Positions 1 through 45,875 of a stretch of 45,875 nt of DNA are shown here, piece after piece. Origin of the DNA: an uncultured bacterium. GTDB lineage: Bacteria > Bacteroidota > Bacteroidia > Bacteroidales > CAIXTV01. Where the stretch lies: positions 1 through 45,875 of the forward strand of contig CAIXTV010000301.1 in the NCBI GenBank assembly GCA_903922465.1. Direction: 5' to 3'. Both the position numbers and the translations under genes were made by a program. Below the pieces are notes generated by a model. It saw only the letters and a list, made by a program, of their open reading frames with translations, was not told the origin of the DNA and searched no databases. Each line of letters starts with the position of its first letter. Within the stretch, counting starts at the first letter, position 1.

Positions 1-27
1 AGCTCGTTTCCTTTTCAGTTGAAGAAA

Positions 28-35
28 CAAAAGTA
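28..35 (-). promoter_or_regulatory. possible -7 box for a gene left of the window
   Basis: On the minus strand this reads TACTTTTG, an exact match to the Bacteroidota -7 consensus TAnnTTTG. It would drive a gene outside the left edge, divergent from the gene at 221. No clear -33 TTTG is visible at the right distance, so the call rests on one 8-base match in AT-rich DNA. Confidence 0.3.
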
Positions 36-79
36 ATTTAAAGAAATATAAGAAAAATAAACAGGTAAAAATAAAAACC

Positions 80-132
80 AACTATTTTGTCCATTAGGAC
101 TAAACGTCTTCAAAAAAACCAACTATTTTGTC
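80..132. repeat. short degenerate repeat resembling the array at 8681-8968
   Basis: The 12-mer AACTATTTTGTC occurs at 80-91 and again at 121-132, embedded in a longer shared stretch (roughly 73-91 and 114-132). Between them, GGACTAAACGTC lies at 97-108. AACTATTTTGTC matches the array-1 unit GACTATTTAGTC at 10 of 12 positions. The 41-base offset is close to two 21-base periods. Confidence 0.45.
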
Positions 133-167
133 TATTATACCTCATTGTTAAAAAATAAATTTGCCTT

Positions 168-201
168 TTTGTAAAAAGCAAAGAAAAAAGATATACATTT
201 G
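168..201 (+). promoter_or_regulatory. promoter of the T9SS cargo / rnz / dgkA operon
   Basis: The -7 box TACATTTG lies at 194-201, an exact match to TAnnTTTG. A TTTG at 168-171 lies 22 bases upstream as a candidate -33 element. The predicted transcript would start about 12 bases before the ATG at 221. Confidence 0.55.
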
Positions 202-220
202 TTGAAACAAAAATTCAACT

Positions 221-961
221 ATGATGAAAAAACTACTTATTGTCTTAAGCATTTGTCTTTACAGCACATTTAATGTGTTTTCCCAATGTATTCCTGACCC
301 AAGTATTCCTTTAACTGCTTCAGGAATATTCCCTGATAGTGCTCAGGGATTTGTTGCCGGAACCATTGGAATCCCTTACAGCCAGTTAATAACTGTTGTT
401 GTTCCAGCTGATACCGTTTATTTAGGATTTACAGTCCAAATTGATTCTATTGGCTTACAATCCTATTCTAATTTACCTCCTGGATTAACTTTAGCAGCCA
501 GCACCCCAAGTCATTATTGGCATGGTGGAACAAAAGGATGTGCCATTATCACAGGAACACCAACTACAGAAGGGAGCTATAAATTGCAATTAACCATCAA
601 ATATATTGCTGCTTCCGGATTGTATACTAGTTCCGTTTTAGACACAGATTATGTTATCGTTATCACACCTGATCAGGGTATAAATAACATTGAAAACTCA
701 TTCAATTCTGTTTCAAGCAATCCCAATCCTTTTAGTAAATCAGCAGAAATTACCTTTAACAATAGTAGTTCTGATAATATTGTTTTTTCTGTTTATAACC
801 TGGTAGGGAAAATAATACATCAAGAAACCATTATTCCTCAAACTGGTTTTAATCGCATTACTTATACCCCTTCAGTGGATATCACTCAAGGGATTTATTT
901 GTATAAGCTCAATAATGGAAAACAGGTAATTACAAAAAGATTTATCTATTCGGGTAATTAA
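221..961 (+). CDS. secreted T9SS type A sorting-domain protein
   Basis: A 246-residue exported protein of unknown specific role. An N-terminal signal peptide is visible (MMKK, then hydrophobic to about residue 21, with a likely cleavage near the SQC at 21-23). The middle part resembles an Ig-like fold (motif GTP-TTEGSYKLQLTIKY, about residues 110-130). The last roughly 80 residues have the Por-secretion pattern: SNPNPF, then VYNLVGKII, then GIYLYKL, ending with KRFIYSGN. In this family the C-terminal domain directs export across the outer membrane by the type IX system and is then removed. The stop codon overlaps the rnz start by one base (TAATG), so the two are probably translated together, an unusual pairing of a surface protein with a cytosolic RNase. 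Confidence 0.85.
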   Translation: MMKKLLIVLSICLYSTFNVFSQCIPDPSIPLTASGIFPDSAQGFVAGTIGIPYSQLITVVVPADTVYLGFTVQIDSIGLQSYSNLPPGLTLAASTPSHYWHGGTKGCAIITGTPTTEGSYKLQLTIKYIAASGLYTSSVLDTDYVIVITPDQGINNIENSFNSVSSNPNPFSKSAEITFNNSSSDNIVFSVYNLVGKIIHQETIIPQTGFNRITYTPSVDITQGIYLYKLNNGKQVITKRFIYSGN

Positions 962-1893
962 TGGGTTTTTCAATTACCATATTGGGGAGCAGTTCTGCGG
1001 CTCCCATAATTAATAGAAATCCAAGCGCTCATGTCATCAACATACATGAGCGCTTGTTTTTAATGGATTGTGCTGAAGGCACTCAAATGCAATTGCTTCG
1101 TTTCAAAATAAAATTCCAACGGTTTCATCATATTTTCATAAGTCATTTACATGGTGATCATTTTTTCGGTTTAATCGGCCTTATTTCAACCCTTCATCTA
1201 TTGGGCAGAAAGCAAGAACTTCATGTATATGCTCCTGAAGGATTAGAAGAAATCATTGATTTACAACTAAAGGCTTCAGAGACTTTACTCCAATATCCAT
1301 TAACATTCCACAATATTCAGGAAAATTTCTCCGGAATTGTTTTCGAAAATGATGTCATTACAATACAAGCATTCCCTCTATTACACACTATTCCCACTCA
1401 CGGTTTTATTTTCAAAGAAAAACCAAAGATTAGAAAAATCAAAAAAGAATTTGTAGATAACTTCAAACCAGATATAAAGTCAATTAACCAAATAAAGAAA
1501 GGGAAAGATTTCATAGATAAAACTGGCAATCTGCATTTGAATCAAAACATTACCTTTGAGCCTGCCCATTCATATTCTTATGCCTATTGTTCAGATACAA
1601 GGTATGATGAAAATATTATTCCTTATATAAAAGAAGTCGATTTATTATATCATGAAGCCACCTTTTTGTCTGATAAAGAAGAAAGTGCACACGACAAACT
1701 TCATTCAACAGCAGCCGAGGCAGCAATAATCGCACATAAAGCACAGGTCAAACAATTACTAATTGGGCACTATTCGGCTCGTTATCGAGAGGAAGAAGAT
1801 TTAGTTAACTTTAAAACTGAAGCAGATTCTCATTTCCCTAACACCTTACTAGCAAAAGATGGTTTAACAATTCATCTACAAGAGGATAATTAA
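961..1893 (+). CDS. rnz: ribonuclease Z (tRNA 3' endonuclease)
   Basis: A metallo-beta-lactamase-fold endonuclease of 310 residues that trims the 3' trailer of tRNA precursors in the cytosol. The metal-binding HxHxDH motif is seen as SHLHGDH at residues 61-67. Further ligand regions are EPAHSYSYAYCSD, LLYHEATF and LIGHYSARY. Length fits the short (RNase Z-S) form. This matters in the family because Bacteroidota tRNA genes often lack an encoded CCA; the tRNA at 16443 in this window is followed by ACCT, not CCA. The gene overlaps the sorting-domain gene before it by one base and abuts dgkA directly. Confidence 0.92.
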   Translation: MGFSITILGSSSAAPIINRNPSAHVINIHERLFLMDCAEGTQMQLLRFKIKFQRFHHIFISHLHGDHFFGLIGLISTLHLLGRKQELHVYAPEGLEEIIDLQLKASETLLQYPLTFHNIQENFSGIVFENDVITIQAFPLLHTIPTHGFIFKEKPKIRKIKKEFVDNFKPDIKSINQIKKGKDFIDKTGNLHLNQNITFEPAHSYSYAYCSDTRYDENIIPYIKEVDLLYHEATFLSDKEESAHDKLHSTAAEAAIIAHKAQVKQLLIGHYSARYREEEDLVNFKTEADSHFPNTLLAKDGLTIHLQEDN

Positions 1894-2262
1894 ATGAAAA
1901 AATTCCTTCAAGGATTTGGGTTTGCCATTAATGGATGGAAGGCATTCTATAAAACTCAGTTTAATGGGAAGGTTCATATTTTAATTGCCATGATGATTAT
2001 TATTATAGGGATAATAGCTGGGATTTCGAAAACAGAATGGATACTTATCTTCCTAACCATAGGAATGGTTATCATAACTGAAATGATAAATACTGCAATT
2101 GAATTTACGTGCAACTTCATTTCAAAAGAATATCATACAGAAATTAAAACTATTAAGGACCTTAGCGCTGGGGCGGTTTTATTAAGTGCAATTATTGCTG
2201 TTATCGTCGGTGTTTTAATATTTGCTCCCTACTTTTTTGAATTAATCCAAAAAATATTATGA
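1894..2262 (+). CDS. dgkA: diacylglycerol kinase / undecaprenol kinase family membrane protein
   Basis: A 122-residue inner-membrane lipid kinase of the DgkA family. It phosphorylates diacylglycerol or undecaprenol to feed phospholipid or peptidoglycan lipid-carrier recycling; which substrate is used cannot be told from sequence. Hydrophobic spans lie at about residues 29-45, 50-66 and 92-112. The family catalytic signature appears as TEMINTAIEF, with the two conserved glutamates. The ATG follows the rnz stop directly, and the end overlaps the next gene by four bases (ATGA), so the operon is translationally coupled. Confidence 0.88.
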   Translation: MKKFLQGFGFAINGWKAFYKTQFNGKVHILIAMMIIIIGIIAGISKTEWILIFLTIGMVIITEMINTAIEFTCNFISKEYHTEIKTIKDLSAGAVLLSAIIAVIVGVLIFAPYFFELIQKIL

Positions 2263-3104
2263 TTGCTATTGCTGATAGTGGCTCTACAAAAACAGATTGG
2301 GCTATTATTGATTTAAACAGGACAAATAAAAGGGTTCAAACTACTGGGCTAAACCCATATTTTCTTAATGAAAATTCAATTTTAGAAGTCCTTGAGAAAG
2401 ATTTACTTCCATTTATTGATCCAAAATCAATAAACAAAGTCTTCTTTTATGGTGCAGGATGTGGAGCACAAGAAAAATCTTTATTGATTTCTAATGTCCT
2501 TTCAACTTTTTTTATTAATGCTGTCTGTGATGTATCAACGGACATTATAGGTGTTTTGAATGCTATTGATTCTAAGCACGAAGGTATTGCCGCTATTTTA
2601 GGAACTGGGGCCAATTCATGTAAGTTTTCCGGAAATCAACTAATTCAGCAAGCACCATCCTTAGGGTATATTCTTGGTGATGAAGGGAGTGGAGCCTTTA
2701 TCGGGAAAATGTTCATTAAAGCATACTTATCAGGCAAACTTCCTGAACCAATTAAATTGTCATTCGAACAAAAAAACTGTGTTTCACGGGAAATATTGTT
2801 GGATAACATTTATCGTAGAAGTTTTCCTAATCGATACTTAGCATCCTTTTGCCCATGGATAGCAAGTCAAGCTGGAAACTCATTTATTGATAATCTAATA
2901 AAAGAAAGTTTCTATGCATTTTTCAAAGAGTATATTTCTATTTACGATGGTTTCTCGTCCCTCCCTTTGTATTTCACAGGATCAATAGCGTATTATTTCT
3001 CAGAACAGCTTCAATTTGTTGCACATCAACACCAAATACAGATAAAAGAAATAACTTTAAGTCCCATTGAGGGCTTAATCCGTTTTCATTTGAAGGATAG
3101 ATAG
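2259..3104 (+). CDS. BadF/BadG-type ATPase, likely N-acetylglucosamine kinase-like
   Basis: A 281-residue protein of the ASKHA (actin/hexokinase-like) superfamily. The first phosphate loop is ADSGSTKTDW (residues 5-14), the second phosphate motif is GTGANS (115-120), and GDEGSG (140-145) is typical of the BadF/BcrA and GlcNAc-kinase branch. It probably phosphorylates an amino sugar from cell-wall turnover or the medium, but the substrate is inferred from the family only. It is the last gene of the forward operon and faces cdaA. It lacks the iron-sulfur cluster cysteines of true benzoyl-CoA reductase activators. Confidence 0.82.
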   Translation: MIAIADSGSTKTDWAIIDLNRTNKRVQTTGLNPYFLNENSILEVLEKDLLPFIDPKSINKVFFYGAGCGAQEKSLLISNVLSTFFINAVCDVSTDIIGVLNAIDSKHEGIAAILGTGANSCKFSGNQLIQQAPSLGYILGDEGSGAFIGKMFIKAYLSGKLPEPIKLSFEQKNCVSREILLDNIYRRSFPNRYLASFCPWIASQAGNSFIDNLIKESFYAFFKEYISIYDGFSSLPLYFTGSIAYYFSEQLQFVAHQHQIQIKEITLSPIEGLIRFHLKDR

Positions 3105-3107
3105 TTT

Positions 3108-3126
3108 AAAACTGTTCAGTTTTTAG
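3108..3126 (+). terminator. weak possible terminator hairpin
   Basis: Four bases after the stop of the kinase gene, AAAACT (3108-3113) can pair with AGTTTT (3118-3123) around a GTTC loop, with one more T before the sequence turns mixed. The stem is AT-rich and short, so this is only suggestive. Confidence 0.3.
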
Positions 3127-3196
3127 CCTCCAATTTATAATTCAACGATATTAGTGGGGCTAAGATTATACATTATCCCTTCCTAACAGGTTAATC

Positions 3197-3988
3197 CTAA
3201 TTAAATTCTTCTTCTAAAATGCTTTTTAATTTCGATGGGGTCAAATCAATTTGAATATCCACTCCTTTTGACAAAGATATTTTACCACTTTGCTCTGAAA
3301 CTATAATAGCAATTGCATCTGAAACCTCTGTAATCCCAAGTGCAGAGCGATGTCGTAAGCCTAAATCAGCAGGGAGGCTATTATTGCCCGAAACAGGCAA
3401 GATGCAACGCACTGCTCTTATACGATTATATAGGATAATCATTGCCCCATCATGAAGTGGACTATTTTTATAGAAAATATTTTCGATTAATTGCTGAGAA
3501 ACGGAAGCATCAATACGTTCTCCTGTATTGACAAACTGAAACAATTCGTTACGTCGTGCTATTACTATTAAAGCACCCGTTCGTGATGCAGACATTTTCT
3601 GACAGGCCTGAATAATTGGATTAATATCAAGCTTCAATTGGGAATATAAATTCAATTTAGAGAACAGATAACCTCGTTGCTTTTTCTTCATAAAGGATGG
3701 AGTTCCTAACAATAGAAGAAATTGTCTTATTTCTGGCTGGAAGACCACTATTAACGCTATCACTCCAACACTAATAAATTGCCCAAGTATTTCTGAGAGG
3801 AGCTCCATTTCTAAGAGTTTAACCAGTTTCCAAATTAAATAAATGGAGGCGATTCCTAGAAAAATATTTATTGCAACTGTTCCTTTAATAAGCCTATAGG
3901 TTTGGTATAATAAAACTGCCACCAATAGTATGTCAATAACATCTATCAGACGAATAGTAAACCAGCTGTTTAGAATTAGGGCTATCAT
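3197..3988 (-). CDS. cdaA: diadenylate cyclase CdaA (c-di-AMP synthase)
   Basis: A membrane-anchored DisA_N enzyme of 263 residues that joins two ATP into cyclic di-AMP, a messenger for potassium, osmotic and cell-wall balance. Three hydrophobic segments occupy roughly residues 8-32, 38-54 and 70-84. The catalytic DGA motif is at 180-182 (HDGAMII) and RHR at 212-214 (GLRHRSALG). Length is normal for CdaA. Neither a cdaR-like (YbbR) gene nor glmM is adjacent. In several Bacteroidota genomes I recall folP being next to this gene, but it is absent here. An exact -7 box lies at 4013-4020. The start at 3988 is supported by the hydrophobic N-terminus beginning immediately. Confidence 0.93.
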   Translation of the reverse strand: MIALILNSWFTIRLIDVIDILLVAVLLYQTYRLIKGTVAINIFLGIASIYLIWKLVKLLEMELLSEILGQFISVGVIALIVVFQPEIRQFLLLLGTPSFMKKKQRGYLFSKLNLYSQLKLDINPIIQACQKMSASRTGALIVIARRNELFQFVNTGERIDASVSQQLIENIFYKNSPLHDGAMIILYNRIRAVRCILPVSGNNSLPADLGLRHRSALGITEVSDAIAIIVSEQSGKISLSKGVDIQIDLTPSKLKSILEEEFN

Positions 3989-4296
3989 TTAGTGTTTTTT
4001 ACAATCAGGATGCAAAGATATTAATCATCGTCAAATTATTCATACTATTACATTGATTATCTTAATTAAACATATAAACCGTATTATTAATAGAAAATAA
4101 ACTGTGTAATTTCACCCGCTTTAAGCCCCAAGGAACAATCTCAATACACAAATAAACTATTGTTTAACTGATAAAACAAAAGGGTTTACAGCTACATCTT
4201 TCCATCAATATTAGAAGATGTTGAATCAATTTACAATTTATCACTCAAATATATTTATTTTTTGTACCTTTATAGTGGCTTTAAATCTGTTTTAAA
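3989..4296. other. intergenic region between divergent cdaA and OmpA-like genes
   Basis: This 308-base AT-rich stretch holds the cdaA -7 box and, at 4265-4272, TACCTTTA, one mismatch from the -7 consensus, 25 bases before the OmpA-like ATG. An inverted repeat CATCTT (4195-4200) / AAGATG (4214-4219) is present but short. I see no gene. Confidence 0.6.
4013..4020 (-). promoter_or_regulatory. -7 box of the cdaA promoter
   Basis: The minus strand reads TATCTTTG, an exact TAnnTTTG match 25 bases upstream of the cdaA ATG. No convincing -33 element is seen at 17-23 bases; a TTTG at 4032-4035 is only 11 bases away. Confidence 0.45.
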
Positions 4297-4806
4297 ATGA
4301 AAAATAATCGCTATGCAATAGTTTTCATTATGATACTTATTGCAAACATAAGTGTGCTAAATGCACAGATTCCTTCTAACGTAAAAGATTCAATTTATTT
4401 TACTTTAGCAATTGATGCTATTTTCGAAAAAGGCTCAAGCCGCTTAAAGCCTGAGAGTCTTCCTTCTTTATGGGAAATCAAAAACTATTTATCAGAAAAC
4501 TGGCAAATAATGCTAATTCGTGTCGAAGGACATTGCTATACCGAAGTTGGTTATGCAGCTAATCAGCAATTATCTGAAAAAAGAGCCTTAATAATAGCTA
4601 AATGGTTGGTTGAAAACGGCATCGATTGCACAAGGGTCGTTGCAATTGGTCTAGGAAATTCAAAACCCACAGCCGCTATCACTACATTTAAAGAGAAAGT
4701 GAATCATGAGCGAATTACTATTGTAAAGACTTCTATGATACAGGATGCTTATGATAATTCTCAACTAGACCAGCCAGGAATTATTGCCATTTATCCCTGC
4801 AATTAA
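4297..4806 (+). CDS. OmpA-like (C-terminal domain) periplasmic protein
   Basis: A 169-residue exported protein with a signal peptide (MKNNR, hydrophobic to about 20, then LNAQ as likely cleavage site). Residues 30-150 fit the OmpA/MotB C-terminal fold that grips peptidoglycan: FEKGSSRLKPESLPSL, IRVEGHCYTEVG, NQQLSEKRA, VAIGLGNSKPTA. The conserved Arg of LSEKRA is present. The usual TD of the GHTDxxG motif is replaced by CY (residues 80-81), so the Asp that normally contacts diaminopimelate is missing at its usual place. There is no beta-barrel or lipobox. It ends two bases from the convergent gene at 4809. Binding of peptidoglycan is therefore uncertain. Confidence 0.78.
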   Translation: MKNNRYAIVFIMILIANISVLNAQIPSNVKDSIYFTLAIDAIFEKGSSRLKPESLPSLWEIKNYLSENWQIMLIRVEGHCYTEVGYAANQQLSEKRALIIAKWLVENGIDCTRVVAIGLGNSKPTAAITTFKEKVNHERITIVKTSMIQDAYDNSQLDQPGIIAIYPCN

Positions 4807-4808
4807 TA

Positions 4809-5393
4809 TTACTTCCTCTTTTTCTTCTTTACCTTTCCAATATTATCATAGATAATGCTATCCGATGCAATCCCAAAATAATCTACTTGATCCTTCTCAC
4901 TATATTCGTCTTGAAGATTTTTAGAAATGTTGTTGGGACTGCTTGATGTTTTCTGATAATTATTGGATGTTTTACTATGTTTAGGAAGTTCGATAGATTT
5001 TAATTTAGGTTTAATTGTGTCCTTAATTATTGGGGGTGCATTAATTATTGGTTTTAAGGATACATCAACAGTTGTGGTTGTGCTTGGTTCTTCACTCTTT
5101 AATACAGTTGGAGATACGATTCGCTTACATTCTGCCGTTTTTCTTTCAGGACATGATAAAATAGCTTTATTTGAAACAGTTCTATTCCATTGTTGGTAAA
5201 CAAACAAGGCTACAATCAACAAAGATGCTCCCCAAAATATAATATTGCGAAAATTCTTAAATTGTTTTTTAGCCGGGAGTTCTATGTCGAGCAAAGCGCT
5301 CATTTTTTCCCATTCACCCACGGGCATTTCAATTGCAAGATTGTCAATGCCATTATGAATAAAATCATCTATTGAAATGTATATCTGTTCCAT
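4809..5393 (-). CDS. single-pass membrane protein, probable anti-sigma partner
   Basis: I choose the ATG at 5393 (MEQIYISIDDF, 194 residues). An upstream in-frame ATG at 5465 would lie inside the sigma gene. The 5393 start overlaps the sigma stop by one base (TGATG), a classic coupling. The short cytosolic N-terminus (about residues 1-45) is followed by one membrane span (IIFWGASLLIVALFVYQQW, about 50-68), then a Ser/Thr/Pro- and Lys-rich outer part with little fold (NAPPIIKDTIKPKLKS) and a basic tail KVKKKKRK. The gene pair and topology fit an anti-sigma factor holding the ECF sigma factor at the membrane. No zinc-binding anti-sigma motif (HxxxCxxC) is visible, so the role is inferred from position. 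Confidence 0.65.
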   Translation of the reverse strand: MEQIYISIDDFIHNGIDNLAIEMPVGEWEKMSALLDIELPAKKQFKNFRNIIFWGASLLIVALFVYQQWNRTVSNKAILSCPERKTAECKRIVSPTVLKSEEPSTTTTVDVSLKPIINAPPIIKDTIKPKLKSIELPKHSKTSNNYQKTSSSPNNISKNLQDEYSEKDQVDYFGIASDSIIYDNIGKVKKKKRK

Positions 5394-5965
5394 CAATTGA
5401 AAATTTGAGTTTGTGGATGTGATATTTTCTCTTTTAGCAAAGTTCTGGCATTCATCAGATGCCAATGAGAGGTTCCTTCCTTTATTCCCAACATTTGCGA
5501 AATTTCGCGATGTGAATACCCATCAAAAACATATAAGTTAAAAACGCTTCTGCTCATGAGGGGCAGTTGGTTGACCAAACCAAGTACAACTTCACTTGAA
5601 ATACCCTTTACCGCATCATTTTCAACCATGATTTCATTTTCATAAGCCGAATAATCTTCAACAACCAGGGTGTTTTGTTTTTGAATTTGTTCCGATTTAA
5701 TTTTATCAAGAGCCGTATTAACCATAATTTTCCTCATCCAACCCTCGAATGAGCCTTGAAAATTATAGTTTGAAATGCTCGTAAAGACTTTGAGAAACCC
5801 TGAATTAAGGATTTCATTTGCATCTTCCCGGTTTCCTGAATAACGTAAGCATACTTTCATCATAGCCTGATAATGTGTTTTATATAGAGCAGCCTGCGAC
5901 TTCCTGTCGTTCTTACAACACTTTTCTATGAGTTGTTTTTGCGATATGTCGATAAGCGTTTCCAT
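5393..5965 (-). CDS. ECF-type RNA polymerase sigma factor
   Basis: A 190-residue sigma-70 family protein of the extracytoplasmic function class. Region 2 spans about residues 20-90, with NREDANEILNSGFLKVF and the DNA-melting segment SFEGWMRKIMVNTALDKIK. Region 4 spans about 125-180 with the helix-turn-helix YSHREISQMLGIKEGTSHWHLMNARTLLKEKI. It would direct RNA polymerase to a small envelope-related regulon. It is coupled to the membrane protein at 4809-5393 by a one-base overlap. The upstream 157 bases contain an 8-bp inverted repeat (6033-6058) that could be an operator. Confidence 0.88.
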   Translation of the reverse strand: METLIDISQKQLIEKCCKNDRKSQAALYKTHYQAMMKVCLRYSGNREDANEILNSGFLKVFTSISNYNFQGSFEGWMRKIMVNTALDKIKSEQIQKQNTLVVEDYSAYENEIMVENDAVKGISSEVVLGLVNQLPLMSRSVFNLYVFDGYSHREISQMLGIKEGTSHWHLMNARTLLKEKISHPQTQIFN

Positions 5966-6032
5966 TTATATAGACGATTGAAAGTGATTAAATCTTTGGT
6001 AAGGCGATAAAATTAATATTAATAAGCCAAAA

Positions 6033-6058
6033 ACATCACATAAATCTTATTGTGATGT
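6033..6058. promoter_or_regulatory. inverted repeat upstream of the sigma factor gene
   Basis: ACATCACA (6033-6040) and TGTGATGT (6051-6058) are perfect 8-base inverted arms separated by 10 bases. It lies between the lipoprotein gene and the sigma gene, both on the minus strand. A dimeric regulator site is the simplest reading. There is no T-run after it on the minus strand, so it is a poor terminator. Confidence 0.4.
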
Positions 6059-6122
6059 AAATCTTCTTTAATATAACTATTTTCAGGCTAAAATATTGTG
6101 TTTATCAGGCATGGCTCCGTTT

Positions 6123-7034
6123 TTAATCATCTTCCATACTCACTTCAAGCGCAGGCTTCTGCCCTTTTTGGCAAATGATGGATGAAGCATGTGTGAGCAG
6201 ATAATCAACAAATACATTGCAATACTTTTTGTATTGTGTTTGTTCAGATACCGACACAGTATATTCGAGAGGAGTTGAAGTTTTCACTTTGAAAGGAGTA
6301 GAGGTTACTGAGCTAAAATCACACTTTACTTTAGCATACTCATCGCTTAGTTCAGGTTTACTAAGATTGATTTCGTTAGGCAATTGCAAAAACAGCAAAT
6401 GCTGTCTTTTTGCTTGTGAGGCATACATGAATGCGTAATCAATAAGATGTGTTTGTAATAATTGAATAATTTGATTAACAGTTGGTCGCACAAAATAGGC
6501 ATTCTTCCTCTCCAATAGTTTTGCTGACCCTGATTTATGCTGATAAAAAGTTTCGCTTAACTGAAGTGTAATTAAAGTATGCACCCCCAACAATTCACTA
6601 TCAGGCAGTAAGCGTCCTAAAATCACATCTGGCTTTAGCAAAACATCAATCCAATTACCCGATTTAATCACTTTACGATAAGCTGATTTATTGGAATACG
6701 CAATTACCATTTCGTCATAGGCAAATACCATTGGGGACGAATTTTCATCATGAATTGCAAAACCTATATGCATATCAAATGCTCCAGTTGGTTGTTTGCT
6801 GTTTGCTGGAAATCCTTTTAGCGAAATTTGAATATCTTTTTGGGCTAAATGAAATGAATCTACGATTTCTGAAACAAGTGGCAATATTGTGCTAGGGCAT
6901 TCTAGTCGCAGTTCAACCTTAGTCGTATTCTCTGCTTCCTGTTTTTGATGACTGTTTCGGCAAGCCAGCAATGCGAAGGAGAGTATAAATGCACTAAGCG
7001 AAATGTTCGATATACACTTCCAATATTTCGACAT
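6123..7034 (-). CDS. WtpA/ModA-like substrate-binding lipoprotein, orphan
   Basis: I choose the ATG at 7034 (MSKYWK, 303 residues), which puts a basic N-terminus before a hydrophobic stretch and the lipobox ALLAC (Cys at about 25). An alternative ATG at 7058 adds eight residues. The body looks like the tungstate/molybdate-binding WtpA family: a motif beginning NWIDVLLKPDVILGR, then LGVHTLITLQLSETFY, IDYAFMYASQA and LPNEINLSKPE. In archaeal homologues, oxyanion binding uses an Asp in the DPCGYR-like loop and a Glu in the FEY segment. Here these read SELLGVH and FMY, so both look changed. No ABC permease or ATPase lies nearby. It overlaps the manA 3' end by 41 bases. Binding of tungstate is doubtful. 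Confidence 0.68.
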   Translation of the reverse strand: MSKYWKCISNISLSAFILSFALLACRNSHQKQEAENTTKVELRLECPSTILPLVSEIVDSFHLAQKDIQISLKGFPANSKQPTGAFDMHIGFAIHDENSSPMVFAYDEMVIAYSNKSAYRKVIKSGNWIDVLLKPDVILGRLLPDSELLGVHTLITLQLSETFYQHKSGSAKLLERKNAYFVRPTVNQIIQLLQTHLIDYAFMYASQAKRQHLLFLQLPNEINLSKPELSDEYAKVKCDFSSVTSTPFKVKTSTPLEYTVSVSEQTQYKKYCNVFVDYLLTHASSIICQKGQKPALEVSMEDD

Positions 7035-7983
7035 GTTTCTCAGGATGAATTTCCACAATATTAATCAAAGCTGGAACAAGAACGCATTCCCCCTTTGTGA
7101 CTTTTGTATGATTTGGCCCTGTTTTCAAAGTAAACGATCCTTCAGTGCATAAATACACCACAAAAGAGTCGAGTTCAGTATAGTCCTTTTCTACAGGATG
7201 ATGAAAATGCATGACATTCACCACAAAATGAGGTTCTTTAACTATTGATGCGCTCCCTTCGTTGGGCAAACGGTAGTCGGTTCGATATTTTGCATGGTGT
7301 GTAAAGTCAAGGGCATCGAGCGCAAGTTCAGTGTGCAGGTCACGGGCCATGCCATTTGCATCTTTGCGATCCCAATCGTAAATTCGATATGTAATATCAG
7401 AAGTTTGTTGGATTTCGGCCAGCAGTATGCCACTCCCAATGGCATGAACTCTGCCTGCAGGCATGTAAAATACATCCCCCTTCTGAGCATTCTCAAAATT
7501 AAGTACATCCTTAAGGCTATTTTCATTGAGATGTTTTAAATAAGATGTCCTGTCCATTTTACGGTTGAATCCACTAATGAGCTTTGCCCCCTGATCTGCC
7601 TGCATGACATACCACATTTCGGTTTTACCATTACATTGATGGCGTCTTTGTGCCAGAGCATCGTTGGGATGCACCTGAACAGAAAGGGCAGCGTTGGCAT
7701 CGATGATTTTAAAGAGCAAAGGAAATCCTTCGCCCGATTTTTCATACACCTGATCGCCAATTAGGTCGCCCATATACACTTCGATGAGCTCGTTAATTTC
7801 ATTTCCTTCCAAAAAACCATTAGAAACTATTGAGGCCTCGCCTGCAACAGACGACAATAGCCAAACCTCGCCACAATTTGGAAGGGGTGCATAATTTAAA
7901 CCTAAAAGGTCGTGAATTTTATTTCCACCCCATATCTTATCTTTATATATAGGAGTGAATTTAAGGGGATATAGTTGGTGCAT
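6994..7983 (-). CDS. manA: mannose-6-phosphate isomerase, class I
   Basis: A zinc-dependent cupin enzyme of 329 residues that interconverts fructose 6-phosphate and mannose 6-phosphate, giving precursors for GDP-mannose and surface glycans. The zinc ligands are visible: Gln103 and His105 in SVQVHPND, Glu122 in GKTEMWYV and His180 in PAGRVHAIGSG. The N-terminus KFTPIYKDKIWGG is typical of the short bacterial form. The start at 7983 is preceded by an exact -7 box at 8002-8009. The downstream lipoprotein gene starts inside its last 41 bases, so the two are probably cotranscribed. Confidence 0.93.
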   Translation of the reverse strand: MHQLYPLKFTPIYKDKIWGGNKIHDLLGLNYAPLPNCGEVWLLSSVAGEASIVSNGFLEGNEINELIEVYMGDLIGDQVYEKSGEGFPLLFKIIDANAALSVQVHPNDALAQRRHQCNGKTEMWYVMQADQGAKLISGFNRKMDRTSYLKHLNENSLKDVLNFENAQKGDVFYMPAGRVHAIGSGILLAEIQQTSDITYRIYDWDRKDANGMARDLHTELALDALDFTHHAKYRTDYRLPNEGSASIVKEPHFVVNVMHFHHPVEKDYTELDSFVVYLCTEGSFTLKTGPNHTKVTKGECVLVPALINIVEIHPEKHVEILEVYIEHFA

Positions 7984-8001
7984 ATGATAATTTCTATCTC
8001 A

Positions 8002-8009
8002 CAAAATTA
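8002..8009 (-). promoter_or_regulatory. -7 box of the manA promoter
   Basis: The minus strand reads TAATTTTG, an exact TAnnTTTG match 19 bases before the manA ATG. No clear -33 TTTG is seen. Confidence 0.45.
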
Positions 8010-8328
8010 AATTTAATTTGGCTTGTATGGAAGAATTTCTTTTAAATTGCTTGATTTCCTTCTTTCAGGAAGTAAATATTATGGGCAACATTTCGCCATA
8101 ATCGCGAAATAATTCGAACATATAGCTCTTCTAATCAAAAAACTACTTCAATAATTCTGTTTTAATTTGCATTTTGTCGCTTAAGACAAAATTTCTTTAA
8201 ATTTTTTCAACAAATTTCAGATTCCCATATTTAGCAGATTCCTCTGCAAGCCCTGTTTATGTAGGGGGAAAACTTTCCCTCCGCACCTCTTATCTATTAA
8301 AAATAATTTATTTCTGCTTATTTTTATA
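8010..8328. other. intergenic region, manA to ferredoxin
   Basis: This 319-base AT-rich stretch shows no plausible gene on either strand. The one local feature is a G-run/C-run pair, AGGGGGAAA (8261-8269) and TTTCCCTCC (8273-8281), which can form an imperfect hairpin. Its role is unknown. Confidence 0.5.
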
Positions 8329-8356
8329 TTGGTTTAAGCTTAAATGAATATATTTG
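8329..8356 (+). promoter_or_regulatory. ferredoxin promoter
   Basis: A TTG at 8329-8331 (-33) and TATATTTG at 8349-8356 (exact -7 box) are separated by 17 bases, the usual Bacteroidota spacing. Transcription would begin about 8363, some 19 bases before the ATG at 8382. This makes the ATG at 8344 in another frame an unlikely start. Confidence 0.65.
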
Positions 8357-8381
8357 CCGACGAAACCAAAAAAAAACAAAA

Positions 8382-8549
8382 ATGGCTTATATTATTTCAG
8401 ACGATTGTACTGCTTGCGGTACTTGCATTGATGAATGCCCAGTTGAGGCAATCTCAGAAGGTGACATCTACAAAATTGATCCAGACATTTGTACCGATTG
8501 TGGTGCTTGTGCTGATGTTTGTCCGGTTGAAGCAATTCATCCTGAATAA
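8382..8549 (+). CDS. 2[4Fe-4S] bacterial-type ferredoxin
   Basis: A 55-residue electron carrier starting MAYIISDDC. Two complete cluster motifs CxxCxxCxxxCP are present: Cys 9, 12, 15, 19 followed by Pro20, and Cys 37, 40, 43, 47 followed by Pro48. The two halves are near duplicates (DECPVEAI and DVCPVEAI), as in clostridial-type ferredoxins that serve pyruvate:ferredoxin oxidoreductases, hydrogenases or Rnf. It is strongly acidic. It stands alone as one transcript, with a promoter at 8329-8356 and a terminator at 8567-8602. It is short enough to be lost in ORF calling: a 74-residue frame at 8344-8568 overlaps it in another phase and is a shadow. Confidence 0.95.
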   Translation: MAYIISDDCTACGTCIDECPVEAISEGDIYKIDPDICTDCGACADVCPVEAIHPE

Positions 8550-8566
8550 AACTCAAACATCTTATT

Positions 8567-8602
8567 AAAAAACTGTCTTCGCTATGGAGGCAGTTTTTTT
8601 TT
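8567..8602 (+). terminator. intrinsic terminator of the ferredoxin gene
   Basis: AAAACTGTCTTC (about 8569-8580) pairs with GGAGGCAGTTTT (8586-8597) with two G-U pairs, around the loop GCTAT, followed by a run of nine T. It starts 18 bases after the stop codon. Confidence 0.85.
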
Positions 8603-8680
8603 GCCCTAAATGGACAGATATTATACTTCTATATATCACTATTACAACTACTTTCATAATTATACATCCAAACTAAGTGC

Positions 8681-8968
8681 CAAATATTAGTCCTCTTCAG
8701 CGACTATTTAGTCTAAAAACAGGACTTTCGACTCCTCGTTTCAGACTAATTAGTCCAATTTCAGGACTAATTAGTCTTGCGGGAGGACTAATTAGTCGGG
8801 GCAGTAAGACTATTTAGTCTGGAAAGAGCCTATTTAGTCTGGGTAATAGGACTAAATAGTCCTATTGATAATACTAATTAGTCTGGAAACAGGAGTATTT
8901 AGTCCTAGGAGGAAGACTATTTAGTCTGGCTATAGGACTAATTAGTCCTCGTGGAGGAGGCATTAGTC
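8681..8968. repeat. palindromic 21-bp tandem array (array 1), 14 units
   Basis: A 12-bp palindromic core GACTAATTAGTC (variants GACTATTTAGTC, GACTAAATAGTC) recurs at 8681, 8702, 8723, 8744, 8765, 8786, 8808, 8828, 8850, 8872, 8893, 8915, 8936 and 8957. Start-to-start steps are 20-22 bases. Perfect GACTAATTAGTC palindromes occur at 8744, 8765, 8786 and 8936. The 8-10 base linkers are related (often TGGAAA-AG), not unique. The right half TAGTC is kept in 13 of 14 units, the left half GACTA in 8. Because steps are not multiples of three, it is not a coding repeat. The unit is far too short for CRISPR. Confidence 0.9.
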
Positions 8969-9075
8969 TGGAAAAAGGATGTTTTTTTGAAACTTATCCA
9001 ATAAAAAAACCATTTTGTAGAGGTTTTTATGGAATCGAAATGGGAATATACTTATTGATTAAGCCTTATTTACTT

Positions 9076-9588
9076 TTAATGCTTTTTTACGATAATTTCA
9101 GGAGTGGTAATACTATTGCTTTGGTTTAGTGCACGATCGAGAATATACAATTCGAAACGTATGGTATCGTAAGTTGAAAGAGGGTTGTTGATATAAATTT
9201 CCATCTGAAGATCGCCACTAAGCGGCATTTCTTTTCCAGAAGGGTTAATTAGGGGGATTCTTGCATTAAAAGGCAAAGGAGGTTCCACTTTTGTCCAAAC
9301 TCCCATTTGACGTTCGAAATATTGAATAAAAAAGTTGTAATAATAAGGGCTTCCAGGGCTATAGGGAGAGAATGTATCTCCCATTGCAAGCCCAATATCG
9401 CCATTCCCATCTGTAAAAGAGAGGGTGACTATGCCTTTATCATCATATATCGTAGCATTTTGAATTTTAGAGAAGCTCTTAAACTCAATATGAGGAGTAT
9501 CAGGATAATTCTCCTTTTTCCGACAGGAAAACAGAATCAGAAACCCCATTAATACAAGAATTAATCGTAATTTTGAATGCTTAAACAT
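9076..9588 (-). CDS. lipoprotein of unknown function
   Basis: A 170-residue protein with a lipoprotein signal (MFKHSKLRLILVLMGFLILFSC, lipobox Cys at 22), so it is probably anchored in the outer membrane facing the periplasm or surface. After the Cys it carries KKENYPDTPHIEF and then a beta-rich body with TLSFTDGNGDIGLA (about residues 55-68) and IRFELYILDRALNQSNSITTPEI near the end, a pattern shared by many small Bacteroidota lipoproteins. I do not recognise a function. It is divergent from the gene at 9627 with only 38 bases between, so their promoters must overlap. Confidence 0.75.
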   Translation of the reverse strand: MFKHSKLRLILVLMGFLILFSCRKKENYPDTPHIEFKSFSKIQNATIYDDKGIVTLSFTDGNGDIGLAMGDTFSPYSPGSPYYYNFFIQYFERQMGVWTKVEPPLPFNARIPLINPSGKEMPLSGDLQMEIYINNPLSTYDTIRFELYILDRALNQSNSITTPEIIVKKH

Positions 9589-9626
9589 AGTTTAGAAATC
9601 AGAGCATAAAGGTACAAATAAATTCA

Positions 9627-10610
9627 ATGACAATACAATCTGCTGATATTTTCAATATTTCGACCGATGAACAATTTCGGCATCTTGCTATAGATATCTT
9701 TCATTATCAATATCTAAACAATAATCTTTACCGACAATGGGTCGATGGCTTAAACATTAATTACAAGGAAGTAACCGAAATTTATCAAATTCCTTTTCTT
9801 CCGATACAGTTTTTTAAAAGTCATTCAATTGTTAGTGGAAACGAGAAAATTCAGAAGATATTTCAAAGCAGCGGTACAACCGAAAGTATACCTTCTCTAC
9901 ATCATGTATCCGACATCAGCCTTTATGAACAAAGCTTTAATTTGAATTTTAAATTGACTTTTGGGATACCCGAACAATATCATATTCTCGCCCTTCTCCC
10001 TTCCTACCTCGAAAGAGAAGGCTCTTCATTAGTCTATATGATGGAACATCTCATTAAAAAAACAAATGATGAGCATAGCGGATTCTATTTGCACGATTTC
10101 GGAGAGCTTAATCACAAATTACATCTACTTAAAGATTCCCCACGAAAAACCATGCTTTGGGGAGTAAGTTATGCCTTGCTTGATTTCTGCGAACAATTTC
10201 CCTCCTCGCTTCCGAAACTCATGCTTATTGAAACCGGAGGAATGAAAGGAAAACGAAAGGAACTGATTCGTCAGCAATTGCACCACGAACTTTGTAATGG
10301 CTTCGGGCTTGAAAACATTTCTTCGGAATATGGAATGACAGAATTATTATCGCAGGCATATTCCTATGGGAAAGGCCTTTTTCGCACACCACCATGGATG
10401 AAAGTGATGATAAGAGATGTTTACGACCCATTTTCATATTGTAAAAACGGCCGAAATGGTGCCATTAACATAATTGATTTGGCTAACCTGAACTCATGTA
10501 GCTTTATTATGACTGATGATATCGGAATTATGCACGAAAACGAAGCCTTCGAAGTGCTTGGTCGTATCGACAATAGCGACATTAGAGGCTGTAATCTTTT
10601 ATACAGCTAA
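9627..10610 (+). CDS. LuxE/phenylacetate-CoA-ligase-like acyl-adenylating protein
   Basis: A 327-residue member of the adenylate-forming (ANL) superfamily most like LuxE acyl-protein synthetase. The ATP-binding P-loop is FQSSGTTES (residues 79-87). GGMKGKR lies at 204-210, the adenine-binding segment SSEYGMTE at 232-239, and the late motif DDIGIMH with VLGRIDNSDIRGCNL at the end. LuxE activates a fatty acid as acyl-AMP and transfers it to a partner. No LuxC reductase or carrier protein is adjacent, so the acceptor is unknown. hemW follows after two bases, so the pair is an operon. It may act in lipid or surface modification; that is inference. Confidence 0.78.
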   Translation: MTIQSADIFNISTDEQFRHLAIDIFHYQYLNNNLYRQWVDGLNINYKEVTEIYQIPFLPIQFFKSHSIVSGNEKIQKIFQSSGTTESIPSLHHVSDISLYEQSFNLNFKLTFGIPEQYHILALLPSYLEREGSSLVYMMEHLIKKTNDEHSGFYLHDFGELNHKLHLLKDSPRKTMLWGVSYALLDFCEQFPSSLPKLMLIETGGMKGKRKELIRQQLHHELCNGFGLENISSEYGMTELLSQAYSYGKGLFRTPPWMKVMIRDVYDPFSYCKNGRNGAINIIDLANLNSCSFIMTDDIGIMHENEAFEVLGRIDNSDIRGCNLLYS

Positions 10611-10612
10611 TA

Positions 10613-11740
10613 ATGGCAGGAATTTACCTTCACATTCCGTTTTGCAGACACAAATGTGCATATTGCGATTTTTTCTCTTCGGTTTCTTTATCGAATAAAT
10701 CGGAATATTTAATAGCTCTTCAGCAAGAAATACGTTTACAATCGAATTATTTTGAGGGAGAAAGCATTAGCAGCATCTATTTTGGTGGGGGTACCCCTTC
10801 CCTACTCGAACCTCACGAAATCCATCAACTTCTAAATTATATTTTTGAAGAATTCAGCGTAATTGACTTCCCTGAAATCACCATGGAAGCGAACCCTGAG
10901 GATATTAATTATGATTGGATTTGTGGTATCCGTGAGACACAAGTAAACAGAATCTCTTTAGGAGTTCAATCATTTGACAGTAGTGTCCTTCAACATATTG
11001 GGAGAAAACATACGGCAGAAAAATCATTTAATTCAATTCAACTATTGTTGGATGAAGGGTATAACAACATCACTGCCGACCTAATATATGGCATTCCAGG
11101 TCAAACCGATGACATCCTAAAAAAGGATATTAACACCCTAATTGAATTCAATATTCCACACATATCTGCTTATGCCCTTACAGTTGAAGAAAAGACTCTT
11201 TTACATAGGCAAATTAAACAAGGAAAGCTTTCTCCTCCCGACGAAAACCAAATGGCGGATCAATTCTACCTAATAAAAGACAGTCTGGCACAAATGGGTT
11301 ACGAACACTATGAAATCTCAAATTATTGCTTGCCTAGCCATCAGGCGAAACACAATGTTTCTTATTGGACAGGCGAAAAATATCTGGGCCTAGGAGCTTC
11401 TGCACATTCCTACGATGGAAAAATTCGCAAATGGAATGTATCAAGCATCAAAGAATACATTCAATCGCTGCAAAAAGGAAAGATATTATGCGAATCGGAA
11501 GAAATAAGCCCAATCATGCGTCATAATGAATATATTTTAACCCACCTGCGAACAAAATGGGGAGTTAAATTAGCGGAACTCGAAAAGATGTTTGGCGGGC
11601 AAGCGCTTTTATCATTAATGGAAAACGCGAAAACACCCTTATCTGAAGGGCTTTTACTAATTAAAAACGAAGCCATCGTATTAAGCAGAGAAGGAATGCT
11701 ACTTGCCGACCGGCTTTCTTCCGGTCTTTTTATGGAGTAG
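10613..11740 (+). CDS. hemW: radical SAM heme chaperone HemW
   Basis: A 375-residue radical SAM protein. The cluster motif CxxxCxYC is at Cys11, Cys15 and Cys18 (PFCRHKCAYCDF), and GGGTPS at 58-63 binds S-adenosylmethionine. HemW proteins are often mis-named as oxygen-independent coproporphyrinogen oxidase, but this one has HemW length and lacks the longer N-terminal part of HemN. It inserts heme into client proteins at the membrane. A heme-type TonB receptor lies further along in this window. Its last 42 bases overlap the 3' end of the convergent gene at 11699, and a hairpin with a T-run lies inside its last codons. Confidence 0.9.
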   Translation: MAGIYLHIPFCRHKCAYCDFFSSVSLSNKSEYLIALQQEIRLQSNYFEGESISSIYFGGGTPSLLEPHEIHQLLNYIFEEFSVIDFPEITMEANPEDINYDWICGIRETQVNRISLGVQSFDSSVLQHIGRKHTAEKSFNSIQLLLDEGYNNITADLIYGIPGQTDDILKKDINTLIEFNIPHISAYALTVEEKTLLHRQIKQGKLSPPDENQMADQFYLIKDSLAQMGYEHYEISNYCLPSHQAKHNVSYWTGEKYLGLGASAHSYDGKIRKWNVSSIKEYIQSLQKGKILCESEEISPIMRHNEYILTHLRTKWGVKLAELEKMFGGQALLSLMENAKTPLSEGLLLIKNEAIVLSREGMLLADRLSSGLFME

Positions 11741-12871
11741 CACTTGAATAGAGTCCTGCAATTGATGAATTTTCAAGGTATCTTGCTGAATCTGTCTTTG
11801 CCAAGGTTCATCCGACAACTTAACCGAAATCATCACAGGATTATGATCACTAAATTCAAAGCCAAGAGGAAATGTTTTCACTGATAATGCCTCAATATTG
11901 GGGGATACAATAAAATAATCGATGATAGTAGTTAATGTTTTCCCTTTTTGATAAGCTTCATTTAAAAAACGGTTTGAAGGAGATTTGGCATCAAACATCC
12001 ACTTCCATGAAGAAGGCATAAAATCTTTACTAAATGGAGGAGAAATTAGTTCAGCAGCATCCCCTGTTGTGAAATTGCTCTTCTTAAATCCGGGAGGGTT
12101 TTGGTTCCAGTCGCCACCTGCAATCACATAGTTTCCTTTGGAATACTCATCCAACAAAAGAGTTTTCAAAGTTCTTAATTCGCCTTGCCTAAGCCTACCG
12201 TCATCATCAAAAGCAGAATTATGCAAATTTACAATCACTAAACTTTTCCCATTCTCCAATTGAAGTCGGGTCACAAGCAAACAACGGTCGAGCATAAACA
12301 ATCGCTTTGGCCAATCATAATTTACTTCAAAGCCCAAACGGTAGCTCTCACCAATTTTATATGGGCTAAATGTCATCATTCCGGCACTAACCTTTCCCAT
12401 AGGCGACTGAAGTGGCACTGGCACGAAACCAACATTGTAGTTCTCTGCGTAAACGCTGTTTAACTTTGAGAAAGCTTTTATCAACATTTGTTCTTGTTGC
12501 GTATAATAGCTTCGTTTCGAATCGACATCCACTTCTTGGATTAAACAAAAATCGAGATGTGATTGTGAAGACAAGAAATTAAAAATCCCATTAAGATATT
12601 GCTGATACTGCTCGATGCTACAACGTGTTTGTTTGCCTCCATCATAGAAAAAATCCATTTCCTTTCCCAATCCACAATAGCCAATGTTCCATGAAAGCAA
12701 ATTCAACTCGCGCGATTCGGGGAAAGGTTGGTTTGCATTGCCTTTTGGTGAAAGTTCCATCCTTAGAAGAGGTTTAAAATCAGTTATACTTGCCCAAATA
12801 ATGAAAGAAATGCTTATTAAAAGGAATAAACCTGCTATCCACGATAAGATTTGTATTATTTTTACAGTCAT
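11699..12871 (-). CDS. endonuclease/exonuclease/phosphatase family membrane protein
   Basis: A 390-residue protein with one N-terminal membrane span (about residues 7-28) and an EEP (DNase I-like) domain outside. Metal and catalytic motifs are in order: LLSWNIGYCGLG, LIQEVD, NLHNSAFDDDG, AGGDWNQNP, IDYFIVSPN and FSDHNPV. All residues expected for an active Mg-dependent phosphodiesterase are present. The family includes nucleases, sphingomyelinases and inositol phosphatases, so the substrate is open. The short C-terminal helix after the domain (QRQIQQDTLKIHQLQDSIQ) looks like a coiled coil and overlaps hemW. An exact -7 box lies at 12915-12922. Confidence 0.82.
   Translation of the reverse strand: MTVKIIQILSWIAGLFLLISISFIIWASITDFKPLLRMELSPKGNANQPFPESRELNLLSWNIGYCGLGKEMDFFYDGGKQTRCSIEQYQQYLNGIFNFLSSQSHLDFCLIQEVDVDSKRSYYTQQEQMLIKAFSKLNSVYAENYNVGFVPVPLQSPMGKVSAGMMTFSPYKIGESYRLGFEVNYDWPKRLFMLDRCLLVTRLQLENGKSLVIVNLHNSAFDDDGRLRQGELRTLKTLLLDEYSKGNYVIAGGDWNQNPPGFKKSNFTTGDAAELISPPFSKDFMPSSWKWMFDAKSPSNRFLNEAYQKGKTLTTIIDYFIVSPNIEALSVKTFPLGFEFSDHNPVMISVKLSDEPWQRQIQQDTLKIHQLQDSIQVLLHKKTGRKPVGK
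11708..11731 (+). terminator. terminator-like hairpin inside the end of hemW
   Basis: GACCGG (11708-11713) pairs with CCGGTC (11721-11726) around a 7-base loop, followed by TTTTT at 11727-11731. The hemW stop codon is at 11738-11740, after the T-run. If used as an intrinsic terminator it would cut the message before the stop codon. Confidence 0.4.
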
Positions 12872-12914
12872 TTTAATTTGTTTTTATGGACTTCAGAAAC
12901 TTCAATATCTTCTT

Positions 12915-12922
12915 CAAATGTA
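12915..12922 (-). promoter_or_regulatory. -7 box of the EEP-family gene
   Basis: The minus strand reads TACATTTG, an exact TAnnTTTG match about 44 bases before the ATG at 12871. No clear -33 element. Confidence 0.4.
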
Positions 12923-12976
12923 AACATAATATTGCACTTAAACATAAAGACATTAAAGCTATCCATAATAAATTCG

Positions 12977-12984
12977 TATTTTTG
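12977..12984 (+). promoter_or_regulatory. -7 box of the gene at 13022
   Basis: TATTTTTG matches TAnnTTTG exactly and lies 38 bases before the ATG at 13022. It is divergent from the box at 12915-12922. Confidence 0.45.
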
Positions 12985-13021
12985 TGTTCGATATTAAAAG
13001 ACAAAACTAAATAATTAAATC

Positions 13022-13555
13022 ATGGCAGAGATACAATTGGGAGTTGGATCAAGGATAAAACACCCACAATTCGGCAAAGGAGTGGTAGTTCAAATACGTT
13101 CGGACGTATATGAAATCGCTTTTATTGAAAACGGAATCCGTCAAATATCAAGAGAATACGATGGGCTTGAGATTATCGAAGCTGTAGAAACCCCTTCAGA
13201 AGTCACCACCTACGAAAAACTTGAAAAAAGTCTGATTCGTGTGCTGCGACGTTTCAGCGACGTGCAGGAAACTGTCCCATTAGGTGCTAAATGGTCAAAT
13301 GGAAGGCTGGTAATGTATCCGGGCGACAGCAGTTTAAAAGAAAAAGAAGTGCCCATTGATGCCTTCTTTCATAAAATCGTTATGATTCGCGATCGAATAA
13401 GAGTTTTAGAGCAAAAACTCAATGCAAGCAAGCTGACAGATGAAGAAAAAGTGGATATGCAACAATATATCACGCGCATATATGGAAGTTTAACTACTTT
13501 TAACATTCTATTCAAGAACAAAGAAGACTTCTTTATAGGTGAAAAAACCACCTAA
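13022..13555 (+). CDS. Tudor-like domain protein of unknown function
   Basis: A 177-residue soluble protein. Residues 5-53 (VGSRIKHPQFGKGVVVQI, then YEIAFIENGIRQISREYDGLEII) resemble the small beta-barrel at the C-terminus of PcrA/UvrD helicases, which contacts RNA polymerase. The copy in this window's own UvrD reads VGMEVEHLRFGKGKVLQM. The remaining 120 residues are mostly helical, with RIRVLEQKLNASKLTDEEKVDMQQYITRIYGSLTTFNILF, probably a coiled coil. There is no signal peptide or membrane span. It has its own -7 box. Binding to RNA polymerase or nucleic acid is inferred from the domain resemblance. Confidence 0.7.
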   Translation: MAEIQLGVGSRIKHPQFGKGVVVQIRSDVYEIAFIENGIRQISREYDGLEIIEAVETPSEVTTYEKLEKSLIRVLRRFSDVQETVPLGAKWSNGRLVMYPGDSSLKEKEVPIDAFFHKIVMIRDRIRVLEQKLNASKLTDEEKVDMQQYITRIYGSLTTFNILFKNKEDFFIGEKTT

Positions 13556-13626
13556 TGAGTGAGTTCGCATTAATAATCGCTACAAATGTATTTTTAATGC
13601 CTTAATCTTTATTCGTAATAAATATT

Positions 13627-13634
13627 TAAATTTG
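13627..13634 (+). promoter_or_regulatory. -7 box of the GH3-family gene
   Basis: TAAATTTG matches TAnnTTTG exactly, 17 bases before the ATG at 13652. No TTTG is seen near -33. Confidence 0.45.
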
Positions 13635-13651
13635 CAATCAATACTCAATGC

Positions 13652-15193
13652 ATGCCCATACTAGGTTCAATCATTAAAAACGCCATAGAGCTTAAAAGCA
13701 AAATGCCGCGCAGCCCCGTTGTGCCGTTGAGTCCGTATAGGGTACAGCGACGAACCTTGCGAAAACTCATTCGCAAATCGCAATTTACTCTGTTTGGTAA
13801 AAAATTCGAGTTTACCAAGTTGTTTTTAAAGCGTGATATTGTGAAAGCATTTCAGGAAAGCGTTCCCATTTATGATTATAACAGCATTTACAAGCAGTGG
13901 TGGAATCAAACCTTGAAAGGGGAACTTGATGTTTGCTGGCCAGGAAAAATTAAATACTTTGCATTAAGTTCGGGGACCTCCGAAGCTTCTAGCAAATACA
14001 TCCCCGTTACTTCCGATATGTTAAGGGCAATAAAAAAGACCTCCACACGACAGATTTTCTCCTTAGCACAATATGATTTCCCCAACGAATTCTTCGAAAA
14101 GGGGATCTTAATATTAGGTGGGAGCACCCATCTTCATTACAATGGGAAATATTTCGAAGGGGACCTCTCCGGAATAACGGCTAAGAACATCCCTTTTTGG
14201 TTTCAGCACTTCTATAAGCCGGGCAAGCGCATTTCAAAGGAGCGCGATTGGTCCGCAAAACTCGAAGAAATCGTGAAAAAAGCCCCCAAATGGGATATAG
14301 GAGTGATTGCAGGCGTTCCGGCATGGATACAAATCCTGCTCTTGCGCATCACCGAATATTATAATGTAAAAAGCATACACGAAATATGGCCAAACCTCTC
14401 GATATTTGTTCATGGTGGGGTTGCATTTGAGCCTTACAGGCATTCATTTGAAAAAATATTGTCGAAACCTATCGAATACATCGAGACCTACCTCGCTTCA
14501 GAGGGGTTTATTGCTTTTCAAACCCATAGAAACAGTCGTTCAATGCAGTTGGTGATTGATAACGGGTTGTTTTATGAGTTTGTCCCCTTTAATGAAGAAA
14601 ATTTCGACATGGAAGGCAATATCAAAGCTCCTCCAAAGACTTTAACAATCAAGGATATTGAAGAAAACACCGATTATGCGCTTTTAATTTCGAGTTGTGC
14701 AGGTGCATGGCGCTATCTAATTGGCGACACAGTGCGTTTCACTTCGAAAAAAGACAGTGAAATTATCATCACAGGCCGTACAAAGCTTTTCTTAAGCCTT
14801 TGCGGTGAGCACGTCTCGCTCGACAATCTTAACGTGGCTATACAAAGAGCTGCTGATGAGCTGCGCATTGAAATTCAAGAGTTTACTGTTGCCGGGCAAA
14901 GTCATCAAAGCATGTTTGCGCACCATTGGTATGTGGGCACAAACGATAAAATAGACGCAAATGTGCTGAGCGAATGTATCGACCAAAAACTAAAAGACAT
15001 CAACGACGATTACAGAGTTGAGCGCCTCGAGGCCATTAGGGAGGTATTGGTGGACATTATTCCCCTACAATATTTCTACGATTGGCTCAAGCTACAAGGC
15101 AAAGAAGGAGGGCAGAACAAGTTTCCGCGAGTTCTGAAAGGAGAGAAATTACTCAGTTGGAACGAATTTTTAACTAAACAGAACAATTCATAA
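13652..15193 (+). CDS. GH3 auxin-responsive-promoter family acyl-adenylating enzyme
   Basis: A 513-residue protein of the GH3 family, related to plant acyl-acid amido synthetases that activate a carboxylic acid as AMP ester and join it to an amino acid. Motifs: FALSSGTSEASSKYIPVT (ATP-binding loop, about 107-124), YLASEGFIAFQ (about 281-291), YRYLIGDTVRFT in the form WRYLIGDTVRF, and ITGRTKLFLSLCGEHVS. Bacterial members are known from genomes, but their substrate is mostly unknown. The start at 13652 is preferred because the ATG four bases earlier runs into a stop. The LysE exporter follows after one base, so activation and export of a small molecule may be linked. Confidence 0.88.
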   Translation: MPILGSIIKNAIELKSKMPRSPVVPLSPYRVQRRTLRKLIRKSQFTLFGKKFEFTKLFLKRDIVKAFQESVPIYDYNSIYKQWWNQTLKGELDVCWPGKIKYFALSSGTSEASSKYIPVTSDMLRAIKKTSTRQIFSLAQYDFPNEFFEKGILILGGSTHLHYNGKYFEGDLSGITAKNIPFWFQHFYKPGKRISKERDWSAKLEEIVKKAPKWDIGVIAGVPAWIQILLLRITEYYNVKSIHEIWPNLSIFVHGGVAFEPYRHSFEKILSKPIEYIETYLASEGFIAFQTHRNSRSMQLVIDNGLFYEFVPFNEENFDMEGNIKAPPKTLTIKDIEENTDYALLISSCAGAWRYLIGDTVRFTSKKDSEIIITGRTKLFLSLCGEHVSLDNLNVAIQRAADELRIEIQEFTVAGQSHQSMFAHHWYVGTNDKIDANVLSECIDQKLKDINDDYRVERLEAIREVLVDIIPLQYFYDWLKLQGKEGGQNKFPRVLKGEKLLSWNEFLTKQNNS

Positions 15194-15194
15194 T

Positions 15195-15818
15195 ATGTTA
15201 TTTCCATTTTTACAAGGTATTTTATTAGGCATGACCATAGCCGTATTGCTAGGTCCGGCCTTGTTTGCCTTGCTGCAGACCAGCATTCACAGGGGTTTTA
15301 AGGCAGGCTTTTTTTTATCGGTAGGCATTTCCATTAGCGATGTAGTAATAGTTCTGCTTACTTACTTCGGAGCAAGTCAGGTGTTGGACTCACCAAAAAA
15401 CAAGTTGTACTTTGGCGTTATTGGGGGCATCATTCTTGCAATTTTTGGCATCGTAACTTTCACCAGGAAGGTAGTTGTTGAAGAGGGAGAAGAAGTAAAA
15501 GTGAAGCGTCCCTCCAACATAACATATCTTCTCAAAGGTTTCTTTTTGAACTTCGCAAATCCCGGTCCGTGGTTCTTCTGGATTACGGTTACGGTGGCCG
15601 CAACTTCAAATTATGGCGTACATAACATGAAAATTCTGGCCTTTTTCTTAGGTGCGCTGTTCACAATATTTTCAACCGACGTAATTAAGGTTTATATTTC
15701 CCACAAAATCAAAAATTTTATGACCCCAAAAATCATGCACTGGGTAAATAGAATTGTGGGAGTGATCTTAGTTGGAATTGGTCTCTACTTAGCAGTAAGG
15801 GTTTTCTACACAACTTAA
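15195..15818 (+). CDS. LysE/RhtB-family exporter
   Basis: A 207-residue inner-membrane protein with about six hydrophobic spans. The LysE/RhtB pattern is clear: LGMTIAVLLGPALFALLQTSIHRGFKAGF near the start, SISDVVIVLL, then LKGFFLNFANPGPWFFW in the middle, and a final span VGVILVGIGLYLAV. The family exports amino acids or related metabolites with proton exchange. It begins one base after the GH3 stop and ends two bases from the convergent thpR, so it depends on the GH3 promoter. The substrate is not predictable. Confidence 0.85.
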   Translation: MLFPFLQGILLGMTIAVLLGPALFALLQTSIHRGFKAGFFLSVGISISDVVIVLLTYFGASQVLDSPKNKLYFGVIGGIILAIFGIVTFTRKVVVEEGEEVKVKRPSNITYLLKGFFLNFANPGPWFFWITVTVAATSNYGVHNMKILAFFLGALFTIFSTDVIKVYISHKIKNFMTPKIMHWVNRIVGVILVGIGLYLAVRVFYTT

Positions 15819-15819
15819 T

Positions 15820-16386
15820 TTAATCGATCGAAAGCAATACCGAATGTAATTTCGTATAGACCGGTCCTTTGGGCGTGAGTTTGCTTTCAATTAGATGAAA
15901 AGCCTCTACCCTGATTATCCTTTCATAAGCACCTGACTTCGTTTCTATTGTGTTGCGCAGGTTATTTTTATCGTTACAATGATTGATTCGCCCCAAGGTA
16001 AGATGTGGTACAAAAGGCCTATTATCCATCGCAATTCCTGCTTCGAGCAAAGCTTGGTTGATTAGAAGGCTTACAGCCGTGAAATGCTCTTTCGCACTAA
16101 GTCCCATCCAAATAACTTTGGGGTTATAGGAGCTCCCAAAAATTCCAAGCTTGCCCAAAGTGCAATCAAAGCTAGGATAAGCACCTCTAAGCTTTTGCAA
16201 AGCTCCTATGATGGGTTTCAACAAACTCTCGGGAGTTTCGCCAATAAAACGCAAGGTGATATGAAGGTTGTGAAGCTCGACCCACTTAATTTTATCGAAT
16301 TGTGTAAGCCTGCGCATTTCCCCAACATGGCTGCTAAGCAGAGGATCAGGGGGTATATCGATGGCAATAAATAATCTTCTTTCCAT
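15820..16386 (-). CDS. thpR: RNA 2',3'-cyclic phosphodiesterase (2'-5' RNA ligase family)
   Basis: A 188-residue 2H phosphoesterase. The two HxTx motifs are HITL at residues 42-45 and HLTL at 128-131, followed by GRI. The N-terminus RRLFIAIDIP is the family signature. The enzyme opens 2',3'-cyclic phosphates on RNA ends and can ligate tRNA halves in vitro; its cellular role is not settled. It is divergent from the tRNA-Ala gene with 56 bases between and convergent with the LysE gene. Confidence 0.9.
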   Translation of the reverse strand: MERRLFIAIDIPPDPLLSSHVGEMRRLTQFDKIKWVELHNLHITLRFIGETPESLLKPIIGALQKLRGAYPSFDCTLGKLGIFGSSYNPKVIWMGLSAKEHFTAVSLLINQALLEAGIAMDNRPFVPHLTLGRINHCNDKNNLRNTIETKSGAYERIIRVEAFHLIESKLTPKGPVYTKLHSVLLSID

Positions 16387-16400
16387 ATTTTTTCTTCGAA

Positions 16401-16432
16401 TTGCTGATGTAAAAGTAAAATTTTTACCTTTG
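16401..16432 (+). promoter_or_regulatory. tRNA-Ala promoter
   Basis: A TTG at 16401-16403 and TACCTTTG at 16425-16432 (exact -7 box) are 21 bases apart. Transcription would start close to 16439, leaving only a few bases before the tRNA. Confidence 0.7.
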
Positions 16433-16442
16433 CACCTACGAA

Positions 16443-16516
16443 GGGGCGTTAGCTCAGTTGGCTAGAGTGTCAGACTGGCAGTCTGAAGGTCATGGGTTCG
16501 ACTCCCATACGCTCCA
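16443..16516 (+). tRNA. tRNA-Ala (anticodon GGC)
   Basis: A complete 74-base cloverleaf. The acceptor stem GGGGCGT (16443-16449) pairs with ACGCTCC (16509-16515). The third pair is G-U, the classic alanine identity element. The D arm is GCTC/GAGT, the anticodon stem TCAGA/TCTGA has loop CTGGCAG with anticodon GGC at 16477-16479, and the T arm is ATGGG/CCCAT with loop TTCGACT. The discriminator is A. The genomic sequence continues ACCT, so the full CCA end is not encoded and must be added. Confidence 0.96.
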
Positions 16517-16533
16517 CCTCAGAAATGTCGAAC

Positions 16534-16568
16534 GGCTTGTAAATCAAATGATTTGCAAGCCTTTTTTT
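16534..16568 (+). terminator. intrinsic terminator of the tRNA
   Basis: GGCTTGTAAATCA (16534-16546) pairs with TGATTTGCAAGCC (16549-16561) with one G-U pair; inner pairs must open to form the loop. A run of seven T follows. It lies 18 bases after the tRNA. Confidence 0.88.
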
Positions 16569-16838
16569 ATTCCATCACATTGCTTCTCTTAAATTTTCAA
16601 GGTCTTATTTCTCAAAAATAAAGTCACATTTAATTTTCATAACACCTTAAATATTTCACGAAAATGGTTTCATTTAATTCAAAATACCTGCTTTTTGCTT
16701 CAAAATATCTCAGTTTAAGTATGTAATAAATGATATTTTCGATAAAAATCGAATTAAAATAAAAGGAAATATTTCTTAGTAAGTAATGAATGCTGAAATG
16801 TAAATAGTTAGAATATCAAAATAAGGAAAAAGCAGCGA
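16569..16838. other. intergenic stretch between tRNA terminator and array 2
   Basis: 270 AT-rich bases with no plausible gene, promoter pair or strong hairpin that I can see. Confidence 0.5.
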
Positions 16839-17109
16839 TAAAACACGGCTAAATGCAAAAAAGCATCTCCTAAGCGCCACAAAGATTTTTTTAAGTGCTG
16901 CGAAATGCAAGTTACGCACTTCGCAACAATTTCGAAGCCGTACGCAGTAAAATATTTTTGCTACGCTGTTTTTTTTAAGCACTGCGCAGCTTTGTAAATT
17001 TTGTTGGCAACAGTTTTTAAGTGGTTCGCAGCAATATTTACGCCGTGCGCAGTAGTTTTTCAGCAGTGCGCAGACGTTTTTAAGCGGTTGGCAGTAATTT
17101 TTCTGCAAT
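16839..17109. repeat. 21-bp tandem array (array 2), about 13 units
   Basis: Unit starts at 16839, 16860, 16881, 16902, 16923, 16944, 16965, 16986, 17007, 17028, 17049, 17070 and 17091, every step exactly 21 bases. The better-conserved units follow GCAG, three variable bases, TTTTT, then AAGC or CAGC and an end such as GTGC. Unit junctions form a palindromic core TGCGCA (for example 16983-16988, 17047-17052 and 17068-17073), decaying toward the left end. On the minus strand it keeps an open frame of cysteine-rich heptads (16776-17108). I regard that ORF as a by-product of the 21-base period unless expression shows otherwise. Confidence 0.88.
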
Positions 17110-17465
17110 ATTTACCTCTTCACACTTCTTCTTTATTTCTACGCATCGCTTATCGCCATTTTAGCAGCACTTTGACCTAAATTAACAGCCTTTAAATGGG
17201 TGATATCATTAAATAATTTCTAAATTAATATGCTTCGTAACTGCTTCTCGGGTCAGCTAAATAGTAATGCTTAAATTATTTTGTATTGAACAGTGCTGAT
17301 ATGTTATATAGTAGCATGTAATTTGAATTTAGTACTGCTTAGTTCTTGTTATTCCCAATTTATTAAGTCTTTAGATGGATTTAATAAATTGATTTGAGCG
17401 ACCTGTTTTTCAAAAGCATCTTATAACTTCAATTAAGTGGACGTAAATTGTTACTTATTTTTGAC
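17110..17465. other. intergenic stretch between array 2 and the gene at 17503
   Basis: 356 bases of AT-rich sequence. I find no open frame with coding character and no strong structure. Confidence 0.5.
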
Positions 17466-17473
17466 TATCTTTG
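17466..17473 (+). promoter_or_regulatory. -7 box of the gene at 17503
   Basis: TATCTTTG matches TAnnTTTG exactly and ends 29 bases before the TTG at 17503. The nearest upstream TTG (17448-17450) is 15 bases away, slightly short. Confidence 0.45.
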
Positions 17474-17502
17474 TATCATAATTTAATTTCCTGATTTAAA
17501 CT

Positions 17503-18084
17503 TTGCATAATCCAATTACATATCGTTCTGATCGCGTCAAGCGACTCATTGCCATGGGCTTATTGGCGGTATTTTTGTTCTATATTTCGGGATATTATCT
17601 TGCCTTTGGTCTATTTCGCCACAGCGTAAGGCTTGAAGCCCGCCAAAACATGCTACATAATTTAAGCGATAAGGATTTGCAAGTGTTTACATCGTTGCAA
17701 ACTTTAAGCAAAGACTTTATCTGGATAGAATATAATAAGGAATTCAGATTTAAGGGCGAAATGTTTGATGTTGTTAAGATTATCAACACTAAAGGAAGCC
17801 TTGAATTAATGAGCATTCCCGATAAAAAAGAGAGCCAACTCATGGCTTCTTTCAGCATAGTGATTGAAAAGGATTTTTCGTGCGAAAAAACGGCCAAATA
17901 TCCTGTTTCTAAAATCATTGAACTGCTTAGCCTCTATAATTATTGGCTTAAAGAAAACAACAGCCTCACTCCTTTTCATTCTGTTGCCAATTTGCTTTTT
18001 TTCTATAAAAGCACTAATCAATGCATTGATCTGCAAGTACCTAAACCCCCTCCTAAAAACAATTTTGGGCTGATATATTCTTAA
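17503..18084 (+). CDS. small single-pass membrane protein of unknown function
   Basis: A 193-residue hypothetical protein if the TTG at 17503 is used (HNPITYRSDRVKRL); the first ATG is at 17554, just inside the membrane segment, so the TTG start is more sensible because it keeps the basic residues before the span. The membrane span is about residues 13-34 (LIAMGLLAVFLFYISGYYLA). The remainder would face the periplasm, contains LSDKDLQVFTSL and ends in VPKPPPKNNFGLIYS. It precedes the TonB receptor by 267 bases on the same strand. Small membrane proteins of this shape occur upstream of TonB receptors in Bacteroidota, but no function can be assigned. Confidence 0.65.
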   Translation: MHNPITYRSDRVKRLIAMGLLAVFLFYISGYYLAFGLFRHSVRLEARQNMLHNLSDKDLQVFTSLQTLSKDFIWIEYNKEFRFKGEMFDVVKIINTKGSLELMSIPDKKESQLMASFSIVIEKDFSCEKTAKYPVSKIIELLSLYNYWLKENNSLTPFHSVANLLFFYKSTNQCIDLQVPKPPPKNNFGLIYS

Positions 18085-18351
18085 TTTAACGATAGATTTT
18101 TCATCGTCATTGCTCTGAAAAATTCTTTCACATGACTTATTCTTTTCTGAAATTAGTTAAATTATTCAAGAAAACCTATTCATGAAGCTTTCACATTGCT
18201 TCATAATTAAGTCGTAACTCTTTGTGCTTAAATTAATAGCAAGAATTTAAGCAAATAAAAATATCACAGCTTCTCAGCGATTCTTTTCAAAATAATTTAG
18301 GAGTTTAGCCTTTGCTTTTCTCCAATTCAAATCAAAAACAAACATTATAAA
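18085..18351. other. intergenic region upstream of the TonB receptor gene
   Basis: 267 AT-rich bases. Near 18307 there is TAGCCTTTG, a -7-like box with one extra base, about 35 bases before the receptor ATG. No Fur-like or other clear operator is evident by eye. Confidence 0.4.
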
Positions 18352-20610
18352 ATGAAAAAACCATATATATTATTTATCATCATTTGCCTGAGTAACACCT
18401 TATTTGCACAGCAAATTTCGTTAAAAGATACTTTAAAAATAAAAGAAGTGATTATTTCGGCAAGCCGATGGGAGCAGGAAGTAAAAAGTGTTCCTGCACG
18501 GGTGTTGGGGATTGGTGCTAAAGAAAACCAACTGCAAAATCAACAAAACACAGCCGATATGCTTCAAAACACAGGTCAGATTTTTGTTCAAAAAAGTCAG
18601 ACAGGTGGCGGAAGCACCATTTTGAGAGGCTTCGAAGCCAGTCGAATTTCTTTGGTTATCGATGGCGTTCGAATGAACAATGCTATTTATCGATTGGGTC
18701 ACCTTCAGGATGTTATCACTGTTGATCAGTCGATGTTGGAAAAGACTGAAGTGCTCTTCGGGCCATCTTCAACCATGTATGGATCAGATGCTTTGGGTGG
18801 CGTAATTCATTTTTACACTAAAAATCCTCAGCTAAATAGTTTGGGAGGGAATGCTTATGTTCGCATTTCGTCGGCAAACATGGAAAAAACGGGTCATATC
18901 GATTTCAATCTGTCAAAAGGCAAATTCGCATCTCTTACAAGCATTACTTATAGCGATTTTGGCGACTTAACAGTGGGTGGCGATTTCGACAAAAAGTATG
19001 GAAACTGGGGCAAATGCCTTGCCTATGTCACCCGCGAAAATGGAGCCGACGCTGTGCATGCTAATTACCATCCCACAGTGATGAAAAACAGCGGCTACAA
19101 GCAATACGACCTCATGGAAAAGATTCTTTTTAAACAATCAGAGAAGATTTCGCATATCGTAAACCTTCAATATTCGAACAACGACGGTAATGTTCCTCGC
19201 TACGACCGTTTACTCCTTATTTCAGGCAGTAATCCTAACTGGGCAGAGAATTGCTATGGCCCCCAAAAGCGTTTCTTTGCGGCCTACACCCTTGATGTTA
19301 GCGGCAAAACCCTTATTTCTGACGACGCAAAACTTATCATTTCGATGCAAGATATTGACCAAATTCGCATTAGCCGTAAATTGAATAGCAACAAACGCAC
19401 CTCTAACATCGAAAATGCTAGAATCTATTCCGTCAACCTAGATTTGAATAAGAACATCGGTGAAAAAACCAATCTCTACTATGGGATAGAATATATCTTC
19501 AATGATATCACCTCGAAAGCCTCTTCAACAAACATGAGCACGGGTGCAATCACTTGGAACAAAGATGATAACACCATCGTAACTCGTTTTGCCGATGGTG
19601 GAAGTCAGTGGAATTCCATCGCACTATATGCCCAGGTGAACCGAGAACTTAGCCCCATCTTTTCACTTATGGGAGGCCTTCGCGTATCGTCTGTTTCTTT
19701 GACCTCAAAGTATAATGATGCTAGCGCCTATCCTGAAACTACCGTAAAATCTAGTGCCATGGCTCCTAGTGGGAATTTGGGTCTGGTCGTAAACCTTGCT
19801 TCTCATACCAAAATTAGTTTATTAGGCTCTACTGGGTTTCGTGCGCCTAACGTAGAGGATATGACGGCCTTCGCACCGGCTTCGGGAAACACCGCAAGGG
19901 TTCCAAATGAAAACCTTAAGCCTGAATATGCATACAATGCTGAGCTAAACTTGGTTCAAAAAATTGGAGACGGAATTAAACTGGAAGGAGGCGTCTACTA
20001 TTGTATGCTAAATAATGCCATGGTGGTGCGCGATACTAAATATAAAGGTTCTGACTCGGTAAATGTAAATGGGAATATGTACAAAGCTCAGTCGATTCAG
20101 AATGCTGATTTTGGAAATATCTACGGTGGGTATGTTGCTGCGAAGATAGACCTTTGCGAGGCTTTCGCACTCAACTTTTCACTTAACGGAACCTATGGAA
20201 AGTATACCGTAACCCTTAGCAGCGCAAACGGACTTAGCGATACTTTAGTTCCAATGGATCATATTCCTCCTGTTTTTGGTAAAATAGGGATAAACTATAA
20301 GAAAGATAACTTCCAAGCAGAGGCGTTTTCTCGCTTTAGTGCTGCGAAAAACTTATCAGACTATAGCCCAAGTGGCGAAGATAATTTAAACCAAACCGCA
20401 AATATGGGCACCGACTCTGATGGGAATACAATTTACTCTGGAACACCTTCATGGTATACTCTAAACCTTCGCCTTTCCTATGAAGTTTGTAAAGGCTTCA
20501 GCGTGAACACTGGTGTTGAGAATATTTTAGATGCCCACTATCGCCAATTTGCTTCGGGCATAAGCGCATCGGGTCGCAATATCTACTTAAGCCTTAGAAC
20601 TAATTTCTAA
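18352..20610 (+). CDS. TonB-dependent outer-membrane receptor, heme/hemoglobin-type
   Basis: A 752-residue outer-membrane barrel with a signal peptide (cleavage near LFAQ, residue 20). There is no CarboxypepD-like N-terminal extension, so it is not of the SusC type. The TonB box region is about residues 26-38 (LKIKEVIISASRWEQ). The plug has ILRGFEASRISLVIDGVRMNNAIYRLGHLQ, matching heme/hemoglobin receptors such as HmuR. The barrel carries GFRAPNVEDM and PNENLKPEYAYN, the FRAP/NPNL boxes of that class; no His lies between them, where heme receptors usually have one. It ends LRTNF with terminal Phe. The ligand may be heme or cobalamin-like; heme is my preference. It shares a terminator with eno. 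Confidence 0.85.
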   Translation: MKKPYILFIIICLSNTLFAQQISLKDTLKIKEVIISASRWEQEVKSVPARVLGIGAKENQLQNQQNTADMLQNTGQIFVQKSQTGGGSTILRGFEASRISLVIDGVRMNNAIYRLGHLQDVITVDQSMLEKTEVLFGPSSTMYGSDALGGVIHFYTKNPQLNSLGGNAYVRISSANMEKTGHIDFNLSKGKFASLTSITYSDFGDLTVGGDFDKKYGNWGKCLAYVTRENGADAVHANYHPTVMKNSGYKQYDLMEKILFKQSEKISHIVNLQYSNNDGNVPRYDRLLLISGSNPNWAENCYGPQKRFFAAYTLDVSGKTLISDDAKLIISMQDIDQIRISRKLNSNKRTSNIENARIYSVNLDLNKNIGEKTNLYYGIEYIFNDITSKASSTNMSTGAITWNKDDNTIVTRFADGGSQWNSIALYAQVNRELSPIFSLMGGLRVSSVSLTSKYNDASAYPETTVKSSAMAPSGNLGLVVNLASHTKISLLGSTGFRAPNVEDMTAFAPASGNTARVPNENLKPEYAYNAELNLVQKIGDGIKLEGGVYYCMLNNAMVVRDTKYKGSDSVNVNGNMYKAQSIQNADFGNIYGGYVAAKIDLCEAFALNFSLNGTYGKYTVTLSSANGLSDTLVPMDHIPPVFGKIGINYKKDNFQAEAFSRFSAAKNLSDYSPSGEDNLNQTANMGTDSDGNTIYSGTPSWYTLNLRLSYEVCKGFSVNTGVENILDAHYRQFASGISASGRNIYLSLRTNF

Positions 20611-20620
20611 GTAAGTACTA

Positions 20621-20665
20621 AAAAAAAAAGGAGCTTGTCCAGATGGACAAGCTCCTTTTTTATTA
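20621..20665. terminator. bidirectional terminator between the TonB receptor and eno
   Basis: A perfect inverted repeat: GGAGCTTGTCC (20630-20640), loop AGAT, GGACAAGCTCC (20645-20655). It is flanked by a run of ten A on the left and a run of T on the right, so it works for both convergent genes. Confidence 0.93.
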
Positions 20666-20715
20666 TATATCCTGACAAAAAGATAGCTGTCGGGGATTTT
20701 AATTTTTATTTAAAC

Positions 20716-22055
<1,340 letters not shown>

Positions 22056-22078
22056 TTTTATATTGTCTTTTAGAAAAA

Positions 22079-22660
22079 CTATTCTTCTTTTTTATCGCCA
22101 ACTTCGTCAGAAGCGTTTTCCATATCAGTATCAAGCTGAGCTTCTTCTATGGAATTAATAGGCTCTGATACTTCCTCTGCTTTAACTACTTCAATACCTT
22201 TTGGAACGGCTACAGGAGATTCTACTTCTTTTTTCTTACCTGAAGTTCTTCTTTTGCGTGTTGTTTTCGCCTTTTTATCGTCTTTTCCACCAAGCATTAA
22301 TTCATTATAATCAACTAATTCAACAATGCACATTTCTGCATTATCTCCTAAACGCTGTTCAGTACGAAGAATACGTGTATATCCCCCTGGACGATCAGCT
22401 ACCTTAATAGATACTTCCTTGAAAAGTTCAGTAACAGCTTCTTTACTTTGTAAATAACTAAATACAACCCTTCTCGAATGCGTTGTGTCTTCTTTTGACT
22501 TTGTTATCAAAGGTTCAACATAAATCCTCAACGATTTAGCTTTTGCTAATGTAGTAGTTATTCTCTTATGTAAAATGAGTGAAGTGGCCATATTTGATAA
22601 CATCGCTTTACGATGTGAATGGGTTCTTCCTAAATGATTGAATTTTTTCCCGTGTCTCAT
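22079..22660 (-). CDS. rplQ: 50S ribosomal protein L17
   Basis: The L17 fold occupies about residues 1-120, beginning [21 protein letters not shown] and including [28 protein letters not shown] tail of about 70 residues follows, first basic ([16 protein letters not shown]) and then strongly acidic ([18 protein letters not shown]). The tail makes the protein 193 residues against about 120-130 for E. coli; such extensions are common in Bacteroidota. It follows rpoA by five bases and closes the alpha operon. Confidence 0.96.
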
Positions 22661-22665
22661 TATTC

Positions 22666-23658
22666 TTAGTCCTTATCTAATTTATATTTTAATACATTCA
22701 TGCCAAACTCAAGATTTTTTGCTTTTACAAGATCTTCTAACTCAGTTAGCGATTTTTTTCCAAAATTTCTGAATTTGAGTAAGTCATTTTTATTATAGGC
22801 AACTAATTCGCCCAAAGTTTCAACGTCAGCTGCTTTAAGACAATTTAATGCTCTGACAGATAAGTCAAGGTCAACCAATCGCATTTTTAACAATTGACGT
22901 ATGTGGAGTGAAGATTCATCAAGTTCTTCTGAAATATTCTTGTCTGTAACTTCCATTGAAATTTTTTCATCTGAAAATAACATTAAATGATGAATGATTA
23001 TTTTCGCTGCTTCCTTTAATGCTTCTTTTGGATGGATAGATCCATCAGTAAGAATTTCTATTGTCAGCTTTTCATAATCCGTTTTTTGTTCAACCCTAAA
23101 AGAATCAATAGCGAACTTAACGTTTTTAATTGGGGTATGTATAGAATCTAAAGTTATAATTCCAATTCCTTCGTTTAAGATTTTGTTTTCTTCAGCAGGA
23201 ACATAACCTCTACCTTTATCAATCGACATTTCAATATTTAACTTAACTGAAGGTTCAAGGTTACAAATTAAAAGGTCAGTGTTAATAACCTGGAAGTTAT
23301 TTAAATATTTATTGATGTCTCCAGCTTTAAAAACATCTTGTCCACTAATTGTAATATGTACCTTTTCGCTATTAACACCTTCAATCTGTTTTTTAAATCT
23401 GATTTGTTTAATGTTAAGAATGATGTCAGTAACATCTTCTAAGACGCCTTTTATAGCAGAAAATTCGTGATCTACACCTTCAACCTTAATTGAAGTTACA
23501 GCATATCCTTCTAAAGAAGAAAGTAGCACTCTTCTTAAAGTGTTACCAACTGTAATTCCATAGCCAGGTTCAAGTGGACGGAATTCAAAAACACCTTTGA
23601 ATTCATCAGCTTCAACCATGATGACTTTTTCTGGTTTTTGAAAAGTTAAAATTGACAT
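22666..23658 (-). CDS. rpoA: DNA-directed RNA polymerase alpha subunit
   Basis: A 330-residue subunit. The N-terminal domain (about 1-230) dimerises to nucleate polymerase assembly, with the motif [24 protein letters not shown]. The C-terminal domain (about 255-325; [34 protein letters not shown]) contacts promoter DNA and activators. Length and motifs are standard. It lies between rpsD and rplQ, as in the usual alpha operon. Confidence 0.97.
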
Positions 23659-23688
23659 TTATTTTTTAATTTTATGAGTGAAAAATTA

Positions 23689-24294
23689 TTATTTAGAATA
23701 CAACTCAACAATAAGCTGTTCTTTAATATTCTCTGGAATATTTTCTCTTTCAGGATAAGTAACAAATTTACCGATGAAAGTAACTGCATCCCATTCTAAC
23801 CAATTAAATTGATTTATCTTTGATATTAAGCAATCCGAAATAACTTCTAATGATTTTGATTTTTCTCTAACACCCACAATATCACCAGGTTTTAACAAGC
23901 AAGAAGGTACGTTCAGAACCTTTCCATTAACCGTAATATGACGATGTATTACTAATTGACGAGCAGCGCTACGAGTAGGAGCTATTCCAAGTCTGTAAAC
24001 TACATTGTCTAAGCGTGATTCGATTAATTGAAGAAGTATCTGACCAGTAATACCTTTCTTTGAAGAAGCTAACTTAAATGTATTTTTAAACTGCTTTTCT
24101 AAAATCCCGTAAGTATATTTAGCTTTTTGCTTTTCCTGCAATTGTACTCCATATTCAGACTGTTTAGCCCGACGTTTGTTTGCACCATGTTGACCGGGGG
24201 GATAATTTTTCTTTTCGAAATTCTTATCTGGTCCATAAATCGGATCTTTAAACTTTCTTGCAATTTTGGTTTTTGGACCTATATATCTTGCCAT
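23689..24294 (-). CDS. rpsD: 30S ribosomal protein S4
   Basis: A 201-residue primary 16S rRNA-binding protein starting [15 protein letters not shown]. The S4 RNA-binding domain is visible as [31 protein letters not shown] at about residues 93-123. In many bacteria S4 also represses its own operon; no known leader structure is recognisable here. The zinc-knuckle cysteines of some S4 proteins are absent. It sits 36 bases after rpsK and 30 before rpoA. Confidence 0.97.
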
Positions 24295-24330
24295 AATTTA
24301 TTTATATATAATAATTTGATTGAATACGAA

Positions 24331-24720
24331 TTAAACCCTTCTACGTTTCGGGGGACGACAACCATTGTGAGGCAAAGGTGTCACATCCATAATTTCCATT
24401 ACTTCAATTCCACTTGCATGAATAGTTCTAATAGCAGATTCTCTTCCAGACCCTGGCCCTTTTACAAATACTTTTACTTTCCGTAGTCCCAAATCGTAAG
24501 CAACCTTAGAACAATCTGTAGCTGCAGTTTGAGCAGCATAAGGTGTATTCTTTTTCGAACCTCTGAATCCCATTTTACCGGCTGATGACCATGAAATTAC
24601 CTGTCCTGCATTGTTAGCTAAGGAAATAATTATATTATTGAAAGAAGCAGAAATAAATGCTTTTCCAATTGCTTCCACTTTAACAATTCTCTTTTTTGTA
24701 CTTTTAGCAGTTTTTGCCAT
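24331..24720 (-). CDS. rpsK: 30S ribosomal protein S11
   Basis: A 129-residue protein of the 30S platform near the mRNA exit. The family segments [39 protein letters not shown] and the end [16 protein letters not shown] are as expected. The N-terminus [16 protein letters not shown] is basic and short. It lies between rpsM and rpsD in the alpha operon. Confidence 0.97.
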
Positions 24721-24756
24721 GATAATATATTAAACTTTAAAACTTATGTCTATTTA

Positions 24757-25137
24757 TTAACCTTTAGTTGCTTTTTTCTTATTAGCAACAGTTTTTTTCT
24801 TACCTTTTCTGGTTCTAGCATTATTTTTTGTACTTTGACCTCTTACAGGTAAACCTAAACGATGACGTATTCCTCGATAACTTCCAATATCCATTAATCG
24901 TTTAATATTCGTTTGGACTTCCGAACGTAATGCCCCCTCTACTTTGTAATTATCATTAATTATATTACGGATTTTAGTCTGCTCTTCATCATCCCAATCC
25001 TGTACCTTTTTATTAATGTCAATTTCCGCTTCCTTAAGTATTTTTTGAGCAGTGCTTCTAGCAATGCCATAAATATAAGTTAGCCCTATTTCACCTCTTT
25101 TATTTTTAGGTAAATCGATACCAGCAATTCTTGCCAT
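24757..25137 (-). CDS. rpsM: 30S ribosomal protein S13
   Basis: A 126-residue head protein that contacts 23S rRNA and P-site tRNA. It starts [17 protein letters not shown] and contains [27 protein letters not shown], the conserved C-terminal segment. A basic Lys/Ala tail ends the protein. It follows rpmJ by 31 bases. Confidence 0.97.
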
Positions 25138-25168
25138 AAAATATTCAGTTTAATTGAATTTAAAAATA

Positions 25169-25285
25169 TTATCCTTGTCTTTGTTTATATTTTGGGTTCT
25201 TTTTGTTTATAACATAAAGTTTACCTTTTCTACGCACGATCTTGCAATCTGCTGTTCTTTTTTTGATTGATGTTCTTACTTTCAT
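25169..25285 (-). CDS. rpmJ: 50S ribosomal protein L36 (zinc-less type)
   Basis: A 38-residue protein starting [20 protein letters not shown] and ending [10 protein letters not shown]. It is below common ORF length limits and easily missed. Only one (Cys14) of the zinc ligands CxxC...C...H of the classical form is kept: the others are Thr, Asn/Ile and Tyr. It is therefore a C-minus L36, which does not need zinc. It sits in the canonical place between infA (seven bases) and rpsM. Confidence 0.96.
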
Positions 25286-25292
25286 TTTGTTA

Positions 25293-25511
25293 TTATTTAT
25301 ACCTGAACGTAATTCTTCCTTTTGTTAAATCGTATGGTGACATTTCAAGTTGCACCCTATCGCCTGGCAGTATTTTAATATAATGCATTCGCATTTTCCC
25401 AGATATATGAGCAATTATAACATGCCCGTTTTCTAGTTCTACGCGAAACATCGCATTACCCAGTGATTCAATCACTGTACCGTCTTGCTGAATGGATGCT
25501 TGTTTTGCCAT
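25293..25511 (-). CDS. infA: translation initiation factor IF-1
   Basis: A 72-residue OB-fold factor that occupies the 30S A site during initiation. It starts [22 protein letters not shown], with [30 protein letters not shown] and the end [12 protein letters not shown], all standard. It is 21 bases downstream of map and seven upstream of rpmJ. Confidence 0.97.
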
Positions 25512-25532
25512 TTTTTATTTTAATTCTAAATT

Positions 25533-26294
25533 TTAATTTTCAATAAATTCAAATGTTGATAAAACTTCAGCCTTACCAGCTGTTATAGCTATTTGATGTT
25601 CAAAGTGTGCAGATGGTGATTTATCAAAAGTCGTAATTGTCCATCCATCATTTTCTTGAACAATATTTCTTTTTCCAAAATTAATCATAGGTTCTATACA
25701 AATAACCATTCCTTCTAAAAGTTTCATACCATATCCTCGTTTCCCATAATTTGGGACTTCTGGTTTTTCATGCAAGTTATTACCAATTCCATGCCCAACT
25801 AATTCTCTAACTACAGAATAATTATAACTTTCAACAAATTCTTGTATTACGAATCCAATATCACCAATTCTATTCCCAATCTGCGCCATTTCAATACCTA
25901 GATATAAAGCTTTTTTAGTAATTTCTAAAAGTTTTAAATATTCAGGTTTAACATCTCCAACAGCAAATGTATAAGCTGAATCACCTACCCAACCATTTTT
26001 TATAACTCCACAATCAACTGAAACTATATCCCCTTCTTGAATTACATAATTTCCAGGAATACCATGTACAACCTGATCATTAACTGAAATACACAAAGTA
26101 GCAGGAAATCCATTATAACCTTTAAAAGCAGGCACTGCATCAAAAGATCTAATATATTCTTCAGCAATTCTATCAAGCTTGATTGTTTGAATTCCAGGTT
26201 TGATATTCTTTGAAACTACAGCAAGTGTTTTACCAACAAGCAAAGAACTTTCTTTAATAATCTCTATCTCTTCTTTAGTCTTTAATTTAATCAT
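25533..26294 (-). CDS. map: methionine aminopeptidase, type I
   Basis: A 253-residue metalloprotease that removes the initiator Met from new proteins. Metal ligands are visible: Asp in SVDCGVIKNGWVGDSAYTF, His in VGHGIGNNLHEKPEVPNYG, Glu in VICIEPMINFG and Glu near the end in SAHFEHQIAI-type context. There is no N-terminal SH3-binding extension. It begins five bases after secY, as is usual in this cluster. Confidence 0.95.
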   Translation of the reverse strand: MIKLKTKEEIEIIKESSLLVGKTLAVVSKNIKPGIQTIKLDRIAEEYIRSFDAVPAFKGYNGFPATLCISVNDQVVHGIPGNYVIQEGDIVSVDCGVIKNGWVGDSAYTFAVGDVKPEYLKLLEITKKALYLGIEMAQIGNRIGDIGFVIQEFVESYNYSVVRELVGHGIGNNLHEKPEVPNYGKRGYGMKLLEGMVICIEPMINFGKRNIVQENDGWTITTFDKSPSAHFEHQIAITAGKAEVLSTFEFIEN

Positions 26295-26299
26295 TCATT

Positions 26300-27655
26300 T
26301 TACATCCCAGAGGTTCTACCCTTAATACGTCCCGATTTTGTTAAACCGTCGTAATGACGCATCAACAAATGACTTTCAATTTGTTGTAAAGTATCAAGTA
26401 CAACTCCAACAAGAATTAAAAGTGAAGTTCCCCCATAAAATTGTGCAAATTGTGTATTCACACCAAATAGCCTAACAATAGCAGGCAAAATTGCAACAAA
26501 AGCCAAAAACATCGATCCAGGCAGAGTTATTTTTGACATAACTCCATCAAGAAATTCTGCAGTTCTTTTCCCAGGTTTAATTCCTGGAATGAATCCTCCA
26601 TTTTTTTTCATATCTTCCGCCATTTGATTTGGATTAATTGTTATAGCTGTATAAAAATAAGTAAACAGAACTATAAGTACAGCAAATGTGAAATTATACC
26701 AAAACCCATTGAAATCGGAAAACGTAGCTGCAAATCCGCTTAAAGTTTCGGATTGAGCAAACCCAACTAATGTAATTGGTAGAAACATAATTGCTTGTGC
26801 AAATATTATTGGCATAACACCAGCTGCATTTACTTTTAAAGGTATATATTGTCGAACACCACCATATTGTTTGTTCCCAACAATTCTTTTAGCATATTGT
26901 ACAGGGATCTTCCTAGTACCCTGAACCAATAAAATACTTATTAAAACAACGAAAACTAAAAATATTAATTCCAATAAAAAAACTACTAAACCACCACCCT
27001 GCTCTTCCATTCTTGACACAAACTCACCAACTAAAGCGAAAGGCAATCTAGCAATAATTCCAACCATAATTAAAAGAGATATTCCATTCCCAATTCCTTT
27101 ATCCGTAATTCTCTCTCCCATCCACATAATAAACATCGAACCAGCAGTTAAAATTAAAATCGAACTAATTCCAAAGAAAGAAAATATTGAATGAGCAGTA
27201 TCAGGAGTGAAGGGATAAACTGCAGTAGAAGGAAGTTGACCTATTAGATTAGCAATATAACTAGGAGATTGAAAAAGCAGTATAATAACAGTCAAATAAC
27301 GAGTCATTTGATTTAATTTCTTTCTTCCACTTTCACCCTCTTTCTGTAATTTTTGAAAATAGGGAATAGCCATACCAAGTAACTGAACAACTATAGAGGC
27401 AGAAATATATGGCATTATCCCTAACGCAAATATTGATGCGTTCGAAAATGCACCTCCAGAAAACATATTTAATAAACCTAATAATCCATCCTTAGTTTGA
27501 GACTTAAATGCACCAAGCATTTGAGGGTCAACACCAGGCAATACCACAAATGAACCTACCCGATATAATAAAACTATTAATAAGGTATAGAGAATTCTCC
27601 TTTTAAGCTCTTCAATTTTATTGATGTTGCGGATAGTTTGTAACAGTCTTTTCAT
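26300..27655 (-). CDS. secY: preprotein translocase subunit SecY
   Basis: A 451-residue ten-span inner-membrane channel for protein export. It starts MKRLLQTIRNINKIEELKRRIL, with LGIMPYISASIVVQLLGMAIPYFQKLQKEGESGRKKLNQMTRYLT (SecY signature 1) and GNGISLLIMVGI further on. The cytoplasmic loop with VQGTRKIPVQYAKRIVG is well conserved. It lies nine bases after rplO. Confidence 0.97.
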   Translation of the reverse strand: MKRLLQTIRNINKIEELKRRILYTLLIVLLYRVGSFVVLPGVDPQMLGAFKSQTKDGLLGLLNMFSGGAFSNASIFALGIMPYISASIVVQLLGMAIPYFQKLQKEGESGRKKLNQMTRYLTVIILLFQSPSYIANLIGQLPSTAVYPFTPDTAHSIFSFFGISSILILTAGSMFIMWMGERITDKGIGNGISLLIMVGIIARLPFALVGEFVSRMEEQGGGLVVFLLELIFLVFVVLISILLVQGTRKIPVQYAKRIVGNKQYGGVRQYIPLKVNAAGVMPIIFAQAIMFLPITLVGFAQSETLSGFAATFSDFNGFWYNFTFAVLIVLFTYFYTAITINPNQMAEDMKKNGGFIPGIKPGKRTAEFLDGVMSKITLPGSMFLAFVAILPAIVRLFGVNTQFAQFYGGTSLLILVGVVLDTLQQIESHLLMRHYDGLTKSGRIKGRTSGM

Positions 27656-27664
27656 AAAGTGATA

Positions 27665-28111
27665 TTATATTATTGTAGCTGTTCCACCTAAATTTTCAAT
27701 CGCATTTTTCGCAGTAGCAGAAAATGCATGGGCTTTGACTTCTAATTTGCTTTTAAGTTCACCACGACCTAAAATCTTTACTAAATCTTTTTTTGAAGAA
27801 AGTCCATTTTTATATAAAATCTCTATATCTATAGAAAAAATATTTTTCTCATCAGCTAATTTTTGCAGTGTATCAAGGTTTAATCCATGATATTCAACTC
27901 TGTTAAAATTTGTAAAACCAAATTTAGGTACTCTTCTATATAAGGGCATTTGACCTCCTTCGAAACCGAATTTCCTACTATAACCAGATCTGGACTTGGC
28001 ACCATTATGACCTCTAGTAGAAGTACCACCGCGCCCTGATCCTTGTCCTCTACCAATTCGTTTACACTTTTTTACTGAACCTCGAGCGGGTTTTAAATTA
28101 CTTAAATCCAT
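27665..28111 (-). CDS. rplO: 50S ribosomal protein L15
   Basis: A 148-residue late-assembly 50S protein. The N-terminal Gly/Arg-rich tail (GRGQGSGRGGTSTRGHNGAKSRSGYSRKFGFEGGQMPLYRRVPKFGF in short overlapping pieces) is diagnostic and threads into 23S rRNA. The C-terminal globular part ends AKNAIENLGGTATII. It lies between rpmD and secY. Confidence 0.97.
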   Translation of the reverse strand: MDLSNLKPARGSVKKCKRIGRGQGSGRGGTSTRGHNGAKSRSGYSRKFGFEGGQMPLYRRVPKFGFTNFNRVEYHGLNLDTLQKLADEKNIFSIDIEILYKNGLSSKKDLVKILGRGELKSKLEVKAHAFSATAKNAIENLGGTATII

Positions 28112-28123
28112 AATTATAATCTT

Positions 28124-28306
28124 TTAAATATCTTCTACTAATAATAAATGTTCAACTTTTTTAACCATTCCAATAATTTGTGGAGTTGCAGTCAATTCAA
28201 CAGCATTATGCATTTTCCTTATACCTAATGCTGCCACAGTTCTTTTTTGCCTTTCAGGGCAATGTATAATACTTCTAACTAATGTTACTCTAATTTTTTT
28301 CATCAA
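28124..28306 (-). CDS. rpmD: 50S ribosomal protein L30
   Basis: A 60-residue small protein: IRVTLVRSIIHCPERQKRTVAALGI, then KMHNAVELTATPQIIGMVKKVEHLLLVEDI. The start could be 28306 (MMKK) or 28303 (MKK); the second is closer to family length. It follows rpsE by about seven bases. Confidence 0.94.
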   Translation of the reverse strand: MMKKIRVTLVRSIIHCPERQKRTVAALGIRKMHNAVELTATPQIIGMVKKVEHLLLVEDI

Positions 28307-28313
28307 TTCACAA

Positions 28314-28832
28314 TTAACCGTTAAAAACTTTATTTAACTCAATTCCCCTCACTTGGGCAATTGTAAAAGGATCTCTCATTTGTATTAAAGCATTAATTGT
28401 CGCTTTTACAACACTGTGAGAATTTGAAGAACCTTTTGACTTCGCAAGAACATCTTTTACACCAACACTTTCTAAAACAGCACGCATTGCACCACCTGCT
28501 ATAACACCTGTTCCTGGCGCAGCTGGTTTTAAAAACACTAATGCTCCACTAAACTTACCTTCTTGAGCATGTGGTAGTGTGCCCTTTAATATAGGAACTT
28601 TAATTAAATTTTTCTTAGCATCTTCTATGCCTTTTGCTATAGCTGAAGTAACTTCTTTAGCTTTTCCTAAACCATGACCTACTACTCCATTTTCATTTCC
28701 TACCACAACTATAGCTGAAAAACTAAAAGTTCTTCCCCCTTTTGTGACTTTAGTAACTCTCTGAATACTAACAAGTTTATCAATAAATTCAATTTCTGTT
28801 GATTTAACTTTTTTTATGTTTACGTTTGACAT
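28314..28832 (-). CDS. rpsE: 30S ribosomal protein S5
   Basis: A 172-residue protein that helps translational accuracy and mRNA unwinding at the entry channel. The double-stranded RNA-binding part begins around [22 protein letters not shown] in the form [15 protein letters not shown], with [34 protein letters not shown] following. The C-terminal half has [34 protein letters not shown]. It follows rplR by 11 bases. Confidence 0.97.
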
Positions 28833-28843
28833 ACTTTGCTATT

Positions 28844-29206
28844 TTAAAATTTTAATCCACCTTCTCTTGCCGCATCAGCCAAAGACTTAACTCTTCCATG
28901 ATATAAATATCCATTTCTATCAAAAACTACATTTAAAATTCCAATTTCAGTTGCTTTTTCTGAAATTAATTTACCAACTATTTTCGCCTGATCAATTTTA
29001 TTAACACCCTTTGTAATCAATTTATTATTAAGCGAAGTTGCGGATACCAATGTTTTACAGTTTTTATCATCAATAATCTGGGCATATATTTCCTTGTTAC
29101 TTCTAAATACTGTTAAACGTGGACTTTCTAATGTTCCATTTACTACTTTTCGAATTCTTCTCTTTATAGTTAATCTTCTAAGTGCTTTTCTGTCTTTAAT
29201 TGCCAT
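28844..29206 (-). CDS. rplR: 50S ribosomal protein L18
   Basis: A 120-residue 5S rRNA-binding protein. The basic start [20 protein letters not shown] is followed by [18 protein letters not shown] and the end [26 protein letters not shown], the most conserved part. It follows rplF by 28 bases. Confidence 0.97.
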
Positions 29207-29234
29207 TATTCAATAATTTATAATGATGTTAATA

Positions 29235-29792
29235 TTATTTATCTGATGCTGATTTACCAGATTTTCTCCTAACTATTTCGCCTGCAAATCTAATACCTTT
29301 TCCTTTATATGGTTCGGGTTTTCTTAAGGACCTAATTTTTGCGGCAACTTGTCCTATTAATTGTTTATCAATTGATTGCAATATAATAGTCGGACTTTTC
29401 CCTCTCTCTGCAGTAGTTTCTACCTTAATTTCCTCAGGTAATTCAACTATTATATTATGTGAATAACCAAGAGAAAGTTCAAGTAATTGCCCATTAGCCA
29501 CAGCCTTATATCCAACTCCAACTAATTCTTGAATTACTTTATAACCCTCTGAAACTCCTTTGACCATATTAAACAACAAAGACCTATATAAACCATGCTT
29601 AGCTTTATGTGTTTTTTGTTCAGAGTGTCTTTCTAAAACAATCTGGTCATCCTCCAACTTAATTGTTATTATAGGATCCACGAACTGTGATAATTTTCCT
29701 AATGGACCTTTTACTACAACCAAATTTTTCTCTGATATATTTACCGAAACTCCTAACGGTAGTTGAATGGGTAATTTTCCAATTCTTGACAT
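29235..29792 (-). CDS. rplF: 50S ribosomal protein L6
   Basis: A 185-residue two-domain protein near the factor-binding site. It starts MSRIGKLPIQLPLGVSVNI, with GVGYKAVANGQLLELSLGYSH in the middle and RKPEPYKGKGIRFAGEIVRRKSGKSA at the end, all diagnostic. It lies between rpsH and rplR. Confidence 0.97.
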   Translation of the reverse strand: MSRIGKLPIQLPLGVSVNISEKNLVVVKGPLGKLSQFVDPIITIKLEDDQIVLERHSEQKTHKAKHGLYRSLLFNMVKGVSEGYKVIQELVGVGYKAVANGQLLELSLGYSHNIIVELPEEIKVETTAERGKSPTIILQSIDKQLIGQVAAKIRSLRKPEPYKGKGIRFAGEIVRRKSGKSASDK

Positions 29793-29808
29793 TTTTTAAA
29801 TCTCCTAA

Positions 29809-30207
29809 TTAACTAATAAAACATAAAACTTCACCGCCAATATTCTGTACTTTCGCTTCTTTATCAGTCATCAAACCTTTAGAAGTAGAAATTATAGCTA
29901 CACCCAACCCGTTTAAAACTCTAGGCATTTCTTCGGCGCCTGTATACTTGCGTAAACCCGGTTTGCTAATACGCTCTAACTTAACTATAGCAGGCATTTT
30001 TGTAACTGGATGGTATTTCAAAGCAACTTTTATAGTGCCCGGTTTCGTGTCGTCTTCAAATTTAAAATTTAGAATATACCCTTTTTCAAAAAGTATCTTC
30101 GTAATTTCTTTTTTTACCTTTGATGAAGGAATCTCAACAACTTTATGATTAGCCATAATGGCATTTCTGACTCTTGTTAGATAATCTGCAATAGGATCTG
30201 TAACCAT
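29809..30207 (-). CDS. rpsH: 30S ribosomal protein S8
   Basis: A 132-residue central-domain assembly protein. It starts MVTDPIADYLTRVRNAIMANHKVVEIPSSKVKKEI and ends with GVAIISTSKGLMTDKEAKVQNIGGEVLCFIS, where STSKG binds 16S rRNA helix 21. In E. coli S8 also represses the spc operon; no matching leader is evident here. It follows rpsN by about 32 bases. Confidence 0.97.
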   Translation of the reverse strand: MVTDPIADYLTRVRNAIMANHKVVEIPSSKVKKEITKILFEKGYILNFKFEDDTKPGTIKVALKYHPVTKMPAIVKLERISKPGLRKYTGAEEMPRVLNGLGVAIISTSKGLMTDKEAKVQNIGGEVLCFIS

Positions 30208-30239
30208 TTTACAATGTTTATTTTAATATAATTTTTCTT

Positions 30240-30509
30240 TTACCAACTTGCTTTTGTCACTCCAGGAATAAGACCATTTAATGCCATCTCCCTAAAATTA
30301 ATACGAGAAATCCCAAATTGTCTCATATATCCTTTTGGGCGACCTGTTAATTGACATCTATTATGTTGTCGAACAGGTGAAGCATTTTTAGGTAATTTTT
30401 GCAACCCTAAATAATCACCACTAGCTTTTAATAATGCTCTTTTTGCCGCGTATTTTATTACCATTCTAGCTCTTTTAACTTCCCGAGCTTTTATTGATTC
30501 TTTTGCCAT
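30240..30509 (-). CDS. rpsN: 30S ribosomal protein S14 (zinc-less type)
   Basis: I choose the ATG at 30509 ([17 protein letters not shown], 89 residues). An in-frame ATG at 30545 would add 12 residues unlike the family and overlap rplE. The conserved end is [33 protein letters not shown]. The two CxxC pairs of the zinc-binding form are absent, so this is the long C-minus type. It lies seven bases after rplE. Confidence 0.96.
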
Positions 30510-30516
30510 TTTATAA

Positions 30517-31071
30517 TTATTTTTGAGTTTTAAATGGTAATCCAAATTCCTTTAACAAAGCATAACATTCCTTGTCACTTTTAGATGTAGATACAAAAGT
30601 AATATCTAAACCACTAATCTTTTGTATTTTATCAATGTTAATTTCAGGAAATATTATTTGCTCAGAAATTCCAAACGTATAATTTCCGTGGCCATCAAAG
30701 CCTTTATCATTAATACCTCTAAAATCTCTAATACGAGGTACTGCTACTGAAACCAATCTGTCTAAAAACTCATACATTTTATCCCCTCTTAAAGTCACTC
30801 TAACACCTATCGGCATACCTTTACGGAGTTTAAAATTAGAAATATCCTTCTTAGATTTGGTCTGAACTGCTTTTTGACCTGCAATCATAGTCATTTCATT
30901 AAGACCACTATCCATTAACTTTTTATCAGCAATTGCAGCTCCAAGTCCTTGATTAAGACAAATTTTATGTAACCTTGGAACCTGCATCGGATTTTTATAT
31001 GAGAATTGTTTTTGTAAAGAAGGTACAACCTCATCAGTGTACTTTTTCTTTAATCTTGGTATATAAGTCAT
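30517..31071 (-). CDS. rplE: 50S ribosomal protein L5
   Basis: A 184-residue protein of the 5S rRNA complex that touches P-site tRNA. Segments: [77 protein letters not shown], and the end [17 protein letters not shown]. Its ATG overlaps the rplX stop by one base (TAATG). Confidence 0.97.
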
Positions 31072-31385
31072 TATTTTATAACCTCCCCTGATTTTTTTGA
31101 ATATCTAACTAATTTTTCTTTTTCCAATCGTCTGCCAATTCTAGTAGCATTTCCTTTAGAATCGATCAACATCAAATTTGATATATGAATAGGTGATTCT
31201 TGTTTAATAATTCCTCCCTGTGGAGTCTTAGCAGTGGGCTTACTATGTTTTGAAACCATATTAATCCCTTCTACCAAAGCCGTATTTTTAGTTCTCATTA
31301 TAACAAGTACTTTGCCCTGTTGACCTCTCGAATCACCAGCTATTACTTTTACTATATCGCTTTTTTTTATATTTAATTTCTGCAT
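31071..31385 (-). CDS. rplX: 50S ribosomal protein L24
   Basis: A 104-residue assembly initiator with a KOW motif near the start ([22 protein letters not shown]). Middle: [38 protein letters not shown], also typical. It is between rplN and rplE and is coupled to rplE by a one-base overlap. Confidence 0.97.
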
Positions 31386-31397
31386 ACTTGTAAATAT

Positions 31398-31766
31398 TTA
31401 AAGCACTTCCGGTGCCAATGAAACTATTTTCATAAATTGTTTTTCACGTAACTCACGAGCAACAGGACCAAAAATTCTTGTTCCTCTTAATTCTTCAGTT
31501 GCTGTAAGTAAAACAATTGCGTTATCATCGAAACGTATATAAGAACCGTCATTTCTCCTAACTTCTTTTCTAGTTCTAACAATAACTGCTTTACTAACAG
31601 TTCCCTTCTTTACATTTCCTGATGGAATTGCATCTTTTATAGTAACAATAATTTTGTCACCTAATGATGCGTAGCGTTTCTTCGTACCTCCAAGTACTCT
31701 AATACATAGTGCAACTTTGGCACCACTATTATCAGCTACAATTACTCTTGATTCTTGCTGTATCAT
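31398..31766 (-). CDS. rplN: 50S ribosomal protein L14
   Basis: A 122-residue protein at the subunit interface. It starts [37 protein letters not shown] and ends [19 protein letters not shown], with [13 protein letters not shown] as the family signature. It lies three bases after rpsQ. Confidence 0.97.
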
Positions 31767-31769
31767 AAC

Positions 31770-32027
31770 TTATTTTGCTCTTTCAATGATTTCAACTAAT
31801 CTCCAACATTTATTTTTACTAAGCGGACGAGTTTCTGTAATTATTACAGAATCACCAATATTTGATTCATTCTTTTCGTCATGCGCCATAAAACTGGAAG
31901 TTTTTTTAATAAACTTACCATAAATAGGGTGTTTGATTTGTCTTTGTACTACAACAACAATGGACTTATCCATTTTATTGCTTACCACTATCCCTGTTTT
32001 TTCTTTTCTTAATTTACGAGTTTCCAT
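31770..32027 (-). CDS. rpsQ: 30S ribosomal protein S17
   Basis: An OB-fold 16S-binding protein. I prefer the ATG at 32027 ([22 protein letters not shown], 85 residues), matching family length; an ATG at 32036 adds three residues. [20 protein letters not shown] and [22 protein letters not shown] are diagnostic. It lies between rpmC and rplN. Confidence 0.96.
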
Positions 32028-32053
32028 TGAATTCAATGATTTATAATTTATCC

Positions 32054-32251
32054 TTAAGATTGTTCGATTTGTCTTTTTCGAAGTTCCGTTTGGAGTCGAG
32101 CTACAGCTTTACGATAACTCTTAATTTTATTTGGATTTTCTAATGGAGAAACAGCATGATTCAATTTTAATTTAACGAATTGTTTTGTTTCCTCATCTAA
32201 TCTTTCAATCAATTCTTTTGACGAAAGTTCTGTAATAACTTCTTGTTTCAT
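32054..32251 (-). CDS. rpmC: 50S ribosomal protein L29
   Basis: A 65-residue helical protein at the peptide exit tunnel, near trigger factor and SRP docking. It starts [40 protein letters not shown]; the helix-turn-helix ends with [16 protein letters not shown]. It is six bases after rplP. Confidence 0.95.
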
Positions 32252-32257
32252 CGATAT

Positions 32258-32692
32258 TTAATTTGTTTCTTCTACATAATCACGTCTAACAATAAATCTA
32301 GTCAATACTGGAAGTTTTTGTGCAGCTAATCTTAATGCTTCCTTTGCTACATTCATAGGTACACCTTCAGCTTCGAAAAGAATACGACCAGGGTGAACCA
32401 TCGCAACAAAATATTCAGGTGCTCCTTTTCCTTTTCCCATTCTTACTTCAGCAGGTTTTTTTGTAATTGGTTTATCGGGAAAAATTCTAATCCAGATCTG
32501 CCCTTCACGTTTCATGTATCTAGTTAATGCTTGTCTAGCTGCTTCAATTTGACGTCCTGTCATCATGCAACCGTCTAAAGATTTAATTCCAAATGAACCA
32601 AAAGCTAATTCTGTTCCTCTTTTGGAATTACCCTTCATTTGACCTTTACCTTTCTGAACCTTTCTATATTTTGTCTTTTTAGGTTGTAACAT
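32258..32692 (-). CDS. rplP: 50S ribosomal protein L16
   Basis: A 144-residue protein that positions A-site tRNA. It starts [21 protein letters not shown], with [47 protein letters not shown] as the core signature and [23 protein letters not shown] later. It follows rpsC by 30 bases. Confidence 0.97.
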
Positions 32693-32722
32693 TTTTGATA
32701 ATGTTTATTAATGTAAATTAAA

Positions 32723-33433
32723 TTATCTTCTTTTTCTATTACTTTTATTTCTAGGATTTGGGTTATATGCTTCTTTAACCTCACTCGTTAAAGGCACTAA
32801 CTCACGCTTTCCGTATACAATTCCTTTGCATATCCAAACTTTTATCCCAATTCTTCCATATGTTGTGTGAGCCTCTGCTAATGCGTAATCGATATCAGCT
32901 CTTAACGTGTGTAAAGGAGTTCTACCTTCTTTGAACTGCTCACTACGTGCCATTTCAGCTCCTCCTAAACGTCCAGAGATCATTACTTTAATTCCTTCCG
33001 CTCCAATTCTCATAGTTGAAGCAATTGATGTTTTTAAAGCTCGGCGAAATGAAATTCTCCCTTCAATTTGTTTTGCAATTGAAGTTGCTACAATATAAGC
33101 ATCTAATTCAGGTCTTTTAATCTCAGAAATATTAATTTGAACTTCCTTTTTAGTAAGCTTTTTTAATTCTTCCTTTAATTTATCAACTTCTTGTCCACCT
33201 TTCCCAATAATTAGTCCAGGCCTGGCTGTATTAATAGTAACAGTAACTAGCTTAAGGGTTCTTTCAATAATAATCTTCGATATACCAGCTTTTTGTAATC
33301 TAGCATTAAGATACTGTCTAATCTTATTATCTTCCACAAGTTTAGTGTCGAATTTTTTTCCACCAAACCAATTAGAATCCCATCCTTTGATGATTCCTAA
33401 TCTTATACCTATCGGATTGACTTTTTGTCCCAT
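32723..33433 (-). CDS. rpsC: 30S ribosomal protein S3
   Basis: A 236-residue head protein with a KH domain (about residues 38-106; [19 protein letters not shown]), needed for mRNA entry and unwinding. It starts [22 protein letters not shown]. The second domain has [19 protein letters not shown] and [19 protein letters not shown] basic tail ([13 protein letters not shown]) ends it. It follows rplV by 11 bases. Confidence 0.97.
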
Positions 33434-33444
33434 TAAAAATTATA

Positions 33445-33846
33445 TTATTTAACGTTTTTACTATTAATTGTCATTGTAACATGATTAGAGCGTTTTCTAA
33501 TTCTATAACCTCTACCTTGAGGAGCAGTGCGAAGACGCTTTAAAACTCTTCCACCATCAACAAATACATTCTCAATACACAAATTACTTTCTTCTATACG
33601 CTTGTCTTCGTTTTTTAACTGCCAATTCGCAATTGCTGATAGTAATAACTTATAAAGTTTTGCAGATGATTCTTTAGAGCTATGTTTTAAAATATGTAAG
33701 GCTTTTTCTACTTCCATCCCGCGAATAAGATCTGCCATCAAACGTGTTTTTCTTGGTGAAGTTGGATTATTATACAACTTTGCCATAAAAATCGTTTTCT
33801 TTTCTTCTTTTAAAATTTCGGCTTTATTATGTTTTCTAGTTCCCAT
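33445..33846 (-). CDS. rplV: 50S ribosomal protein L22
   Basis: A 133-residue protein whose hairpin lines the exit tunnel. The extended loop lies near [39 protein letters not shown]. The N-terminal helix part has [24 protein letters not shown]. It lies between rpsS and rpsC. Confidence 0.97.
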
Positions 33847-33862
33847 CGAAATTAATTTTTAC

Positions 33863-34135
33863 TTATTTTTTACCCTTATTACCTGCATGCCCTCTAAAAA
33901 TACGCGTGGGTGCAAATTCACCTAACTTATGACCAACCATATTTTCTGTTACATATACTGGAATAAATTTATTCCCATTATGAACTGCTATTGTTTGCCC
34001 AACAAAATCTGGTGAAATTGTAGAGGCTCTAGACCATGTTTTTACAACAGCTTTCTTTTTAGAGTCAATTAAATCGAGAACTTTCTTCTCTAATTTATAC
34101 TCAATGTAAGGTCCTTTTTTTAATGAACGACTCAT
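33863..34135 (-). CDS. rpsS: 30S ribosomal protein S19
   Basis: A 90-residue head protein. It starts [20 protein letters not shown]. Signature: [34 protein letters not shown]. It follows rplB by 21 bases. Confidence 0.97.
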
Positions 34136-34156
34136 AGTGTTAACTCGAAATTAATA

Positions 34157-34981
34157 TTATTTTTTCTTTCTTTCAATAATGTACTTATTTGAGGCCTTTT
34201 TCTTATCACGTGTTTTAAATCCTTTTGCTGGAATTCCATTACGTGAACGAGGATGTCCTCCGGAGGCTCTTCCCTCTCCTCCACCCATTGGATGGTCAAC
34301 AGGATTCATTACAACTCCTCTTACTCTAGGACGGCGTCCTAACCATCTACTTCTGCCAGCCTTTCCTGAAACTTCAAGGTTATGATCTATATTAGATACC
34401 ATCCCTACTGTTGCTTTACAAGTACAAAGTATCATTCGATTTTCTCCAGAAGGCATTTTAAGAGTTGCATACTTACCATCTCTAGACATTAATTGAGCAT
34501 AAGTTCCAGCACTTCGAGCTAATTTTGCCCCTTGCCCAGGTCTAAGTTCAATATTATGAATAATGGTTCCAAATGGAATTTCTTCTAAGAATAAAGTATT
34601 CCCAATTTCTGGTGCAACACCCTTTCCACATTCAACCTTTTGTCCAACGTTTAATCCATGAGGAGCAATTTTATACCGTTTTTCTCCATCTGCAAAAACA
34701 ATTAATGCAATTCTTGCGGTTCTATTTGGGTCATATTCAATTGACTTAACTATTGCAGGGATACCTTCCTTGTCATTTTTAAAATCTATAATTCTATACG
34801 CACGTTTATGACCTCCGCCAATATAACGCATAGTCATTTTTCCCTGATTATTTCTTCCGCCTGTTTTGCTTATTCCAACAACTAAACTTTTTTCTGGTTT
34901 CGACGCAGTAATTTCATCATATGTACTAATTACTTTGAACCTTTGCCCAGGAGTAACTGGGTTATATTTTTTTAGAGTCAT
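34157..34981 (-). CDS. rplB: 50S ribosomal protein L2
   Basis: A 274-residue primary 23S-binding protein near the peptidyl transferase centre. Signatures: [37 protein letters not shown], and [38 protein letters not shown] with the conserved His of MNPVDHP. It starts four bases after rplW. Confidence 0.97.
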
Positions 34982-34985
34982 TTAC

Positions 34986-35276
34986 TTAAATATTGCTATA
35001 AAAATCAATTGTTTCACCTTCTTTTATTTCTACTATAGCTTTTTTAACAGCATTAGTTCTTCCCTGCAATACACCAGTTTTGGTATATTTAATTTTTGCT
35101 TTACCAGGTCGAATCATTGTATTTACTGAACTTACAGTAACATTATATAATTCTTCAACAGCCTGTTTAATCTGTAATTTATTAGCTTTCTTGTGAACGA
35201 TAAAGCCGTAACGGTTAAACTTTTCGCCTGCGGCCGTCATTTTTTCGGTAATCAAAGGCTTTATAATAACATTCAT
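34986..35276 (-). CDS. rplW: 50S ribosomal protein L23
   Basis: A 96-residue exit-tunnel protein, docking site for trigger factor. It starts MNVIIKPLITEKMTAAGEKFNRYGFIVHKKANKLQIKQAVEELYNV; the end GKAKIKYTKTGVLQGRTNAVKKAIVEI is typical. It lies between rplD and rplB. Confidence 0.97.
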   Translation of the reverse strand: MNVIIKPLITEKMTAAGEKFNRYGFIVHKKANKLQIKQAVEELYNVTVSSVNTMIRPGKAKIKYTKTGVLQGRTNAVKKAIVEIKEGETIDFYSNI

Positions 35277-35313
35277 CTTTCTATATTTACTTGTTAATAA
35301 AATTCTTTATGTT

Positions 35314-35940
35314 TTAGTCTATTAATTGATCAAAATCTTTTACTGAATCTTCAATTATTAGTAATTTCTTCGCATTTAGAATGTCGTATGTGTTTAAATT
35401 AGAAGCTTTTATTATCTTCACATTCTTTAAATTACGAGTCGACAAATATACGTTTTTATTTAATTCAGAAACAACCAAAATTGTTTTTTTTTCAACTAAA
35501 TCGAAATTATTTAAGATTTGCAGATAGTTCTTGGTTTTTGGTTCTTCAAATATAAAATTTTCCAAGATTATAATATTCTCTTCTTTAGCTTTATATGTTA
35601 GAGCTGATATCCTAGCTAATCTTTTAACCTTTTTATTTAATTTGAAACTATAATCTCTAGGATGTGGTCCGAATACTCTAGCTCCACCTTTAAAAAGTGG
35701 GCTCTTTATACTTCCAGCTCTTGCTCCCCCAGTTCCTTTTTGTTTTTTTAATTTTCTCGTGCTACCAGATATAGTTGACTTTTCAAGTGAACTATGGGTA
35801 CCCTGCCGTTGATTAGCTAGATATTGCTTGACATCTAGATAGATTACATGATCATTTGGTTCAATTCCAAAAACCTTGTCATTTAATTCAACTGACCTCT
35901 CGGCTTTATTGCCGTTAATATTATATACTGTTAATTCCAT
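35314..35940 (-). CDS. rplD: 50S ribosomal protein L4
   Basis: A 208-residue protein with a tunnel loop around [41 protein letters not shown] (about 67-107). It starts [19 protein letters not shown]. Its start overlaps the rplC end by 10 bases. The E. coli S10 operon is repressed by L4; no such leader structure is recognisable here. Confidence 0.97.
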
Positions 35941-36560
35941 CTTTCTAAAAATAAAAATGATCCTTTTGGTCCTGGGACAGAACCTTTAACTATTACAAGA
36001 TTTTTTTCGGTAACAATCTTCATAACTTGAAGATTAATCATCTTTACACGATCCCCGCCTGTTCTTCCTGCCATTCTTAGACCTTTAAAAACTCTTGAAG
36101 GCCAAGATGAAGCTCCAATTGATCCGGGAGCTCTTAATCTATTATGCTGTCCGTGGGTACTTTCTCCAACTCCTCCAAAATGATGTCTTTTAACAACACC
36201 TTGAAACCCTTTTCCTTTAGAGGTCCCTACTACATCAATATACTCTCCTTCAACAAACACATCTACTGTTAATACATCTCCAAATTTCTTTTGATGTCCT
36301 ACTTCGAAGCGAGTAAATTCAGCTACAATTTTTTTAGGTGTAGTATTTGCTTTTGCAAAATGACCTCGTAAAGCTTTAGTTGTATTTTTTCCCTTCTTCT
36401 CACCAAAAGCAAGTTGAATAGCTTCATAACCATCATTCTCAATTGTACGGACCTGAGTCACTATACATGGACCTGCTTCAATTACCGTGCATGGAATATT
36501 TTTTCCAGAGGCATCATAAATGCTGGTCATTCCTATTTTTTTTCCTATTATCCCTGACAT
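35931..36560 (-). CDS. rplC: 50S ribosomal protein L3
   Basis: A 209-residue protein reaching the peptidyl transferase centre. It starts [19 protein letters not shown]. Signature: [57 protein letters not shown]. The Gln modified by PrmB in other bacteria fits within STHGQH. It follows rpsJ by 32 bases. Confidence 0.97.
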
Positions 36561-36592
36561 TTCTTTATTTTTTTAACTTCCAAATTTACCTA

Positions 36593-36898
36593 TCAAACTT
36601 TAATTTCTACTTCAACACCACTAGGAAGTTCAAGTTTCATTAAAGCATCAATTGTTTTTGATGTAGTGCTATAAATATCAAGCAACCTTTTATAGGTACA
36701 CAATTGAAATTGCTCTCTTGATTTTTTATTGACAAATGTTGATCTTAAAACTGTAAAGATTCTTTTGTCAGTTGGTAATGGAATAGGACCACTTACTACC
36801 GCACCTGTTGACTTAACCGTCTTTACAATTTTTTCTGCAGATTTATCTACCAGATTATGATCGTACGATTTAAGCTTAATTCTAATTTTTTGACTCAC
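36593..36898 (-). CDS. rpsJ: 30S ribosomal protein S10
   Basis: A 101-residue protein that also serves as NusE in antitermination. It starts [25 protein letters not shown], with [18 protein letters not shown] and [17 protein letters not shown] at the end. It follows fusA by 27 bases, without tuf between them. Confidence 0.97.
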
Positions 36899-36925
36899 TT
36901 TGAATTACTATTAATGATTATTCAT

Positions 36926-39022
36926 TTAAAAATTAACTACATATCCTTTAATTCGATACAAAACTTCTTCAATAATTGCACGAGGGGTTTCCATATAACT
37001 TGAAAATTGCAAACTTGATGTTCCTCTTCCTGAAGTTATGCTTCTTAAAACTGTAACATATCCAAACATTTCAGATAATGGAACTTTAGCCCTTACAACT
37101 TGCAGTCCTGATCTTGTATCAATTCCTTCTAATCTACCTCGTCTTTTATTAATATCACTAGAAACATCACCTATATATTGATCAGGGGTAACAACTTCAA
37201 GTTGCATTATTGGTTCTAATAAAATCGATTTTGCTTTTTTACAGGCTTCTTTGAAGCCAATTTTAGCAACAATTTCAAATGCTAAATTATCAGAATCAAC
37301 AGAATGGTATGAACCATCAAGCAAAGTTACTTGAACACCTTGCATTGAAAACCCAGCTAAAACACCATTTGTCATAGCAATTTTAAAACCCTTTTCAATA
37401 GATGAAATGAATTCATTAGGGACACTTCCATTTTTAATTTTATTAATAAAAACGAGTCCTTTAACTTCTTCTGATACTGGTGCAATTTCAAATTCTATAT
37501 CTGCAAATTTCCCTCTTCCTCCTGATTGCTTTTTATAAACTTCTCTATGTTTAACTATAGAAGTTATAGCTTCTTTATAAGCAACTTGTGGATTCCCATG
37601 ATTACATTCTACTTTAAACTCTCGTTTTAGTCTATCTAAAATTATTTCTAAATGGAGTTCACCCATTCCACTAATAATAGTTTGACCTGACTCTTCGTCT
37701 ACCCTAACATCAAAAGTTGGATCCTCTTCAGATAATTTATTCAATGACAAACCTAATCTATCAATATCTTCTTGAGTTTTAGGTTCCACTGCAACGCTAA
37801 TTACTGGTTCTGGGAAAACTGGGGGTTCAAATAAAATGGGTGATTTCTCAGCACAAAGTGTATCCCCTGTTCTTATAGTTTTAAATCCAATAATAGCTAC
37901 AATATCACCGGCTTCAACTGAAGCTACTGGATTTTGCTTATTGGCATGCATTTGTAATATTCTCGAAACTCTTTCCCTTTTATCAGTTGAAGCATTTAAT
38001 AAGGTTGATCCTTCATTTAAGGTGCCTGAGTAAACTCTAATAAATGCAAGTTTACCAACAAAAGGGTCGGTTGTAATTTTAAAAGCTAAAGCTGAAAAAG
38101 GTGCATCAACTTTTGGTTCTCTAATTTCAATTTCCTCAGTTGAAGGATTAGTTCCAGTGACTGCAGATACATCCAAAGGACTTGGCAAATATTGAACTAT
38201 TGCGTCAATTAATAATTGAACTCCTTTGTTTTTGAAGGAAGCTCCACAAATTACAGGGGTAATCCTTAATTCAATAGTAGCTTTACGTATTGCTTCTATA
38301 ATTTCGGTCTCCTTAATAGAATTAGGATCTTTAAGGAATTTCTCGAATATTTCTTCATTTTCCTCAGCTGCTCCTTCTATTAAGCGTGTTCTATATTCAT
38401 TAACTACCTCTTGAAGTTCTTCTGGAATATCAATTTCATAATAGTTTGAGCCTAGGGTTTCTTCATCCCAAACAAAGGCTTTATTTTTGATAAGATCAAC
38501 TACTCCAATGAAATTTTCTTCAGAACCTATTGGAATCTGCAGTGGTATAGGATTAGCTCCTAATTTATCTTTAATCTGATTAACCACAGTGAAAAAATCA
38601 GCACTTGCCCTATCCATTTTATTGACGAAACAAATACGAGGGACTTTATATTTATCAGCTTGTCTCCAAACTGTTTCTGTTTGGGGTTCAACACCACCAA
38701 CTCCACAAAATATTGCAACAGCTCCATCTAATACTCTGAGTGATCTTTCTACTTCAACTGTAAAATCTACATGTCCAGGAGTGTCAATAATATTAATCTT
38801 ATAATTCTCTTTTTCAAAGTCCCAAAATACTGTTGTCGCTGCGGATGTTATTGTAATGCCTCTTTCTTGTTCTTGTATCATCCAGTCCATGGTTGCATTA
38901 CCATCATGAACTTCTCCAATTTTATAATTTTTGCCGGTATAATATAGTATACGCTCTGTTGATGTGGTTTTACCCGCATCAATATGAGCCATTATTCCTA
39001 TATTTCTCGTGTTTTGTAACAT
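36926..39022 (-). CDS. fusA: translation elongation factor G
   Basis: A 698-residue translocase GTPase. G motifs are visible: AHIDAGKTT (12-20), the effector segment [21 protein letters not shown] (about 80-87), NKMDRA and a GAS motif in CGASFKNKG. Domain IV includes [16 protein letters not shown], domain V ends with [18 protein letters not shown]. All five domains are complete. It lies in the str order rpsL-rpsG-fusA, but tuf does not follow, as is usual in Bacteroidota. Confidence 0.97.
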
Positions 39023-39056
39023 ATTTATGTTGCTTTACCGGCTTTGTTTATTTTAT

Positions 39057-39524
39057 TTAAAATCGGAAATGTGAAAATGCTTTGTTAGCTTCTGCCATGC
39101 GGTGCATATCTTCCTTGCGTTTGAATGCTCCACCTTCTTCTTTAAATGCAGCCATGATTTCAGAAGCCAATTTTTGACTCATCGATTTTTCATGACGATT
39201 ACGAGCATACTTAATCATCGATTTCATTGCTAATGACATTTTTCTGTCAGCACGAATTTCTGATGGTATTTGAAAAGTTGCACCTCCAATACGTCGACTT
39301 CTTACTTCAACATTTGGAGTTACATTTGCCAATGCTTTTTTAAACGCTTCCAAACCGTCTTCTTTTAACTTCTCTGAAACTATTTTTAAAGCATCATACA
39401 TTATGTTAAATGCTATGCTTTTCTTTCCGCGAAGCATAATGTTATTTACAAACTTTGTAACTATAACATCATTAAACTTTGGATCTGGAAGAATGATTCT
39501 TTTTTTAGGTGTTGTTTTCCTCAT
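39057..39524 (-). CDS. rpsG: 30S ribosomal protein S7
   Basis: A 155-residue head-assembly protein contacting E-site tRNA and mRNA. It starts [38 protein letters not shown], with [16 protein letters not shown] and the end [20 protein letters not shown]. It lies 18 bases after rpsL. Confidence 0.97.
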
Positions 39525-39542
39525 AATGACAAGAGTTTTATT

Positions 39543-39923
39543 TTATTTCTTGGCTTTTGGTTTTTTTGTACCGTATTTTGAACGACGTTGATTTCTGCCT
39601 TCTACTCCTGATGTATCAAGAGCACCACGTATAATATGGTATCTTACTCCTGGTAAATCTTTAACCCTTCCACCCCGAATCATTACAATTGAGTGTTCTT
39701 GTAAATTATGTCCTTCACCGGGAATATAAGCATTTACTTCTTTGCCATTTGTAAGCCTTACCCTTGCAACTTTTCTCATTGCAGAATTAGGTTTCTTTGG
39801 CGTAGTGGTATACACTCTTACGCAAACACCGCGACGTTGTGGGCAAGAATCCAGCGCTGGAGACTTACTTTTATAGGTCAATTTTTTTCGTCCCTTGCGA
39901 ACTAACTGTTGTATAGTTGGCAT
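39543..39923 (-). CDS. rpsL: 30S ribosomal protein S12
   Basis: A 126-residue accuracy-centre protein. It starts [34 protein letters not shown], with [18 protein letters not shown] and [20 protein letters not shown]. The lysines changed in streptomycin-resistant mutants (in TPKKPNSA and in the [12 protein letters not shown] segment) are wild type. It is the first gene of the 33-gene ribosomal run, with a promoter at 39976-40004. Confidence 0.97.
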
Positions 39924-39975
39924 ATAATTGAATTTGTTGTTATTATATTATTATTCGCCCTCTTTTTTGGGACTG

Positions 39976-40004
39976 CAAAGGTATAAATATTTTTGAACAA
40001 CAAA
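39976..40004 (-). promoter_or_regulatory. main promoter of the str-S10-spc-alpha cluster
   Basis: On the minus strand a TTTG (40004-40001) and TACCTTTG (39983-39976, exact -7 box) are 17 bases apart. The rpsL ATG lies about 52 bases after the box. This is one of the best two-part promoter matches in the window. Confidence 0.75.
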
Positions 40005-40158
40005 TAGTTTATAAAAAAAAAAATCAACTTTAATCAAATTCATCGTCAATAATTAGAGGTATTTCGGCTCGTTTCTTGTCCCAACTATTTGAATTCAATA
40101 GTTTTACTAAAATAATGATCAGAAAAATAAAAATTTAATATTCATCGATTATTTTGAA

Positions 40159-40166
40159 TAATTTTG
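40159..40166 (+). promoter_or_regulatory. -7 box of the uvrD operon
   Basis: TAATTTTG matches TAnnTTTG exactly. It overlaps the TTG at 40164 that opens the longest frame, so that TTG is upstream of the expected RNA start; the TTG at 40191 is the better start codon. No clear -33 element. Confidence 0.55.
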
Positions 40167-40190
40167 CCGTTTCAATTTATATTAAACAAT

Positions 40191-42497
40191 TTGGACACTA
40201 TCCTATCGAAATTAAATGAGCCTCAGAAATCAGCAGTTACTCAAACTGAAGGCCCTGTTATGGTTATAGCCGGCGCTGGCTCCGGAAAAACAAGAGTACT
40301 TACCTATAGAGTTGCCTGGCTACTAAATAAAGGTGTAGATCCATTTCAAATTCTTGCTTTAACGTTTACAAATAAAGCTGCTTTTGAAATGAAAGAAAGA
40401 ATAATCGAGCTTATTGGCAGCAATGAAGCTCGAAATGTTTGGATGGGAACCTTCCATTCTATCTTTTCACGGATATTAAGAGCAGAGTCAGATAAATTAG
40501 GGTATAGTTTTAACTTTACGATATACGACAAAGATGATACTAAAAGTGTTATGCGGTCTATATTAAAAGAACAAAACATTGATAATAAAGTTTACAACCC
40601 TGATTTTGTGCTACATCGTATATCTCAAGCCAAATCGAGTTTGATTTCTGCTAATGAATATGCTAATAACGTTGAAATTCAGGCTCAGGATAAATCCATT
40701 AATAAACCACTTTTGGGCATGATTTATCAATTATATGTAGCTCGCTGTAAACGATCTGACGCGATGGATTTTGATGATTTAATTTACAATACCAATCTTC
40801 TGTTTCGTGACTTCCCTGAGGCTTTGGTACGCTATCAGCATAAATTCAATTATATTTTAGTGGACGAGTATCAGGATACTAACTACGCTCAATACCTCAT
40901 CATTAAAAAATTAGCGGCAAGCCACGAAAACATTTGTGTTGTGGGAGATGATGCGCAAAGTATTTATGCCTTTCGTGGTGCAAATATTCAAAACATATTG
41001 AATTTCAAGAACGACTATCCTGAACTCATTACTTTTAAGCTTGAACAAAATTATCGCTCAACTCAAAACATCGTTAATGCAGCCAATAGCATCATCGCTA
41101 AAAACAAACAACAAATAGCTAAAAACATTTGGACTCAAAACGAAGAAGGGCAAAAGGTTACCATTATCAGAACTGCATCGGATGCCGAAGAAGGATCAAC
41201 TGTTGCCAATTCAATTTTTGAATCAAAAATGAATTATCAGTTACAGAATGATGCATTTGCTATTTTGTATAGAACAAATGCCCAATCGCGTTCATTTGAA
41301 GAAGCCTTAAGAAGATTGAGTATCCCTTACCGTATTTACGGTGGCCTTTCGTTTTATAAGCGTAAAGAAATTAAAGATGTCTTGGGCTATTTTCGCTTAG
41401 TGGTCAATCAATATGATGAAGAAGCTCTATTCAGGATTATTAATTATCCTGCTAGGGGTATTGGAAAAACTACTGTTGAGAAACTTATTGTTGAAGCCGA
41501 CCAAAGACAGATGAAAATCTGGGATTTGATGCAAAACATTCAATACTTGCAAAAGGCTTTGGGTAATGCCACAGCCATTAAAGTAGATGAATTTGTTACT
41601 AAAATTAAAAGTTTCATGGTTTTATTAAAAACAAAAAATGCTTTTGATTTCGCAAAACACATTGTTAACGCCACAGGCATTTTTAAAGATTTAAATGATG
41701 ATAAAACACCTGAAGGTATAAGTCGTTTCGAAAACATTGAAGAAATGCTAAATGGCATTAAAGACTTTTCGGAAATTGAAGTAAATATTGAAACTGGGGA
41801 AACTCAAAATAACATTCGAACCCTCGATGAATATATGTTAGAAATAGCATTATATGCAAATGACGAGAAAGATACTGACGACACTCGCAAGGTTTCACTA
41901 ATGACCATACATGCAGCAAAAGGACTTGAATTTCCTTATGTATATATAGTAGGTGTTGAAGAGAATTTATTTCCCTCAGCTCAAACTGTAAATTCACGCA
42001 CTGAACTTGAAGAAGAAAGACGTTTGTTTTATGTTGCCCTTACCCGCTCACAAAAGAAGGCCTTTATTACCTATGCAGAGAATCGGTATCGCTGGGGGAG
42101 CTTAACCTTTTGTGAACCAAGCCGATTCATTGATGAAATAGATTCGGAATATGTTGAATATATTGGAAAACCAAATTCGTTTGGCAGTCCATGGGGTTCA
42201 TCTCAAAAAACAAAACCTGAAGTTAAATTAACGGGGCAAGCTATCAATAGCTTTACCCCCCGTGAAAAACTAAAAAAGCTGAATACTATTTTAAGTAATT
42301 CCGCTGCTCCTTCAGAGGAAAACACTGATATTGAATCCTTGCAAGTAGGCATGGAAGTTGAACACCTTCGCTTTGGAAAGGGCAAAGTGCTTCAAATGGA
42401 AGGCAGCGGTCCTAACAAAAAAGCAACCGTTTTCTTCAATAGTGTCGGACAAAAACAATTATTGCTTAAATTTGCAAAACTCAAAATATTATCCTAA
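40191..42497 (+). CDS. UvrD/PcrA-type superfamily 1 DNA helicase
   Basis: A 3'-5' helicase of 768 residues for DNA repair and removal of stalled complexes. I choose the TTG at 40191, giving (M)DTILSKLNEPQKSAV, the usual start of this family; the longer frame from 40164 has its first codon inside the -7 box. Motifs: Walker A AGAGSGKT (about 27-34), the Q motif NEPQ, VDEYQDTN (motif II), GDDAQSIYAFRGA (III), QNYRST (IV), MTIHAAKGLEF (V) and VALTRSQKKA (VI). The C-terminal 50 residues (VGMEVEHLRFGKGKVLQM) form the Tudor-like RNA polymerase contact domain. DUF4290 and murA follow. Confidence 0.92.
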   Translation: MDTILSKLNEPQKSAVTQTEGPVMVIAGAGSGKTRVLTYRVAWLLNKGVDPFQILALTFTNKAAFEMKERIIELIGSNEARNVWMGTFHSIFSRILRAESDKLGYSFNFTIYDKDDTKSVMRSILKEQNIDNKVYNPDFVLHRISQAKSSLISANEYANNVEIQAQDKSINKPLLGMIYQLYVARCKRSDAMDFDDLIYNTNLLFRDFPEALVRYQHKFNYILVDEYQDTNYAQYLIIKKLAASHENICVVGDDAQSIYAFRGANIQNILNFKNDYPELITFKLEQNYRSTQNIVNAANSIIAKNKQQIAKNIWTQNEEGQKVTIIRTASDAEEGSTVANSIFESKMNYQLQNDAFAILYRTNAQSRSFEEALRRLSIPYRIYGGLSFYKRKEIKDVLGYFRLVVNQYDEEALFRIINYPARGIGKTTVEKLIVEADQRQMKIWDLMQNIQYLQKALGNATAIKVDEFVTKIKSFMVLLKTKNAFDFAKHIVNATGIFKDLNDDKTPEGISRFENIEEMLNGIKDFSEIEVNIETGETQNNIRTLDEYMLEIALYANDEKDTDDTRKVSLMTIHAAKGLEFPYVYIVGVEENLFPSAQTVNSRTELEEERRLFYVALTRSQKKAFITYAENRYRWGSLTFCEPSRFIDEIDSEYVEYIGKPNSFGSPWGSSQKTKPEVKLTGQAINSFTPREKLKKLNTILSNSAAPSEENTDIESLQVGMEVEHLRFGKGKVLQMEGSGPNKKATVFFNSVGQKQLLLKFAKLKILS

Positions 42498-42558
42498 TCA
42501 AACAACATTTCACCCCCCTTTGCGTTTGATTTGACAGAAATAAACAAAAAATCTTTTT

Positions 42559-43197
42559 ATGAAATATAACACTTCTCGTAGTCTTTTGGTAATTCCTGAA
42601 TATGGACGTAATGTCCAAAACATGATTGAATATGCAATGACTATTGAAGATAGGGAAACCAGAAATCGTTTGGCAAATGTAGTTGTTGGCATTATGGGAC
42701 AGCTCAATCCACATTTACGTGATGCCATGGATTTCAAACAAAAACTTTGGGATCATTTATTTATTATTTCTGGTTTTAAATTAGATGTTGACTCTCCTTA
42801 CACCAAACCTTCGCCCGAAGTGTTGGCTCAAAAACCAGTAAAGCCTTCTTATCCTAACGAAAGCATTAAGTTTAAACCTTATGGTAAAAACATTGAAAAT
42901 ATCATTCAAAAAGCTATTGAATTAGAAGATGGCGCCGAAAAAGACAATCTTACCCAAATTATTGCCAATCAACTCAAGAAATCATATTTAAGTTGGAACC
43001 GCGATTCGGTGAACGATGAATTAATAATCAATCATCTTAATGTCCTTTCTGCCAATAAACTCAAGTTAAAAGAAGACTTTAAACTCGACTCTACAAATGA
43101 AATTATTTTCAGAAATGGTATTAACGCCGCTAAAAAGAAACCTATTAAGCCTTTTATCAAAAAGAAGAAAAACAACAATTTCAATCCAGGAAGATAA
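42559..43197 (+). CDS. DUF4290 family protein
   Basis: A 212-residue soluble protein restricted, as far as I know, to Bacteroidota, where it often sits before murA as here (three bases apart). It starts MKYNTSRSLLVIPEYGRNVQNMIEYA, with RETRNRLANVVVGIMGQLNPHLRD and a later repeat of the same theme (KPYGKNIENIIQKAIELEDGAEKDNLTQIIANQLKKSYL). This suggests two similar helical halves. The tail is very basic (KKKPIKPFIKKKKNNN). No function is known to me; a link to cell-wall synthesis is suggested only by its neighbour. Confidence 0.88.
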   Translation: MKYNTSRSLLVIPEYGRNVQNMIEYAMTIEDRETRNRLANVVVGIMGQLNPHLRDAMDFKQKLWDHLFIISGFKLDVDSPYTKPSPEVLAQKPVKPSYPNESIKFKPYGKNIENIIQKAIELEDGAEKDNLTQIIANQLKKSYLSWNRDSVNDELIINHLNVLSANKLKLKEDFKLDSTNEIIFRNGINAAKKKPIKPFIKKKKNNNFNPGR

Positions 43198-43200
43198 GAA

Positions 43201-44505
43201 ATGAATTCATTTGAAATCATCGGAGGAACCCGCCTGAAAGGAGAAATTGAACCTCAGGGAGCGAAAAACGAAGCTCTGCAGGTGATTTGTGCCTGTTTGC
43301 TCACCGACGAGGAAGTCATTATTAATAATATCCCCGAAATCAGAGATATTCAAAAGTTGATAGAGTTGATGGAAGTGCTTGGAGTGAAAGTTTCCAAACT
43401 CTCGAGTGAAACCTATTCGTTTAGAGCCAATAATTTGGACATCCAGCGCATTGAAACAAAAGAATTCAAACAACTCTCTACCAATTTGAGAGGCTCTATT
43501 ATGGTAGTTGGGCCTTTGCTGGCTAAGTTTGGCAAAGCCAGTATTTCGAAACCGGGGGGCGATAAAATTGGTCGCCGCAGACTCGACACCCACTTTATCG
43601 GCCTGCAGAATCTGGGAGCTGTTTTCAACTACTCTCCCGACACTAACTTCTACACTGTCACTGCTCCCCATTTGCGTGGTGCTAGTATGCTATTAGAAGA
43701 AGCTTCGGTTACAGGTACGGCTAACATTGTTATGGCCGCTGTGCTTGCCAAAGGGAAAACCGTGATTTACAATGCCGCATGCGAGCCTTATATTCAGCAA
43801 TTGTGCAAGATGTTGAACTCTATGGGAGCTCAAATTTCGGGTGTGGGCTCTAACCTTCTTACTATCGAAGGAGTTGATACTTTGCATGGATGCACTCATA
43901 AGTTGCTGCCTGACATGATTGAAATTGGAAGCTTTATTGGCTTAGCCGCCATGACCCAATCGGAAATCACCATCAAAAATGTTGCTTATGATGAATTGGG
44001 TCTGATTCCATTGGTATTTAAACGACTGGGAATAAAACTCGAACGCAGGGGCGACGATATTTTTATTCCTACTCAGGAATCTTACGAAATTGAAACTTTC
44101 ATCGATGGCTCAATACTTACCGTTTCCGATGCTATTTGGCCCGGCTTCACCCCCGACCTCTTAAGTATCATTTTGGTAATTGCCACTCAGGCCAAAGGCA
44201 GTGTGCTCATACATCAGAAGATGTTCGAAAGCCGTTTGTTTTTCGTTGATAAGCTCATCGACATGGGTGCTCAAATCATATTGTGCGACCCTCATCGTGC
44301 TACTGTCATTGGCATGAACCGTCAATTTCCACTTAGGGGAATCGAAATGGTTTCGCCCGACATCAGAGCCGGAGTTTCTTTATTAATCGCCGCTCTATCA
44401 GCCGAAGGCAAAAGCGTTATTCATAATATCGAACAAATCGACCGCGGTTATCAGCATATCGAAACACGCCTCCAACAAATTGGCGCGAAAATTGTTAGAA
44501 TATAA
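43201..44505 (+). CDS. murA: UDP-N-acetylglucosamine 1-carboxyvinyltransferase
   Basis: A 434-residue enzyme for the first committed step of peptidoglycan synthesis: it transfers enolpyruvate from PEP to UDP-GlcNAc. N-terminal motif QGAKNEALQVI with the conserved Lys and Asn; RGSIMVVGPLLAKFG; substrate segment GRRRLDTHFIGLQNLGA; late motif DIRAGVSLLIAALSAEG and IDRGYQHIE. The loop residue that is Cys115 in E. coli is Asp here (Asp121, codon GAT at 43561-43563, motif PGGDKIG). In other bacteria a Cys-to-Asp change at this place keeps activity but prevents fosfomycin attachment. It follows DUF4290 by three bases. Confidence 0.95.
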   Translation: MNSFEIIGGTRLKGEIEPQGAKNEALQVICACLLTDEEVIINNIPEIRDIQKLIELMEVLGVKVSKLSSETYSFRANNLDIQRIETKEFKQLSTNLRGSIMVVGPLLAKFGKASISKPGGDKIGRRRLDTHFIGLQNLGAVFNYSPDTNFYTVTAPHLRGASMLLEEASVTGTANIVMAAVLAKGKTVIYNAACEPYIQQLCKMLNSMGAQISGVGSNLLTIEGVDTLHGCTHKLLPDMIEIGSFIGLAAMTQSEITIKNVAYDELGLIPLVFKRLGIKLERRGDDIFIPTQESYEIETFIDGSILTVSDAIWPGFTPDLLSIILVIATQAKGSVLIHQKMFESRLFFVDKLIDMGAQIILCDPHRATVIGMNRQFPLRGIEMVSPDIRAGVSLLIAALSAEGKSVIHNIEQIDRGYQHIETRLQQIGAKIVRI

Positions 44506-44538
44506 AATCAAATTTAATAATCAAATACACCTTTAAAA

Positions 44539-45111
44539 ATGAAAAAAGTAATCTTAAGTTCAACATTAATTTTATTAATCACCGTGTTTGCTTTTATAGC
44601 TTACTCAAAAAACACAAATCCACCCAAAAAACTATCGGCTCTTCCTTCTACTACTGTGACTGAAGGTATTGAAGTGGGAAACAAAGCCCCCGACCTTAAT
44701 TTTAACTCCCCAAAAGGAAAGCCTATCAAACTCTCTTCTTTTAAAGGATATGTTGTTTTAGTTGATTTCTGGGCATCTTGGTGTGGTCCTTGTCGCAGAG
44801 AAAACCCTACCGTTGTGGCTGCCTACAATCTTTTTAAAACTAAGAAATTTAATAATGCTAAAGGCTTTATCATTTATAGCGTTTCCCTCGACAACAACAA
44901 AGATGCTTGGATTAAAGCTATCGAAAAAGACCAACTTGTTTGGGAAAATCATGTGAGCGACATCAAAGGATGGGCTTCTGATGCTGCCAAATTATACAAA
45001 GTAAGCTCTATCCCTGCTAACTTCTTATTGGATAAAGATGGTATCATTCTTGCCAAAAACCTTAGAGGTCAGGCTTTAGAAGACGAACTCTTTAAATTAG
45101 TAAAGAAATAG
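44539..45111 (+). CDS. TlpA/ResA-like membrane-anchored thioredoxin
   Basis: A 190-residue periplasmic thiol-disulfide protein. The N-terminus is a signal or anchor (about residues 3-23: VILSSTLILLITVFAFIAY). A thioredoxin fold follows at about 48-188 with GNKAPDLNF, then WASWCGPCRRE carrying the CGPC active site (Cys82, Cys85) and the cis-Pro in SSIPANFLLDKDG. Such proteins reduce disulfides, for example in cytochrome c maturation, or act on cell-wall enzymes. The partner is not identified. It is the last gene of the forward operon, and its terminator lies about 144 bases downstream. Confidence 0.9.
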   Translation: MKKVILSSTLILLITVFAFIAYSKNTNPPKKLSALPSTTVTEGIEVGNKAPDLNFNSPKGKPIKLSSFKGYVVLVDFWASWCGPCRRENPTVVAAYNLFKTKKFNNAKGFIIYSVSLDNNKDAWIKAIEKDQLVWENHVSDIKGWASDAAKLYKVSSIPANFLLDKDGIILAKNLRGQALEDELFKLVKK

Positions 45112-45120
45112 GATGGAGTT

Positions 45121-45155
45121 TTAAGTGTTAAGTGTTAAGTGTTAAGTTTTAAGTT
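45121..45155. repeat. short TTAAGTG tandem repeat
   Basis: TTAAGTG occurs three times in a row (45121-45141), then partial copies with TTAAG and TTTTAAG. The 7-base unit divides the 21-base period of the nearby array, but the sequences are unrelated. Confidence 0.8.
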
Positions 45156-45441
45156 GGAAGTTGTTGGGATTAAATACTTATACGGAAATACATTTTAAAA
45201 ACGGGGATTTTTATTTGAAATAAAACCTCTCTTATAATTCAATTGAATTTGCAGAAAAGCCGATAGCGTCAATCTATCGGCTTTTTTATTTTGCTTTAGG
45301 GATAGTTTCAACTTACTACTAATATATGGATATAATGTGATGATAAGAGTTGTAATAAACCATTGCATTACAACATTCTATAAATTATTCCTATAGCAAT
45401 CTACTACTCCTGTTTAGGCTTACAATATAGGGGCGAAAAGC
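45156..45441. other. intergenic stretch after the thioredoxin gene
   Basis: About 290 AT-rich bases. The only strong element is the terminator at 45255-45287. No gene is visible until the repeat region beginning after 45441. Confidence 0.5.
45255..45287 (+). terminator. intrinsic terminator downstream of the thioredoxin gene
   Basis: AAAAGCCGATAG (45255-45266) pairs perfectly with CTATCGGCTTTT (45274-45285) around a 7-base loop, followed by further T. It is the first clear stop signal after the uvrD-to-tlpA operon. Confidence 0.88.
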
Positions 45442-45729
45442 ATGATTGATTCAGGGAATATGCTGATTTCAGTCAAAAACATCAAAACGTTTGCTCCTAC
45501 CTTTGAACCTGACGTTGCTTCCGATTCAATTGAAGCACCTCCCTACCCATCTGATGAAGCTCAAGGTTCAAGGGAAATAGTGGCAGCTCTACCCGATGAA
45601 GCTTACGGTTCAAGGGGAATGGCTTCTGCCTCACTCGTTGTATCTCACGGCTCAAGGGGAATGGCTTCAGTCTCACTCATTGCATCTACGACTCAAGGAG
45701 AATGGCTTCAGCCTCATCGGGAACAGTAG
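45442..45729 (+). CDS. possible repeat protein, frameshifted and cut by the window edge
   Basis: A 95-residue frame from the ATG at 45442. It begins MIDSGNMLISVKNIK and then runs into repeats of the form GSRGMASxS (GSREIVAAL, GSRGMASAS, GSRGMASVS). Between 45649 and 45690 one base is missing relative to the 42-base repeat. In the shifted frame the same theme goes on (DSRRMASAS, DSKDMILIS, GSKEMVTIS) and stays open to the window end. Either this is a repeat protein disrupted by a one-base deletion, or the whole region is a noncoding array that is open by chance. There is no signal peptide. I give it low confidence as a gene. Confidence 0.3.
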   Translation: MIDSGNMLISVKNIKTFAPTFEPDVASDSIEAPPYPSDEAQGSREIVAALPDEAYGSRGMASASLVVSHGSRGMASVSLIASTTQGEWLQPHREQ

Positions 45730-45875
45730 TAAACTCAAATGTAGTACCTCAAGATTCAAAGGATATGATTTTAATCTCATCGGGAACAACAGCAAACTCA
45801 AATGTAGGACCTCAAGGCTCAAAGGAAATGGTTACAATCTCATCGGGAACAACAGCAAACTCAAATGTAGGACCT
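45523..45875. repeat. 21/42/63-bp tandem array (array 3), continues past the window
   Basis: Units of 21 bases recur with a TCA at a fixed place. Higher-order copies start at 45565, 45607 and 45649 (42-base steps), 45690 (41-base step), 45753 and 45816 (63-base steps). The last two 63-base units share an identical run of 39 bases, showing recent duplication. The array is still running at the window end. Confidence 0.88.

Follow-up and report, generated by a model that had tools for sequence, protein, structure and literature searches.

Organization of the locus

The window analyzed here, a stretch of 45,875 bases, is the whole of one contig (C301) of a Bacteroidales genome of 5.02 Mb in 312 contigs. 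It contains a diverged, indel-free tandem array of 13 units of 21 bases (16839-17111, unstranded), delineated by autocorrelation, shuffles and the path of the best lag, whose clear core comprises 11 units (16881-17111). The left neighbor of this array is a forward-strand tRNA-Ala (ggc) gene (16443-16518), recovered by both ARAGORN and Rfam, and a terminator-like hairpin with a T tail lies between the two on the same strand (16534-16561). The right neighbor is a forward-strand ORF of 193 amino acids (17503-18084) without a Pfam match. This ORF has one clear paralogous match in its own genome (34% identity), a second, weaker match there that is broken by a stop, and weak matches in 12 of the 60 genomes that were searched for relatives, all of which belong to the same order and come from outside the genus and family of the window.

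The 13 rows fit 16839-17111 with lag 21 throughout, the best lag path being 21 at 247 of 247 positions, and this bears out the description in an earlier note on this DNA of 13 units at a 21-base step with no indel. Identity is 0.536 at lag 21, 0.533 at lag 42 and 0.514 at lag 63, against about 0.25 at other lags, and the column information stands at z = 18 relative to 1000 dinucleotide-preserving shuffles. The strong base divergence reported among the units is equally real, with adjacent units matching at 8-15 of their 21 positions. The best-kept columns are GCA(G), a T-run, AG and a single T, and the T-runs do occupy the middle of the unit, as had been described. The TGCGCA-like palindrome said to mark the unit junctions was overstated, since it is exact at only 3 of the 13 (16983, 17046 and 17067); the remaining 10 carry variants such as TTCGCA, TACGCA and TTGGCA. 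The periodicity is also longer than first noted, reaching upstream to about 16570. In the AT-rich stretch concerned (16570-16838, unstranded), a window scan detects a residual 21-base periodicity, with 21 being the best of the lags 15-30 (z = 4.4), and this probably represents decayed array units. To the right of the array (17112-17300), the 21-base periodicity is marginal (z = 2.5).

Two further arrays of the same class lie in the window. The first (8690-8985, unstranded) is built of GACTAWTTAGTC palindromes recurring each 20-22 bases and displays strong self-complementarity on both strands. Its successive steps are 21, 21, 21, 21, 22, 20, 22, 22, 21, 22 and 21 (average about 21.3), a list that includes an assumed unit at 8723 absent from the list of matches. 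As the steps vary from 20 to 22, this array is not strictly 21, and its 22- and 20-base steps compensate each other. The third array (45117-45875, unstranded) is a 63-base (3 x 21) higher-order repeat that runs to the contig end. Its sequence matches an array at the start of another contig, C10 (83% over 174 bases); the two contigs may be neighbors, or the third array may be dispersed. The third array opens with 7-base AGTGTTA repeats, which are also scattered elsewhere in the genome.

Arrays of constant unit size across the genome

A lag scan over 963 kb of the same genome recovered 95 periodic matches, 60 of which have a period of 20, 21, 41, 42 or 63. Period 21 accounts for 42 of these, 42 for 10, 63 for 2, and 20 and 41 for 3 each, while the other periods are scattered; many matches of period 10-13 lie at the very end of a scanned stretch and are probably artifacts. 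The 60 matches of the class reduce to 52 non-overlapping arrays. Tandem Repeats Finder (TRF), which allows indels, agrees in returning 21 as by far the commonest period, followed by 42 and 63. In TRF, the majority of arrays contain 0% or near-0% indels, and the lag path makes few excursions or none inside them. The scan and the array mask are themselves biased toward indel-free arrays. The recurrent sizes of 20-21, 41-42 and 63 bases lie near two, four and six helical turns of DNA, and three-turn and five-turn periods, though equally in phase, are absent among the scanned arrays.

The unit sequences of the arrays are mostly unrelated to one another. The period is the same in young arrays, with lag identity of up to about 97%, and in old ones, where this has fallen to about 50%. 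The 42-base arrays at L038:8449-8999 and L035:16329-16659 are composed of two alternating 21-base halves; the likeness between the halves of 42-base arrays is at chance level in some (e.g., L035 and L041), and in others the halves are clearly related. When the arrays were searched for a shared recognition motif, no 5- or 6-mer stood out beyond A-rich words. Based on gene calls that simply take the longest ORF, the arrays are intergenic and occur alike between divergent, convergent and tandem gene pairs with no orientation bias. The window array belongs to a genome-wide set of 21-base satellites that are non-coding, lie between genes and keep a constant unit size while varying in sequence. Two candidate associations were rejected: no link of array position to promoters or terminators was found across the arrays, and the search for a mobile element that carries the arrays yielded nothing but short dispersed repeats beside some of them.

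Several contigs of this metagenome-assembled genome (MAG) begin or finish inside a 21-base array (L021, L025, L029, L171 and the end of the window). The genomes studied here are draft MAGs in which arrays are often found at contig ends. The arrays thus break up the assembly, and this genome probably contains more of them than were counted.

In-register evolution between sister species

Among 80 Bacteroidales loci chosen only by a neighboring GH3-family protein, a few possess 21-base arrays. The carriers do not form one group in the GH3 tree, in which the row of the window sits on a long, poorly placed branch, and a minimum of three gains or losses is required to explain their distribution. The number of HU/IHF-family genes does not separate carriers from non-carriers. 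One carrier lineage (G060-G062) consists of lake MAGs, and G061 is about as rich in arrays as the window genome: 297 kb of it contained 15 matches of period 21, 5 of period 42, and a single match for each of the periods 20, 41 and 63. In the GH3 tree, G061 and G062 are sister Bacteroidales species, and it is on their arrays, rather than on the window's own, that the constancy of spacing was checked.

Three orthologous arrays could be compared between these species. The array L190:325-653 aligns over 343 columns with 103 substitutions and no gap, L217:2335-2755 over 487 columns with 88 substitutions and one 21-base gap, and L244:5596-5918 over 330 columns with 65 substitutions and one 231-base gap, i.e., 11 units. 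In total, 1160 columns hold 256 substitutions, and the indels are solely of 21 and 231 (11 x 21) bases. As a control, the other intergenic DNA aligned between these two genomes has, for 519 substitutions, 31 indels whose length is no multiple of 21. At this rate, about 15 odd-sized indels are expected among the 256 array substitutions and 0 are seen, a Poisson probability of about 2e-7 by our own arithmetic on these three aligned arrays. With the flanks of the three alignments as the control, about 8 are expected and 0 seen, for which the same arithmetic gives about 2e-4. A serious caveat is that unit-to-unit conversion inflates the substitution count, so that the indel deficit is weaker than it appears. 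The earlier note had proposed looking for substitutions with no indels between strains; when run on G061 and G062, this comparison yields many substitutions and indels of whole units only, with a substitution count subject to that inflation.

The change at L190 is concerted across the array, with CAAAGTTTCGCTGTTGTGTTG in one species and CAAAGTTTCACTATGAGAATG or an ATAGTATTG variant in the other. At other loci, a 21-base array in one species is represented in the other by different repeats or by an unrelated array. Array sequence evolves more rapidly than the flanking DNA, and whole arrays are sometimes replaced. Together, the data show that these arrays evolve in register: units are gained and lost whole, presumably copied and homogenized as such, and the sequence drifts fast while the spacing stays.

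Relationship to known repeat systems

Subirana and Messeguer have described bacterial repeats that keep a constant size (20-21 or 52 nt) while their sequence varies, of which those of 20-23 nt occur in single species of many bacterial groups, with 40-41 as a related size (PMC8161180). The Bacillus simplex group is named among the carriers of 21-nt arrays (PMC8161180). They remarked on the correspondence to two helix turns, considered the function enigmatic, and proposed as possible roles a polymerizing nucleoid protein or small RNAs (PMC8161180). We infer that 52 nt, the other constant bacterial size, equals about five turns. The window array belongs to this known class of constant-size, variable-sequence repeats. 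It shares with it units of 20-21 nt in at least 4 repeats (11-13 units in the window array), the related 40-41 sizes, the presence of many families of one length and different sequence per genome (52 arrays here), a non-coding location (here intergenic, with no codon signal), and a species-specific distribution that is partly conserved between close relatives. The high internal regularity of the units, which served as the search filter of that study, is seen in most arrays here; however, many have diverged far past such a filter. The arrays further differ in that the 42 and 63 forms are frequent and in that the host belongs to Bacteroidales, which are not mentioned in PMC8161180. No characteristic short signal common to the arrays was found here either; such a signal, which the same study reports in some species only, one of them with 21-nt units, is not strictly defining.

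The tandem repeats of Borgs resemble the present set in comprising many unrelated, fast-evolving arrays across one genome (PMC9879509). However, Borg units are perfect, come in many lengths and lie in about half of the cases in ORFs (PMC9879509), whereas the units here are imperfect, of one length and intergenic, which places them outside the Borg type. Eukaryotic satellite DNA shares with these arrays concerted evolution in register and a higher-order structure, represented here by the 42- and 63-base units; in contrast, the bacterial arrays are short (100-700 bases), intergenic and distributed all over the chromosome. To the published class, the present analysis seems to contribute a high array load in two lineages of Bacteroidales, a comparison between sister species, tests of codon position and of curvature, and evidence that change is concerted and in register. 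Features that are conserved in length and variable in sequence escape ordinary comparative genomics, and the G061/G062 pair makes this enigmatic class directly testable. Such arrays are also a cause of breaks in metagenome assemblies. Should the two-turn step be under selection, they would amount to a bacterial equivalent of satellite DNA that is read by its geometry.

What keeps the two-turn step?

The earlier note held that selection acts on spacing rather than on sequence. The conserved spacing is supported by dozens of arrays and by the sister species. Helical phasing is a possible cause, in keeping with the sizes near two, four and six turns and with the compensating 20/22 steps of the first array, but homology-driven copying maintains a period as well, and periods of three and five turns are missing. 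Our preferred explanation, which we advance tentatively, is that the arrays are in-register satellites whose two-turn spacing is constrained, with a low-specificity, oligomerizing DNA-binding protein as the candidate agent. Units would be copied and homogenized in register, and the putative protein would form an oligomer on one face of the helix, with a period of two turns, in a nucleoid or architectural role. As it would work only with units in phase, the spacing would be constrained, and the sequence could drift freely provided that the step stays the same. Dyad symmetry is modestly enriched in the arrays (mean z 0.97; top rank in 6 of 56), as is self-complementarity, to the same degree on either strand (mean z about -1.4 relative to column-shuffled arrays). 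These properties fit DNA contacts better than a transcript. Intrinsic curvature, considered as an alternative selected property, is unsupported: on a table of curvature values, real units are no more curved than units shuffled at the same period (mean z 0.18), and bending is therefore not selected beyond what any 21-base repeat provides. This result counts against the preferred explanation, as do the HU/IHF gene numbers, the lack of a common signal beyond A-rich words, the missing three- and five-turn periods, the inflated substitution count and the bias of the scan toward indel-free arrays.

Homology-driven copying would keep any existing period, which makes two neutral accounts serious rivals. 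Two observations alone, that 21 recurs in unrelated sequences and that indels are scarce, argue for more than such copying. The first of these accounts, which we consider rather unlikely, is a mutational ruler: a duplication mechanism, such as slippage in replication or repair that a bound protein holds in place, would copy about 21 bases (two turns) at a time, and the arrays would be neutral thereafter, with the period reflecting their birth and not a function. That near-identical young arrays already have periods of 21, 42, 20 or 41 is consistent with this proposal, as is the turnover of array content between the sister species. The ruler alone leaves unexplained the absence of small indels in old arrays of about 50% identity.

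The second account is a neutral single lattice, in which one ancestral 21-base array spread, and unequal exchange and conversion kept its period while the sequences diverged beyond recognition. An all-versus-all comparison of 53 arrays recovers 10 similar pairs at E < 1e-6, against 0-4 among column-shuffled arrays; some arrays have therefore spread or share ancestry. The concerted unit change at the orthologous locus also accords with this account. Nevertheless, the majority of the 53 have no detectable relative in the same comparison, the flanks reveal no carrying element beyond the shared short repeats, and the carriers are scattered in the GH3 tree. The same size moreover recurs in unrelated phyla (PMC8161180), and on balance we regard a single lattice as unlikely. 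Another proposal to which we assign a low probability is a dedicated two-turn ruler in these Bacteroidales, in the form of a DNA-bound filament or of a machine for duplication or repair with a footprint of 21 bases. It would both generate and maintain 21-base intergenic lattices regardless of their sequence, which would serve as a satellite-like chromosome scaffold read by length alone.

A further rival to the preferred model of a constrained two-turn DNA step is RNA: the arrays would be transcribed, and each unit would serve as a hairpin or sponge element in a non-coding transcript. Transcription of such repeats has a precedent in the 52-nt arrays of Bacillus coagulans (PMC8161180, PMC8625621), and, relative to dinucleotide shuffles, the arrays show better folding (mean z -2.5 and -2.3). 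However, this gain does not differ between the strands and is reduced when the shuffles preserve the repeats, the window array itself reaches only z -1.2 and -1.3 on its two strands, and no promoter excess was found when looked for. A non-coding RNA would also leave the two-turn DNA step without a reason, and we consider this explanation quite improbable.

The iterons of plasmid origins are direct repeats with an approximately two-turn spacing, and this, together with the palindromic nature of some arrays such as that of GACTAWTTAGTC, might suggest that every array offers operator or iteron sites to a specific protein of its own. Iterons, though, have one sequence recognized by one initiator protein, whereas the unit sequence here differs per array and one specific protein cannot bind them all. 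Further, no initiator family was found in the neighboring ORFs scanned, the right-hand neighbor ORF of the window array has no recognizable Pfam domain, and arrays occur in every gene orientation, making this reading very improbable. The least credible proposal, raised in the earlier note and now rejected, is that 21 bases represent the seven codons of a repetitive protein: although an ORF of 110 amino acids spans the window array on the minus strand, it has no Pfam match, codon-position variability is significant (p < 0.05) in just 1 of 46 arrays (p = 0.75 for the window array), 28 of the 46 have stops in all six frames, and the existence of 20- and 41-base arrays means that the frame is not preserved.

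Other repeats in the sister species

A dispersed repeat of about 200 bases adjoins one array of G061 (L190:622-873) and is found in about 35 places in G062. G061 additionally has repeats with a 43-base period at L083:1-141, L190:16093, L193:1 and L194:7612. One such 43-base unit, built on a GGCAAACTACTGTAGGTTGCC core, is a palindrome that occurs at two or more loci.
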